Assembly (NCBI RefSeq): GCF_000219875.1
Contig: NC_017167.1
Coordinates: forward strand, 2,875,361-2,939,360
Length of the DNA stretch: 64,000 bases
DNA from: Alicyclobacillus acidocaldarius subsp. acidocaldarius Tc-4-1
Lineage (GTDB): Bacteria; Bacillota; Bacilli; Alicyclobacillales; Alicyclobacillaceae
Direction of reading: 5' to 3'
Under the pieces are notes generated by a model, which saw only the letters and a list, made by a program, of their open reading frames with translations, did no database searches and was not told where the DNA came from. The position numbers were made by a program, and so were the translations under genes. This document shows, piece by piece, positions 1-64,000 of this stretch. Position 1 is the first letter of the stretch. Each line of letters opens with the position of its first letter.

Positions 1-469
1 GCTCGCGAACCTCCATCTCGACGAGATCGAGCAGCTCTTCGTCGTCCACCATGTCGCACTTGTTCAGGAAGACGACGATGTACGGAACACCGACCTGACG
101 GGACAGGAGGATGTGCTCGCGGGTCTGCGGCATCGGACCGTCCGCGGCCGAGACCACGAGGATGGCGCCGTCCATCTGTGCAGCACCCGTGATCATGTTC
201 TTCACGTAGTCCGCGTGACCAGGGCAGTCGACGTGCGCGTAGTGACGCTTGTCCGTCTCGTACTCGACGTGCGCCGTGTTAATGGTGATTCCGCGCTCGC
301 GCTCCTCGGGAGCCTTATCGATGTCCTCGTAGCGCTGCGCCTTCGCCTTACCCTTCGCGGCCAACACCGTCGTGATAGCAGCGGTCAATGTCGTCTTGCC
401 GTGGTCGACGTGGCCGATGGTCCCAATGTTGACGTGGGGTTTCGTGCGCTCAAATTTTTCCTTAGCCAC
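1..469 (-). CDS. tuf: Elongation factor Tu (3' end outside window)
   Basis: EF-Tu delivers aminoacyl-tRNA to the ribosome as a GTP complex in the cytoplasm. The visible part is the N-terminal G domain: P-loop GHVDHGKTT around residue 20, the switch region with [14 protein letters not shown], and NKCD for guanine specificity. The start is read as GTG at 469 (V/M-A-K-E-K-F-E), preceded by GGAG about 9 bases upstream; no ATG fits the family N-terminus. It follows fusA by 13 bases, completing the str-type cluster rpsL-rpsG-fusA-tuf. The C-terminal half lies beyond base 1. Confidence 0.97.
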
Positions 470-482
470 CAGAGCTCACTCC

Positions 483-2558
483 TTATTCACCTTTGTTCTT
501 CTTAATAATCCCCTCTGCGACGTTCCGCGGAACCTCGTCGTAATAGGCGAGTTCCATCGAATACGTGCCGCGCCCTTGCGTGCGCGATCGCAGGGAGGTC
601 GAATAACCAAACATCTCAGCCAGAGGCACGTATGCCTTGATGACGCTGGCGTTGCCGCGCGTCTCCATGCCTTCCACGCGGCCGCGGCGGGCGTTGATGT
701 CTCCGAGGATGTCGCCCATGTACTCCTCTGGCACCGTCACCTCGACGCGCATGACAGGCTCAAGCAGGATGGGGTCCGCCTTCTCGGCGCCAGCCTTAAG
801 GGCCATGGAGCCAGCGATTTTGAAGGCCATCTCGCTCGAGTCGACCTCGTGGTACGAACCATCGTACAGCGTGGCCTTGATATCCACGAGCGGGTAGCCC
901 GCCAGCACACCGTTGCGCATGGCTTCCTGGATACCTTCTTCGACAGCGGGGATGTATTCCTTCGGCACCACACCGCCGACGATCTTGTTCTCGAACACGA
1001 AGCCCTGCCCGCGCTCGAGCGGCTCCAGGATGAGCTTGACGTGGCCGTACTGACCGCGTCCGCCCGACTGCCGAACGAAGCGCCCCTCTTGATCCACGCG
1101 CTTCGTAATCGTTTCGCGGTATGCCACCTGGGGCTTGCCCACATTGCATTCGACCTTGAATTCGCGCTGCATGCGGTCGACGATGATCTCCAGGTGCAGC
1201 TCACCCATCCCCTGGATGATGGTCTGCCCCGTCTCTTGGTCCGTGTAGGTCCGGAATGTCGGGTCTTCCTCCGCGAGTTTCTGAAGCGCGATGGCCATCT
1301 TGTCCTGGTCAGCCTTCGTCTTCGGCTCGATAGACACCGAGATAACCGGATCCGGGAAGTCCATCGACTCCAGAATCACCACGTTCTTCTCATCGCAGAG
1401 CGTGTCGCCGGTGGTCGTATCCTTGAGACCCACGGCAGCCGCGATGTCACCCGCGTAGACCTCCTCGATCTCCTCACGGTGATTCGCGTGCATCTGCAAA
1501 ATACGCCCAATGCGCTCCCGCTTGCCCTTCGTCGAGTTCAAGACGTACGAACCCGACTGCAGCGTCCCGGAGTACACCCGGAAGAAAGCGAGCTTTCCGA
1601 CGAACGGATCGCTCATGATCTTGAACGCGAGTGCGGCAAACGGCTCGTCGTCGGACGAGTGGCGCTCCACTTCTTGGCCGTCGGGCGTGAACCCCTTGAT
1701 GGCCGGGATGTCGTTTGGCGCCGGGAGATACTCCACGACCGCATCCAACATGGGCTGAACGCCTTTATTGCGGTACGACGAACCGCACAAGACGGGGAAC
1801 AGAAGCCCTTTACACGTACCCTCGCGCAGCCCGGCCTTGATCTCTTCGACCGTCAACTCCTCGCCCTCGAGGTACTTCATCATGAGTTCCTCGTTGACTT
1901 CGGCGACGGCCTCAATCATCTCGGCGCGCTTCTCTTCAGCAAGCGCCTGCAACTCAGGCGGAATGTCCGTGTTCTCGGCGCGTGTGCCGAGATCGTCCGT
2001 ATAGATGATGGCCTTCATCTCGATGAGATCGACCATCCCCTTGAAGGTATCCTCCGCGCCGATGGGCAGCTGAATCGGGACCGCCTTGGCACCGAGGCGC
2101 TTCTTCATCTGCTCCACGCACCCAAGGAAGTCAGCGCCCACGATGTCCATCTTGTTGACGTAGGCGATACGAGGAACGCGGTACTTGTCAGCCTGCCGCC
2201 ACACCGTCTCGGACTGGGGCTCGACGCCCATTTTGGCGTCGAAGACCGCTACCGCGCCGTCGAGCACGCGCAGCGAACGCTCCACCTCGACTGTAAAGTC
2301 CACGTGGCCTGGCGTGTCGATGATGTTAATGCGGTGCCCCTTCCATTGACAGGTCGTAGCGGCGGACGTGATGGTGATTCCGCGCTCCTGCTCCTGGACC
2401 ATCCAGTCCATCGTCGCGGCACCTTCGTGCACTTCGCCGATCTTGTGGACGCGGCCCGTGTAAAACAGGATACGCTCGGTCGTGGTCGTTTTACCGGCAT
2501 CGATGTGAGCGATAATGCCGATATTCCGCGTCTTCTCGAGCGGGAATGCGCGTGCCAT
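483..2558 (-). CDS. fusA: Elongation factor G
   Basis: Ribosomal translocase GTPase, 691 residues, the normal length. The G domain is at the N-terminus ([12 protein letters not shown] near residue 18, [12 protein letters not shown]), followed by the domain II beta barrel and domains III-V. The segment [11 protein letters not shown] is the conserved domain IV region. ATG at 2558 has a GGGAGG Shine-Dalgarno 8 bases upstream. It lies between rpsG (27-base gap) and tuf (13-base gap), so the three are probably co-transcribed. Nothing unusual seen. Confidence 0.98.
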
Positions 2559-2585
2559 CGCGCCGCCTCCCTTCTAACCGTCAGA

Positions 2586-3080
<495 letters not shown>

Positions 3081-3151
3081 TCATCAACGTCTCCATGCAC
3101 GTCATCAACGTCGAAGCGATGTTCGAGAATCCTCAAGCAGCCGTGAGACCT

Positions 3152-3565
3152 TTACTTCTTCGGCCGCTTCGCCCCGTACTTGGAGCGACCCTGCATGCGA
3201 TCCTTCACGCCAGCCGCGTCCAACGCGCCGCGGACGATGTGGTAGCGCACACCAGGCAGGTCCTTGACACGACCGCCGCGGACCAGCACGACGGAGTGCT
3301 CCTGCAAATTGTGCCCGATACCGGGGATGTACGCCGTGACCTCAATGGTGTTGGTCAGGCGGACACGCGCATACTTCCGCAACGCCGAGTTTGGCTTCTT
3401 CGGCGTCATGGTGCCCACACGCGTGCACACACCGCGCTTCTGCGGAGACGGCAGGTTGGTCAGCTTCTTGGTCTGGCTGTTGTAGCCGAATTGCAGCGCA
3501 GGCGCCTTGGACTTCTTCACGACGGCCTTCCGGCCTTTGCGCACCAATTGATTAATGGTCGGCAC
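3152..3565 (-). CDS. rpsL: 30S ribosomal protein S12
   Basis: Decoding-site protein of the small subunit, 137 residues. The family signature [12 protein letters not shown] starts directly at a GTG (3565) with AGAGGAGG 8 bases before it. The frame stays open a further 33 codons upstream, but those codons do not resemble S12 and have no ribosome site. The segment [19 protein letters not shown] contains the lysine (KPNS) linked in other bacteria to streptomycin resistance; it is wild type here. Confidence 0.97.
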
Positions 3566-3676
3566 CCGTGCACCTCCTCTCAAGTGTTCCAATCCTCGCG
3601 GTTGACCCTCTCGCAAGACCACAGACCCTGGTGGTTCATCGGTCCGCAAACAAAAACACGCCACAGCGAAGCCCCG

Positions 3677-3934
3677 CTACTCTGCCAGGATGCAGGCGGA
3701 CGCCGCGCCGACCTCAATGCCGCAAGCCTCCCCGAGTTGCCTCATGGTGTCGACCCATTCAATCGAAACCCCGAGCTTCGACGCCAACTGCACAACAGGT
3801 TCCGTCACTCTCGGCTCGGCATCCTTCGCGACATACACACACACCACGCGACCAGACGGTTGCCTCAGCGCCTTGAGCGTCTGGTTGGTGCCGACGGTCT
3901 TCTTCTTCGCTTGACGTATGTCGTCAAGGGACAC
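3677..3934 (-). CDS. rplGB: L7Ae-family ribosomal protein (YbxF-like)
   Basis: Small L7Ae/L30e/S12e-fold RNA-binding protein of about 85 residues. B. subtilis YbxF, at the same position between rpoC and rpsL, binds kink-turns. The GTxQTxKAL motif near the N-terminus and the C-terminal GEACGIEVGAA match the family. I place the start at GTG 3934 (M-S-L-D-D-I) because GAGGAGG precedes it at the right spacing; an upstream ATG would add 14 unlike residues. Its exact cellular role is not settled. Confidence 0.88.
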   Translation of the reverse strand: MSLDDIRQAKKKTVGTNQTLKALRQPSGRVVCVYVAKDAEPRVTEPVVQLASKLGVSIEWVDTMRQLGEACGIEVGAASACILAE

Positions 3935-4058
3935 CGCACGATCCTCCTCAATGGAAAACATCGTGCTGACGCACACTAGGGAATTCTATCATCGCGATTT
4001 CCGGGCTGTCAACCAAACGCCGGTCGACAGCCCGAATTTCCCAGCGACTAGAACCCCG

Positions 4059-7697
<3,639 letters not shown>

Positions 7698-7745
7698 CTT
7701 GTGCACCCTCCAATCGTCGTGCCTGGGTATCGGTCTCGCACAGGG

Positions 7746-11276
<3,531 letters not shown>

Positions 11277-11658
11277 AACCGTCACCCCTCAAGCGGATTT
11301 ATTGGACGATGCGCAAAGGAGGCTTTGCATCAGAGGTCTTCTTGAGCTCGGACGAGCCAAGTCAGACAAAGAGACAAGCGCCGCACACAAAAAGACGCCA
11401 GGACGACGCCCAATGAGCGACCGCCTGTTCTGGACTTTTGCGTGCAGCACTTCTCTTTCAACTCGGCATGCTAGACGATGATGGACACGCCAGTCGTATT
11501 CACCTATTCCCCAAAAAGATGGATTTTATGCGCAAAGAGGAGGCATCCGTCCAAACAACTCAGTTTGCATTGGTTGATGATATCACATGCTGAGGCTGCG
11601 ATCAAGCGAAAGATGGCCTGCGACTCCGATGAATCTCAGGAGTTTCCGCCGCACTGCA
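11277..11658. other. Gene-free rpoB leader region
   Basis: These 382 bases between the methyltransferase gene and rpoB have no plausible gene. They hold a possible promoter (11525-11554) and a hairpin at 11308-11331 just before rpoB, in which GCAAAG pairs with CTTTGC over a GAGG loop. The rpoBC transcript may therefore start here, in addition to read-through from rplJL. Confidence 0.5.
11525..11554 (-). promoter_or_regulatory. Possible sigma-A promoter for rpoBC
   Basis: On the minus strand TTGGAC (11549-11554) is followed after 18 bases by CATAAA (11525-11530). The -35 is good and the -10 weak. About 250 bases of leader would precede rpoB. Confidence 0.35.
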
Positions 11659-12258
11659 TCAGGAACCCTCCCGCACCGCGCAGAACACGAAGTATCCCGC
11701 CTTCCGATGCGCGATGTCAACCCGCGCGAACAACTCCCGCAGTTTCACCTCTGTCGACGGTGCCCCGTGCTTCCTTTGAATCACCACCCACAGTTTGCCC
11801 CCTGGCTTCAGCGCTCGGCGCGCCTCCTCGTACAGGCGAAACACCGTGGCCTTGCCCGCGCGGATCGGCGGATTCAAAAGGACGTGATCGAACCGGAGCT
11901 CGATTTCTCGCGGGATGCCGTCGTGATGAAGCACCACGGGCGGAGGGACCACATCGGCTGTATTGCGGCGCGCGAGCTCAACGGCCCGGCGATTGACGTC
12001 GATCATCCACCACTTTACGCCGGGATACGCGCGGGCGAGGATGGCCGTCACCGGGCCATAGCCACAGCCGAGATCGAGCGCAGAAGCCGCACCGGTGAGG
12101 TCGACCGCTTCAATTAGGCGGCGCGTCCCTTCGTCTAAGCCCGCTTTGCTGAACACACCGCGATCTGTCACCAACTCCACCGTGATGCCGCGGGCCTGAA
12201 CCCGGACCACGCGCTCTTCGCTCGGCGCAGAAGGATCTCCCTGAAAGTAATGCTCCAC
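11659..12258 (-). CDS. RsmC-like 16S rRNA guanine methyltransferase
   Basis: Class I SAM-dependent methyltransferase of 199 residues, matching YbxB at this place in B. subtilis. The SAM-binding motif LDLGCGYGPV lies near residue 61 and the N-methylase motif NPPI near residue 128, preceded by FDHVLL. RsmC-type enzymes make m2G1207 in 16S rRNA; that specificity is inferred from the family and the ribosomal neighbourhood. It lies after rplL, beyond a hairpin, and before the rpoBC leader. Confidence 0.85.
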   Translation of the reverse strand: MEHYFQGDPSAPSEERVVRVQARGITVELVTDRGVFSKAGLDEGTRRLIEAVDLTGAASALDLGCGYGPVTAILARAYPGVKWWMIDVNRRAVELARRNTADVVPPPVVLHHDGIPREIELRFDHVLLNPPIRAGKATVFRLYEEARRALKPGGKLWVVIQRKHGAPSTEVKLRELFARVDIAHRKAGYFVFCAVREGS

Positions 12259-12280
12259 ATCGCCACCTCCGGTAAGCGAA

Positions 12281-12303
12281 AGGGGTGCCCATCGGGCACC
12301 CCT
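12281..12303 (-). terminator. Hairpin after rplL
   Basis: AGGGGTGCCC pairs perfectly with GGGCACCCCT over a 3-base loop (10-bp stem), 16 bases after the rplL stop. On the minus strand it is followed by only TTTCG, so it may be a weak terminator or an mRNA processing/stability element between rplJL and the methyltransferase. Confidence 0.6.
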
Positions 12304-12318
12304 CGACGCTCTGCTTGT

Positions 12319-12690
12319 TTACTTGATTTCGACCGAAGCGCCGGCCTCTTCGAGCTTCGCCTTGATGCTCTCGGCCTCTTCCTTCGAGACCTTCTCCTTG
12401 ATGGGCTTCGGCGCGCCGTCCACGAGATCCTTCGCTTCCTTCAGGCCGAGGCCCGTGATCTCGCGCACCACCTTGATGACGTTGATCTTCGAAGCGCCCG
12501 CGGACGCCAGGATCACGTCGAACTCCGTCTGCTCAGCCTGAGCCGCCTCACCAGCGCCCGGCGCCGCGCCCGCAAACGCAACCGGCGCAGCCGCCGTCAC
12601 GCCGAACTCTTCCTCGATAGCCTTGACCAGCTCGTTCAACTCGAGCACCGTCATGTTTTTCACAGCTTCCAAGATCTCAGCCGTGGTCAT
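12319..12690 (-). CDS. rplL: 50S ribosomal protein L7/L12
   Basis: Stalk protein that recruits translation GTPases; 123 residues. It shows the N-terminal dimerisation helix ([20 protein letters not shown]), an Ala/Gly/Pro-rich hinge around residues 33-55, and the C-terminal domain with [18 protein letters not shown]. Of two adjacent ATG/GTG starts I prefer ATG 12690, 8 bases after GAGGAGGG. It follows rplJ in the L10-L12 operon and should share its leader-mediated control. Confidence 0.97.
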
Positions 12691-12765
12691 CACAAAGCCC
12701 TCCTCATCCGATGGGTTTGCGCATCAACGCGCAACTTGCAACACCCGAATGCGCGAGCATCCGGT

Positions 12766-13278
12766 TCACTCGGCCGCTGCAGCCGCTTCGCCGCCCTGCT
12801 TTTCGGCCACCTGCGACAACACATACGCCAAATTGCGCATGGGCGCCTGCAGGACGCTGAGCAACATCGACAAGAGCCCCTCGCGCGACGGCAGTTTCGC
12901 GAGTGCTTCAATCTCTTTCGCATCGACGACCTTGCCCTCGACATATCCGCCCTTCAGCTCGAGCGCCTTGTGGTCGCGCGAGAACTCATGCAGGATCTTC
13001 GCCGGCGCGACGGGATCGTCGTAGCTGAAGGCGATAGCCGTCGGCCCCGTCAGGAACGGCTCCAACCCCTCAATCTCGGCCTGCTGGGCCGCACGCGTCG
13101 TCAGCGTGTTCTTGACGACGGAGTAATCGATCCCGGCCTGGCGCAGGCGCGCGCGCAGCTCGGTGTCCTCCGCCACCGTGAGGCCCCGATAGTCGGCGAG
13201 CACGATACTCTTGCTGCGGCGCATCCGCTCGGCGACGGACTGCACAATCTGCTCTTTTTCGGCACGGCGAATCGCCAA
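12766..13278 (-). CDS. rplJ: 50S ribosomal protein L10
   Basis: Base of the ribosomal stalk, about 170 residues, binding 23S rRNA at its N-terminus and L12 dimers through its C-terminal helix. The N-terminus [18 protein letters not shown] and the later [10 protein letters not shown] are typical. The start is TTG 13278, with GGGGAGG 8 bases upstream; the codons further upstream belong to the leader. The leader (13321-13446) carries the L10 autoregulatory structure, so excess L10-L12 should repress the operon. Confidence 0.96.
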
Positions 13279-13317
13279 ACCGCCCACCTCCCCGCAAAAG
13301 ATGACCTTTACACAGCG

Positions 13318-13344
13318 AAAGGCGCCTCGACGACGCGAGGCGCC
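13318..13344 (-). terminator. Attenuator hairpin of the L10 leader
   Basis: GGCGCCTCG and CGAGGCGCC form a perfect 9-bp stem with a 6-base loop, followed by TTT on the minus strand, 40 bases before the rplJ start. It fits an intrinsic attenuator controlled by L10 binding to the upstream leader. Confidence 0.65.
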
Positions 13345-13446
13345 CACGAAATTCGACATGCCCATTGCACATCGGTGCGGGTAACGCCTCGGCAGGCAAC
13401 TTTCACTGCCCTGGACGGGCAGACCTGCTGTCTACGGCCTTTCGCT
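13321..13446 (-). promoter_or_regulatory. L10 (rplJ) autoregulatory leader
   Basis: The minus strand reads CCGTAGACAGCAGGTCTGCC, then after a variable stem GCCTGCCGAGG. These are the conserved blocks of the L10 leader found upstream of rplJL in Firmicutes, which the L10(L12)4 complex binds. It ends in the attenuator hairpin at 13321-13344 and lies directly behind a good promoter. The assignment rests on these blocks and the position before rplJ. Confidence 0.88.
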
Positions 13447-13452
13447 ATGGAT

Positions 13453-13481
13453 GTTATAGCATACAAACACGGTTCTGGCCA
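13453..13481 (-). promoter_or_regulatory. Sigma-A promoter of rplJL
   Basis: Extended -10 TGCTATAAC (hexamer 13453-13458), with TGGCCA (13476-13481) 17 bases upstream as a weak -35. The expected start is near 13446, exactly where the conserved L10 leader begins. Confidence 0.6.
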
Positions 13482-13493
13482 GATCTCGCTGAC

Positions 13494-14195
13494 TCACTCG
13501 CCGACCGCCGCGCGCTGCGGGTTGACGCGGATGCCAGGCCCCATGGTGGACGACACCGTCACGCCCCGCACATATGTGCCTTTTGCAGCTGGCGGCTTCG
13601 CCTTGACGAGCGCGCTCATCAGCGCTCGGAAATTCTCGACGAGCTGCTCCTTCTCGAACGACGCCTTGCCAATCGGGCAGTGAATGATACCTGCTTTGTC
13701 CAAGCGGTACTCAACCTTACCGGACTTGATCTCATTCACCGCGCGCGCGACGTCGAACGTCACCGTCCCGGTCTTCGGGTTTGGCATTAAGCCACGGGGA
13801 CCGAGGATGCGGCCGAGACGCCCGACGGCAGGCATCATGTCCGGCGTCGCCACAGCGACGTCAAAGTCCAGCCAGCCCTGCGAGATCTTCTGAATCAGGT
13901 CTTCGTCACCGACGAAGTCCGCGCCCGCCTCCTGGGCCTCCCGAGCCTTCTCGCCCTTGGCGAAGACGAGGACCCGAGGCGTCTTGCCGGTGCCGTGCGG
14001 CAGCACGACCGCGCCGCGGACCTGCTGGTCCTGCTTTTTCGGATCCACGCCCAGGCGGACCGCGACCTCCACCGTCTCGTCAAACTTGGCGGTGGCGGTT
14101 TTCTTCACGAGGTCCATCGCCTCTTCGACGTCGTACAACTTATTCCGATCCACGAGCTTATGAAGCTCCTGGAGACGCTTGCTGACCTTTGCCAT
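13494..14195 (-). CDS. rplA: 50S ribosomal protein L1
   Basis: L1-stalk protein involved in E-site tRNA release; 233 residues. Typical segments are [21 protein letters not shown] and [24 protein letters not shown] 14195 is chosen because GGAGG lies 8 bases ahead; a GTG three codons upstream overlaps that site. It follows rplK by 59 bases and is separated from rplJ by a new promoter and leader. Confidence 0.97.
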
Positions 14196-14254
14196 GTCAC
14201 TCACCTCCGCGTGGTAATCGGTTGTGGAAACCTCCCACGGCCTCCCGCTTGCCG

Positions 14255-14686
14255 TCAGTCGACAACCGTGATGCCCATGCTGCGGGCCGTACCTTCGACC
14301 ATCCGCATGGCGGCCTCGATCGACGCAGCATTCAAGTCTTGCATCTTCTGTTCGGCAATCTCGCGAACTTGCGCTCGCGTCACCTTGCCTACTTTGACGC
14401 GGTTCGGCTCTGCCGAACCCGTCTCGATGCCAGCCGCCTTCTTGAGCAACACGGAAGCCGGCGGGGTCTTCAATTCAAACGTGTACGAGCGGTCCTCATA
14501 CACGTAGATGACGACCGGAATGATCAAACCGACCTGATCGGCCGTGCGGGCGTTGAACTCCTTACAGAAGCCCATGATGTTGCCCACTTGCGCTTGACCG
14601 AGCGCAGGACCTACCGGCGGCGCAGGCGTTGCCTTCCCGGCTGGAATTTGTAGCTTCACAACCTTGACGACCTTTTTCGGCAACAC
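14255..14686 (-). CDS. rplK: 50S ribosomal protein L11
   Basis: GTPase-centre protein, 143 residues, needed for factor binding and for the RelA stringent signal in other bacteria. The motif [20 protein letters not shown] is followed by [13 protein letters not shown]. The start is GTG 14686 with AAGGAGG upstream; 16 open codons before it look non-coding. It forms a pair with rplA downstream of nusG. Confidence 0.97.
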
Positions 14687-14781
14687 AGCCACCTCCTTCA
14701 CACGAGATGTGGTGTTCGGGGTTTGCCCTCCCACAAAGAACCATCTATGGCAAGCCTAGCTTTGGCCAGGCTACAGAAAGC

Positions 14782-14800
14782 CGCCGGCATGAGGCCGGCG
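14782..14800 (-). terminator. Hairpin between nusG and rplK
   Basis: CGCCGGC and GCCGGCG form a 7-bp GC stem with a 5-base loop in the 151-base gap between nusG and rplK. On the minus strand GCTTTCTG follows. It could be a weak terminator or part of an rplKA leader; no clear second structure was found. Confidence 0.35.
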
Positions 14801-14837
14801 AACTCACTGCCGCATCTCAGACCGCGCAAACCACACC

Positions 14838-15383
14838 TTAAGGCAAGTGCTCCACCTGGGTAAAGTCGGCCTCCAGCGGCGTTTCGCGCCCGAACATGGA
14901 GACGAGAACCTTGAGCTTCTGGTGCTCCGGATGAACCTCCTCAACCGTCCCGACCATGTCCGCGAACGGGCCGCTGATCAAGCGCACGACGTCTCCGACC
15001 TTGAACTGCGCCACGGGCTTCGCTTCATTCACACCCATGGAACGCAGGATCTGTTCGACCTCGTGAGGCATGAGCGGCACAGGCTTCGATCCGGCGCCAG
15101 GCGATCCGACAAAGCCGGTCACGCCCGGGGTGTTGCGCACGACATACCAGGAGTCGTCCGTCATGATCATCTCGACCAGGACGTAACCTGGGTACGTCTT
15201 GCGTTGCACCACGCGCTTTTTGCCGTTTTTGATCTCGACAGCCTCTTCCGTAGGCACGACGACGCGGAAGATCCGGTCTTCCATGCCCATGGTCTGCACG
15301 CGGCTTTCGAGATTGCTCTTGACCTTGTTCTCGTAGCCGGAGTATGTGTGAATCACATACCACTGCTTTTCAAGATTCTCCAT
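14838..15383 (-). CDS. nusG: Transcription factor NusG
   Basis: Transcription elongation and pausing factor, about 181 residues. The N-terminal NGN domain starts WYVIHTYSGYENKVK and contains GYVLVEMIMTDDSWYVVRNTPGV; the C-terminal KOW domain (FKVGDVVRLISGPFADM) binds S10 or Rho in characterised homologues. The start is uncertain: ATG 15383 fits the family but has a poor ribosome site, while ATG 15413 would add 10 residues. It lies behind secE as in most Firmicutes. Confidence 0.96.
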   Translation of the reverse strand: MENLEKQWYVIHTYSGYENKVKSNLESRVQTMGMEDRIFRVVVPTEEAVEIKNGKKRVVQRKTYPGYVLVEMIMTDDSWYVVRNTPGVTGFVGSPGAGSKPVPLMPHEVEQILRSMGVNEAKPVAQFKVGDVVRLISGPFADMVGTVEEVHPEHQKLKVLVSMFGRETPLEADFTQVEHLP

Positions 15384-15419
15384 TGAGCAGGGCGAGCAGC
15401 CCGCCACCCCCATGACGCG

Positions 15420-15653
15420 TTAATCTACGCCGATGGCCGACATCGCCGCAGAAACGCCGATGTCAAACGCCCAGATGAGCACACCCAAGATGGCACACAC
15501 CAAAAGGCAGGCCGCCGTGTACACCACGACCTCACGGCGCTTCGGCCAACGAACGCGCTTTAATTCCCGGAACGACTCCTTGAAGAAAGCGACGATGCCC
15601 GTGCGCTTCGCGTGCTGATTCAGTTCCACGAGGGTATCGTTCGGTTTCGCCAC
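15420..15653 (-). CDS. secE: Preprotein translocase subunit SecE
   Basis: Single-span SecYEG subunit of about 77 residues. An amphipathic segment, FFKESFRELKRVRWPKRREV, precedes one transmembrane helix (AACLLVCAILGVLIWAF). GTG 15653 has AAAGGAG 8 bases upstream; ATG 15677 lies before the Shine-Dalgarno and is less likely. The rpmG-secE-nusG order is standard. Confidence 0.95.
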   Translation of the reverse strand: MAKPNDTLVELNQHAKRTGIVAFFKESFRELKRVRWPKRREVVVYTAACLLVCAILGVLIWAFDIGVSAAMSAIGVD

Positions 15654-15687
15654 GTTCGATGCTCCTTTGTGAGCCATAAACGGCGCC

Positions 15688-15837
15688 TCAACGGGTCTCG
15701 CGGTGCGTCGTGTGCGAGTTGCAGGTGGGGCAATACTTCTTCAGTTCCAGACGATCCGGATCATTCTTCTTGTTCTTCGTCGTCGTATAGTTCCTCTGTT
15801 TGCACTCCGTGCAAGCGAGGGTGATGATCTCGCGCAT
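15688..15837 (-). CDS. rpmG: 50S ribosomal protein L33
   Basis: 49 residues, N-terminus [12 protein letters not shown], with paired CxxC motifs (CTEC near residue 9, CPTC near residue 36). It is therefore the zinc-binding (C+) form of L33, the form displaced under zinc limitation in B. subtilis. ATG 15837 has GGGGAGG 6 bases upstream. It is the first gene of the rpmG-secE-nusG group, just behind a promoter overlapping the end of sigH. Confidence 0.96.
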
Positions 15838-15935
15838 TGTGGCACCTCCCCGTGTCAGCCGACCACGAAACCGATGTCTCGGTCATGGACGCAGAAACAG
15901 AAGAACCCCCGAACCGGGGCTCATACCTGCACAAC

Positions 15936-15963
15936 ATTATCATATCACGTTGCGCACCGTCAA
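15936..15963 (-). promoter_or_regulatory. Sigma-A promoter of rpmG-secE-nusG
   Basis: Minus strand TTGACG (15958-15963), 16 bases, GATAAT (15936-15941). The -35 lies inside the last codons of sigH, so the group can be transcribed independently of it. A small CCCCG/CGGGG hairpin (15907-15919) lies early in the leader. Confidence 0.62.
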
Positions 15964-16611
15964 GTATTTCTCCAGTTTCCGCTTGACCCGTTGAAGCGCG
16001 TTGTCGATGGATTTGACATGCCGAGCGAGATCCACGGCAATCTCCTGATACGAACGCCCGTCGAGATACAGCATCAACACTTGGCGCTCCAAATCGCTCA
16101 GCAATTCGGCCATCTTACCCTCAATATCGTCAAACTCTTCCTGGTTTATAATCAGCTCTTCCGGATCCGCGACGCGCACGGTACAGATGACGTCGAGCAG
16201 CGTGCGATCCGAATCCTCATCGTAAATGGGCTTGTCCAGCGAAACATAGGAATTGAGAGGAATATGCTTTTGTCTCGTGGCTGTTTTGATAGCGGTGATA
16301 ATCTGGCGCGTGATGCACAGTTCGGCAAACGCCTTGAAGGAGGAGAGCTTGTCTCCGCGAAAATCGCGGATGGACTTATAGAGTCCAATCATGCCTTCCT
16401 GCACGATGTCTTCCCGATCAGCCCCAATGAGAAAGTACGACCGCGCCTTGGCCCGAACGAAATTCTTGTATTTGTGAATCAAATAGTCGAGCGCGTCGGT
16501 GTCGCCTCGATGAACAGCCTCAACCAACTCCTCGTCCGTCATGTTCTCGTAGGGCGCCGTGTCGTACGGCGGGGCCGCATCGGCGTCTCTAGGTGTCGGC
16601 TGCGTCGACAA
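15940..16611 (-). CDS. sigH: RNA polymerase sigma-H factor
   Basis: Sigma-30, the transition-state and early-sporulation sigma factor; 223 residues. Region 2 includes DREDIVQEGMIGLYKSIRDF and SSFKAFAELCITRQIITAIKTA; region 4 ends in a helix-turn-helix (DLARHVKSIDNALQRVKRKL). The start is TTG 16611 (M-S-T-Q) behind GGGTGATAG. It lies between rae1 and rpmG, as in B. subtilis. An inverted repeat overlaps its probable promoter. Confidence 0.96.
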   Translation of the reverse strand: MSTQPTPRDADAAPPYDTAPYENMTDEELVEAVHRGDTDALDYLIHKYKNFVRAKARSYFLIGADREDIVQEGMIGLYKSIRDFRGDKLSSFKAFAELCITRQIITAIKTATRQKHIPLNSYVSLDKPIYDEDSDRTLLDVICTVRVADPEELIINQEEFDDIEGKMAELLSDLERQVLMLYLDGRSYQEIAVDLARHVKSIDNALQRVKRKLEKYLTVRNVI

Positions 16612-16643
16612 ACTCTATCACCCCGAGCCTCGTGAATGAGGCC

Positions 16644-16673
16644 ATTATACATGATGCCAATTGAGAGGATCAA
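16644..16673 (-). promoter_or_regulatory. Sigma-A promoter of sigH
   Basis: Minus strand TTGATC (16668-16673), 18 bases, consensus -10 TATAAT (16644-16649), followed by a short leader to the TTG start at 16611. Confidence 0.6.
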
Positions 16674-16676
16674 TTG
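16658..16676. promoter_or_regulatory. Inverted repeat over the sigH -35 (possible operator)
   Basis: CAATTGA-GAGGA-TCAATTG is a perfect 7-bp inverted repeat with a 5-base spacer covering the -35 of the sigH promoter. A dimeric repressor bound here would block polymerase. In B. subtilis sigH is repressed by AbrB, but AbrB has no sharp consensus, so the binder is unknown. Confidence 0.4.
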
Positions 16677-16726
16677 CGTTGAGACAGCAAAATAGGCGTC
16701 AGGACGCCATTTTCGACACGTTCAGC

Positions 16727-17269
16727 CTATCGCCGTCGCCATCGTTCGAGCTGATTCGCCAAATCACCCGTGAGTGCATCCCGCAGCGTCCGCCGCTCGC
16801 CGGCCGAATGGCGCTTCGTCTCGCGCTCGATGTCCTCCCTCATCTTCTCGAGCCGCACCAAGAGCTCGTTCGCAGAAATGCGCAGCGCGCCCCCGCCGAG
16901 CGCCACCTGCTGCTCCGCCGCATCCGACGTGGCCACCGTGATTTCCCGGTATTCGTCCCGCAGTTCGTACACCAACCGTTCAATTCGCGCGTCCGCCGTC
17001 TCCCCCGATTCCGTGAAGACGACGCGCACGCCCGCCTGCTCCTCCTCGTGGCCCAGGCCAGCCCTGCGGTGCGCATCGTACACGACGATCACGTCCTCGC
17101 CGTACATCGCGCGGTACTGGCTCAACAGGTCCTCGATTTCGCGGCGAGCCTCCTCCAGGTCCTCAATCTGCGCCAGGCTTCGTCCCGCCCGCCGCGCGAT
17201 GACATTATAGCCATCCACAATGACGAGGCGCGTGAAACGCCCCCTACGCCCGCTGGCGGACCGCTTCAT
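16727..17269 (-). CDS. rae1: NYN-domain endoribonuclease (Rae1/YacP)
   Basis: 180-residue PIN-like NYN nuclease. The N-terminal strand LVIVDGYNVIA holds the first metal-binding aspartate; VVYDAHR and VATSDAAEQ hold further acidic residues. B. subtilis Rae1 cleaves mRNA in the ribosomal A site. It overlaps the end of rlmB by 26 bases, implying coupled translation; the ATG at 17269 lacks a clear ribosome site but no better start exists. Confidence 0.88.
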   Translation of the reverse strand: MKRSASGRRGRFTRLVIVDGYNVIARRAGRSLAQIEDLEEARREIEDLLSQYRAMYGEDVIVVYDAHRRAGLGHEEEQAGVRVVFTESGETADARIERLVYELRDEYREITVATSDAAEQQVALGGGALRISANELLVRLEKMREDIERETKRHSAGERRTLRDALTGDLANQLERWRRR

Positions 17270-18005
17270 ACAGCAGGACCCCCGCCGCGACCGAGGCGTT
17301 CAGACTTTGCACTCGGCCCAGAATCGGGATGGACACGACAAAGTCGCACTGCTCGCGAACCCATCGTCGCATCCCTTGACCCTCGGAGCCGATGACCACG
17401 GCCGTGGGCCCCCGGTAATCGACCTCGGTATAAGGCACCTTGCCCTCGACGTCGGCGCCGACAATCCAGTACCCTGCCTGCTTCAGCCGCTGCAGCGCCT
17501 GGGCAACGTTCGCCACGCGCGCCACAGGCATCGTCTCGAGCGCACCTGCTGCGGCTTTTGCGACGGCGTCGGTCACCTGCGCCTGGCGGCGCTTGCCAAT
17601 AATCACGCCCTGCGCCCCCGATGCCTCCGCCGTCCGCAAAATCGCCCCAAAGTTGTGCGGGTCCGCGATCTCGTCGAGCACCACGACGAGCGGGGCAAAG
17701 CCCGTGTCGCGCCGAATGACGTCGTCGAGATCGACATAGGCGTAGGGTGCCACCTGCGCAATCACGCCCTGGTGTGCGCTCGCCATTTCGTCCAGCCTGC
17801 TCCGAGGCACAAACTGCACCACGATGCCGCGAGATCTCGCCTTGGCCACAATGGCGTCGATGCCTGAAGCGCCTTCCGCCACCCACACCTTATTCACGGG
17901 CCGTTCGTTCTCCAGCGCCGCCAGCACCGCGTGCCGGCCCTTGACGAGATCGCCCGCCTCCGCTCCTTCTGCCGATCGGCGCCGCACGCCGTCTCTCATC
18001 GACAT
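17244..18005 (-). CDS. rlmB: 23S rRNA ribose methyltransferase, RlmB/TrmH type
   Basis: SPOUT-class 2'-O-methyltransferase, about 253 residues. The N-terminal substrate domain starts VKGRHAVLAAL; the SpoU motifs are NFGAILRTAEASGA, VIGSEGQGM and IPILGRVQSLNASVAAGV, which form the knotted SAM site. ATG 18005 is preferred over an upstream TTG because GAGGGAG lies 8 bases before it. It is tightly packed between mrnC and rae1. The exact 23S target (G2251 in E. coli) is inferred. Confidence 0.92.
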   Translation of the reverse strand: MSMRDGVRRRSAEGAEAGDLVKGRHAVLAALENERPVNKVWVAEGASGIDAIVAKARSRGIVVQFVPRSRLDEMASAHQGVIAQVAPYAYVDLDDVIRRDTGFAPLVVVLDEIADPHNFGAILRTAEASGAQGVIIGKRRQAQVTDAVAKAAAGALETMPVARVANVAQALQRLKQAGYWIVGADVEGKVPYTEVDYRGPTAVVIGSEGQGMRRWVREQCDFVVSIPILGRVQSLNASVAAGVLLYEAVRQRA

Positions 18006-18007
18006 GT

Positions 18008-18421
18008 TCAAGACTCCCTCGCTTGGTCATTTTGCGCATCCAGCGCCGCGAGCGCATGGGTGGCGATCTCGTCGAGCCGCTCCCGCTCGCCTGTGGCGTA
18101 CAGGTAGCCCAGCAGCGCCTCGAAACCGGTCGCGAGCCTGTAGACCACCACATCGACGTTCCGGCGCGTATGGGACGACTTTTGATTCCGCCCGCGGCGA
18201 ATCACGTCTCGTTCGGCGTCCGTCAGCACGGGCTCGAGCAGCCGAAGCGCCTCAGCCTGCGCGACGGCGGAGACGTAACGTGTGGCCTGCCGCTGCAAAT
18301 CGCGCGGACGAAGAATGCCGAGATTGAGGCAGTGGTTGCGCGCATAGATCTCCCACACCGCGTCGCCCAAAAACGCGAGCGCAAGCGGCGAGACCTCATC
18401 CACCCGCCAGTTCACCTTCAT
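18008..18421 (-). CDS. mrnC: Mini-ribonuclease III
   Basis: RNase III catalytic domain without a dsRNA-binding domain, 137 residues; it matures the ends of 23S rRNA in B. subtilis. The signature LALAFLGDAVWEIYARNH contains the catalytic Asp/Glu cluster, with a second motif near ATGFEALLGYLY. ATG 18421 overlaps the cysS stop as ATGA, with GGAG 9 bases upstream. Confidence 0.94.
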   Translation of the reverse strand: MKVNWRVDEVSPLALAFLGDAVWEIYARNHCLNLGILRPRDLQRQATRYVSAVAQAEALRLLEPVLTDAERDVIRRGRNQKSSHTRRNVDVVVYRLATGFEALLGYLYATGERERLDEIATHALAALDAQNDQARES

Positions 18422-19842
18422 GATTCGTAGCTCCAACGTGTGCCGTACGGCGTGTCCTCGAGCACGATACCGCGGTGCCGAAGATGGTCGCGAATCTCGT
18501 CCGCCCGGGCAAAGTCGCGCCGCTTCCGGGCTTCGGCTCGCTCCGCAATGAGCCGCTCGATCTCGTCCTCCAACCGCTCCTCTTCCTTCTTCGGAATGCC
18601 GAGCACGCCGAGCAGTTCGACGAAGAGATCCCGGTACAGGCGGAGATCGCCAAGCTTTACGCCGCCTTCTTCGAGGCGCGTGTTCACCAAGCGCACGCCG
18701 TCGAAGATGGCTGCCATCCCGTCCGCCGTGTTGAAGTCGTCGTCCATCGCTTCGATGAAGGCACGTCGGATCTGTTCCACGTCAGCATGCGCCTGGGCGG
18801 ACGGGACTTCGTCCGCGCGATCGAGCGCCCCTTGCATCGCCTTCAGGGCCTCCGCGCGGTGGTCCAGGTCCCGGATCAAACGGTCGATCCGCGACAGCGC
18901 CTGCTCCGCCTGATCGAGCGCCTCCTCGGTGTAATTCAGCGGGTTCCGATAGTGCGCAGACAGGAGGAAAAAGCGCACGGCCCTCGGATCCCGGCGTTCC
19001 AGGAGGTCGCGGGCCATGATGAAGTTGCCCGTAGACTTGGACATCTTCTCGCCGTTGATGTTGAGCGTGCCGTTATGCAGCCAATAACGGGCGAAGGTCT
19101 TGCCCGAATGTGCCTCGCTTTGGGCGATCTCGTTCTCGTGATGCGGGAAGATGAGATCGCGCCCGCCCGCATGGATATCGATCTGCTCGCCGAGATACAG
19201 GTAATTCATGACGGAGCACTCGATGTGCCAGCCCGGGCGCCCCGGCCCCCAAGGGCTCGGCCACCACTCCTCGCCGGGCTTGGCCGCCTTCCACAGCGCG
19301 AAATCCGTCGGATCGTCCTTTTCGTCCTGCACTTCAATGCGGTAGCCCGCGCGCATGTCCTCCGGCGATTGGTGAGAAAGCTTGCCGTACTCCGGGAAGG
19401 AGGACGTGTCAAAGTAGACGCTGCCGTTTCGCTCGTAGGCGTGGCCGCGATCAATCAAATCCTGGATGAAGCGAATGATCTCGTCGACGCACTCGGTCAC
19501 TCGCGGGTGCACGGTCGCGGGCCGGATGAACAGCTTGCCCGCGTCCTCGAAATAATAGCGAATGTTTTCCTCGGCGAGCTCACGCGGACTCACGCCGAGC
19601 TCCTGCGCGCGCTGAATGATGCGATCGTCGATATCGGTGAAGTTCTGCACGAAGCGCACTTCGTACCCTCGGTACTCCAGGTAGCGGCGGATGGTGTCGA
19701 AGACCACGAACATGCGCGCGTTCCCGAGGTGGAAGAAGTGATAGACCGTCGGACCACACGCGTAAAACCGCACCTTGCCGGGTTCGAGCGTCTGAAGCGG
19801 CTCCTTCTTGCCCGTCAGGCTGTTGTACAGGACAATCGCCAC
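18418..19842 (-). CDS. cysS: Cysteinyl-tRNA synthetase
   Basis: Class I tRNA synthetase, about 474 residues. The zinc/HIGH region is YACGPTVYHFFHLGNAR near the N-terminus and KMSKS is in NGEKMSKSTGNF; the C-terminal helical domain is present. The start is GTG 19842 (M-A-I-V-L-Y-N) behind GAGGTGAGGA; 13 open codons upstream do not fit. It follows gltX with only 7 bases between them. In B. subtilis cysE separates gltX and cysS; it is absent here. Confidence 0.97.
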   Translation of the reverse strand: MAIVLYNSLTGKKEPLQTLEPGKVRFYACGPTVYHFFHLGNARMFVVFDTIRRYLEYRGYEVRFVQNFTDIDDRIIQRAQELGVSPRELAEENIRYYFEDAGKLFIRPATVHPRVTECVDEIIRFIQDLIDRGHAYERNGSVYFDTSSFPEYGKLSHQSPEDMRAGYRIEVQDEKDDPTDFALWKAAKPGEEWWPSPWGPGRPGWHIECSVMNYLYLGEQIDIHAGGRDLIFPHHENEIAQSEAHSGKTFARYWLHNGTLNINGEKMSKSTGNFIMARDLLERRDPRAVRFFLLSAHYRNPLNYTEEALDQAEQALSRIDRLIRDLDHRAEALKAMQGALDRADEVPSAQAHADVEQIRRAFIEAMDDDFNTADGMAAIFDGVRLVNTRLEEGGVKLGDLRLYRDLFVELLGVLGIPKKEEERLEDEIERLIAERAEARKRRDFARADEIRDHLRHRGIVLEDTPYGTRWSYES

Positions 19843-19849
19843 GCGATCC

Positions 19850-21334
19850 TCACCTCCCCTGATGCTCTGGCGCTTGTGCAAGCGCGAGGGCGCGGCGCAT
19901 GCGCTCCACCGCCATCTCTTTCGGAAGAAGCGCCATCGACTTCTGCAGATCAGGGCCGTGCGTATGACCGGTCACGGCGGCCCGCACGGGCATGAACAGG
20001 TCTCGTCCCTTCACGCCAAGCGTCCGCCCTACCGCCTGCAAACGGGCCCGATTGGCCGCCTCATCCCAGGACGGATCTTGTTCGCACGCCGACAGATACG
20101 CGCGAACCACACGAGCAGCGCTCTCAGTCGCGAGCAGCGCACGCGCTTCTTCATCGTACGCCACTTCGGGCTCAAGCCACACGCTCGCGGCGGTGAAGAA
20201 TTCCCGCGCACAGGCGAGGCCGTCCAGGACAAGGGCCACGGCCCGCTCGAGCCACTCGTCGTCCACGTACGGCGGGAACGAGTAGTTCAGGCGCACAGCC
20301 TGTTCGCGAATGAGCCGAACCGCCTCTTTCGGGTCAAGAGACTTGAAGTACTGGTTCGCCATCCAGCGGAACTTGGCGACGTCGAACACGGCACCGGCGC
20401 GCCCGACGCGGTCGAGATCGAACCGCGCGCAAAGCTCGTCCAGATCAAAGATTTCCTCTTCATCCCCGGGAGACCATCCGAGGAGCGCCAAGAAGTTCAC
20501 GATGGCCTGCGGGACGTAGCCCTGCTCGCGGTACGCCGACACCGGCAGGACATTTGGATCTCGTTTGGATAATTTCTTCCGCGCCTCATCCAGGACAATC
20601 GGCAGATGCGCGAATTGCGGAGGCTGCCAGCCGAACGCCTCGTAGATGAGGAGCTGGCGCGGCGTGTTGGATAAGTGCTCTTCGCCTCGAATCACGTGCG
20701 TGATGGCCATGAGATGATCGTCGACGGCCACCTGAAAGTTGTACGTGGGCATGCCATCCCGCTTGAGGATGACGAAGTCTTTCAGATCCTCGCGCTCGAA
20801 GGCGATCTCGCCCCGGACGAGATCCCGCACCACGATGGGCGGGCCGGACGGCGCGCGGAACCGGATGGCGTGCGGCTCGCCCGCCTGGATGCGGTTCAAA
20901 GCCTCCGCCGGATCGAGCGACGCACAGGTCCCTGTGCAGCCCATCGCGCCCACACCCAGGCCGTTGTCGCCGTCCTCGTCCGGGCGAGCTTCCTTCGCCT
21001 CGCCCTGATGGCAGAAGCACGCGTACGCCATCCCTGATTCCAACAGTTTCTGCGCATGACTGCGATAAATCGGAATTCGCTCGCTGCACCGATACGGCCC
21101 GTACGGCCCGCCAATGTCGAAACCCTCGTCCCACGTTAGGCCGAGCCAGCGGAATGTCTCCACAAAGGCGTGCTCCGCCCCGGGGACGTTTCGCTCTACA
21201 TCGGTGTCCTCGAGCCGCAGGACGAACTGCCCGCCGGTGTGACGCGCATAGAGGAAGTTGAAGAGCGCCGTGCGCACCCCACCGATATGAAGATGGCCGG
21301 TCGGACTAGGAGCGAACCGCACGCGCACGCTCAC
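19850..21334 (-). CDS. gltX: Glutamyl-tRNA synthetase
   Basis: Class I synthetase, 494 residues; in Firmicutes it also charges tRNA-Gln for GatCAB amidation. Motifs are FAPSPTGHLHIG (HIGH) at the N-terminus, KKLSKRDPN (KMSKS equivalent) and cysteines in the CFCH and GCTGTC stretches suggesting a zinc site. GTG 21334 overlaps the ispF stop as GTGA, so translation is probably coupled. Confidence 0.97.
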   Translation of the reverse strand: MSVRVRFAPSPTGHLHIGGVRTALFNFLYARHTGGQFVLRLEDTDVERNVPGAEHAFVETFRWLGLTWDEGFDIGGPYGPYRCSERIPIYRSHAQKLLESGMAYACFCHQGEAKEARPDEDGDNGLGVGAMGCTGTCASLDPAEALNRIQAGEPHAIRFRAPSGPPIVVRDLVRGEIAFEREDLKDFVILKRDGMPTYNFQVAVDDHLMAITHVIRGEEHLSNTPRQLLIYEAFGWQPPQFAHLPIVLDEARKKLSKRDPNVLPVSAYREQGYVPQAIVNFLALLGWSPGDEEEIFDLDELCARFDLDRVGRAGAVFDVAKFRWMANQYFKSLDPKEAVRLIREQAVRLNYSFPPYVDDEWLERAVALVLDGLACAREFFTAASVWLEPEVAYDEEARALLATESAARVVRAYLSACEQDPSWDEAANRARLQAVGRTLGVKGRDLFMPVRAAVTGHTHGPDLQKSMALLPKEMAVERMRRALALAQAPEHQGR

Positions 21335-21825
21335 GGGGCCTGCCCCCTCTCCGCAAGCGGCACGACCAAGGCCACCGCCTGCGCGGCGATACCCTCCCCG
21401 CGCCCGATGAAGCCCATCTTCTCGTTGGTAGTAGCCTTGATGGACACGTCGCGCTCGTGAACCTGGAGCACCTCGGCAAGGCGCCTCCTCATCTCGGGCA
21501 CGTGGGGCAGCAACTTCGGCCGCTCCGCGATGACCATCACATCCACGTTCCCCACGCGATACCCCTCGCGCTGGAGCATGGCGACCACCTCGCGCATCAG
21601 TGACAGGCTGTCGGCGCCCTCGAACCGGTCGTCGTCCGGCGGAAAGTGCTGCCCGATGTCGCCGAGGCCAAGGCTGCCGAGCAGCGCGTCCATGATGGCG
21701 TGCGCGATGACGTCAGCGTCCGAATGGCCGAGGAGCCCGAACGGGGCATCGATGCGCACGCCGCCCAGCACAAGCGGCCTGCCCTCCGCAATCCGGTGCA
21801 CATCATACCCGAGTCCAATCCGCAT
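21331..21825 (-). CDS. ispF: 2-C-methyl-D-erythritol 2,4-cyclodiphosphate synthase
   Basis: MEP isoprenoid pathway enzyme, 164 residues, forming MEcPP with loss of CMP. The zinc-site motif GLGYDVHRI is at the N-terminus, followed by HSDADVIAHAIMDALLG and the C-terminal NEKMGFIGRGEGIAAQAV. ATG 21825 has GGGGGAGGG upstream. It overlaps ispD by 23 bases. Confidence 0.96.
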   Translation of the reverse strand: MRIGLGYDVHRIAEGRPLVLGGVRIDAPFGLLGHSDADVIAHAIMDALLGSLGLGDIGQHFPPDDDRFEGADSLSLMREVVAMLQREGYRVGNVDVMVIAERPKLLPHVPEMRRRLAEVLQVHERDVSIKATTNEKMGFIGRGEGIAAQAVALVVPLAERGQAP

Positions 21826-22531
21826 GTTCCGCCCTCCCCCACCGTTCGCGCGCCAGCCAGCGCGCGTAGTCGAGATCGGCAGGCGTCGTGATCTTGCCGT
21901 TGAACGCCGTCGACGTCACGGCGACGACCGGCACGCCCGCCGCTTCCATCGCCCCACTGTCGTCCGTGGGGGAATCGTCCGCCGAATAGGGACGCTCCAG
22001 GTACACGCGCGACACGAGATCGGCCCGAATCGCCTGAGGCGTCTCCGCGAGAAACAGATTGTCCCGAGGAACGGTCTCTTGCACCAAGCCGCCCTCCACA
22101 CGTTTGACGGTGTCTCGACAGGGCGTTCCGAGCACCGCACCGCCGAACCGTATGGCGGCCTCAAACACGCGCCGCACGTCCTCCTCGGCCACGAAGGGAC
22201 GGGCGGCGTCGTGAATGGCGAAGGCGGACCGAGCCGGATCGACCTGATGACGAGCCATCAGCTCCAGCGCGCACTTCACGCCCGACACAACAGACGCGTG
22301 GCGCGTCTCCCCGCCTTCTGCGAAATGAAGTTCGCGGCCGGCGACACGCGCCTCCTCCTGCATGCGATGCACGTCCCCCGGAGACGCCACCACGACAATC
22401 TCATCGGCACCGCCGCTGATCATGGCTTCAACCGAGCGAAGCCACATCGGGCGGCCGGCGAGATCGAGAAACTGCTTTTTGAAACCCATGCGGCGGCCTT
22501 CACCGGCCGCCACCACGATGGCCACCCACAT
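21803..22531 (-). CDS. ispD: 2-C-methyl-D-erythritol 4-phosphate cytidylyltransferase
   Basis: MEP-pathway CTP-dependent enzyme, 242 residues. The nucleotide-binding loop IVVAAGEGRRMG is at the N-terminus, FKKQFLDLAGRP follows, and IHDAARPFV lies in the middle. ATG 22531 has GGGGAAGGGG 9 bases ahead; the upstream open frame is unlike the family. It sits between yacL and ispF as in Bacillus. Confidence 0.95.
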   Translation of the reverse strand: MWVAIVVAAGEGRRMGFKKQFLDLAGRPMWLRSVEAMISGGADEIVVVASPGDVHRMQEEARVAGRELHFAEGGETRHASVVSGVKCALELMARHQVDPARSAFAIHDAARPFVAEEDVRRVFEAAIRFGGAVLGTPCRDTVKRVEGGLVQETVPRDNLFLAETPQAIRADLVSRVYLERPYSADDSPTDDSGAMEAAGVPVVAVTSTAFNGKITTPADLDYARWLARERWGRAEHADWTRV

Positions 22532-22645
22532 CCGCGTTCCCCTTCCCCAACGTCCCGTAGCATGGAAAGGTCGAGGACGCGCTCCGCGCCCTCGCCCTCC
22601 GCAGCGCCACTCGTAATACCTTCCGCGCACGCGCCGATTCGTCAC

Positions 22646-23736
22646 TCACAGCGCCTTTTCCAACAGTTTGGGTTTCGCGAAGATCATGCGCCCCGCGGAC
22701 GTCTGCAGGACGCTCGTCACGAGCACGGTGATCTTGCCGCCAATGTACTCGCGCCCGCCCTCGATGACAATCATCGTGCCGTCATCCAAATAGGCCACGC
22801 CCTGATTGTGTTCCTTGCCGTCCTTGATGACGTGGACCTGCAGTTCCTCACCCGGTAGGACGACCGGCTTGAGGGCGTTGGCGAGATCGTTGATGTTCAG
22901 GACCTGCACGCCCTGCAACTCGCAGATCTTGTTCAAGTTGAAGTCGTTGGTCACGACCTTGCCCCGCATCTGTTTTGCGAGCCGGACGAGTTTCGCGTCG
23001 ACTTCCTGGATGTCGTCGAAGTCGGTCTCGACAATTTGGACCTGGACCTTTGACTCCTTCTGGATGCGATTCAGGATGTCGAGCCCGCGGCGCCCGCGGT
23101 TCCGCTTCAGCGCGTCGGAAGAGTCCGCGATGTGCTGGAGCTCAGCCAGGACGAAGGAAGGGATCACAAGCGTGCCGTCGAGAAATCCGGTCTCCACGAG
23201 ATCCGCGATCCGGCCATCGATGATGACGGACGTGTCGAGGAGCTTTGCGTCCCCGGGTCTGAGTCCCGACTTCTTGTCTTTGCCGTCGGAACGGTCGCGA
23301 TCGCGCGAGAGGCGCCCCGCCAACAAATTCCACAACTCCTCGCGCTTGGTGAACCCGATGCGCAAGCCGAGGTAAGCGAAAAACACCGCGACGAAAACTC
23401 CACCGCGACGCCGACCAAGGGAATCGCGCGAATTTCGGGCGAGAACAGGTATGCGACGACAAGTCCTATGACCATGCCGATGGTGCCGCCCAGAATATCG
23501 GCCAGGGGCGCGCTCTTCAGCCGCTCCTCCAGCCATCGCAAAAGCGCTGAAACGTATCCTGCGAGCGAAACGGTCGCCACCAAAAACAGCGCGCCGCCCA
23601 CGGCGGCACCGAACCAGTTGGTCGTCACAAACGAGCGATGCAGATGAAACACATCAAGGAATAAGTCCGGACAAAGCTGATAACCTAACAAGACACCGAC
23701 AACCACGAAAAACAGGTGCACGACCTTCTTCATCAT
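22646..23736 (-). pseudogene. yacL: PIN/TRAM membrane protein YacL, frameshifted
   Basis: B. subtilis YacL is about 366 residues with four N-terminal transmembrane helices, a PIN nuclease-like domain and a TRAM domain. Here the helices (MMKKVVHLFFVVVGVLLGYQ onward) are in one frame from 23736 to about 23395, and the PIN/TRAM part ([49 protein letters not shown]) is in another from about 23395 to 22646. Together they give about 364 residues. Adding one T to a TTTT run (about 23394-23397) rejoins the frames. It may be a sequencing error. Its function is unknown. Confidence 0.8.
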
Positions 23737-23928
23737 CCGAGGTCACCTCCTGTGCCTAGTATGCACGTCCTCTATCCCATCCTAACCGATGCACTTCCAA
23801 AACACCTGGAATTTTGCCGACGGACGAGATGGTTCAATGGTTTTGAAAAAATTGGAGCACCATGTTCAGTGTAACATGTTTCAGGCTGCGCGTAAAGCGA
23901 TTCCATGGTCTGCATGAGCGCACAAGGA

Positions 23929-24654
23929 TTACTTCTTCGTGCCGTGGGCCATGTCGCCGTCTCCACCTTTGCGACCGACGATAGACGAGCGAATGGCGTG
24001 GACCATGCCGTACGCGGCGTACAGCCCCAGAACGGCGAAGATCAGGACGTCGGTGCCGACAATTTGGAACCGCAGGATACAGACGACGAGAAGCGCAATC
24101 AACGGCACCAGGGCGAGAACGGACTTGGGATAAGACAGGCGCTTGAAGTTAGGATAGGGAATCGAGCTCACCATCAAGAGCGACAGGAGCACGGTGGCTG
24201 CCGATAGGAGGATCGACGCCGGCTCGAACGCGGATTGGGTCAGGGCGAGCGTAGCTTCGACGCCTCCCGCAGCCGTGATGGGCAAACCGATGAAGGTGTC
24301 GGAGGGACCCCGCTGGGTGTGAAAACGCGCCAGGCGCAGGGCGCCGCAAAGAGGAAACAGGATGGCGACGAGATGGCCCAGGATGCCGAGATGCTTCAGC
24401 ACCTCGTGATACATGATCATCGCCGGCGCGACCCCGAACGTCACCATATCGGACAGCGAGTCAAGAATTCGGCCAAATTCGCTTTCCGCTCGAAACCAAC
24501 GCGCAACGCGCCCGTCCAAGCCGTCGATGATCATGCCAAAGACAACGAAAAGCGCACTGAGACCAGCCCGACCTGCCTGCAGGATCAGCATCGAACTGAG
24601 CCCGGCAACGAGATTGAGGGCCGTCAGCGCGTTGGGAATCCATCGAATATACAA
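23929..24654 (-). CDS. pssA: CDP-diacylglycerol-serine O-phosphatidyltransferase
   Basis: Membrane enzyme making phosphatidylserine from CDP-diacylglycerol and serine; 241 residues with about 6-7 transmembrane helices. The CDP-alcohol phosphatidyltransferase signature D-x2-DG-x2-AR-x8-G-x3-D-x3-D is seen as DGLDGRVARWF followed by FGRILDSLSD. The start is TTG 24654 behind GGGAGG. It stands between disA and yacL, which are neighbours in B. subtilis, so it looks inserted into that pair. No psd was seen. Confidence 0.9.
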   Translation of the reverse strand: MYIRWIPNALTALNLVAGLSSMLILQAGRAGLSALFVVFGMIIDGLDGRVARWFRAESEFGRILDSLSDMVTFGVAPAMIMYHEVLKHLGILGHLVAILFPLCGALRLARFHTQRGPSDTFIGLPITAAGGVEATLALTQSAFEPASILLSAATVLLSLLMVSSIPYPNFKRLSYPKSVLALVPLIALLVVCILRFQIVGTDVLIFAVLGLYAAYGMVHAIRSSIVGRKGGDGDMAHGTKK

Positions 24655-24675
24655 GCCTCACGCCTCCCGGGCGGG

Positions 24676-25755
24676 TCAAATCTGACGATCAATCAGCACT
24701 TGCTCCTGAATGCGTCCGAGTCCATTTTGAATCATGCGGGCGCGGACCGGGCCGACGCCCTCCACCTTATCCAGGTCCGCCATGGACGCCTTGAGAATGT
24801 TGGACAGGACGCCGAAGTGCTCGACGAGGTTTTCAATCACAGGCTGGGGCAACCGGCTGATTTTGTTCAAAATCCGGTAACCGCGCGACGGAACGCTTTC
24901 CTCCAGCTGGTTGACGCTCGGCGGATAGCCAAGAATGCGCGCCAGCAGCGCCCCGTCGAGCAGTTCCTCGGACGAGAGGCTGTGGATCTGCGACATGATT
25001 TGATGCGGCGTGTGAGGACACTCGGGATGGACGAAATCCTTGATCAGCAGGTACGCCTGCTCGTCGACATCCGAGACGAGTTCCTCCAGCTGCATGCTCA
25101 CCAATCGGCCCTCGTTGCCGAGCTCGATGATGTAGCGGCGGATCTCGTTGGTCACCCGCAACACGGTCTCGAACCGCTGAAGGACGCGCGTGACGTCCTC
25201 CAGTGTCACCGCCTCCTCGAATTCCAGGGCACTCAGATCCGTGAGCTCCTGCTCCAGGACCGTCTTGTATTTTTCAAGCGTCTGTAGCGCCTGATTGGCT
25301 TTGGCCAAGATGACGCTGATGTCGCGCAGCACGTATTTCAAATTGCCTTGGTATAGCGTGATCACGTTTCGGCGCTGCGAGATGCAGATGACCAACTGGC
25401 CGCTCTGGCGAGCCACGCGCTCCGCGGTCCGATGCCTCGTCCCGGTTTCCGAGGTGGGGATGGTGTGGTCCGGGTTCAGCGTCGTGTTGGCGTAGTGGAC
25501 CTTCTTGGCATCCTCGCTAATAATGATGGCGCCGTCCATCTTGGCGAGCTCATACAGATGGGACGGCGTCAGATCGCACTGGATGGCGAAACCGCCGTCC
25601 ATCATGGAGAGCACCGTCTCTGTCGCACCGACGACGATGAGCCCGCCCGTCTTGGCGCGCAGAATGTTCTCGATTCCCTCTCGGAGGACGGTCCCTGGCG
25701 CAACCATGCGCAAGATTTTATTGATGGCAGCTTCCCGCTTGGCGTCGTCCTTCAC
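24676..25755 (-). CDS. disA: Diadenylate cyclase DisA
   Basis: DNA-integrity scanning protein that makes c-di-AMP from two ATP; 359 residues. The N-terminal DAC domain has the catalytic DGA (residues 74-76 in AKMDGAIIISED) and RHRT (107-110). A helical linker follows, then C-terminal helix-hairpin-helix DNA-binding repeats (KVEGVGPVRARMIQNG). The start is GTG 25755 behind GAGGTGA. It follows radA by 9 bases, matching the known functional pairing of RadA and DisA. Confidence 0.97.
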   Translation of the reverse strand: MKDDAKREAAINKILRMVAPGTVLREGIENILRAKTGGLIVVGATETVLSMMDGGFAIQCDLTPSHLYELAKMDGAIIISEDAKKVHYANTTLNPDHTIPTSETGTRHRTAERVARQSGQLVICISQRRNVITLYQGNLKYVLRDISVILAKANQALQTLEKYKTVLEQELTDLSALEFEEAVTLEDVTRVLQRFETVLRVTNEIRRYIIELGNEGRLVSMQLEELVSDVDEQAYLLIKDFVHPECPHTPHQIMSQIHSLSSEELLDGALLARILGYPPSVNQLEESVPSRGYRILNKISRLPQPVIENLVEHFGVLSNILKASMADLDKVEGVGPVRARMIQNGLGRIQEQVLIDRQI

Positions 25756-25764
25756 AATGTCACC

Positions 25765-27111
25765 TCAAAAGGCTTGATCGATCGCGTCCTGCACAGAGCG
25801 AACCTGCACAATCTCCATACCAGGCACGGCCTCGGGCACAGACTGCCCAGCCGGAACGATGCAGCGATGAAAACCAAGTTTACGCGCTTCGCGAATGCGC
25901 TCGGCGAGCCGCGTCACAGCGCGCACCTCGGCCGTAAGGCCCACTTCCCCGATGTACACGCCTGGCCGCAAGGGTCGATCCCGGTGGCTCGCGACGAGCG
26001 CCAACGCGATGCCGAGATCGGCCGCGGGCTCCTCCACGCGGACCCCGCCCGCGATGTTCACATACGCGTCACAAGACCCGAGCTGCATGCCAAGCCGCCG
26101 CTCCAAGACTGCCAGGAGCATGTTCATGCGCTGTAGGTCGGCCCCCGTCGTCATGCGGCGCGGCGTGCCGAACGACGTGGAGGCGACGAGCGCCTGCACT
26201 TCGAGAAGAAGCGGGCGCCGCCCTTCCATGGCGCACACCACGGCCGAGCCGGGGGCAACCTCACGGCGCTCCGACAGAAAGAGCTCGGACGGATTCGAAA
26301 TCTCGCGAAGCCCGTCGTCCCTCATCTCGAATACCGCAAGCTCATTGGTCGATCCAAACCGATTTTTGACGGCGCGCAGCACTCTATACATATGATGGCG
26401 ATCGCCCTCGAAGTATAAGACGGCGTCGACCATGTGCTCGAGCATGCGCGGCCCCGCGATGGCCCCGTCCTTTGTCACATGTCCGACAATGAAAGTGGCC
26501 ATGCTCTCTGCCTTGGCCACGCGCAAAAGCAGTCCCGTACATTCCCGAACCTGCGCCACGCTTCCGGGCGCAGAGGCGAGGCCCGGGCGAAACACGGTCT
26601 GGATGGAATCGACAATCAGGAATTGAGGCTTCAGTTCCACGGCCGCTTCAAGGGCTGCGTCGAGATCCGTCTCCGCGAGCACGTATAGTTCGCCGTGCAC
26701 CGTGCCGAGCCGTTCCGCCCGCAGGCGAATCTGCGTCGCACTCTCCTCCCCCGAAATGTAGAGCACGCGGTGCCCGTTCTTCGCGATGGCGTGCGAGACC
26801 TGCAGCAACAGCGTCGACTTGCCGATTCCGGGATCTCCGCCAATCAGGACAAGGGAGCCAGGAACCACGCCGCCCCCCAACACGAAATCGCACTCGGACA
26901 GGCCCGTGCTCAACCGGTTCTCCGCCTGGGCCGGGATGGACACAATCGGCTTCGGCACCACGCGCGCCTTCGAGGGCGCGAATCGGCCGCTCGGCGCCAC
27001 CTCTTCCTCCACCAGCGTGTTCCACTCGCCACAGGCGGGGCAGCGCCCCATCCACTTTACTTCGACATGGCCACACATCTGGCACACGTATCGCGTCTTG
27101 ACCTTCGGCAA
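25765..27111 (-). CDS. radA: DNA repair protein RadA/Sms
   Basis: RecA-like branch-migration ATPase, 448 residues. It has an N-terminal C4 zinc finger (CQMCG..CPACG), Walker A GGDPGIGKSTLL near residue 90, the RadA-specific KNRFG motif, and a C-terminal Lon-like domain. The start is TTG 27111 behind GAGGCGG. A strong hairpin separates it from clpC upstream; disA follows closely. Confidence 0.97.
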   Translation of the reverse strand: MPKVKTRYVCQMCGHVEVKWMGRCPACGEWNTLVEEEVAPSGRFAPSKARVVPKPIVSIPAQAENRLSTGLSECDFVLGGGVVPGSLVLIGGDPGIGKSTLLLQVSHAIAKNGHRVLYISGEESATQIRLRAERLGTVHGELYVLAETDLDAALEAAVELKPQFLIVDSIQTVFRPGLASAPGSVAQVRECTGLLLRVAKAESMATFIVGHVTKDGAIAGPRMLEHMVDAVLYFEGDRHHMYRVLRAVKNRFGSTNELAVFEMRDDGLREISNPSELFLSERREVAPGSAVVCAMEGRRPLLLEVQALVASTSFGTPRRMTTGADLQRMNMLLAVLERRLGMQLGSCDAYVNIAGGVRVEEPAADLGIALALVASHRDRPLRPGVYIGEVGLTAEVRAVTRLAERIREARKLGFHRCIVPAGQSVPEAVPGMEIVQVRSVQDAIDQAF

Positions 27112-27231
27112 TCCGCCTCGCCGCCTTCCAAGTCCTCATCAACATGATACAGAACTCTCCGCGTACGTCCATGCCAGACGCGAAATTTCTGCGTGCAGGG
27201 GAGTGAAAGTGCCCACAGCTTACAACCCAAT

Positions 27232-27271
27232 GGGGGCAGCTGAGCGTGCGCGTGCACGTTCAACTGCCCCC
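27232..27271 (-). terminator. Long hairpin between clpC and radA
   Basis: GGGGGCAG pairs with CTGCCCCC and, further in, TGAGCGTG with CACGTTCA (one G-T), giving roughly 16 bp around a 6-base loop. No T-run follows on the minus strand, so it may reduce read-through from the heat-shock operon into radA-disA or protect mRNA ends. Confidence 0.5.
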
Positions 27272-27299
27272 TTGACGGTCTGTACGCTTGTTTCGGCGA

Positions 27300-29734
<2,435 letters not shown>

Positions 29735-29738
<4 letters not shown>

Positions 29739-30813
29739 CCATGCACCTCCGTATCATTCATTCTCAGCCGATCCCGAATCAACTGCGCGCGCCGCACGTC
29801 GCGCTCGTTCGGGCTCAGCTCGCGATTGTAGTATTTTGCAGACAGGCCGGCTGCGTGAGCACCATCAGTTCCTTCAGGATGCCGGCCGACACGCCTTGGA
29901 TAATGCCGAGATCGATCCCCAGTCGCACGTCCGACAGCCGCTCCAACGTCTCCTTCGAATCCATCTTGCGCGCATACGCCAGGATGCCAAACGAGCGGCT
30001 GACGCGGTCCTCGAGCTGGATCCGGTTGCGCTCCATCAGGAGTTTGCGCGCGTTCCGCTCCTGCTCGATGATCTGTTGGACGACGCTCATCAGATTCGCG
30101 ATGATCTCTTCCTCGCTCTCGCCCAGTGTGATCTGGTTCGACACCTGATACAGATTCCCGAACGACTCCGACCCTTCGCCGTAGATGCCGCGAACCGCTA
30201 GCCCAACCTGGGACACGGCGGTGAGCAGCCTCTGAATGCCACCCGTGAGCGCAAGACCCGGCAGGTGCATCATGACCGATGCGCGAATGCCGGTTCCGAC
30301 GTTGGTCGGACAGGCCGTCAGGTAACCGTATTGATCGTGATACGCGTAGGTCAAGGTCTGCTCGAGGGCGTCGTCCACCTGGCTCGCCAGATTCCACGCT
30401 TCCTGCAAGCGAAGCCCCGGAAGGATGCACTGGATGCGCAGGTGGTCTTCCTCATTGACCATAATGCTGACGACCTCGTCGTCGCGGAGGACAATGGCGC
30501 CATGTTTCTCTTGCTGCGCGAGATCGGGACTGATGAGATGCTTTTCGACGAACATCTGCCGATCGAGCGGCGTGAGATCCCGGCAACGGATGAACTCGAA
30601 CTTGCCAAGCCGCTTCATGGCGTCGTTCTCCGCGGCCTGCCGCACGAGTTCCATGACCTCGTTGGCGTGCGCGTCGGTCGCCAGCGTGGGAAAGGGGAAT
30701 CCTTTCAGGTTTCGGGCGAGCCGGATGCGACTCGTGAGCACGATATCGTCTTCGGGCCCGGTTTCTTTCATCCATTTGCTGATGGTTCGTTTGACAAAGT
30801 CTGCGAGGGACAT
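29735..30813 (-). CDS. mcsB: Protein-arginine kinase McsB, C-terminus frameshifted here
   Basis: Phosphagen-kinase-fold enzyme that phosphorylates arginines on unfolded proteins and on CtsR. The kinase core is intact: [15 protein letters not shown] near residue 30 and the active-site [22 protein letters not shown] 30813 has GAGGAGG upstream. The uninterrupted frame stops at 29815 after [11 protein letters not shown], but the neighbouring frame continues with [19 protein letters not shown] to a stop at 29735 overlapping clpC. Adding one A to the AAAA run (about 29834-29837) restores the canonical C-terminus. Confidence 0.9.
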
Positions 30814-30825
30814 CTCCACACCTCC

Positions 30826-31347
30826 TCACTGCGCGCCCTGTTCCAGTTTGCGGATTTCGTCGCGCAGTTGCGCCGCGCGCTCGAACTGCTCCTGCGCCAC
30901 GGCCTGCTGTAGTTCCCGGCGAAGCTGCTCCAGCTTGCGCGCCAACTGTTGGCGCTCGCCCGCCGAGCCCGGGACTTTTCCCGTGTGCCGCAGACCATTC
31001 TGGATGCGCCGCAACAGCGGCTCAAGCCGCGCCGAAAACGCGTCGTAGCAGTCCGGGCAACCGAACCTGCCGATCTGCGTAAACTGGTTGTACGTCATTC
31101 CGCACGTTCCGCATCGCTGCTGGGCCTGGGGGGTGACAGGCGCGAATCCCGAGGACGACTCCATGTTTAAGAGCCCGCTCAAGAGCTTATTGAAGTCGAA
31201 CGGGCTTCCCATCAGAAACGGATTGGGAAACACGTCGCCCTGTTCTTTGGCGCATACCTCGCACAGGTGATAGGCCGTTTGCACACCGTTGATGATTTTC
31301 GTCACGTGGACCGTCGCCGGTCGCTCATGGCACCGCTCGCAAAGCAT
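30826..31347 (-). CDS. mcsA: McsB activator McsA (zinc-finger/UVR protein)
   Basis: 173 residues, cofactor of McsB and modulator of CtsR. Two CxxC pairs lie in the N-terminus (CERCHERPATVHV, CEVC), another in the middle (CGTC..CPDC), and the C-terminal UVR motif is QEQFERAAQLRDEIRKLE. ATG 31347 follows GCGAGGTG. It lies between ctsR and mcsB with short gaps, as in the standard class III heat-shock operon. Confidence 0.94.
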   Translation of the reverse strand: MLCERCHERPATVHVTKIINGVQTAYHLCEVCAKEQGDVFPNPFLMGSPFDFNKLLSGLLNMESSSGFAPVTPQAQQRCGTCGMTYNQFTQIGRFGCPDCYDAFSARLEPLLRRIQNGLRHTGKVPGSAGERQQLARKLEQLRRELQQAVAQEQFERAAQLRDEIRKLEQGAQ

Positions 31348-31363
31348 CGGTCCCACCTCGCTT

Positions 31364-31834
31364 TCAAGGTTTTCGGTACGCTGCCAACGCCTGCAGCGCA
31401 CTTGCCAGCAACTTCGCCCGCAGCCGATCTCGATATGGAAGGTCGAGTGCGAGCACGTCCCGGCGCAACATGGCGGAAATCAACGCGGCTTCGCGGTCCG
31501 TCAACCACCCGTCCCGGTGCAGGCGTTCGATCAGCGCCTCGCTGGCGGACTGGCTCACCTCGTCCCCGAGCGATCTCAGCACGTCCCACAGCAGGTGATC
31601 CTTGTCGAGCTTCACGCGCCGAATGCGGATGTACCCGCCGCCGCCGCGCTTGGACTCGACGATGTACCCGTGATCCGTCGTGAAGCGCGTGCTGATGACG
31701 TAGTTGATTTGAGACGGGACGCAGTGAAACTGCTCCGCGAGCTCATTGCGCTGAATCTCGATCACGTCAAGCCCGCCTTCTTCCATGAGTCGTTTCAGAT
31801 ACGCCTCGATGATGTCGGAGATGTTGCTTGCCAT
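31364..31834 (-). CDS. ctsR: Transcriptional repressor CtsR
   Basis: Class III heat-shock repressor, 156 residues. The N-terminal winged helix contains RNELAEQFHCVPSQINYVIS and the glycine-rich wing tip ESKRGGGGYIRI, which senses temperature in B. subtilis. The C-terminal domain (TDREAALISAMLRRD) mediates dimerisation and McsB contact. Its own promoter carries heptad operators, so the operon ctsR-mcsA-mcsB-clpC is autoregulated. Confidence 0.97.
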   Translation of the reverse strand: MASNISDIIEAYLKRLMEEGGLDVIEIQRNELAEQFHCVPSQINYVISTRFTTDHGYIVESKRGGGGYIRIRRVKLDKDHLLWDVLRSLGDEVSQSASEALIERLHRDGWLTDREAALISAMLRRDVLALDLPYRDRLRAKLLASALQALAAYRKP

Positions 31835-31874
31835 GATGACAACCCCTAACGCAGCACCGTCCTCTGAAGTTCCA

Positions 31875-31911
31875 TTTGACTTTGATTTTTTGACTTTGAC
31901 TTTTCTTGACC
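31875..31911 (-). promoter_or_regulatory. CtsR operator (heptad repeats)
   Basis: Reading the minus strand from 31911: GGTCAAG-AAA-AGTCAAA gives the CtsR consensus of two heptads with a 3-base spacer and one mismatch. Further GTCAAA, ATCAAA and AGTCAAA units follow to 31875. It lies immediately downstream of the -10 of ctsR, so binding would block transcription start. Confidence 0.88.
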
Positions 31912-31913
31912 TT

Positions 31914-31941
31914 ATTATACACCTGCCCGCGGGAAATGCAA
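31914..31941 (-). promoter_or_regulatory. Sigma-A promoter of the ctsR operon
   Basis: Consensus -10 TATAAT (31914-31919), with TTGCAT (31936-31941) as a weak -35 at 16-base spacing. CtsR heptads begin 3 bases downstream. Confidence 0.7.
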
Positions 31942-32199
31942 GAGGGGTTTGGTTCTAGTGTGCACAAAAATCCAATGCATTCTGCGCCCGCGCCTCTCAC
32001 CACACAAAGTCCCGTTCAACGGTGACATGCACAAGGTTTAGCCCGCCGTCGATGCGCTACGAAGGTTCGATGCAACGCCCGCTGAGTCCCATGCAAGGTC
32101 TCATGCGCATTCGAGACGGGATCGCCCACTTCGCCCGGTTTACGCTTGCCTCGCATGCAAAAATTCGCGGGCCGGCCCGCCCGAGCGAGGGAAAGGTTC

Positions 32200-32246
32200 A
32201 TGCTTCCGCTGTCGGTGTTGCACGATATCGTTCATCGCGCCCGCCG
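32200..32246 (+). pseudogene. 5' fragment of sigma-70-like gene, split by IS
   Basis: ATG at 32200, behind GAGGGAAAGG, opens a frame (MLPLSVLHDIVHRAR) that runs to the left end of the IS at 32247. Joined to base 34529 onward it continues in frame into the sigma-like 3' part. See the 3' fragment for domains. Confidence 0.75.
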
Positions 32247-32342
32247 TGTCAACATCGGTTGTAAAATCCCCAATAACATCGGTTGAGAATTCCCCAAGAT
32301 CATCGGCCTCAATTCCTCAAAATCATCGGGATGAATTCCCCA
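32247..32342. repeat. Left terminal repeats of the IS (four units)
   Basis: Units begin at 32251, 32275, 32299 and 32322, each close to ATCATCGG, about 6 variable bases, then AATTCCCCAA. These are probably transposase-binding sites. The inverted copies lie at the right end. Confidence 0.8.
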
Positions 32343-32411
32343 CCCCCATGTCGAATCGTGGCACCTGTCATCCATTCATGGGAGGTGCCCGTCATGAGGG
32401 AGGACGAGAGG

Positions 32412-33635
32412 ATGGAATCAGGCAACTTTACGAGGCAGGCGTCAGCATCTCGGAGCTGGCCAGAAGATTCGGCTATGACCGAAAGACCATTCGCAGTGCA
32501 CTGAATTCATCGGTGGAGGAGAAGCAGGGCGAAAGAGCGTCGCGTGGGGAGCGAAAGAAAGGTTCCAAGCTGGAGCCCTACAAAGATTACGTGAAGCAGC
32601 GCATGCAACTTGGTGTGCTCAACGCTGTACGAATTCTACGAGAGATTCGGGAGCAGGGCTATACCGGCGGGATCACCGTCCTGCGAGAGTTCATGAAGCC
32701 CCTTCGCCCGGTGGTCTCTGCCAAGGCCACGGAACGCTATGAGTCGGACCCTGGTGAACAAGCCCAGATCGACTTGGGGGCCTTCCCCTACTACGATTCG
32801 CACGGTCAGCGACGAACGATTTGGGCCTTCGCCATGGTACTCGCCTACTCCCGCATGCTCTACGTTGAGTTTATCAAAGCGGCAGACCAACTGCACATCC
32901 TTCAGGCCCTTCGCAACGCGCTGGAGTTCTTTGGCGGTGTGCCTCGGGTGATTCTCAGCGACAACTGTTCGTCTTTGGTCGTCGCCAATGACGGTCAGGG
33001 TCACGTGGACTGGCAACCGGCGTATCTCGATTTTGCCAAGTTCTACGGATTCGTGCCCAAGGCATGTCGGCCTCGCCGGAGCCAGACCAAAGGCAAGGTA
33101 GAACGGCCCATTCGCTATATCCGGGACAACTTCTGGCCAGTTGCCTTTGTGGACGAAGCGGATTTGAACCGACAGGTCGCGTGGTGGCGCGATCACGTCG
33201 CCAACGTCCGCATCCACGGAACGACACATGAACAGCCCATCGTGCGGTTTCAAGCTGAGAAGCTGCAACCGCTACCGGCCACCCCATATATGTTGGCTTG
33301 TGCAGGTCTTCGGAAGGTGATGAGTGACTGCCGGGTCTCCTGGAACACGAACTTGTACACCGTTCCCTGGTCGTATGTGGGCCACACGGTCCTGGTCCGA
33401 GAGTTCGAATCGGGTCGCCTGCAGATCGAATACGGGGGACAGGTGATTGCGGAGCATCGTGTGCTGCCCGGCAAGCATCAAATCTCCACGGACCCCCGAG
33501 CACTACAAGAACCTCCCTCGGGACACCGCGAATCCAGCGCGGGGTAAGACAGCGGGATGGCAAGTCGATCCGGACGTGGAGCAGCGCGAGCTTGGGGTCT
33601 ATGAACAGATCGCCATGGGAGGTCATGTGCAATGA
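32412..33635 (+). pseudogene. istA: IS21 transposase IstA, frameshifted at both ends
   Basis: DDE transposase of IS21 type: an N-terminal helix-turn-helix (GVSISELARRFGYDRKTIR), then a catalytic core with aspartates in QIDLGAF and ILSDN and the glutamate in KGKVERPIRY. The main frame is open from 32378 to 33544. The natural start seems to be ATG 32412 behind GGAGGACGAGAGG, but it is one base out of frame (GGAATC where GGAAATC would fit). Near 33495 a CCCCC run shifts out of frame, and the expected C-terminus (PEHYKNLPRDTANPARG) ends at 33635, overlapping istB. Confidence 0.82.
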
Positions 33636-34450
33636 GCGAGGCATTGGTGGTCGCTCAGGTCGAGGAACAACTGTTGGACCTGGGCTTGAAGCGAGCTGCT
33701 GCCGTCTTGCCGGCGTGCGTGGAGTGGGCCGCCGGGCAAGAGGCGACCTATGTCGCATTTCTCCAGCGTTTGCTGGAGGCTGAGCAGGAGGAGCGGCACA
33801 GCCGGGCCATGCAGGCTCGGCTGCGCTTGGCGAACTTCCCGTTCCACAAGACCCTCGCCGACTTCGACTTCTCGTTCCAGCCATCTGTGGATGAGCGCCA
33901 AATCCGAGAGCTCGCAACGCTAACGTTTGTCCAAGAATGCGGAAACGTGATTTTCCTAGGGCCTCCAGGGGTGGGAAAGACGCATTTGGCCGTGGCCCTC
34001 GGCATGGAGGCGATTCGCCAGCGGATGAGCGTCTACTTCGTCACCATGCAGAAACTCGTGAGCGATTTTTTACGCCGAGCCTACCAAGAAGGGCGGCTGG
34101 ACAGGCGGCTCCGAGTCTATACGCAGCCAAAGATTCTGATCTGTGATGAGGTGGGCTACTTGCCTCTTGACGCGCTCGACGCCGCGAACTTTTTCCGGCT
34201 GGTCTCAGAGAGGTACGAGCGAGGGTCGTTGCTCATCACGTCCAACACGAGTTTCACGAATTGGGGAACGCTCTTTGGCGACCAGGTCCTGGCCGCCGCC
34301 TTACTCGACCGTTTGTTGCATCATGCAACGACCGTGAATATCCGTGGCAACAGTTACCGCATGAAAGACAAGCTGCGAGCTGGCGTTACGCACGGATTCT
34401 CGGCAACAAGAGACGAAGCGAACACATGTGTGGGGAACGAATCGCGATGA
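33632..34450 (+). CDS. istB: IS21 transposition ATPase IstB
   Basis: DnaC/DnaA-like AAA+ helper of the IS21 transposase, 272 residues, intact. Walker A is GPPGVGKTH near residue 110, Walker B ILICDEVGYLP, and sensor 1 LLITSNTSF. ATG 33632 is behind GGGAGG and overlaps the restored istA stop as ATGA. The last codons run into the right-end repeats. Confidence 0.93.
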   Translation: MSEALVVAQVEEQLLDLGLKRAAAVLPACVEWAAGQEATYVAFLQRLLEAEQEERHSRAMQARLRLANFPFHKTLADFDFSFQPSVDERQIRELATLTFVQECGNVIFLGPPGVGKTHLAVALGMEAIRQRMSVYFVTMQKLVSDFLRRAYQEGRLDRRLRVYTQPKILICDEVGYLPLDALDAANFFRLVSERYERGSLLITSNTSFTNWGTLFGDQVLAAALLDRLLHHATTVNIRGNSYRMKDKLRAGVTHGFSATRDEANTCVGNESR

Positions 34451-34525
34451 TTTTGGGGAATCGAATCCGCTGTTTTTGAGGAATCGGGCGCGATTTTTTT
34501 GGGGAGTTTTAATCCGCTGTTGACA
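34429..34525. repeat. Right terminal repeats of the IS (four units)
   Basis: On the minus strand from 34525 there are four units resembling AACAGCGG, variable bases, then TTCCCCAAA, inverted relative to the left end. The innermost unit overlaps the last codons of istB. Confidence 0.8.
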
Positions 34526-35096
34526 CCGCGAAGGAGATGACGTCTGTCTGCACGCGCTTTTCGACATGTTTCGTCCCCTATTGCGAGGCGCCGCCAAGCG
34601 GTATGCGCGCGTCGCCGGGTACGACGAGGCGTATCAGGAGGCGTGCGCCGCGTTTCTGCACGCCATTGCAACACATCACCCAGACGCTGCCCCGTTTCCG
34701 GCATACGCCGCAAGTCGAGTGTATGGCGACACCCGCACCTCCATGCGAAGGTGGTGGTTGGCGCAGGAGCGAACAGCGTTCCAGAGGCAATCCGAGGAGG
34801 GAAGCCACGAGGAGTGGGACGAAGAACCGGAGCGCAAAGGCCCTTGCTGCTCCGCGGAAGGAGATTCGTTCGACCGCGTGGACCAGCGCCTGACCCTTTT
34901 GCGCCTGGCGCGCGAAGCGAGGCTCGCGCCACGAGAAGCCGCCTGGCTCGCGCTCGAACTGGCCGGGCTGGACACGAGTGAGGTGGCAGAGCAACTCGGC
35001 GTAAGCCCCGCGACCGTCCGCACCTGGCGCATGCGCGCCGTGCGCAAGATGCGCGAGCGGGCTTTGAACGCGGGGCTGTCCCTGAGCGATCTGTGA
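34526..35096 (+). pseudogene. 3' fragment of sigma-70-like gene, split by IS
   Basis: Continuing in frame from 32246 (via 34529) gives REGDDVCLHALFDMFRPLL, then RYARVAGYDEAYQEACAAFL, resembling sigma region 2, a charged linker, and a C-terminal region-4-like helix-turn-helix (DTSEVAEQLGVSPATVRTW). The whole would be 204 residues. An internal ATG (34566) could start a 176-residue product but has no ribosome site. The family looks like a small sigma-70-related or HTH protein; I cannot name it. Confidence 0.75.
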
Positions 35097-35107
35097 GCAT
35101 TTGACCA

Positions 35108-35131
35108 GGCGAGGCCGTATCAGGCCTCGCC
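35108..35131. terminator. Hairpin between convergent sigma-like gene and fabZ
   Basis: GGCGAGGCC and GGCCTCGCC form a perfect 9-bp stem with a 6-base loop, overlapping the fabZ stop codon. There is no T-run on either strand; it may act for both convergent genes. Confidence 0.45.
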
Positions 35132-35566
35132 ATCCGCAATGGCAAACAGAATGGTGGCTTCCGCCACCAGCTTGCCATCCACATGGGCCCGGCCCGTTCC
35201 TCGGCCCATTCGGCCCTTCATGCGGTCGATCACGACTTCCATGTCCAGCCGGTCTCCGGGCCGCACCTCACCGCGGAAGCGCGCGCCGTCGACACCCGCG
35301 AGCAGCGGGCGCTTCCCGCGGTAGGCCGGATCGGCCAAGATGGCGACGCCGCCAAGCTGCGCCATCGCCTCAATGATGAGCACCCCCGGCATAATGGGAT
35401 AAGCGGGAAAATGGCCTTGAAAGTGAGGTTCATTGGCAGTCACGAGCTTGTACCCCACCGCGCGGCCGCCATCGATCTCCGTGACGCGGTCGACCAGGAG
35501 AAACGGGTAGCGATGCGGCAGAATTTGTTGAATCTCCTCGATACTCAGGGGAAGTTTCTGCTCCAT
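35120..35566 (-). CDS. fabZ: 3-hydroxyacyl-ACP dehydratase FabZ
   Basis: Hot-dog-fold dehydratase of fatty-acid elongation, 148 residues. The motif [13 protein letters not shown] leads to the catalytic helix segment [20 protein letters not shown], with the active-site His and Glu. ATG 35566 has GGAGG 6 bases upstream. It is the last gene of the pgsA-flhP-flhO-mbl side, adjacent to the flagellar genes as in B. subtilis. Confidence 0.96.
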
Positions 35567-35592
35567 CAAGGACCTCCATAGGGTGGGACGCC

Positions 35593-36132
35593 TCAATACA
35601 CGCGGCGCCGCACAGGAATGATTTTCATGCTTCGGACGTAGATCACGGTAGTGACGTACGACAGGCCCACCGTGAACCAGAGTACCATTTCACCGGCCGA
35701 GGGCGTGGGCCACGCGAGGATACAGAACGAGATGCCGAGGTAGTAAAAGCAAGTCGTGATCTTACCCCACCAGTTCGCCTTCGGCACCGCGCGTTTGCCC
35801 TGGAAGTAAAAGAACGCTGCGCCCGCAATCATCGCGAAGTCTCGGAAGACGAGGAGAGCGGCAACCAGCCAGGGAAGGCGTTCAGACGCGAGCAGGGTGA
35901 ACAGGACGGACACCATCATGAGCTTGTCCGCGAGCGGATCGAGTAACTGGCCCGTGTACGTCTCCAATTTGTACGTGCGAGCGAGATAGCCATCCAGAAC
36001 GTCGGTGAGACCTGCGAACAGCAACACGGATAAGGCCAAGATCTTGTGCGGACTTTCCACACCATAAAATGCCCATAGATAGCACGGAATCAACAGCAGA
36101 CGCAAGAGCGTCAACAGATTGGGCAGGTTCAC
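35593..36132 (-). CDS. pgsA: CDP-DAG-glycerol-3-phosphate phosphatidyltransferase
   Basis: First committed enzyme of phosphatidylglycerol synthesis; integral membrane, 179 residues, about four helices. The signature is [15 protein letters not shown] followed by [10 protein letters not shown]. The start is GTG 36132 behind GAGGAGG. Its position between fabZ and flhP differs from B. subtilis, where these two are neighbours and pgsA lies elsewhere. Confidence 0.92.
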
Positions 36133-36144
36133 GCGATCGCCTCC

Positions 36145-36933
36145 TCAACCTCCCGACGTCCGGATGGTATCTGCCAACCCGAGCAACTGATTCGCGATGG
36201 AGACGGCCTGCGCATTTTCCTCGTAGAAATCCTGCGCAGCGACGAGCTCAGCCATCGCAGCGGTCTCGTCCACGTTGGACTCGTTTACCGCTCCTTGGAT
36301 CACGGACGAATTTCGCGCGGGAACCGCGACCCCGCCCGAGGCCAGTCGGTACAGACCGTTGCCTTCCGGAATGAGATGGCTGGACGGCTCCCCGATTTCC
36401 ACGAGCGCGAGTTTCGCGGTGCGTCCACGTCCGAATTGCACAGTGCCATCCGGCGCGACGGTCATGGACGGCGCGTCCGCCGGCTTCACGATGGGCTGAC
36501 CGCTGGTAGAGAGGACGGGGTCACCCGATTGGGTCGCGAGCACGAACGAACCATCCGCGCGCCGGCTCCAAATGAAGTTGCCGGCCCGGGTGTACATACG
36601 GCCCGAAGGCGTCTGCACGACAAAGAATCCGGGCCCCTCGATGGCAAGATGCGTCGGAATGCCCGTGCGCATCACGGCGCCTTGGCTGAAATCCCGCTCT
36701 TCGCCCGTCCGCGCGACGCCCGTGCCCCCGCGCCATCCAGGAGGCGTCACGCGGTCGGCTGAGAAGGGATCCGTCGCGTTGCCGTACACCTGCATCGTGA
36801 GCAGATCCGCGAACGTCCCCCGCTCGGCCGCATACCCCGGTGTCTCCAGGTTCGCCAGGTTGTCCGCAATTTGGTCGATCCAAGCGTTGGCCGCCTGCAT
36901 GCCGGACAACCCATTCCACATCATCTGGCCCAT
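36145..36933 (-). CDS. flhP: Flagellar rod/hook-basal body protein FlhP
   Basis: FlgG/FlgF-type rod protein, 262 residues. The N-terminal coiled segment has the ANLETPGY signature (NLANLETPGYAAERGTF), the core has FFVVQTPSGRMYTRAGNF, and the C-terminus NVDETAAMAELVAAQDFYEENAQAV forms the second half of the D0 coiled coil. ATG 36933 has GGGAGG upstream. It pairs with flhO behind mbl, as in Bacillus. Confidence 0.93.
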   Translation of the reverse strand: MGQMMWNGLSGMQAANAWIDQIADNLANLETPGYAAERGTFADLLTMQVYGNATDPFSADRVTPPGWRGGTGVARTGEERDFSQGAVMRTGIPTHLAIEGPGFFVVQTPSGRMYTRAGNFIWSRRADGSFVLATQSGDPVLSTSGQPIVKPADAPSMTVAPDGTVQFGRGRTAKLALVEIGEPSSHLIPEGNGLYRLASGGVAVPARNSSVIQGAVNESNVDETAAMAELVAAQDFYEENAQAVSIANQLLGLADTIRTSGG

Positions 36934-36950
36934 GCGCTCGCCTCCCGCGC

Positions 36951-38162
36951 TCAGCTGCCCTGAACTCTGCCGATATCCGTCACCGCGACATTCAACAGGG
37001 AATCGACCGACTGCGCCACGCGCTGATTGGCCTCATAGGCGTTCAGCGCCTGCATCATTTGAGCCATCGTGGCCGCCACATTCACATTCGACGATTCAAG
37101 CGCACCGAAAACCATCCGCCCCGTGCCAGCGCGCAGAAGCGGTGCGACGGCAGATGGCTGGTACGAACTGCCGACCATGTATTCGCCTTCGCCGAGCGGC
37201 TGGAGTTGCGTCACATCCGCGTCCACGAGGCCCAATCGACCTCCGGCCACGAGGTTGCCCTGAGCGTCGTAGACGCGAAACGACGGCTGTCCATTGGCAT
37301 CATACACCGGCGTCCCGCTCTGCGAAAAGATTTGCGTGCCATGGTAGAGCGGGTTGATCACGATCCGCCCTCCTACCAGTACACGTCCCGCCGCATCCAG
37401 CGGGGCGATGGCGTGCCCTGCCGCATCCTCCACGACGTTGTTGGCGTTGACTTGCAGGGCGCCGTCCCGCGTCACTGCGAGGCCCGGCTGGCCGCTGGCA
37501 TCCTCGTAGTTTACGGGTAAAAACGCGTGATAGCCCATGTCATCCGCGCTTCCCACGCGGATGGCGTACGGATCGCCCGTTTCGCTGCCCGGCGTGTAGA
37601 CCACCTGCCCCGCCGCATTCTCAATGACGTACGAAGGCCGCCCCGCGGCGTCATACACAGGCGAACCGTCTTCGCCAACAAGCTCCGATCCTTGATAGGC
37701 CGGATTGCGGACCGCAAACAGCCCTGGAACCGGCTGTCCATTCGCCCCATAGACCGCGAGCGGCATGCCCCCTGCAGTCAGCCTCGCGCCCGCGCCCACC
37801 GTCACCGGACCTGCCACGGGTTCAACGCCCTGCGGCGTAAGCGCGTAGGCCACCTCTCCTGACGTGAGGGCGTCGACGATGGCGAGATCGAGCGGCCGTC
37901 CCGTCGTCTCAAGGCCACCTTCGGCGAAGGAGGGGACGCCCTCCTGAAAGTCGACACCGCCGCCCATCTCGCCGATGCCGATCCCGGCCGCCCCGTCGCC
38001 GTACGAATAACGTTCCATGGCGAACACCGGATCCTCCATGAGCTCGCCGATGGAAGCCTTGAAGCCCGGGGTCTCCTGATTGGCCAAGTTGTTGGACAGA
38101 AGCTGCTCGATCCGATCTTCCGCCGCCATGCCCGAGGCGGCCGCCGTCAACCCCTGGATCAT
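36951..38162 (-). CDS. flhO: Flagellar rod protein FlhO with duplicated insert
   Basis: FlgF/G family: N-terminal NLANQETPGFKASIGEL, C-terminal NVNVAATMAQMMQALNAYEAN, core TRDGALQVNAN near residue 231. At 403 residues it is much longer than the usual 260-280. The extra length includes two copies of a unit of about 36 residues (153-188 and 270-305), both of the form NPxYxG, about 7 residues, then GxPVYDAxGxPS and an A-x-G-x-x-V end. They flank the core. ATG 38162 follows GGAGG. Probably a rod component with an enlarged surface domain. Confidence 0.9.
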   Translation of the reverse strand: MIQGLTAAASGMAAEDRIEQLLSNNLANQETPGFKASIGELMEDPVFAMERYSYGDGAAGIGIGEMGGGVDFQEGVPSFAEGGLETTGRPLDLAIVDALTSGEVAYALTPQGVEPVAGPVTVGAGARLTAGGMPLAVYGANGQPVPGLFAVRNPAYQGSELVGEDGSPVYDAAGRPSYVIENAAGQVVYTPGSETGDPYAIRVGSADDMGYHAFLPVNYEDASGQPGLAVTRDGALQVNANNVVEDAAGHAIAPLDAAGRVLVGGRIVINPLYHGTQIFSQSGTPVYDANGQPSFRVYDAQGNLVAGGRLGLVDADVTQLQPLGEGEYMVGSSYQPSAVAPLLRAGTGRMVFGALESSNVNVAATMAQMMQALNAYEANQRVAQSVDSLLNVAVTDIGRVQGS

Positions 38163-38177
38163 CGCCTCACACCTCCG

Positions 38178-39197
38178 TCACCGCCGCGCTCGGCGCCGGC
38201 CGCGATCGCGATACTTGTTCCACTCGGGGCTCTCCAGCACGCGCCCCGTTCCGATCACGACGCAGTGCATGGGATTTTCCGCGATGTGCACGGGGATCTC
38301 CAGCTCAGACTGCATGAGCTTGTCCAGGCCGTCTACCAGCGCCCCGCCGCCCGTCAGCACGACACCTTTGTCGAAGATGTCGGCGGCGAGTTCTGGCGGC
38401 GTCTGTTCGAGCACCGACTTCGTCGCCTGCACAATCGCGTACACCGGCTCCTGCAGGGCCTCGCGGAGTTCCTCCGAGTGAACCGTGACCGTCTTCGGCA
38501 AGCCGGTCACCATGTCACGTCCGCGCACGTCCGTGCTCTTCTGGCGCCCGCCTGGAAACACCGTCGCCAGTTCCTTCTTCAATTCCTCTGCCGTCCGCTC
38601 GCCGATCATCAGGTTGTACACCCGCCGGATGTACTTGACGATGGCCTCGTCGAGCTTGTCCCCCGCAATCCTGAGCGACGTCGAGGTGACCACATCACCG
38701 AGCGAAAGCACCGCAATATCCGTCGTGCCTCCGCCAATGTCGACGACCATCGAGCCGCTCGGTTCAAAGATGTTGAGTCCTGCGCCGATGGCGGCGGCCT
38801 TCGGCTCCTCAATCAAATCCACCTGCTTGATGCCGACCGCTTCCGCCGCCTCTCGAACCGCCTTCTGCTCGACGGAGGTGATGCCCGCGGGGACGCAGAT
38901 CATCACACGCGGGCGCCCGAAGAAACGCTTGCCGATGGTTTTGTTGAGAAAGTGTCGGAGCATGATCTCCGTCACTTCAAAATCGGCGATCACGCCTTCC
39001 CGAAGCGGACGAATGGCGACAATGTTCCCCGGCGTTCGCCCCAACATGCGGCGAGCTTCTTCGCCAACCGCGACAACCTGCCTCGTCACCTGATCTATTG
39101 CCACGACCGATGGTTCGTCGAGTACAATCCCTTGGCCTTTGACGTGCACCAGCACATTGGCGGTGCCCAGATCCACACCAACGTCCCTTGAAAACAT
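38178..39197 (-). CDS. mbl: MreB-like cell-shape actin (Mbl)
   Basis: Bacterial actin of 339 residues that guides cell-wall elongation at the membrane. Actin ATPase motifs are DVGVDLGTANVLVHV (phosphate 1), VVDIGGGTTDIAVLSLG (phosphate 2) and VVLTGGGALVDGLDKL (adenosine). Synteny (spoIIID-mbl-flhO-flhP) supports Mbl rather than MreB. ATG 39197 has AGGAGGA upstream. The C-terminus ends in a short Arg-rich tail (RDRGRRRARR), possibly for membrane contact. Confidence 0.94.
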   Translation of the reverse strand: MFSRDVGVDLGTANVLVHVKGQGIVLDEPSVVAIDQVTRQVVAVGEEARRMLGRTPGNIVAIRPLREGVIADFEVTEIMLRHFLNKTIGKRFFGRPRVMICVPAGITSVEQKAVREAAEAVGIKQVDLIEEPKAAAIGAGLNIFEPSGSMVVDIGGGTTDIAVLSLGDVVTSTSLRIAGDKLDEAIVKYIRRVYNLMIGERTAEELKKELATVFPGGRQKSTDVRGRDMVTGLPKTVTVHSEELREALQEPVYAIVQATKSVLEQTPPELAADIFDKGVVLTGGGALVDGLDKLMQSELEIPVHIAENPMHCVVIGTGRVLESPEWNKYRDRGRRRARR

Positions 39198-39290
39198 GTG
39201 CGGCGAGTCCTCCTACGTGTAGAGCGTACGAGATTGGGGAAGGTCGTGCGTCTGCTCGCATGAATGGAGTGGGGATGCAAGGATGTAGTT

Positions 39291-39611
39291 CTACAGTCCG
39301 CTCGAAACTCCTTTGCGCCGCTCGATCTTCTTTGGCTTCACGGCCGACCCAGCCCGCTCATCGTCTCCCTTATGATACTTCATTTTGGTGGCTTCGCCAC
39401 CGCGCAAGTGACGGATCGCTTTGTGGTATTCCAAAATTTCCTTTACCTTGCTGGCCAGCTCCGGATTGATCTCCGGAAGGCGTTCCGTCAGATCCTTGTG
39501 CACCGTGCTCTTGGAGACGCCGAATTCGCGCGCAATGGTGCGAACCGTGTTGCGCGTTTCGACAATGTACTCCCCAATCTTAAGCGTACGCTCCTTGATG
39601 TAGTCATGCAC
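39291..39611 (-). CDS. spoIIID: Sporulation transcription regulator SpoIIID
   Basis: Mother-cell DNA-binding regulator of the sigma-E regulon, 106 residues (B. subtilis 93). The helix-turn-helix is TVRTIAREFGVSKSTVHKDL; a basic C-terminal tail (KPKKIERRKG) supplies the minor-groove contact. The start is GTG 39611 behind GGGAGG. A sigma-E-like promoter is at 39651-39677. Confidence 0.96.
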   Translation of the reverse strand: MHDYIKERTLKIGEYIVETRNTVRTIAREFGVSKSTVHKDLTERLPEINPELASKVKEILEYHKAIRHLRGGEATKMKYHKGDDERAGSAVKPKKIERRKGVSSGL

Positions 39612-39650
39612 TCCCCTCGCCTCCCCGTGACAGGTCAGTTGGTCTGGTTT

Positions 39651-39677
39651 ATGTATATGAGGGGGTGTACACCGTAT
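39651..39677 (-). promoter_or_regulatory. Possible sigma-E promoter of spoIIID
   Basis: Minus strand GCATAC with ATA at 39675-39677, 15 bases, then CATATACAT (39651-39659). It resembles the sigma-E pattern (ATA, 16-18 bases, CATACA-T), with spacing one base short. It lies 40 bases before the spoIIID start, a known sigma-E target. Confidence 0.5.
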
Positions 39678-39802
39678 GCCGCGCCAGGCCTGGCCATTTC
39701 GAATCTTCCGGGGAGTTTCGACATCGCGCGACCGTACGCGGAAACGCGGGGAATGGTGATCTTTTTCCGGGAAATACGTCGAACGCGCTCGATAGACAAA
39801 GG

Positions 39803-39828
39803 AAAAACGCCCGCGCTGTAGCGGGCGT
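39803..39828 (-). terminator. Intrinsic terminator after spoIIQ
   Basis: ACGCCCGC and GCGGGCGT form an 8-bp stem with a 6-base loop; TTTT follows on the minus strand, 24 bases after the spoIIQ stop. Confidence 0.82.
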
Positions 39829-39851
39829 CTGGGCTACCCTCTTGTTGCGTG

Positions 39852-40529
39852 TCATTGCTTGGGGAGAAGCGACTCAGGGTCGATCGGTTGACCGTTTTGG
39901 TTGACTTGGAAATACAGATGGTTGCCCTGGCTCTGCTCGAACAAGTTGGTCGATGTGGTGCCGATGGGATCTCCGGCGGAGATGGTCTGGCCCGGTTTCA
40001 CGTCCACCGAACCCAGGGACTGATACGTCTCGGTGTAGCCGTCGGGCGAGCTGACGACCACTTCGTAGCCGTAGAGCGGCTGATTGGTCACACTTTCGAC
40101 GGTGCCGCGCTGCGCGGCCACCACCGTGAACTGCCTGCCACCGGCGGCGCGAATATCAATGCCCTTGTGCGGATAGAACGTGTTGTCGTACTCGACCACC
40201 GCCGCGGTCTGTTGCTTCAGGGATCCATGCACCGGGAAAAATCCCATGGTGACCGTAGCCTCTGTTCCCTGCGCGTATGGCCAAACCCAAGGCTCTAGCC
40301 CATTCGACGTGGTGCCCGTCTGCGACGTTTGGTTCGTCTCTGTGGTGGTCACCGACGTCGGCGTGCTGTTCGTCTCGATACGCGCATAGATGACACCGAT
40401 CACGACCGCAGCCGCTCCAAGGTACATCGCCGGGTAGACCCATCGCTTCGACAGCCACTTGCGCACAGGACTGTGATTTTGCGCTTGCGGCGTCTCAGGT
40501 TTTGGATCACGCTGTTGCTTTTCATCCAT
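39852..40529 (-). CDS. spoIIQ: Stage II sporulation protein Q (degenerate LytM)
   Basis: Forespore membrane protein that, with SpoIIIAH, holds the engulfing membranes together; 225 residues. There is one transmembrane helix (about 31-49), a Thr/Ser-rich linker, and an M23/LytM domain (about 85-220). HxxxD is kept (H121, D125 in PHKGIDI), but the YxHL position reads YQSL and HxH reads HLY (H204, Y206), so zinc hydrolysis is unlikely. Position between spoIID and spoIIID and a sigma-F promoter support the name. Confidence 0.92.
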   Translation of the reverse strand: MDEKQQRDPKPETPQAQNHSPVRKWLSKRWVYPAMYLGAAAVVIGVIYARIETNSTPTSVTTTETNQTSQTGTTSNGLEPWVWPYAQGTEATVTMGFFPVHGSLKQQTAAVVEYDNTFYPHKGIDIRAAGGRQFTVVAAQRGTVESVTNQPLYGYEVVVSSPDGYTETYQSLGSVDVKPGQTISAGDPIGTTSTNLFEQSQGNHLYFQVNQNGQPIDPESLLPKQ

Positions 40530-40550
40530 GTGGCGCTCACCTCAGTAGTG

Positions 40551-40579
40551 AGTCTCGCCACGCGGATGGCTGTCTATAC
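40551..40579 (-). promoter_or_regulatory. Sigma-F promoter of spoIIQ
   Basis: Minus strand GTATA (40575-40579), exactly 15 bases, GGCGAGACT (40551-40559). This fits the forespore consensus GYATA-N15-GGNNANAHT at every defined position, 22 bases before the spoIIQ ATG. Confidence 0.78.
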
Positions 40580-40605
40580 GTGTCGCCCTCAAATTTTGGG
40601 TAGAG

Positions 40606-41622
40606 TTAGTTACCGAAGTTTCCCAACCCCTGGACGATGGGCAACATGTCTTCCAATCGGGCGCCAGGATAGAAGTGCGCCAGGATGGCGACGTAGGACA
40701 TGCCGCGCGACGCGAGCGCATCCGCCTCGTGCAAACTCATGCCGAGATCGGAACCTCGACCGTAGCAGGTGAAGACAAGCCGGTCTCCCCGCGCCACCCA
40801 GGTGAAATCGTCCGAGGCTAGTCCAAGATTGGCTGCGAACGCGGGACCTCCCCACACTTCGTCTCCCGCTTTCACGGCTTGCACAAAGCCGTCACCCGAC
40901 CGCACGGCGCGAAGTTGACTGAAATCGCTCAGGTGGGCCGACAGCGCCTGGTTGAACGCCCCCAACGTATAGGTGATGGTCGACAGACGAGCCGGACTCG
41001 AGGCGTCGTCTGGACAGGGTATGCTTTTCAGGTAAGGCAGCGGATCGCCGAGCGCCATGGCAGCGGACCGCGTCCGCCCCGTGGAGATCTGGCAAAGAAA
41101 CGCGAGAATCGGCTGACCGCCGTACGTCAAAATTCTGCCGTCCGTCGCTTCAATCGCTGACTGCGCGCGAGCGATAAACGCAAGCGCGGCCTGTGCGCCG
41201 ATGGAAAGTTCGAGCTCGTGCTCGGTCTCCATGGCCAGGTCGAGCGAAGGATTGTCCGTCAGATCAGCGCGCTCGCGACGAGCTTGGAGCGAGGGATGGA
41301 GCATCGCGCGTACGGCGTAGGTGCGAACGGCGACGCTCGCGGCCTCGAGGCTGGCCATCGGGGCGCTCGGGTCGCAGTTGGCCAAAAGAACTTCCAGCAC
41401 GTACGTGTTGAGGGGAATGGGCCTAGCCTCGCCTGCTTCTCCTTCGAAGACGCGGACTTGAACTCGAGCGTCGCGCCCTGCAATCCACGCGGAGACGTCG
41501 GGCATGGGCGAGCGCTGAAGCGCTTTGGCAATCCCCACGGGGAGGAGAACCATCGCGGCGAAGGCAAGCGCGAGTCGCACCGCGAACTGGAGAATGCCGC
41601 GCAGAGGGCGTGACTGGGACAT
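40606..41622 (-). CDS. spoIID: Stage II sporulation protein D
   Basis: Membrane-anchored lytic transglycosylase of the engulfment machine, about 338 residues. An N-terminal transmembrane helix (LALAFAAMVLLPVGIA) is followed by the SpoIID/LytB domain with YVLEVLLANCDPSAP, SLEAASVAVRTYAV (containing the conserved glutamate), ISTGRTRSA and the C-terminal GSDLGMSLHEADALASRGMS. ATG 41622 is chosen because GAGAGG lies 9 bases ahead. Confidence 0.94.
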   Translation of the reverse strand: MSQSRPLRGILQFAVRLALAFAAMVLLPVGIAKALQRSPMPDVSAWIAGRDARVQVRVFEGEAGEARPIPLNTYVLEVLLANCDPSAPMASLEAASVAVRTYAVRAMLHPSLQARRERADLTDNPSLDLAMETEHELELSIGAQAALAFIARAQSAIEATDGRILTYGGQPILAFLCQISTGRTRSAAMALGDPLPYLKSIPCPDDASSPARLSTITYTLGAFNQALSAHLSDFSQLRAVRSGDGFVQAVKAGDEVWGGPAFAANLGLASDDFTWVARGDRLVFTCYGRGSDLGMSLHEADALASRGMSYVAILAHFYPGARLEDMLPIVQGLGNFGN

Positions 41623-41698
41623 GGCTTTCATCCTCTCGATCACGTTTCGAGGGCGCGCGCCGCTTCTCTGGAACATGCGAGGACAACCCGTTCAATGC

Positions 41699-41727
41699 AG
41701 CGTATGCGACTCGTGGAGGGGATATGC
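41699..41727 (-). promoter_or_regulatory. Sigma-E promoter of spoIID
   Basis: Minus strand GCATATC (41721-41727), 14 bases, CATACGCT (41699-41706), close to the mother-cell sigma-E consensus. It lies about 76 bases before the spoIID start. Confidence 0.68.
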
Positions 41728-41789
41728 CCGAATGGGCGGCGGATGACCCGGGCCATGGTTCACCATTCCGCTTTCGACACCACAACGAA

Positions 41790-41828
41790 ACAAACCGCAG
41801 AACCTTATGCGAAGGGCCTGCGGTTTGT
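41790..41828 (-). terminator. Terminator after murA
   Basis: ACAAACCGCAG pairs with CTGCGGTTTGT (11 bp) over a 17-base loop, 28 bases after the murA stop. On the minus strand the stem ends in GTTTGT followed by TTCGTTG. It separates murA from the sigma-E-driven spoIID. Confidence 0.6.
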
Positions 41829-41855
41829 GGACCAGTGAAGTGTTGCATGCTGGTA

Positions 41856-43157
41856 TCAGCCTACGGATTTCGCCATGGCGATCTCGGCGTCCCCTTCGAT
41901 CCGCTCGAGGCGCGCGCCGAGTTGCTTAAATTTGCCGACGAGATCGTCATAACCCCTGTCGATATGATGAAGTCCGTATACTTCCGTCTGACCCTCGGCG
42001 AGGAGACCCGCGATGACCAGTGCCGCACCTGCGCGGAGATCCGTCGCGGTGACCCGGGCCCCGGTCAGGCGCGGCACGCCCTCAATGACGGCAGTGCGTC
42101 CTTCAATGTGGATATTCGCCCCCATGCGCTGCAACTCCGCGACATGCATGAATCGGTTCTCGAACACGGTTTCGGTCACGGTGCTCGTCCCTTGCGCCAC
42201 CGTGAGGGCGGCGACCATCTGCGCCTGCAAATCCGTCGGGAATGATGGGTAATAGTGCGTCTTGACGTCGAGCGGCTTCATGCGCCCCCCCTGACAGGGC
42301 CACACCTTGATACCTTCGACGCGATCCTCGATGACAGCCCCGGCCTCCTCGAGCTTCGCGATGAGCGACATGAGGTGATGGGACAGTGCATTCTCCACGT
42401 AGACACCTCGTCCGATGAGTGCGGCCGCAATCAGAAACGTGCCTGCCTCAATCCGGTCGGGGATTACGGCATGAGTCGCGCCCCGCAGCCGGTCCACGCC
42501 CTCGATGCGAATGACGTCCGTCCCCGCGCCTCGAACGCGAGCCCCCATCGCGTTCAGATAGTTGGCGAGATCCACGTTCTCCGGCTCTTTGGCGGCGTTC
42601 TCGATGATGGTCTGTCCTTTGGCCAGAACCGCCGCCATCATAATGTTCTGCGTCGCGCCCACGCTCGGCACGTCCAGGTAGATGCGAGCACCGCGCAGGC
42701 CGCCGCGAGGCGCGCGAAAATGCACATAGCCGTTTTCCACGACGGCGGTGGCGCCGAGCGCTTCGAGCCCCTTGATGTGAAGATCCACCGGCCTTGGCCC
42801 GATGTTACACCCTCCTGGCAAGGCCACCATCGCCTCGCCGAAGCGCGCGAGAAGAGGCCCCGCAACCACAAAGGAAGCGCGCATCTTGCGGACCAACTCG
42901 GCGGGCGGACACACGCTGAACAGGCGCCGCGCGTCGACGCGGATGGTGCTTCCGTTCCACTCCAGCTTCGCGCCGAGCGCCGAAACCGTGTCCGCCATGA
43001 CGCGCACGTCGAGGAGATGCGGGACCTCTTCGATTTGACTCACGCCCTCCTCCGCCAAGAGACTGGCTGCGAGGATAGGCAACACCGCGTTTTTGGCTCC
43101 GCTGACGCGAACGGTTCCCTCCAGGGGATATCCACCCTCAATTACGATTCTTCCCAT
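41856..43157 (-). CDS. murA: UDP-GlcNAc 1-carboxyvinyltransferase (MurA)
   Basis: First committed step of peptidoglycan synthesis, transferring enolpyruvate from PEP; 433 residues. The active-site cysteine is C117 in LPGGCNIGPRPVDLH; it is a Cys, so a fosfomycin-sensitive type is expected. The N-terminus has SGAKNAVLPILAASLL. ATG 43157 follows GGAGG. It sits between ywmB and spoIID, matching murAA of B. subtilis. Confidence 0.97.
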   Translation of the reverse strand: MGRIVIEGGYPLEGTVRVSGAKNAVLPILAASLLAEEGVSQIEEVPHLLDVRVMADTVSALGAKLEWNGSTIRVDARRLFSVCPPAELVRKMRASFVVAGPLLARFGEAMVALPGGCNIGPRPVDLHIKGLEALGATAVVENGYVHFRAPRGGLRGARIYLDVPSVGATQNIMMAAVLAKGQTIIENAAKEPENVDLANYLNAMGARVRGAGTDVIRIEGVDRLRGATHAVIPDRIEAGTFLIAAALIGRGVYVENALSHHLMSLIAKLEEAGAVIEDRVEGIKVWPCQGGRMKPLDVKTHYYPSFPTDLQAQMVAALTVAQGTSTVTETVFENRFMHVAELQRMGANIHIEGRTAVIEGVPRLTGARVTATDLRAGAALVIAGLLAEGQTEVYGLHHIDRGYDDLVGKFKQLGARLERIEGDAEIAMAKSVG

Positions 43158-43214
43158 TCCGCTACCTCCGCACGGCTTTCCTGAGCCTCGCGAAGCGGCG
43201 GCGCGGATGCGTCC

Positions 43215-44069
43215 TCAATACGTCGCGATCACAAGAGGAGAGCCCACGTACACGTCGGTCCCTTGCCGGAACGAGTCGTCGTGCACGGCCACCTGGACGT
43301 TCACCCGCCGATGGTCGCGCGACAGCACGTACACCGGTGCGTGGGCACTGTACCCTGACAGGCTCGTCTCGAGCGGCGTGCGCATGCCTTCGACCGCCGC
43401 AGCGCCCACCGCTCTCAAGGCCGCGATCGCCATTTCGTCCGCTTCCGCCTCGCTGACTTCGCTCGGTTTGAAACCAGCTATGTATGCGCTCATCTGCGGC
43501 GTGCCGTTGACGGACGCCACCGTGCGCTCCACCTGGTCATATTGCGATGAAAATTGGCCTTCCGTCAAGTTCGAGCTGGATGCTGTCACCGTCATCACGG
43601 TCTCCGGCTGGCCGTCTCCTGCGCCGCTTGGCGCCCCGGGAAAACTCGTCAAAACCACCTCAGCCCGCGTGCCGCCGGGCCAGGCGCCGACAGCGCGCCA
43701 GTACGTCTCATTCGCGAGTTGGGCGACCTGCGTCTTGACGCTGGCGAGGCCCAGCTCCTGCACGACCTGGCCTCCGAGCGCTGCGAGTTGCGCCGAGTCG
43801 AGAAACGAATCGTTCAACTGCGTCCAGTCGTGGATGAGATACGCGTTCGGCGTGGCCCCTGTCGCGCGGAGGGCGCTCATGAGAAATTGGTACTGCGCGC
43901 CTCCGTCGGATGGCACAGCGCTGGCAGTGTGGGCACTGGCCGTGCCCGGAGGATGCGCGATGACCGCGCCGAGCGCAATCCAAAGCGCCATCCACATGGC
44001 GCGCTTCAGGCTTTGTTTCCCGCGGCGGCGCACGAGACGAGCCCGCCGAATGACTCTAGGGTGTGCCAT
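43215..44069 (-). CDS. ywmB: YwmB-family exported protein
   Basis: About 284 residues. A basic N-terminus and hydrophobic stretch (MWMALWIALGAVIA) form a signal or anchor; the rest resembles the YwmB family (TATA-box-binding-like fold), including the typical GMRTPLETSLSGYS near residue 233. The function is unknown; position between ywzB and murA is conserved in Bacilli. ATG 44069 has GGAGG 8 bases upstream. Confidence 0.82.
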   Translation of the reverse strand: MAHPRVIRRARLVRRRGKQSLKRAMWMALWIALGAVIAHPPGTASAHTASAVPSDGGAQYQFLMSALRATGATPNAYLIHDWTQLNDSFLDSAQLAALGGQVVQELGLASVKTQVAQLANETYWRAVGAWPGGTRAEVVLTSFPGAPSGAGDGQPETVMTVTASSSNLTEGQFSSQYDQVERTVASVNGTPQMSAYIAGFKPSEVSEAEADEMAIAALRAVGAAAVEGMRTPLETSLSGYSAHAPVYVLSRDHRRVNVQVAVHDDSFRQGTDVYVGSPLVIATY

Positions 44070-44208
44070 GGCGGATACCTCCATCCGATCCTGGAAATCA
44101 AGGCTCTCTAGGATTTCACCTGATTCCAGTCTCGACGGATCCCGCCCGGGCTATACCCTGTGCACGGAGGTCTCATAGATTTCGTAGAGCAAGACCCTCA
44201 CCGCGACC

Positions 44209-44481
44209 TCAAAACGCACCATTGAGTAACTGCATCGCCCCCAGAAGAATAAGACCAACGACGACAGATAGCACGCCTCCGGCGAGGGCGAGGAAGAACC
44301 GCAAGAGCTGGGCCTGGCCCGCGAATGGGTGGTGCGTGAACTTGTCCCATTTGAGCGCGCCGAGCGCCCACCAACTCGCCACGACACCGAGGAAGAAAAC
44401 CAAGAGCAGAACGATCCCGTCCGCCCCCAGGGTGGCACTGACGCGATAGACCAACTGCACCCAGTCACCTCCACTCGCCAT
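44209..44481 (-). CDS. ywzB: DUF1146 membrane protein YwzB
   Basis: 90 residues with two transmembrane helices (about 19-36 and 62-85) separated by SWWALGALKWDKFTHHPFAG, the conserved DUF1146 core. The function is unknown. It lies between atpC and ywmB as in Bacillus. The start ATG 44481 is the one closest to family length; a further 13 open codons upstream look non-coding. Confidence 0.82.
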   Translation of the reverse strand: MASGGDWVQLVYRVSATLGADGIVLLLVFFLGVVASWWALGALKWDKFTHHPFAGQAQLLRFFLALAGGVLSVVVGLILLGAMQLLNGAF

Positions 44482-44504
44482 CGCCGTCCCGGCGCTGAAA
44501 CGAC

Positions 44505-44544
44505 ACTGGCCGCCTCCCAACCTGTTCGTGAAGAGACGGCCAGT
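44505..44544 (-). terminator. Possible terminator after the atp operon
   Basis: ACTGGCCG pairs with CGGCCAGT over a 24-base loop between atpC and ywzB; TCGTTTC follows on the minus strand. A weak candidate. Confidence 0.35.
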
Positions 44545-44569
44545 TGACCAAAACCATCATACCACGGAA

Positions 44570-45016
44570 TTAAGCGCTCGGAACACTTGCGTGGAGAAAT
44601 CCGTTTAGGCGCTTATGCTCTTCCACCGCCTGGAGCCGCAGTTCCGCGCGCATGAGCGCCTGACGCGCGCGTTCCGCTTCCTCGTCATCCACGGCCGCTT
44701 GCAGCCGCTTCTCCGCGCGCTCCTTAGCGCGAAGGGCGCGATCGACGTCGATTTCCTCAGGCAACTCCGCGGTGTCCGCCAGAATGGTGATCTTCTCCGG
44801 CAGAACCTCGACAAACCCGCCCGAGACCGGTACGACGTCCTGGCGATCGTCCGCCAGTCGAATCCGCACCAGGCACGGCTTGACCGCTGTCGCGAGCGGC
44901 ATATGGCGGGGCAAGATGCCGATTTCGCCATCGCCGCCCCGCAGGATCACCATGCGCACGTCCATCGACAGCACGATCCGCTCCGGCGTGACAATTTCGA
45001 GCGGCACGGTCAACAT
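44570..45016 (-). CDS. atpC: ATP synthase epsilon subunit
   Basis: F1 central-stalk subunit that regulates ATPase activity; 148 residues. The N-terminal beta sandwich has VTPERIVLSMDVRMVILRGG and GEIGILPRHMPLATA; the C-terminal helical hairpin is charged. ATG 45016 follows GAGGTGAG. Last gene of the atp operon. Confidence 0.95.
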   Translation of the reverse strand: MLTVPLEIVTPERIVLSMDVRMVILRGGDGEIGILPRHMPLATAVKPCLVRIRLADDRQDVVPVSGGFVEVLPEKITILADTAELPEEIDVDRALRAKERAEKRLQAAVDDEEAERARQALMRAELRLQAVEEHKRLNGFLHASVPSA

Positions 45017-45043
45017 CTGCGCTCACCTCACTTCCGGATGGGA

Positions 45044-46477
<1,434 letters not shown>

Positions 46478-47341
46478 TTATTTCAACGCTTCCGCGCCAC
46501 CGACAATTTCTGCAATCTGGGTCGTGATCGCCGCCTGGCGCGCCCGGTTCAACGACAGGGTCAGTTTCTCGATCAGCTCAAGCGCGTTGTCGGTCGCGTT
46601 GCCCATGGCGTTCATGCGCGCAGCATGTTCGGAAGCCTTCGCGTCCAACACCGCCTGATAGACCAGCGTCTCGGCATACCGCGGAAGGAGAGCCGCGAGC
46701 ACCGACTCCTCGTCAGGCTCAAACAGATAATTCCGCCGTGGCCCCTGTGCGTTCTCTGCAAGCGAGGCCAGAGGCAGCACTTTGCGCACCACCGGGCGCT
46801 GAACCGCTGCGTTGATGAACTCGTTGTAGATGAAATACAGCTCGTCGAACTCCTCGCGCTCGTACGCCGCGACGATGTTTTCCGCCAGATGGCGCACGGA
46901 GTGATACGTGGGCGTATCCGGGAGATCGACGACCTCGGCCGCGATGGGCAGCCCACGGCGCTGGAAGAAGTTCCGCCCTCGCTTGCCGACCGTGTAAATC
47001 GCGTACGAGGCCTTGTCTCGCTTGCCGAACTCCTGCATCGCGGCGCGCACGACTTGCGCGTTGTACGGCCCAGCCAGGCCGCGATCGGCCGTGATGACGA
47101 GGTAACCGATGCGCCGCACGGGCCTCACCGCGAGCAGCGGATGCTTGACGTGCCGCGCCGAGAGCGACAGGTTCGCGAGCATCTCCTGCATCTTCGAGAG
47201 ATACGGTTTTGACTGTTGCACCGCATCCTGCACGCGGCGCAACTTGGCGGCCGCGACCATCTCCATCGCCTTCGTGATCTGCGCGGTATTGCGGACGCTT
47301 TTGATGCGCCGCCGGATATCGCGCATGCTATTTTGCGCCAT
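46478..47341 (-). CDS. atpG: ATP synthase gamma subunit
   Basis: Rotating shaft of F1, 287 residues. The N-terminal helix RRRIKSVRNTAQITKAMEMVAAAKL and the C-terminal ARQAAITTQIAEIVGGAEAL are the typical coiled-coil ends. ATG 47341 has only a weak ribosome site. It lies between atpA and atpD. Confidence 0.96.
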   Translation of the reverse strand: MAQNSMRDIRRRIKSVRNTAQITKAMEMVAAAKLRRVQDAVQQSKPYLSKMQEMLANLSLSARHVKHPLLAVRPVRRIGYLVITADRGLAGPYNAQVVRAAMQEFGKRDKASYAIYTVGKRGRNFFQRRGLPIAAEVVDLPDTPTYHSVRHLAENIVAAYEREEFDELYFIYNEFINAAVQRPVVRKVLPLASLAENAQGPRRNYLFEPDEESVLAALLPRYAETLVYQAVLDAKASEHAARMNAMGNATDNALELIEKLTLSLNRARQAAITTQIAEIVGGAEALK

Positions 47342-47421
47342 CGCCCGTTCTCACCACCGGTTGGGGCCAAAGCCCCGATTCATGCGGCACGGCCCACGAA
47401 GGGCCGTGCATCACCCGTCCA

Positions 47422-49483
<2,062 letters not shown>

Positions 49484-49490
<7 letters not shown>

Positions 49491-49987
49491 ACGAGCTCAC
49501 CCAACTTGCTCTCGGCCTCTTCCACGAGTTCCTTGTGCAACTCGGCCGTGACGTGATCGCGCAGCAACCTGGCGGTCAACTCGACAGACAACTCCGCCAC
49601 GCGCTTCGTGACGGCGGCCAGGGCCTCGTCGCGCTCGCGGACAATGGCTTGGCGGCTCTCCTCGAGAATCCGAGCTGCCTCCTCTTCGGCCTTCTGCACA
49701 ATCTCGCGCGCCTGCTCGTCCGCGCGGATGCGAGCTTGATCCAGCAGGTTCCGCGCTTCCTTGCGCGCCTCTTCCAACAAGCGCTGTTGTTCGGCCAACA
49801 GCCGCTCTGCTTCTTCGCGGCTCTTCTCGGCCTCGCTGATTTGGGTCTCGATATGAATTCTCCGCTGTTCCAACATTCGCGCCAGCGGCTTGAACGCAAA
49901 CCGCTGAATGATGAAGAACACGATGAGGAACGAGATCACGGAGAAGATGAACGTTCCAACTTGAAAGATGCCGCCCACCTGGAACAC
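49484..49987 (-). CDS. atpF: ATP synthase b subunit
   Basis: Membrane-anchored peripheral stalk, 167 residues. One N-terminal transmembrane helix (FIFSVISFLIVFFIIQRF) is followed by a long charged coiled coil with many Glu, Arg and Ala residues. The start is GTG 49987 behind AGGAGGAGG. Confidence 0.95.
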
Positions 49988-50054
49988 TCCCTCCTCCTTG
50001 GATTGGCATCCGGCTTACACGAGCGCCCGGCGCGAGGAGCCGGGCGCCCAGGCA

Positions 50055-51135
<1,081 letters not shown>

Positions 51136-51153
51136 GTTTTCACCTTCTTTCCG

Positions 51154-51549
51154 TCATCCTTGTTGATCAGGCGGGTTCTTGGCATACCGATACATCCCAA
51201 TGATGATGAACACAAAACTCAGGGCGTACCCGACCAAGGCTGCGTAGGGATTGAACAGCGCCCGGAACTTCAGCGCGATGACCATGATGACCACAATCAG
51301 CGCAAGCCGCGCGAACATGCCCACCATCCCAGAGGCGAACAGTACCTGCCCTTGAACGTTGTCGTTCAGATGCCCCTGGCGGATCATGCTGAAGATCACG
51401 AACAAGCCACCCATCTCACCCAACAGCAGACCACTGAAGACGGGCCGCGCCCCCCTAAAGACAGCGACACCAAGCGCGGTCAACAACATCAGGCCGAGCC
51501 ACGACCATTGAATGGCTCGCAGTCGCTTCATGAGGGAATTGGCACTCAT
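51154..51549 (-). CDS. atpI: ATP synthase accessory protein I
   Basis: 131 residues with four predicted transmembrane helices. It resembles the AtpI assembly factor family that helps c-ring formation in some bacteria. The start ATG 51549 overlaps the stop of the preceding small gene as ATGA. First-gene position in the atp operon supports the call. Confidence 0.82.
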   Translation of the reverse strand: MSANSLMKRLRAIQWSWLGLMLLTALGVAVFRGARPVFSGLLLGEMGGLFVIFSMIRQGHLNDNVQGQVLFASGMVGMFARLALIVVIMVIALKFRALFNPYAALVGYALSFVFIIIGMYRYAKNPPDQQG

Positions 51550-51809
51550 CGTCGGTCTCCTAGAACCTGTTTGACGAGGAACGTTAGGCCCGACACGCCG
51601 GCCATCACGCCGAGCACCACGCCCGCCACCGTCGGCCAGAGCCGATGGACATGCAAACTCACGACATGCCCCACAAACCCCAGGCCAACGATGCACCCAG
51701 CGAGTTGCAGCGTGGCTCCTGAGTAGACGGCAAACAACGTCCAGTCACTCGGCTGCTTGCGCGCAGAACGCGCCTCGTTGCGGTCTTCGTCTGCGAACGC
51801 ACACACCAC
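51546..51809 (-). CDS. atpZ: AtpZ-like small membrane protein
   Basis: 87 residues, two transmembrane helices (about 25-48 and 57-80) with a short loop, as in the AtpZ/AtpI family proposed to take part in Mg2+ handling or Fo assembly. The start is GTG just after an in-frame stop; the ribosome site is weak. It is the first gene behind the atp promoter and leader. Confidence 0.72.
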   Translation of the reverse strand: MVCAFADEDRNEARSARKQPSDWTLFAVYSGATLQLAGCIVGLGFVGHVVSLHVHRLWPTVAGVVLGVMAGVSGLTFLVKQVLGDRR

Positions 51810-51931
51810 CTAGAACAGATTGAAGAGAGGGACAAGCTTGTGTGATGCAAGAGATTGAGTGGAGCTTTTGCAACATTCCACCACATACCTATAGGGTTTC
51901 CGCTTGCAAGCCAGGATAACCATAGCAAGGA

Positions 51932-51986
51932 AGGCGTTTCCAGAAATGGGCGCGCTAGCTCGCCCTTCTCGTAGGGCGAAACGCCT
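51932..51986 (-). promoter_or_regulatory. Structured atp leader with competing stems
   Basis: On the minus strand AGGCGTTTC (51978-51986) pairs perfectly with GAAACGCCT (51932-51940). Inside, an AGGGCG block (51961-51966) can pair either upstream with CGCCCT (51973-51978) or downstream with CGCCC (51948-51952), so the two inner stems exclude each other. The element begins about 25 bases after the expected transcript start. Confidence 0.5.
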
Positions 51987-52018
51987 GTTTGTATGGTGAA
52001 ATGCCAGAACCCTCGCCT

Positions 52019-52048
52019 ATAGTACACTAGCCCAAAATTCGATGTCAA
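52019..52048 (-). promoter_or_regulatory. Sigma-A promoter of the atp operon
   Basis: Perfect -35 TTGACA (52043-52048), 18 bases, -10 TACTAT (52019-52024) on the minus strand. The leader to atpZ is about 200 bases. Confidence 0.78.
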
Positions 52049-52191
52049 CGCAGAAACCCTGCGGAATACCAGGGATTTTGCCCGGCTGTCCCGGTTTGTT
52101 CACAAAATCCTCGTCCCGGGTGCCTCGTTACCCGGATGCGCACTCTCCATCCACAAATGGAAGTGAAAGCGCAAGCACATACTGGAAATCC

Positions 52192-53367
52192 TCATCGATG
52201 TTGAAACGGCCCCTCGGACTCCAGATAGCGAAAAGGCTGGGGGCGCTCAGCCAGGCCAAAGTGATATAAGATGGCTTGCACGATGCGCTCCGAAGCGCGG
52301 CCGTCGCCATACGGATTCTTGCGCAACGCCATATCCCGGTATGCGGCTTCGTCCGTGAGCAGGCGTTTAGCCTCGGAGAAAATGGTTTCCTCGTCCGTCC
52401 CCACGAGCTTCAGCGTCCCCGCCTCAATGCCTTCCGGCCGCTCGGTGGTATCCCGCAGGACCAGCACAGGCACACCGAGCGACGGCGCCTCCTCCTGAAT
52501 GCCGCCGGAATCCGTGAGGATCAGCGTTGCGCGCGCCATGAAGTTGTGGTTGTCGATCACGCCGAGCGGATCCAGCAGATGGATCCGCGGATGGCCGCCG
52601 AGGATGGAAAACACCGTGTCGCGGACGCGCGGATTCAGGTGGACGGGGTAGACCAAATGGAGATCTTCAGCAAGATCCACCACCCTGCGAGCCGCGCGGC
52701 AGATATTCTCGAGCTTCTCTCCCCAGTTCTCCCGACGGTGGCTGGTCATGTAAATGAGGCGAGCGCCATTGGGCATCCCGTCCAACACGGGATGCGTGTA
52801 CGCTTTGCGGACGGTTGTGCGCATGGCATCGATAGCCGTGTTCCCCGTCACAAAGATGGCCTCCTCCGGCCGACCCTCCTGCCTGAGATGCGCTGCAGCG
52901 ACGTCGGTCGGGGCGAAGAAGAGATCGCAGAGCACGTCGGTCAACTGGCGATTCATCTCTTCTGGAAACGGGCTGTATTTCTGGTACGTCCGAAGCCCCG
53001 CTTCCACATGGCCAATGGCAATTTGTTGATAAAACGCGGCCAGGCTCGCGGCGAAGGTCGTGGTCGTGTCGCCGTGCACCAGCACCAGGTCGGGCTTGCG
53101 CCGCTCGAGCACCCCCTCCAGTCCGGCGAGAGCCTTCACGGTGATGGTCGCCAGCGTCTGTTTCGGCTCCATGATGTCGAGATCGTCGTCCACGCGAATA
53201 GAGAAGACCTCCAACACCTGATCCAGCATCTCGCGGTGCTGCGCGGTGACGCACACGAGCGACTCAATCTGAGGATGCGCTTCGAGCGCCTTGACAAGCG
53301 GTGCCATCTTGATGGCCTCAGGCCGCGTTCCGAACACGGTGAGCACACGGACGGGCGTTGATTTCAA
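52192..53367 (-). CDS. wecB: UDP-N-acetylglucosamine 2-epimerase (non-hydrolysing)
   Basis: Makes UDP-ManNAc for cell-wall polymers; 391 residues, GT-B fold. N-terminal VLTVFGTRPEAIKMAPLV, then VHGDTTTTFAASLAAF, GHVEAGLRT and the C-terminal LTDSGGIQEEAPSLGVPVLVLRDTTERPEG (given here only in part by position, about residues 285-315) are typical. The start is TTG 53367 behind GAGGGGG. It lies between upp and the atp operon. Confidence 0.94.
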   Translation of the reverse strand: MKSTPVRVLTVFGTRPEAIKMAPLVKALEAHPQIESLVCVTAQHREMLDQVLEVFSIRVDDDLDIMEPKQTLATITVKALAGLEGVLERRKPDLVLVHGDTTTTFAASLAAFYQQIAIGHVEAGLRTYQKYSPFPEEMNRQLTDVLCDLFFAPTDVAAAHLRQEGRPEEAIFVTGNTAIDAMRTTVRKAYTHPVLDGMPNGARLIYMTSHRRENWGEKLENICRAARRVVDLAEDLHLVYPVHLNPRVRDTVFSILGGHPRIHLLDPLGVIDNHNFMARATLILTDSGGIQEEAPSLGVPVLVLRDTTERPEGIEAGTLKLVGTDEETIFSEAKRLLTDEAAYRDMALRKNPYGDGRASERIVQAILYHFGLAERPQPFRYLESEGPFQHR

Positions 53368-53415
53368 CGATAGGACCCCCTCATTGTCTTTCGCCGGCTC
53401 GTCCGAGCGAAGCGT

Positions 53416-54045
53416 CTACTTCGTCCCGAAGAGGCGATCCCCCGCGTCGCCGAGGCCCGGGACGATGTAGCCGTGATCGTTCAGATGGTCATCCACAGCG
53501 GCGAGGTAGATGTCGACGTCCGGATGGTGTTCCTGAACGGCCCGAATACCTTCGGGAACGCCGACGAGGCACATGAGTTTCGGGCGCTGCGCCCCGCGCT
53601 CCTTCACCGCTCGGAGCGCTGCCACGGCGGATCCACCTGTGGCGAGCATCGGGTCGACCACGTACACGTCCCGCTCCTCCAGATGAGCCGGGAGTTTGCA
53701 GTAGTATTCGACGGGCATCAGCGTCTCGGGATCGCGATATAGCCCGATGTGACCGACCTTCGCCCCGGGGATTAAGTTCAAAATTCCTTCAACCATGCCG
53801 AGCCCCGCGCGCAGGACCGGCACGATGGCGAGCGTCTTGCCCGCGATGACCTTCGCCGAGGCGACGCCCACGGGCGTCTCCACCGTAACCTCTTGCAGAG
53901 GGAGATCGCGCGTGATCTCGTAGACCATGAGCATCGCAACTTCCTGGACGAGCGCGCGAAACTCCTTCGTCCCCGTGTTCTTGTCGCGAATGAGGGTCAA
54001 CTTGTGCTGAATGAGGGGATGGTCAAGCACATGCACCTGTCCCAA
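53416..54045 (-). CDS. upp: Uracil phosphoribosyltransferase
   Basis: Salvages uracil to UMP with PRPP; 209 residues. The N-terminus [17 protein letters not shown] and the PRPP loop [16 protein letters not shown] are diagnostic. The start is TTG 54045 behind AAAGGAG; 18 open codons upstream do not resemble the family. It follows glyA by 60 bases. Confidence 0.96.
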
Positions 54046-54105
54046 GGAAAACGCTCCTTTGTCAAAATGGGGCCGCCCTCGTGGGCGGCGCTCAACCAAG
54101 GCATT

Positions 54106-55362
54106 TCATTCGACGTAGGACAAAGTCGGATAGAGCGGAAACCGTTCCGTCAAGCTGTCCACGCGAGCGCGCGCCTCGCGCTTCACCTCGTCGTTGAAGT
54201 CGCCGAGGAGGACGAGCTTGAAGATCTCAGCAATCTCCTGCATCGCGCCCTCGTCCATGCCGCGCGACGTCGCAGCTGGCGTGCCGACGCGGATGCCGCT
54301 CGTCACCATTGGACTTTCCGGATCGAACGGGATGGCGTTCTTGTTGACGGTGATGCCGATTTCGTCCAGCCTCCGCTCGGCTTCTTTGCCGGTCAGGCCC
54401 GCGCTGCGCACGTCGATGAGCATCAGGTGGTTGTCGGTGCCGCCGGACACAAGGCGGAACCCGTACCCTTTGAGCGCTTCGGCCAGCGCCTTCGCGTTCT
54501 TCACAATCTGCTCCTGGTACGCCTTGAACTCGGGTTTCAAGGCTTCGCCGAACGCGACGGCCTTCGCCGCAATCACGTGCATGAGGGGACCGCCCTGGAC
54601 GCCGGGGAAGTTCGTCTTGTCGATAAGCTTGGCGACGTCCTTCTGACAGAGGATGAACCCGCCGCGCGGACCCCGGAGCGTCTTGTGCGTCGTGGACGTC
54701 ACGAAGTGCGCGTGCGGCACGGGGGACGGGTGAAGCCCCGCGGCAATGAGGCCCGCAATGTGCGCCATGTCCACCATCAGATACGCGCCGACCTCGTCCG
54801 CAATCTCCCGCATGCGTTTGAAGTCGATTACGCGCGGGTACGCGCTCGCGCCGGCGACAATCATCTTCGGCCGATGTTCCTTCGCGACCTTGAGCACCTC
54901 GTCGTAGTCGATGAGATGGGTCTCCGGGTCGACGCCGTACGAGACGAACTTGTAAAGCTGCCCAGAAAAGTTCACGGGGCTGCCATGCGTCAAGTGGCCG
55001 CCGTGCGCGAGATTCATGCCGAGCACCGTGTCGCCCGGCTTGAGGACACTGAAGTAGACCGTCATGTTCGCCTGCGAGCCGCTGTGCGGCTGGACGTTCG
55101 CGTACTCGGCGCCGAACAGTTCCTTGACGCGATCGATGGCGATGCGCTCGACCACGTCGACGTACTCGCACCCGCCGTAATAACGCCGGCCTGGATAGCC
55201 TTCGGCGTATTTGTTCGTCAGGACGGATCCGAGGGCCTCGAGCACGGCCTCGCTGACGAAGTTTTCTGAAGCAATGAGTTCGATGTTCCGCTGCTGCCGA
55301 CGGAGTTCGGCCTGCATCGCAGACGCGACATCCGGATCAACCTGCTGTAGAAGGGTGGTCAA
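54106..55362 (-). CDS. glyA: Serine hydroxymethyltransferase
   Basis: PLP enzyme converting serine and THF to glycine and methylene-THF; about 418 residues. N-terminal [14 protein letters not shown], the PLP-lysine segment [14 protein letters not shown] near residue 227, and [23 protein letters not shown] 55362 is favoured over TTG 55371 because AAAGGAG overlaps the latter. It lies before upp as in Bacillus. Confidence 0.97.
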
Positions 55363-55419
55363 ACTGCGCAACTCCTTTCATCCAGCGCCGCATGCGAGAG
55401 GACGCCGCGATTCACATTC

Positions 55420-55448
55420 ATCTTACGGTTCGAACACGCGGCGCACAA
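55420..55448 (-). promoter_or_regulatory. Possible sigma-A promoter of glyA
   Basis: Minus strand TTGTGC (55443-55448), 17 bases, TAAGAT (55420-55425). About 50 bases of leader would precede glyA. Confidence 0.4.
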
Positions 55449-55499
55449 GCCCGGAACCGCGCACGGGCGCGGGATGACGGGGCAAGACACGCGCTTGGC

Positions 55500-56126
55500 T
55501 CACGCGTCTCTTCGAGGCGGCGTGTCGGCGGACATCCGCCGGCGCGCCTCTTCGGGGTCGTACACCGCGCGGGCGCCGCCGACGAGGGGCGGGCGCGATC
55601 GCGCCATGACCACGTGCGCGCGCCCGACTTCGCGCAGGGGGCCTCGAACGGGCACCGCGACGGGCCGCAGATGCATCCCGATGAGCGTGTCGCCGATGTC
55701 GATCCCCGCATCCGCGGCCACGGAGCTCACCAGGCAAGCATCCTCCATCGCCCAATACGCCGCGGCGGCCGCGGCGCCACCCGCGCCAGGCACGGGGATA
55801 GCCGTGACTTCCTGGAAGCCGCGCGATCTCGCCACGGCCCTCTCCACGACGAGCGCGCGATTCAGGTGCTCACAGCACTGGAAGGCCACGTTGCACCCCG
55901 CTTCCCGGGCAAATGCAAGCACGACGTCCGCGATGGCCTGTCCGATGGCGACGGACGTGGCGCTTCCGATGCGCTCCCCTGCCACCTCGCTGGTCGATGC
56001 GCCCACCACCAGGAGCTTGCCCGGACCCAGGTTCGCCTCGCGCGCGAGGTGCGCCAGGAGCACCGGCAAGTCACGCCGGACCGACGCAATCGATTCGGCC
56101 TCAATCTCCCTGCTCGGAGGCGCCAT
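55500..56126 (-). CDS. ywlG: UPF0340 family protein YwlG
   Basis: 208 residues, TIGR01440/UPF0340 family, function unknown. Typical stretches are LLVVGASTSEVAGERIGSAT, FQCCEHLNRALVVE and DIGDTLIGMHLRPVAVPVR. The C-terminus extends about 20 Arg-rich residues beyond B. subtilis YwlG. ATG 56126 has GGGGGAGG upstream and overlaps ywlE by 26 bases. The rpiB-like ywlF that separates ywlG and ywlE in B. subtilis is missing. Confidence 0.86.
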   Translation of the reverse strand: MAPPSREIEAESIASVRRDLPVLLAHLAREANLGPGKLLVVGASTSEVAGERIGSATSVAIGQAIADVVLAFAREAGCNVAFQCCEHLNRALVVERAVARSRGFQEVTAIPVPGAGGAAAAAAYWAMEDACLVSSVAADAGIDIGDTLIGMHLRPVAVPVRGPLREVGRAHVVMARSRPPLVGGARAVYDPEEARRRMSADTPPRRDA

Positions 56127-56622
56127 CGCCACCCTCCCCCTTCTCCACCGCGCCGCCCGCTGCATCCCGCACCAGGCGAGCAAACGCGCGTTGGACGAGA
56201 TCGGCGAGATGTTCAGCGCACGCTTCGTATTCTTGCTCGCCACCGCCAAACGGGTCCACCACATCCTGCGACGCGTCCTCCGGCACCTCATGCGCGAACG
56301 CGTACAGCGTATGCACCTTCTCAGCGAGCTCGGGAAACACGTCCACCAACGCCTGCCTGTGCGATCGCGACATGGTGAGGACGAGATCGGCCTCGCGCAG
56401 CATCTCCCGAGTCAGGCGCTTGGCGGCGTGACCCTCTGCAGGGACCTGCCGGCGCGCGAGGGCCTGCGCTGCATGCTCCGTCATGGGGGCACCTTCCATG
56501 GCCATCAGGCCTGCCGAATCGACGTTCCAGTCGAGCGCGTGCTCCTCGACGAGCTTACGCAAGAAGGCCGCAGCCATCGGACTGCGGCAAGTGTTTCCAG
56601 TACAGACGAAGAGAATCTGCAT
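56101..56622 (-). CDS. ywlE: Protein-arginine phosphatase YwlE
   Basis: Low-molecular-weight phosphatase fold, 173 residues; it removes phosphate from arginines added by McsB. The P-loop is C7-T-G-N-T-C-R-S; threonine at position 11 is the residue that selects phosphoarginine over phosphotyrosine in B. subtilis YwlE. The general acid lies in DVVDPFGG. ATG 56622 follows GGAGG. The C-terminal tail (GGAVEKGEGGDG) is longer than usual. Confidence 0.93.
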   Translation of the reverse strand: MQILFVCTGNTCRSPMAAAFLRKLVEEHALDWNVDSAGLMAMEGAPMTEHAAQALARRQVPAEGHAAKRLTREMLREADLVLTMSRSHRQALVDVFPELAEKVHTLYAFAHEVPEDASQDVVDPFGGGEQEYEACAEHLADLVQRAFARLVRDAAGGAVEKGEGGDGASEQGD

Positions 56623-56726
56623 TGTTTCCTCCATGCTTTTGGCTTTGGTTTGCTTCTACGTTTGCCTTCAGTATAGGAGGTTCCTAGGGCGCTCGCAAAT
56701 CGAACGACGCCGTCGGATGCTCCTGA

Positions 56727-57281
56727 TTACACGAGCCACATCAGCCCGCACAGGATGAGAATGGCGCTTCCCGCCATTTCGCCCACCCGGCCGATTGCCC
56801 GCCCGAACTGCCGGCCAATCAGGAGTCCCATCCCGCACATCAAGGTGCTTGCCACGCCGAACGCCAGGGCGGAGGTCACCCCGTACGCTACCGTCTTCAA
56901 CCCAAGACCAAACCCGACCGAAAGGGCGTCCATGGAGACGCTGGCCGCGAAGGTCATGCGGGCCAATGCGTTTCCGAGCGGCCGCGGAGGGGGCTCCTCG
57001 GATGATCTCCACGTGTGATACGCCATGTGCAGTCCAAGCCCCAGCACCACCAACGCAGCGAACCAGCGCGCCACATGGCCCAGATAGTGGCCGACGAGAT
57101 CGCCAAAGACGAGGCCGACGAGCGTGAGCATGACATGCCACACGCCGATGGTCAACGCGAGTTCGATCCCCTGCCTCCGCGTGATGGCACCGAGTCCCAC
57201 GCCGATGCTCAGGGACAGCGCATCCATCCCGAGCGCCACAGCCATCATGGCGATCTCAATCGCCGCCTGCAGATTGGACAA
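56727..57281 (-). CDS. mntP: Manganese efflux pump MntP
   Basis: 184 residues, six transmembrane helices in two halves, each with an MDALS motif (MDALSLSIGVGL and MDALSVGFGLGL) whose aspartate is needed for Mn2+ export in E. coli MntP. The start is TTG 57281 behind AAAGGAGG. No Mn riboswitch was recognised upstream; a GGGAATTCCC palindrome (57349-57358) lies there. Confidence 0.88.
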   Translation of the reverse strand: MSNLQAAIEIAMMAVALGMDALSLSIGVGLGAITRRQGIELALTIGVWHVMLTLVGLVFGDLVGHYLGHVARWFAALVVLGLGLHMAYHTWRSSEEPPPRPLGNALARMTFAASVSMDALSVGFGLGLKTVAYGVTSALAFGVASTLMCGMGLLIGRQFGRAIGRVGEMAGSAILILCGLMWLV

Positions 57282-57403
57282 CGACGCCCCCTCCTTTACA
57301 CCTCTCCATCTATATGCGCAGCCTGTCCGCGCCATGATGGAGGGGATAGGGAATTCCCCAAGGAGGAAATATATCCATAAACAACCACAAGGGTGGGATT
57401 GGG

Positions 57404-58207
57404 GTGCATCGCAGAGGGTGGGCCCTGGGGGCTGTGATGTTGGAAATTACGGCAACGGTGAGTTTCGCACCCCCAGCTCAGGCGAATCCGGCGCTTTGGA
57501 GAATTGAGGAAACCATAGAGGACAGGCGCATGCATGAGGTCACCATCGTGGTCCGGCCCGATCCGAAGGCGGTCGGCGACAGCGCGATAGTCCTCACCCC
57601 GACTGCGGTGGAGAACTACATCCGAGCTCACCCGGCGCTGGAGGATTTTCAGCGCGCCGTGTGCAGAACCGAGGACGGCCGACAACTGCTCGCGACCGTA
57701 TGGAGCCGCAATCGGCATATCGAGCCCGCGGTCGACGGCGAACGCGCCGAGATGGCCGTCGGCCCCTCGCTCTCCGAGACGCCTCCCGGCGTGGCGCTCG
57801 ATCCGTCCGCGTCGGCGAGGCGCTCGGCCCCAGAGCCGCTCAAGGTGGCGGCCGTCCTGCAGGCCGCCGAGGAGCTCGTGGGCATGCCGCTCGCGTGGGG
57901 CGCGGATCCTACAACGGGCTTTTGCGATCCGGCCACGTTCATCGCAGCCGTGTACCGCCGCGCTCTCGGGTACCGCCTCCCCACCACGCTCGACGGCCTG
58001 TGGGAGGCGACAGGTGTGAGCGTCCCGGTGTGGGACGTGCGGCCGGGCGATCTCGTCCTCCTCGACCGCGGCGAGCTCGTCGGCATTTACTTGGGCGCGG
58101 ACGAGATTGCCGCGTGCGACCCGTCCGCCGGCGAGGTCGTGCGCCTCTCCGTCGGCCCAGGGAGCGGCCTGACAGCCCGCATCGCAGACGTCCGCCGGCT
58201 GTTCTGA
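57404..58207 (+). CDS. Secreted NlpC/P60-like protein, catalytically degenerate
   Basis: 267 residues on the opposite strand to its neighbours. The N-terminus (GWALGAVMLEITATVSFAPPAQA in two parts, about 5-27) looks like a signal peptide. Residues 147-250 follow the NlpC/P60 order: VLQAAEELVGMPLAWGADP, GFCDPATFIAAVY, LPTTLDGLW, VRPGDLVLLDRG, VGIYLGADE. In active members GFDCSG supplies the nucleophile and HVGIY the histidine; here the block reads GFCDPA and the histidine is Leu. It may be a non-enzymatic wall-binding protein. Start GTG 57404 is moderately supported. Confidence 0.65.
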   Translation: MHRRGWALGAVMLEITATVSFAPPAQANPALWRIEETIEDRRMHEVTIVVRPDPKAVGDSAIVLTPTAVENYIRAHPALEDFQRAVCRTEDGRQLLATVWSRNRHIEPAVDGERAEMAVGPSLSETPPGVALDPSASARRSAPEPLKVAAVLQAAEELVGMPLAWGADPTTGFCDPATFIAAVYRRALGYRLPTTLDGLWEATGVSVPVWDVRPGDLVLLDRGELVGIYLGADEIAACDPSAGEVVRLSVGPGSGLTARIADVRRLF

Positions 58208-58215
58208 GCTTATCG

Positions 58216-58983
58216 TCAGCGATCCACAGCCGGTCGGCTCGCCTGCGAGCTCTCGGCCTTCGGGCGCGTCTGATACAGCCCCCACGCGATGGTCATGACC
58301 ACGAGCCCGACGGGAATGGCCATTTCGTTGTAGCCGGCGTGCGCAATGACGAGGCTCGCGAGGCCGGCCCCCACGCCGTAAATCACCACAGCCAACACCC
58401 ACATCCACACGAGCCACGGCTTGGTCGAATCGAAAGGCTCCGAACGGTCGCGCCGCGACGGCGCAAGTCCCATCAGTTTCCAGACCAGTGTCTCCATGAG
58501 CCCCGTCGTGGTGCTCGTGATGACCGTCGTCGTGATGCCATTGACGCCAACGCGGCGCGCCATCGAGCCCTGGGCCCCCATGCCGAACGCGAGGACAAAC
58601 AAGAGCAGAGCGGTGTGGCGCGCCACGCCTGCGGGCCCCAGCGCGTCCGCGGCGATCCAGAACGCGACAAGCGCCGCGAGCTCAAGCCACAGCGCGTGCG
58701 TCACGATGCGGCTCCATGCGGACCGCTTCCGCTCACTTGCCGCCACAAAGCTGGATGCAGCGGCACCGCACGCAAATCCGACGAGGGCGACGAGGTAGTG
58801 CACAGCATGTCGAAAATCTCCCGCGGCGACTGCGATCCCGCCGAGCACCGTGTTGCCCGTCATGGCCGCGGTGAATACCTGACCGAGCCGCATGAAGCTC
58901 ATGGCGTCCACACAGCCCGAAACGGCCGTCAATACCAAAAGAAACACGCGAGCGGAGACGGCCGACATCTCTCGTCGCTCCAA
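58216..58983 (-). CDS. DUF1275 (YoaK-type) membrane protein
   Basis: 255 residues with six or seven transmembrane helices. The DUF1275 signature is clear: GCVDAMSFMRLGQVFTAAMT and NTVLGGIA near the N-terminus and NGITTTVITSTTTGLMETLV in the middle. The function is unknown in this family. The start may be TTG 58983 (GGAGGAGATAGGGG before it) or ATG 58968. It converges with the NlpC-like gene, 8 bases apart. Confidence 0.82.
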   Translation of the reverse strand: MERREMSAVSARVFLLVLTAVSGCVDAMSFMRLGQVFTAAMTGNTVLGGIAVAAGDFRHAVHYLVALVGFACGAAASSFVAASERKRSAWSRIVTHALWLELAALVAFWIAADALGPAGVARHTALLLFVLAFGMGAQGSMARRVGVNGITTTVITSTTTGLMETLVWKLMGLAPSRRDRSEPFDSTKPWLVWMWVLAVVIYGVGAGLASLVIAHAGYNEMAIPVGLVVMTIAWGLYQTRPKAESSQASRPAVDR

Positions 58984-59140
58984 CCCCTATCTCCTCCCCA
59001 GGTTTCTTCGGAATGCATGCTTCTGGCGTATCTTCCTTCATCAATCATACCACGACTCGCCGCACACAAATCTCTCGCAAAATTCGACCAGGTGCGCGAT
59101 AATGTTGTCGACTCTGGATGACCAATGGAGCGGATAGGCC

Positions 59141-59995
59141 GTGAACAAGAGCCGATGGCCCAGACGGCGGGTGGCGAAGTGGATAGCGGGTGGTGCGGGA
59201 TGCGCGGTTCTCGCAAGCTACGCTTGGTTCATGATCTTCGGGATGAACACGCGCTGGCAGGCGTACGCCCTGGCCGCCGCCCATCCTGCAGTTGGATTGA
59301 ACGGGACAAGCCACGTAGGGCCGACGTCGCGAGGTTCAGGTCAAGGTACCTCCGCGTCGTCGGCGGGATCGAACGAGATTGTGCCGACCAACGAGCCTGT
59401 GTGGTCGCCGAATGAACAGGTGGCAACGGTCGAGAATCCGCTGACGATGCCTCCCAAAACGCAGGGTGTGAGCACTTCGTCGGGCGCGAGCGGAGGCAGC
59501 GGATGGAGGTCAGGTGGCACATGGGTTACGCCCTCTCGCTCGACTTCAAGCAGCGAGACCCTGCCAGCGAGCCAAACCAACGCGAGTGGGGAAAGCGCAT
59601 ACGGTAACGGCGCAAGCGCGGGCCTTGGTGGCGAGCCCACAGGCGAACAGGGGAATACGAGTGTGACGTCCAATGGGACAAGCTTGAATTCGTCCATGGG
59701 AACAGGCGAGACGGGCGCGGGAATGGGCGGGAACCCAGTGGGCGGCAACGCGACTTCGCCCAGCGGGTCCAGCGGAAGCGCTCAGCCTCAGGCCGGCGGG
59801 CAATCCTCGCCCTCGAGCGGCAATGCTACCGGCGCGACGCCAGCGCCGCAGACGAACAGCACGTCAACGGGATCGAGCCTGGCGACCACGGAGTCGCCTC
59901 GCGCGAATCCGCCGAGTCCGGAAAACGCGACGCCAGGACCGTTTCCTTCCTCGGCGGTTGGCGGGCCCGGCGCCAACAACGCGACGGCGCACTGA
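59141..59995 (+). CDS. Membrane-anchored Ser/Thr/Asn/Gly-rich protein
   Basis: 284 residues, no recognised family. A basic N-terminus (MNKSRWPRRRVAKW) precedes one hydrophobic helix (about 15-34); the rest is low complexity, dominated by Gly, Ser, Thr, Asn, Ala and Pro, with about ten N-x-S/T sequons. It should be an extracytoplasmic, disordered, perhaps glycosylated stalk. The start is GTG 59141 behind GGAGCGG. The reverse strand is also open for 135 codons, but the anchor and ribosome site favour this strand. Confidence 0.6.
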   Translation: MNKSRWPRRRVAKWIAGGAGCAVLASYAWFMIFGMNTRWQAYALAAAHPAVGLNGTSHVGPTSRGSGQGTSASSAGSNEIVPTNEPVWSPNEQVATVENPLTMPPKTQGVSTSSGASGGSGWRSGGTWVTPSRSTSSSETLPASQTNASGESAYGNGASAGLGGEPTGEQGNTSVTSNGTSLNSSMGTGETGAGMGGNPVGGNATSPSGSSGSAQPQAGGQSSPSSGNATGATPAPQTNSTSTGSSLATTESPRANPPSPENATPGPFPSSAVGGPGANNATAH

Positions 59996-60060
59996 CGTGA
60001 CGCGCACGGAGATGGCTTCTGCCGGTCTTTCGCGGCGGCGCAAACCATTCATCGCGCAGC

Positions 60061-60113
60061 AAAAAACGAGAGGGGCTGTCCCAAGCGTGCCACGCACGAG
60101 GGACTGCCCCTCT
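60061..60113 (-). terminator. Intrinsic terminator of the 55-residue membrane gene
   Basis: AGAGGGGCTGTCCC pairs with GGGACTGCCCCTCT (14 bp, one mismatch), with a small inner hairpin in the loop. On the minus strand CGTTTTTTG follows, 46 bases after the stop at 60159. Confidence 0.82.
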
Positions 60114-60158
60114 TGTCCGATGTATGGGAAGCGCTGGCCGAATGGCAAGATTACCCGC

Positions 60159-60326
60159 TCACGCCGAAGTGCGCTGCCGATTGCGAGCAGCCGCTGCGGC
60201 GAGGAGCGCCTCGGCCTCGCGCGAATCCTCATGAACCATCCGATCCACCACGCGGTTGCCGATCAGGAGCGCCGCACCCACAACCAAAATCAGCGCCATG
60301 GTGATGATGAACAAAGCCAGCTCCAT
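60159..60326 (-). CDS. Small single-span membrane protein
   Basis: 55 residues: a hydrophobic helix (ALFIITMALILVVGAALLIG), then a charged, Ala/Arg-rich tail (VVDRMVHEDSREAEALLAAA). ATG 60326 lies 9 bases after GGGAG. It has its own TATAAT box and a strong terminator, so it looks like a real independent gene. No family recognised. Confidence 0.6.
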   Translation of the reverse strand: MELALFIITMALILVVGAALLIGNRVVDRMVHEDSREAEALLAAAAARNRQRTSA

Positions 60327-60372
60327 ATTGCTCATCTCCCGCTTTTCATCGTTCTTCCCTGTTGACACCGCC

Positions 60373-60378
60373 ATTATA
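60373..60378 (-). promoter_or_regulatory. Consensus -10 box before the small membrane gene
   Basis: TATAAT on the minus strand, 47 bases before the ATG at 60326. No good -35 at the usual spacing, so an activator or another element may be needed. Confidence 0.4.
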
Positions 60379-60491
60379 TCCGGCGCTCGCTGCGGCATCC
60401 GCAGATGAAAGCGGCTTCAGGAGACTTGTCGCACTTTGTTCGAATTGGCGCCGAAGTTTCGCCATACATCAGGATCATTTTGGAAGACGAA

Positions 60492-61574
60492 CTAGCCAAC
60501 CCATCGCACGCGGCCAGCCGACGCCTTGTACAGTCGATTCATGACGGCTGCCCCCACGCCGTGCGTCGGGTCCACGCCGTGGACGAGCACGTCGGTCGCC
60601 CCAGCGCGGTCGAAGGCGCGCAGCAGGCGGTACAAGTGGCGCGCGAGCTCCTCCGCATACGTATCCGCGGGAAGGGCAGCCTGCCGCTCGTCCGCTAGCG
60701 CCCATCCAAAGCGCCGCACGAAGTCATCCGGCGCGATGAGCGCCGGCACCATCAGGTCGTCATCCTGCACGGCCTCGAGCAAAAAGGCGCGCATGGCCTC
60801 ATCGATGGCCTCCGGCTCTCCCCACCACACGTGAACTCGGGCATCCGGCGCGTAGTGGCGGTACTTCATGCCGGGCGCCAGAGGCGCAGCCGCCACGTCA
60901 AACACGTCGGCCGCGTACAGCACCGGCCGATCGATCACGCTCGCAATCATCTCCTGCGTCACGCCGCCCGGCCGGAGAATGCGCGCGCAGTCCGGCTCGA
61001 GCAGCAGCACCGTCGACTCCACGCCGATAGGGCACGGCCCGCCGTCGACGAGCCAGTCCATCCGTTCGCCGAGATCGGCCGCCACATCGTCGGCCGTCGT
61101 GGGGCTCGGCCTGCCGGACCGGTTGGCGCTCGGCGCCGCCACCGGAACGCCCGCCTCGGCAATCAGCGCCCGAGCCACGGGATGATCCGGCATCCGCACG
61201 CCGACGAGCGGCTGACCCGGGTGAACGGATGGCGCGAGCCTTGTTCCGGCCGGCAAGAGCAGTGTGAGCGGCCCAGGCCAAAATGCGCGCATGAGGCGCA
61301 CCGCATCCTCATGCAAGGGCTGGTTCTCGTCGATCACGTCCCGAAGCTGATGGTCCTCCGCGATGTGCACAATCAGCGGATTGTCGCGCGGCCGCTCCTT
61401 GGCGGCAAAAATGCGCCTCACCGCATCCTCCTGAAGTGCGTTGGCGCCGAGGCCGTACACCGTTTCGGTGGGAAACGCCACAAGCCCGCCGCGTCGAAGA
61501 GACTGGGCGGGCTCCTTCAACATCTCGCGCAGTTGCGCTTCCTGGCGTATCCCAGCCACCGTCAATCGTTGCAT
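60492..61574 (-). CDS. ywlC: Threonylcarbamoyl-AMP synthase (Sua5/YwlC)
   Basis: Makes threonylcarbamoyl-AMP for the tRNA t6A modification; 360 residues, long Sua5 type. The YrdC domain (about 1-210) has FPTETVYGLGANA, AKERPRDNPLIVHI and APSANRSGRPSPT; a C-terminal Sua5 domain follows (GMKYRHYAPDARVHV). ATG 61574 follows GAGGAGAGG; a longer open frame upstream overlaps spoIIR and is unlikely. Confidence 0.94.
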   Translation of the reverse strand: MQRLTVAGIRQEAQLREMLKEPAQSLRRGGLVAFPTETVYGLGANALQEDAVRRIFAAKERPRDNPLIVHIAEDHQLRDVIDENQPLHEDAVRLMRAFWPGPLTLLLPAGTRLAPSVHPGQPLVGVRMPDHPVARALIAEAGVPVAAPSANRSGRPSPTTADDVAADLGERMDWLVDGGPCPIGVESTVLLLEPDCARILRPGGVTQEMIASVIDRPVLYAADVFDVAAAPLAPGMKYRHYAPDARVHVWWGEPEAIDEAMRAFLLEAVQDDDLMVPALIAPDDFVRRFGWALADERQAALPADTYAEELARHLYRLLRAFDRAGATDVLVHGVDPTHGVGAAVMNRLYKASAGRVRWVG

Positions 61575-61596
61575 TCCATTCCTCTCCTCATGTTCC

Positions 61597-62292
61597 TCAG
61601 TGAAAGCGCGCCGCAATCGCGCGAATCCATTCTTCGGCGTGATCGAGCGTCCAAAGCCGCACCTGAACCTTCTGGGTCTGTCCGTCGCCCGTCGGGATGG
61701 ACAGGGTCTCGAGCGGCGGCAGATCGGGAAATCCTCCGGTGTTGGGCACGGCATCGCCTTCCGTGATGTCAATGAAGCAAAGCGGCGGGTACAGGACGCA
61801 CCACCAGTTGGCGCCCTGGCCTCGACCAAGCACGATGCGCAGCGCCTCGTACTCGCCCGCGGGATACACGAGGTTGCCGTACACCTTCGTCGGAAACGGC
61901 ACCCGCGCTACTTCCACCTGGACCAGCTCGTCCACGTGCCACGCCGCCTCCACCGCCTGCGCCGTGGCGCGAATCTGCGGCACGTGCGCCTCCACGATGG
62001 CCCGCGCCTGCGCTTCGGAGTGGGCGCCCTGCAGCCAACGGCCTACCTGTTCGATCACGGCGTTGCGCACCGCGAGCTTCAACGCCTGATCCCGCGGGCT
62101 GTCGCTGTTCGCGATGATGCGAAGCCGCAGTGCATCCTCCGGAATCGCCGGCGCGTGAGGCGCCGCGATGCTCGCAAGCACGTCGCCGTCGCCCACACCG
62201 CGCACGTTGGCGTGCGCCATGGCCGCTCTCGACAGCGCCACGCCGACCAAGATGGCTGTGACGAATCCCGCAAACCGCTTCGCAAACCCCAT
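61597..62292 (-). CDS. spoIIR: Stage II sporulation protein R
   Basis: Forespore-secreted signalling protein that triggers SpoIIGA to process pro-sigma-E; 231 residues. A signal peptide (about 7-26) is followed by LRLRIIANSDSPRDQALKLAVRNAV, here cited by its family-specific core RIIANSDSPRDQ, and VYGNLVYPAGEYEALRIVLG with NWWCVLYPPLCF. ATG 62292 follows GGAGG. A sigma-F promoter precedes it. Confidence 0.94.
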   Translation of the reverse strand: MGFAKRFAGFVTAILVGVALSRAAMAHANVRGVGDGDVLASIAAPHAPAIPEDALRLRIIANSDSPRDQALKLAVRNAVIEQVGRWLQGAHSEAQARAIVEAHVPQIRATAQAVEAAWHVDELVQVEVARVPFPTKVYGNLVYPAGEYEALRIVLGRGQGANWWCVLYPPLCFIDITEGDAVPNTGGFPDLPPLETLSIPTGDGQTQKVQVRLWTLDHAEEWIRAIAARFH

Positions 62293-62321
62293 CGTCCATC
62301 CCTCCTGCCGTTCTGGCAGTC

Positions 62322-62350
62322 AGTATGGACGGGAGTCGCGAATCTTAAAC
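62322..62350 (-). promoter_or_regulatory. Sigma-F promoter of spoIIR
   Basis: Minus strand GTTTA (62346-62350), exactly 15 bases, GTCCATACT (62322-62330): 4 of 5 and all but one defined position of the GYATA-N15-GGNNANAHT consensus. It lies 30 bases before the spoIIR ATG; spoIIR is a sigma-F gene in B. subtilis. Confidence 0.6.
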
Positions 62351-62368
62351 CACTAGCGGCGCGCTGCG

Positions 62369-63316
62369 CTAGATTGAGAGATTCTCCGGCTCCGGGGGAG
62401 ATCCGGGTTCGCGCGTCACGGCAATGACGCGATCGACCCCCCGCAGGTCTTTCACCTTGCGCACGCGAAAACCGCGTTCCTTCCACGGCGCAAACAGGCG
62501 AGCCACCTCATCGGCCTGGTTGTGGCCCACCTCGAGGAATACGCCGGCACGGCCGCGGGCCAGCACGTACGGCGGCAATGCCGCCATCCGCCGGTAGAAC
62601 TGCAGCCCGTCCTCACCGCCATCCAAGGCGAGCCGCGGTTCATAGTCGCGCACGGACGGTTCCAACTGGTCGATCTCGCCCGTGGGAATATATGGAGGAT
62701 TGCTGACAATGGCGTGCCACGGCCGCCCGCGTTGGGCCCTTTCAATCAGCCACTCGATGCCGTCCGCCGCCGCCCAATCGACCACGGCGCCGAACCGCTC
62801 GGCGTTGCGGCGGGCCACCGCAAGCGCGTCCATGGAAAGATCCACGGCCGTGACCGACACGCCCGGACACGCGAGCGCGATGGAGACGGCTATGCACCCG
62901 GACCCCGTCCCGACGTCGATGACCCGCGTTCCGCTGGGCATGCGCTTCAGAAAACGAATGGCCTCCTCCACCAGCACCTCGGTGTCAGGGCGCGGAATCA
63001 GGCAATCCGGCCCGACTTCGAACGTCCGGCCGTAAAAATCCTGTTTCCCGAGAACGTACGCAAGCGGCTCCCCTTGGGCTCGCAGGGCAGCAAGCCGAGC
63101 GGCACGTTCCGCAACCTCGTCGGGCACCTCGTCGCCAAGCGACTGAAGGAGCTTCACGCGATCCCAGCCGAGCGCGTGCGCCACAATCTGCTCCGCCTCG
63201 CGTTCCGCGAGCCGCTTGCGCTCGTCGAGCGGCAACGCTCGGTACGCCGGTGACTGGGGAAGTTGTTCCGCGATTGCCTTCAACAATCTTGCAACAAAAT
63301 ATTTGGCCTCGCTCAT
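62369..63316 (-). CDS. prmC: Release-factor glutamine methyltransferase PrmC
   Basis: SAM-dependent N5-methylation of the GGQ glutamine of release factors; 315 residues. An N-terminal helical domain, then [18 protein letters not shown] (SAM site) and IVSNPPYIP (catalytic NPPY). ATG 63316 overlaps the prfA stop as ATGA, linking the methylase to its substrate. Confidence 0.95.
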
Positions 63317-64000
63317 GCTTCCCTGACCCTCAGCATCTCCGCCTGACTCTCGACGATGAGCGCCTGGATGATCTCATCCAGCTCACCGTCCAAGACGGCG
63401 TCAAGTTTGTGTAGCGTCAAGCCAATGCGATGATCCGTCACTCGGCTTTGCGGAAAGTTGTAGGTGCGTATCCGCTCGCTGCGGTCACCCGTGCCCACCT
63501 GGAGGCGCCGCTTGGCCGCAAGCTCCTCCTGTTGTTCGCGCTGAGCCTTCTCATACAGGCGCGCGCGCAGCACCCGCATCGCTTTTTCTTTATTCTTCAA
63601 TTGCGACTTCTCGTCCTGACAAGACACCACAATTCCCGACGGAAGATGCGTGATCCGCACCGCCGACTGCGTGGTGTTTACGCTCTGCCCGCCAGGTCCC
63701 GTCGAGCAAAAGGTGTCGATGCGGAGGTCCTTTTCGTGGATCTCCACCTCGACCTCCTCGACTTCCGGGAGAACCGCGACGGTCGCCGTCGACGTGTGAA
63801 TCCGGCCGCCCGACTCCGTGACCGGCACGCGCTGCACTCGGTGCGTTCCGCTCTCAAACTTCAGCTTGGCATACGCGCCCTTGCCGTGCACGGCCATCAC
63901 GACTTCGCGGAATCCACCCATGTCCGTGTAGCTGGCGTCGATGATCTCGGTCTTCCAGCCGTGTTTCTCGGCGTAGCGCTGATACATGCGTAAAAGCTCG
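63313..64000 (-). CDS. prfA: Peptide chain release factor 1 (5' end outside window)
   Basis: Terminates translation at UAA/UAG. The visible C-terminal part contains [20 protein letters not shown], the catalytic GGQ in [15 protein letters not shown], and the C-terminal [19 protein letters not shown]. The frame is open through base 64000, so the N-terminal domain lies outside. It is followed by prmC with a 4-base overlap. Confidence 0.97.

Follow-up and report, generated by a model that had tools for sequence, protein, structure and literature searches.

A probable late-competence sigma factor gene with a putative RNA hairpin leader is split by an IS21-family element in Alicyclobacillus acidocaldarius Tc-4-1

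Introduction

The late com genes of Bacillus subtilis are expressed by sigma-A together with ComK, while in Staphylococcus aureus a 13-base inverted repeat within the sigH 5' UTR limits the production of SigH (PMC3486894). SigH activates the com genes in L. sakei (PMC3364868), and competence in Lactococcus depends on ComX (PMC11244767). Our literature search, whose scope excluded most subscription journals, returned no title on the sigma factor described below, on its pairing with ComK, or on competence in Alicyclobacillus.

The locus analysed here would resemble S. aureus sigH in encoding a small sigma factor tied to comG/comE expression and in having an inverted repeat ahead of its start codon, which in S. 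aureus lies in the 5' UTR and limits translation (PMC3486894). It differs in that the hairpin stem is 5 bp long and is placed before the Shine-Dalgarno stretch, not over it; moreover, the CCGG-loop hairpin is conserved across families, the gene is associated in the genome with one for a ComK-like protein, and its product is not a SigH by NCBIfam. With ComX/SigX of streptococci and lactococci, small sigma factors for late competence genes (PMC3364868), it would have this function in common, whereas sequence likeness in the scans made was seen only at the level of the sigma-70 superfamily. Finally, ComK is the best Pfam family of the neighbouring gene product, as for Bacillus ComK, but most of these neighbours remain under the Pfam cut-off, and here the ComK-like gene is paired with a sigma gene.

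Results

An IS21-family element splits a small sigma factor gene

We analysed a stretch of 64,000 nucleotides (the window; G000:C1:2875361-2939360), which is part of the single 3,124,048-base contig of the Tc-4-1 genome (G000). Unless a contig is named, positions are those of the window. As originally predicted, a small sigma-70-like gene, read from the sequence as spanning positions 32200-35096, is cut by an IS21-family element (32247-34525, plus strand, 2279 bp); in close relatives the gene is uninterrupted. Its 5' part (32200-32246, plus strand), recognized from the sequence and from homologue matches, comprises the ATG and the next codons. The frame from ATG 32200 does enter the left end of the element, TGTCAACA, at 32247, and the right end, TGTTGACA, closes at 34525. 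The 3' part (34529-35096, plus strand) encodes regions 2 and 4, and the longest open reading frame left there starts at ATG 34566 (176 aa).

The element resembles other members of the IS21 family in having matching terminal repeats and two frames that score above curated cut-offs, namely an istA-like transposase frame (32246-33547, plus strand; NF033546, 256 bits, cut-off 160) and an istB-like helper ATPase (33632-34450, plus strand; NF038214, 279 bits, cut-off 200). Target duplications of IS21 elements are usually 4-8 bp long. In this respect the present insertion is different, since it is flanked only by a perfect 3-bp direct repeat, CCG (left copy 32244-32246, right copy 34526-34528), which can be extended only with an indel allowed. 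The genome contains two other full-length copies of the element (98 and 99% identity), as well as fragments. Between the window copy and its nearest sibling 31 alignment columns differ (six of them gaps), some within istA, whose C-terminal end is changed by indels relative to the sibling copies.

Joining base 32246 to base 34529 yielded a 204-codon open frame with its stop at 35094-35096. The frame was open to the end when 0, 3 or 6 bases were omitted at the junction, while offsets of 1, 2, 4, 5, 7 and 8 led to a stop after 17 to 137 codons. A search with the rebuilt protein, as had been proposed, produced matches in 49 of the 61 genomes examined (its own genome counted) and revealed that both halves represent one gene. 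Named relatives carrying it are A. mali, A. fructus, A. sendaiensis, A. tengchongensis and A. sacchari. Intact homologues, aligned from residue 1 in one stop-free frame, are present in genomes G002 (81% identity), G013 (77%), G010 and G014, in all of which the start codon and the leader occupy the same position. Three of these relatives (G002, G013 and G014) have one codon fewer at the junction than the joined window sequence, and the ancestral gene was therefore probably 203 codons long. The open frame of 204 codons claimed by the original prediction thus stands, but not the exactness of the reconstruction: relative to the ancestral gene, about 6 bp rather than one CCG are probably extra, and the target duplication would be imperfect.

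The loss of the gene had also been proposed to be recent. For 174 comparable codons, the dN/dS values of the window sequence against five relatives (0.15-0.24) were similar to those of the relatives among themselves (0.09-0.26). Selection on these remaining codons is thus not relaxed, which fits a young loss; the IS copy itself, with its 31 differences from the nearest sibling, is not fresh.

The split gene belongs to the sigma-70 family

Sequence models place the product of the split gene in the sigma-70 family. The score of the window remainder against the superfamily model TIGR02937 was 49.2 bits and that of the intact G002 protein 52.8 (cut-off 42.9), and each of the six family or ComK-linked proteins scanned passed this cut-off. 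Region 4 of the remainder was recognized by PF08281 (35.7, cut-off 25.7), and for region 2 the truncated window frame reached 21.7 with PF04542, under the cut-off of 24.0. The family, with regions 2 and 4, is spread through the class Bacilli.

We considered the possibility that the split gene encodes SigH and rejected it. The true SigH lies elsewhere in the window, as an open frame of the sporulation sigma factor (L255, 15943-16614, minus strand, coordinates converted from those of G000) that scores 372.9 bits with TIGR02859 (cut-off 294.8). No SigH model of NCBIfam was listed for the G002 protein, and the G032 protein (L079) scored 29 against the cut-off of 294.8.

There are 30 TIGR02937 matches in the Tc-4-1 genome, 19 of them, including the broken gene, over the cut-off. 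A quick FastTree analysis set the family and two ComK-linked sigma factors apart from 14 other sigma frames of this genome, with a modest support of 0.74. Of the 36 proteins with measured leaders, 31 were used in the family alignment (A3). Structure prediction from five sequences (pLDDT 61.9) was good over region 4 only, and sequence comparison with the PDB yielded nothing beyond weak matches, e.g. to FixJ (E 0.0021) and an ECF sigma factor (E 0.014).

A hairpin leader is tied to the sigma gene

The leader as modelled (model R1) is 72 nt long and occupies positions 32130-32201 (plus strand; G000:C1:2907490-2907561, E 2.1e-12). Its elements, all on the plus strand, are (i) a -10-like hexamer, TACGCT (32141-32146), in which T12, A13 and T17 are nearly invariant in the alignment of 38 sequences, (ii) GCATGCAAA (32153-32161), the clade form of an element aligned as TGCGCGCAA, where transcription may start if the -10 assignment is right, (iii) the hairpin GCGGG-CCGG-CCCGC (32167-32180), recognized by covariation, and (iv) a Shine-Dalgarno-like stretch (32185-32196) seen in the sequence. 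All four elements recur in the 38 aligned leaders, the first as a TAYGCT-like hexamer and the second in a TGCGCGCAA-like form (alignment A1, from which L087 of genome G052 was kept out because the automatic pick was not a leader), and the start codon lies 10-25 bases past the hairpin in the 36 loci measured. We also looked for a conserved -35 element ahead of the TAYGCT hexamer and detected none.

The arms of the 5-bp stem pair in 94.2% of cells, compared with 71.6% in shuffles, and their covariation (0.720) exceeds the shuffled value (0.287; 0 of 500 as high) and that of slid registers (at most 0.282), although it should be read bearing in mind that the hairpins were located in the alignment partly through their pairing. 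RNAalifold picks the same stem, and 37 of the 38 leaders have CCGG as their loop. Covariation beyond shuffles and slid registers thus argues for an RNA hairpin element. The imperfect pairs (12 G.T or T.G, two A.C and no C.A) favour an RNA of the sense strand over a DNA operator. Sequestration of the Shine-Dalgarno stretch, or a thermometer, was tried by single-sequence folding and rejected: five leaders gave z values of +1.69, -0.07, +0.32, -0.99 and -1.35, no better than shuffles. The hairpin therefore rests on covariation. At the Rfam gathering score the window contained 0 matches, and region 31835-32300 had two of chance level (E 2.1 and 4.6).

A search with R1 (E <= 1e-3) detected one strong site per genome in 45 of 61 relatives, and for this reason the use of the motif as a mark of a regulon was dropped. 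Seven of these genomes are outside the training set (G022, G039, G040, G042, G045, G046 and G049), and in each the site is located, by coordinates, just 5' of the sigma match. Four genomes with a sigma match (G041, G050, G052 and G053) lack a strong leader. When the search was extended to a sample of the class, 46 of 299 genomes had one R1 site each; 20 of the 46 are not in A1, of which 17 were read, one (G039) was placed by coordinates and two (G230 and G319) were left out. Not counting G055 and G059, 17 sites lie outside the order, and all 17 are followed by a sigma gene of the same family (E 1.3e-46 to 8.1e-17); of the 360 ORFs compared with the profile, no others matched at E < 1. The hairpin leader is thus tied exclusively to this sigma gene.

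A ComK-like gene is the usual neighbour of the sigma gene

On one flank, fabZ, pgsA or a flgG gene faces the sigma gene convergently, at a distance of at most 2.6 kb, in 32 of 39 relative loci. Since fabZ was found in only one of eight checked genomes without a sigma match, missing matches cannot be counted as real losses.

The divergent neighbour in the window is ctsR (31364-31834, minus strand; Pfam CtsR), and its adjacency had been suggested as a clue to the lost regulon. We dropped this suggestion. By tblastn, ctsR was detected at L055, L056, L057, L059 and L060 and at none of the others among the 40 relative loci; the genomes with ctsR beside the gene (G002, G013, G010, G009 and G014) make up the clade of the window, and a ComK-like gene is present at most other loci. 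The lost regulon is therefore more likely to concern competence than heat shock.

Outside this clade the opposite flank usually carries an ORF of about 180-280 aa. Among Pfam families, such neighbours matched ComK more often than any other at E <= 5, both in group A4 (10 of 19 members, best E 1.2e-7) and in group A5 (7 of 9, best E 7e-8), which were drawn from 46 listed frames, several of them spurious alternative frames. A profile-profile alignment of A4 with A5 gave 98.1%, while hhalign comparison of the profiles with one strong ComK (L151) gave 1.4% and 0.3%, i.e. no support. The Pfam ComK search of the 61 genomes produced 38 rows at E <= 1, 16 of which lie within about 1 kb of a sigma match (2e-38 by a rough binomial estimate in which 0.001 per row was assumed), and one of the 16 (G028) passed the Pfam cut-off. 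PF06338 was over the cut-off for L138, L144 and G028; most other ComK-like neighbours were below it.

An A4 match was found beside the leader at 29 of 37 loci (19 of the 29 are themselves A4 members), and the independent A5 profile matched there at 17 of 37 (E <= 0.01). Of the eight loci without an A4 neighbour, five carry ctsR, two (L073 and L091) lie at the edge of a contig, and the last is L086, whose ORF matches A4 yet overlaps the leader by 77 bases. Outside the order, a ComK-like ORF is located upstream at 15 of 17 loci, 14 times within 1 kb and once at 2.3 kb. In two more distant genomes, G056 (for one of its two ComK) and G058, ComK proteins over the Pfam cut-off are encoded next to a divergent small sigma-like ORF; one of these ORFs (L151) gave 97.2% with the sigma profile and the other (L153) exceeded the TIGR02937 cut-off. 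These observations establish the genomic linkage of the sigma gene to a ComK-like gene. Within the clade of the window the comK-like gene lies elsewhere, in Tc-4-1 at G000:C1:338680-339192 (E 4.1e-46), and the same holds for G002, G013, G010 and G014; the profile had no match in the G009 genome.

Late competence genes share a promoter-like box

The comGA candidates were defined as one match of 320-410 aa per genome, available in 20 of 37 genomes, with longer matches (probably pilus ATPases) excluded. For comEA, automatic start assignment performed poorly, leaving seven loci with no start, and we used a motif-anchored frame instead; L180 was not found. In 37 of 37 genomes the comEA and comGA models scored below their curated cut-offs. 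By eye, pilin-like frames lie downstream of the comGA candidates of G000 and G002, the arrangement expected of a comG operon.

Inspection of the 5' end of comGA revealed, in 20 of 20 genomes, AACAGG or AAAAGG, followed after 17-18 bases by a second box (CGAAT in 10, CGAAC in 5, AGAAT in 3 and AGAAC in 2). A strict pattern for this box is present at 18 of 20 comGA and 11 of 30 comEA loci, and elsewhere it has five matches in 854,451 bases, three of which are comGA again and two a single site in two genomes. Several genomes of family f2 have a related form (GTAAAAAGGATT or GTAAAAAGGAAT) before comEA. The late competence genes thus share a promoter-like com box, AACAGG-N17/18-CGAAT, which we take to resemble a SigH promoter and whose CGAAT core presumably recalls the ComX box. 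There is no com box in the window, including the region 5' of the sigma gene.

Discussion

The linkage of the sigma gene to ComK, the com box with its CGAAT core and the leader hairpin together point to a competence sigma factor. We consider it fairly probable that this small, ComK-paired sigma factor with its own RNA leader, whose gene is split here by the IS21 element, serves the late competence genes; the role in competence, the reading of the com box and the action of the leader are what we infer from genomic sequence. The sigma factor would bring RNA polymerase to comG and comE at promoters of the type AACAGG-N17/18-CGAAT, in the manner of streptococcal ComX and staphylococcal SigH, and the hairpin just 5' of the Shine-Dalgarno stretch would probably delay translation, or set the stability of the mRNA, until a signal arrives. 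As the element cuts the gene near codon 15-16, Tc-4-1 should have lost inducible DNA uptake, though its comG, comE and comK-like genes remain.

Other explanations deserve attention. The com box may be read by SigH (Spo0H) or a SigH-like paralogue, in which case the split sigma factor would control other genes and its pairing with ComK would reflect shared upstream control. An intact SigH in the window, the presumed likeness of the com box to SigH promoters and the SigH-like score of L261 (113.7, cut-off 294.8; in the tree it pairs closely with L259) speak for this, yet the ComK-linked sigma gene recurs across families, and a sigma factor drives the late com genes in S. aureus, L. sakei and streptococci (PMC3486894, PMC3364868); we regard this explanation as possible, though doubtful. 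A place for the gene in a heat-shock or proteostasis circuit, which the adjoining ctsR might suggest, is very improbable, given that this adjacency is limited to the clade of the window.

Two further alternatives concern the remains of the gene and its upstream element. The 176-codon remainder could still be expressed and partly active, so that no real loss has occurred; it is an open frame whose dN/dS is not relaxed, and the right end of the IS bears an outward-pointing TTGACA. However, the remainder has lost 28-29 N-terminal residues, no Shine-Dalgarno sequence is evident before 34566, and a scan for sigma-70-type promoters gave none within the IS and a single match upstream, at 31890, which makes this quite unlikely. 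The palindrome and the TGCGCGCAA element could also be protein-binding sites, and on the minus strand the hairpin and an AT stretch score as terminator-like, so the upstream element might work as DNA (as an operator or as a terminator serving the other strand). We think this unlikely, because the stem arms covary, the imperfect pairs are of the kinds that a sense-strand RNA predicts, and terminator-like sites in the region are at chance level (4 against 3.6 expected).

If the competence sigma is set in a wider evolutionary frame, a tentative scenario is that a ComK-like protein and a leader-controlled sigma factor formed the ancestral competence switch of the Bacilli, which would be whole in Alicyclobacillales and several other families, while B. 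subtilis would have retained just the ComK part and streptococci just the sigma factor. The leader would then be an undescribed class of cis-acting RNA for one gene, and the sigma gene would have been lost repeatedly by insertions (in this strain and probably in A. sendaiensis). The reading of the split gene as one for a competence sigma factor, if true, would show how spore-forming Bacilli beyond Bacillus may switch on competence, unite the models based on ComK and on ComX in a single module, and supply a promoter box and an RNA element ready for testing. It would also predict which thermoacidophile strains take up DNA (Tc-4-1 should not). The locus further illustrates that an order-wide conserved regulator can be lost through a single IS insertion.

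A second break of the same sigma gene is likely in A. sendaiensis (G009), where two contigs end within it and share nine end bases, GATGTTTCG. Such ends would be left by an IS with a 9-bp duplication, an assembly gap being the alternative. This genome is also the one without a comK-like profile match. Only the 3' part of the A. sendaiensis gene is represented by locus L058.

The sigma-70-family gene that is split by the IS21 element in the window also appears to be disrupted in Alicyclobacillus sendaiensis. In that genome, two contigs, C32 and C99 (loci L058, the 3' part of the gene, and L059), both terminate within it, and a 9-base sequence is common to them where they end. The two contig ends in one gene, together with these shared bases, suggest a second, independent insertion. 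A search of the same genome with the comK-like profile gave no match.

Two sibling copies of the IS21 element (L038 and L039) have an identical left flank and different right flanks, and neither is bordered by a target duplication, which hints at a rearrangement between these copies.

The comK-like gene and the sigma gene form an adjacent pair in most of the order; in the genome of the window the former (L168, L263; G000:C1:338680-339192) is distant from the latter. This genome also carries, in addition to the true SigH, two near-identical SigH-like frames, L259 (G000:C1:1718962-1719513) and L261 (G000:C1:2326353-2326904), of which L261, the one scanned, scored below the SigH cut-off.

Inspection of the sequence between ctsR and the sigma gene (window 31862-31920) revealed several TTTGACTTTGA-like repeats, which resemble CtsR operators and may be such sites. 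In L138 and L144, two loci with ComK above the Pfam cut-off, the gene next downstream of the sigma gene has a predicted product similar to accessory Sec S-layer assembly proteins: it reached about 162 bits to TIGR04399, under the cut-off of 250, and exceeded the cut-off for the SLAP domain TIGR04398. The leader palindrome in L139 and L145 is CCGGAGGCCTCCGG, with the centre GGCC, not CCGG, and is, judging from its sequence, a variant of the leader hairpin.
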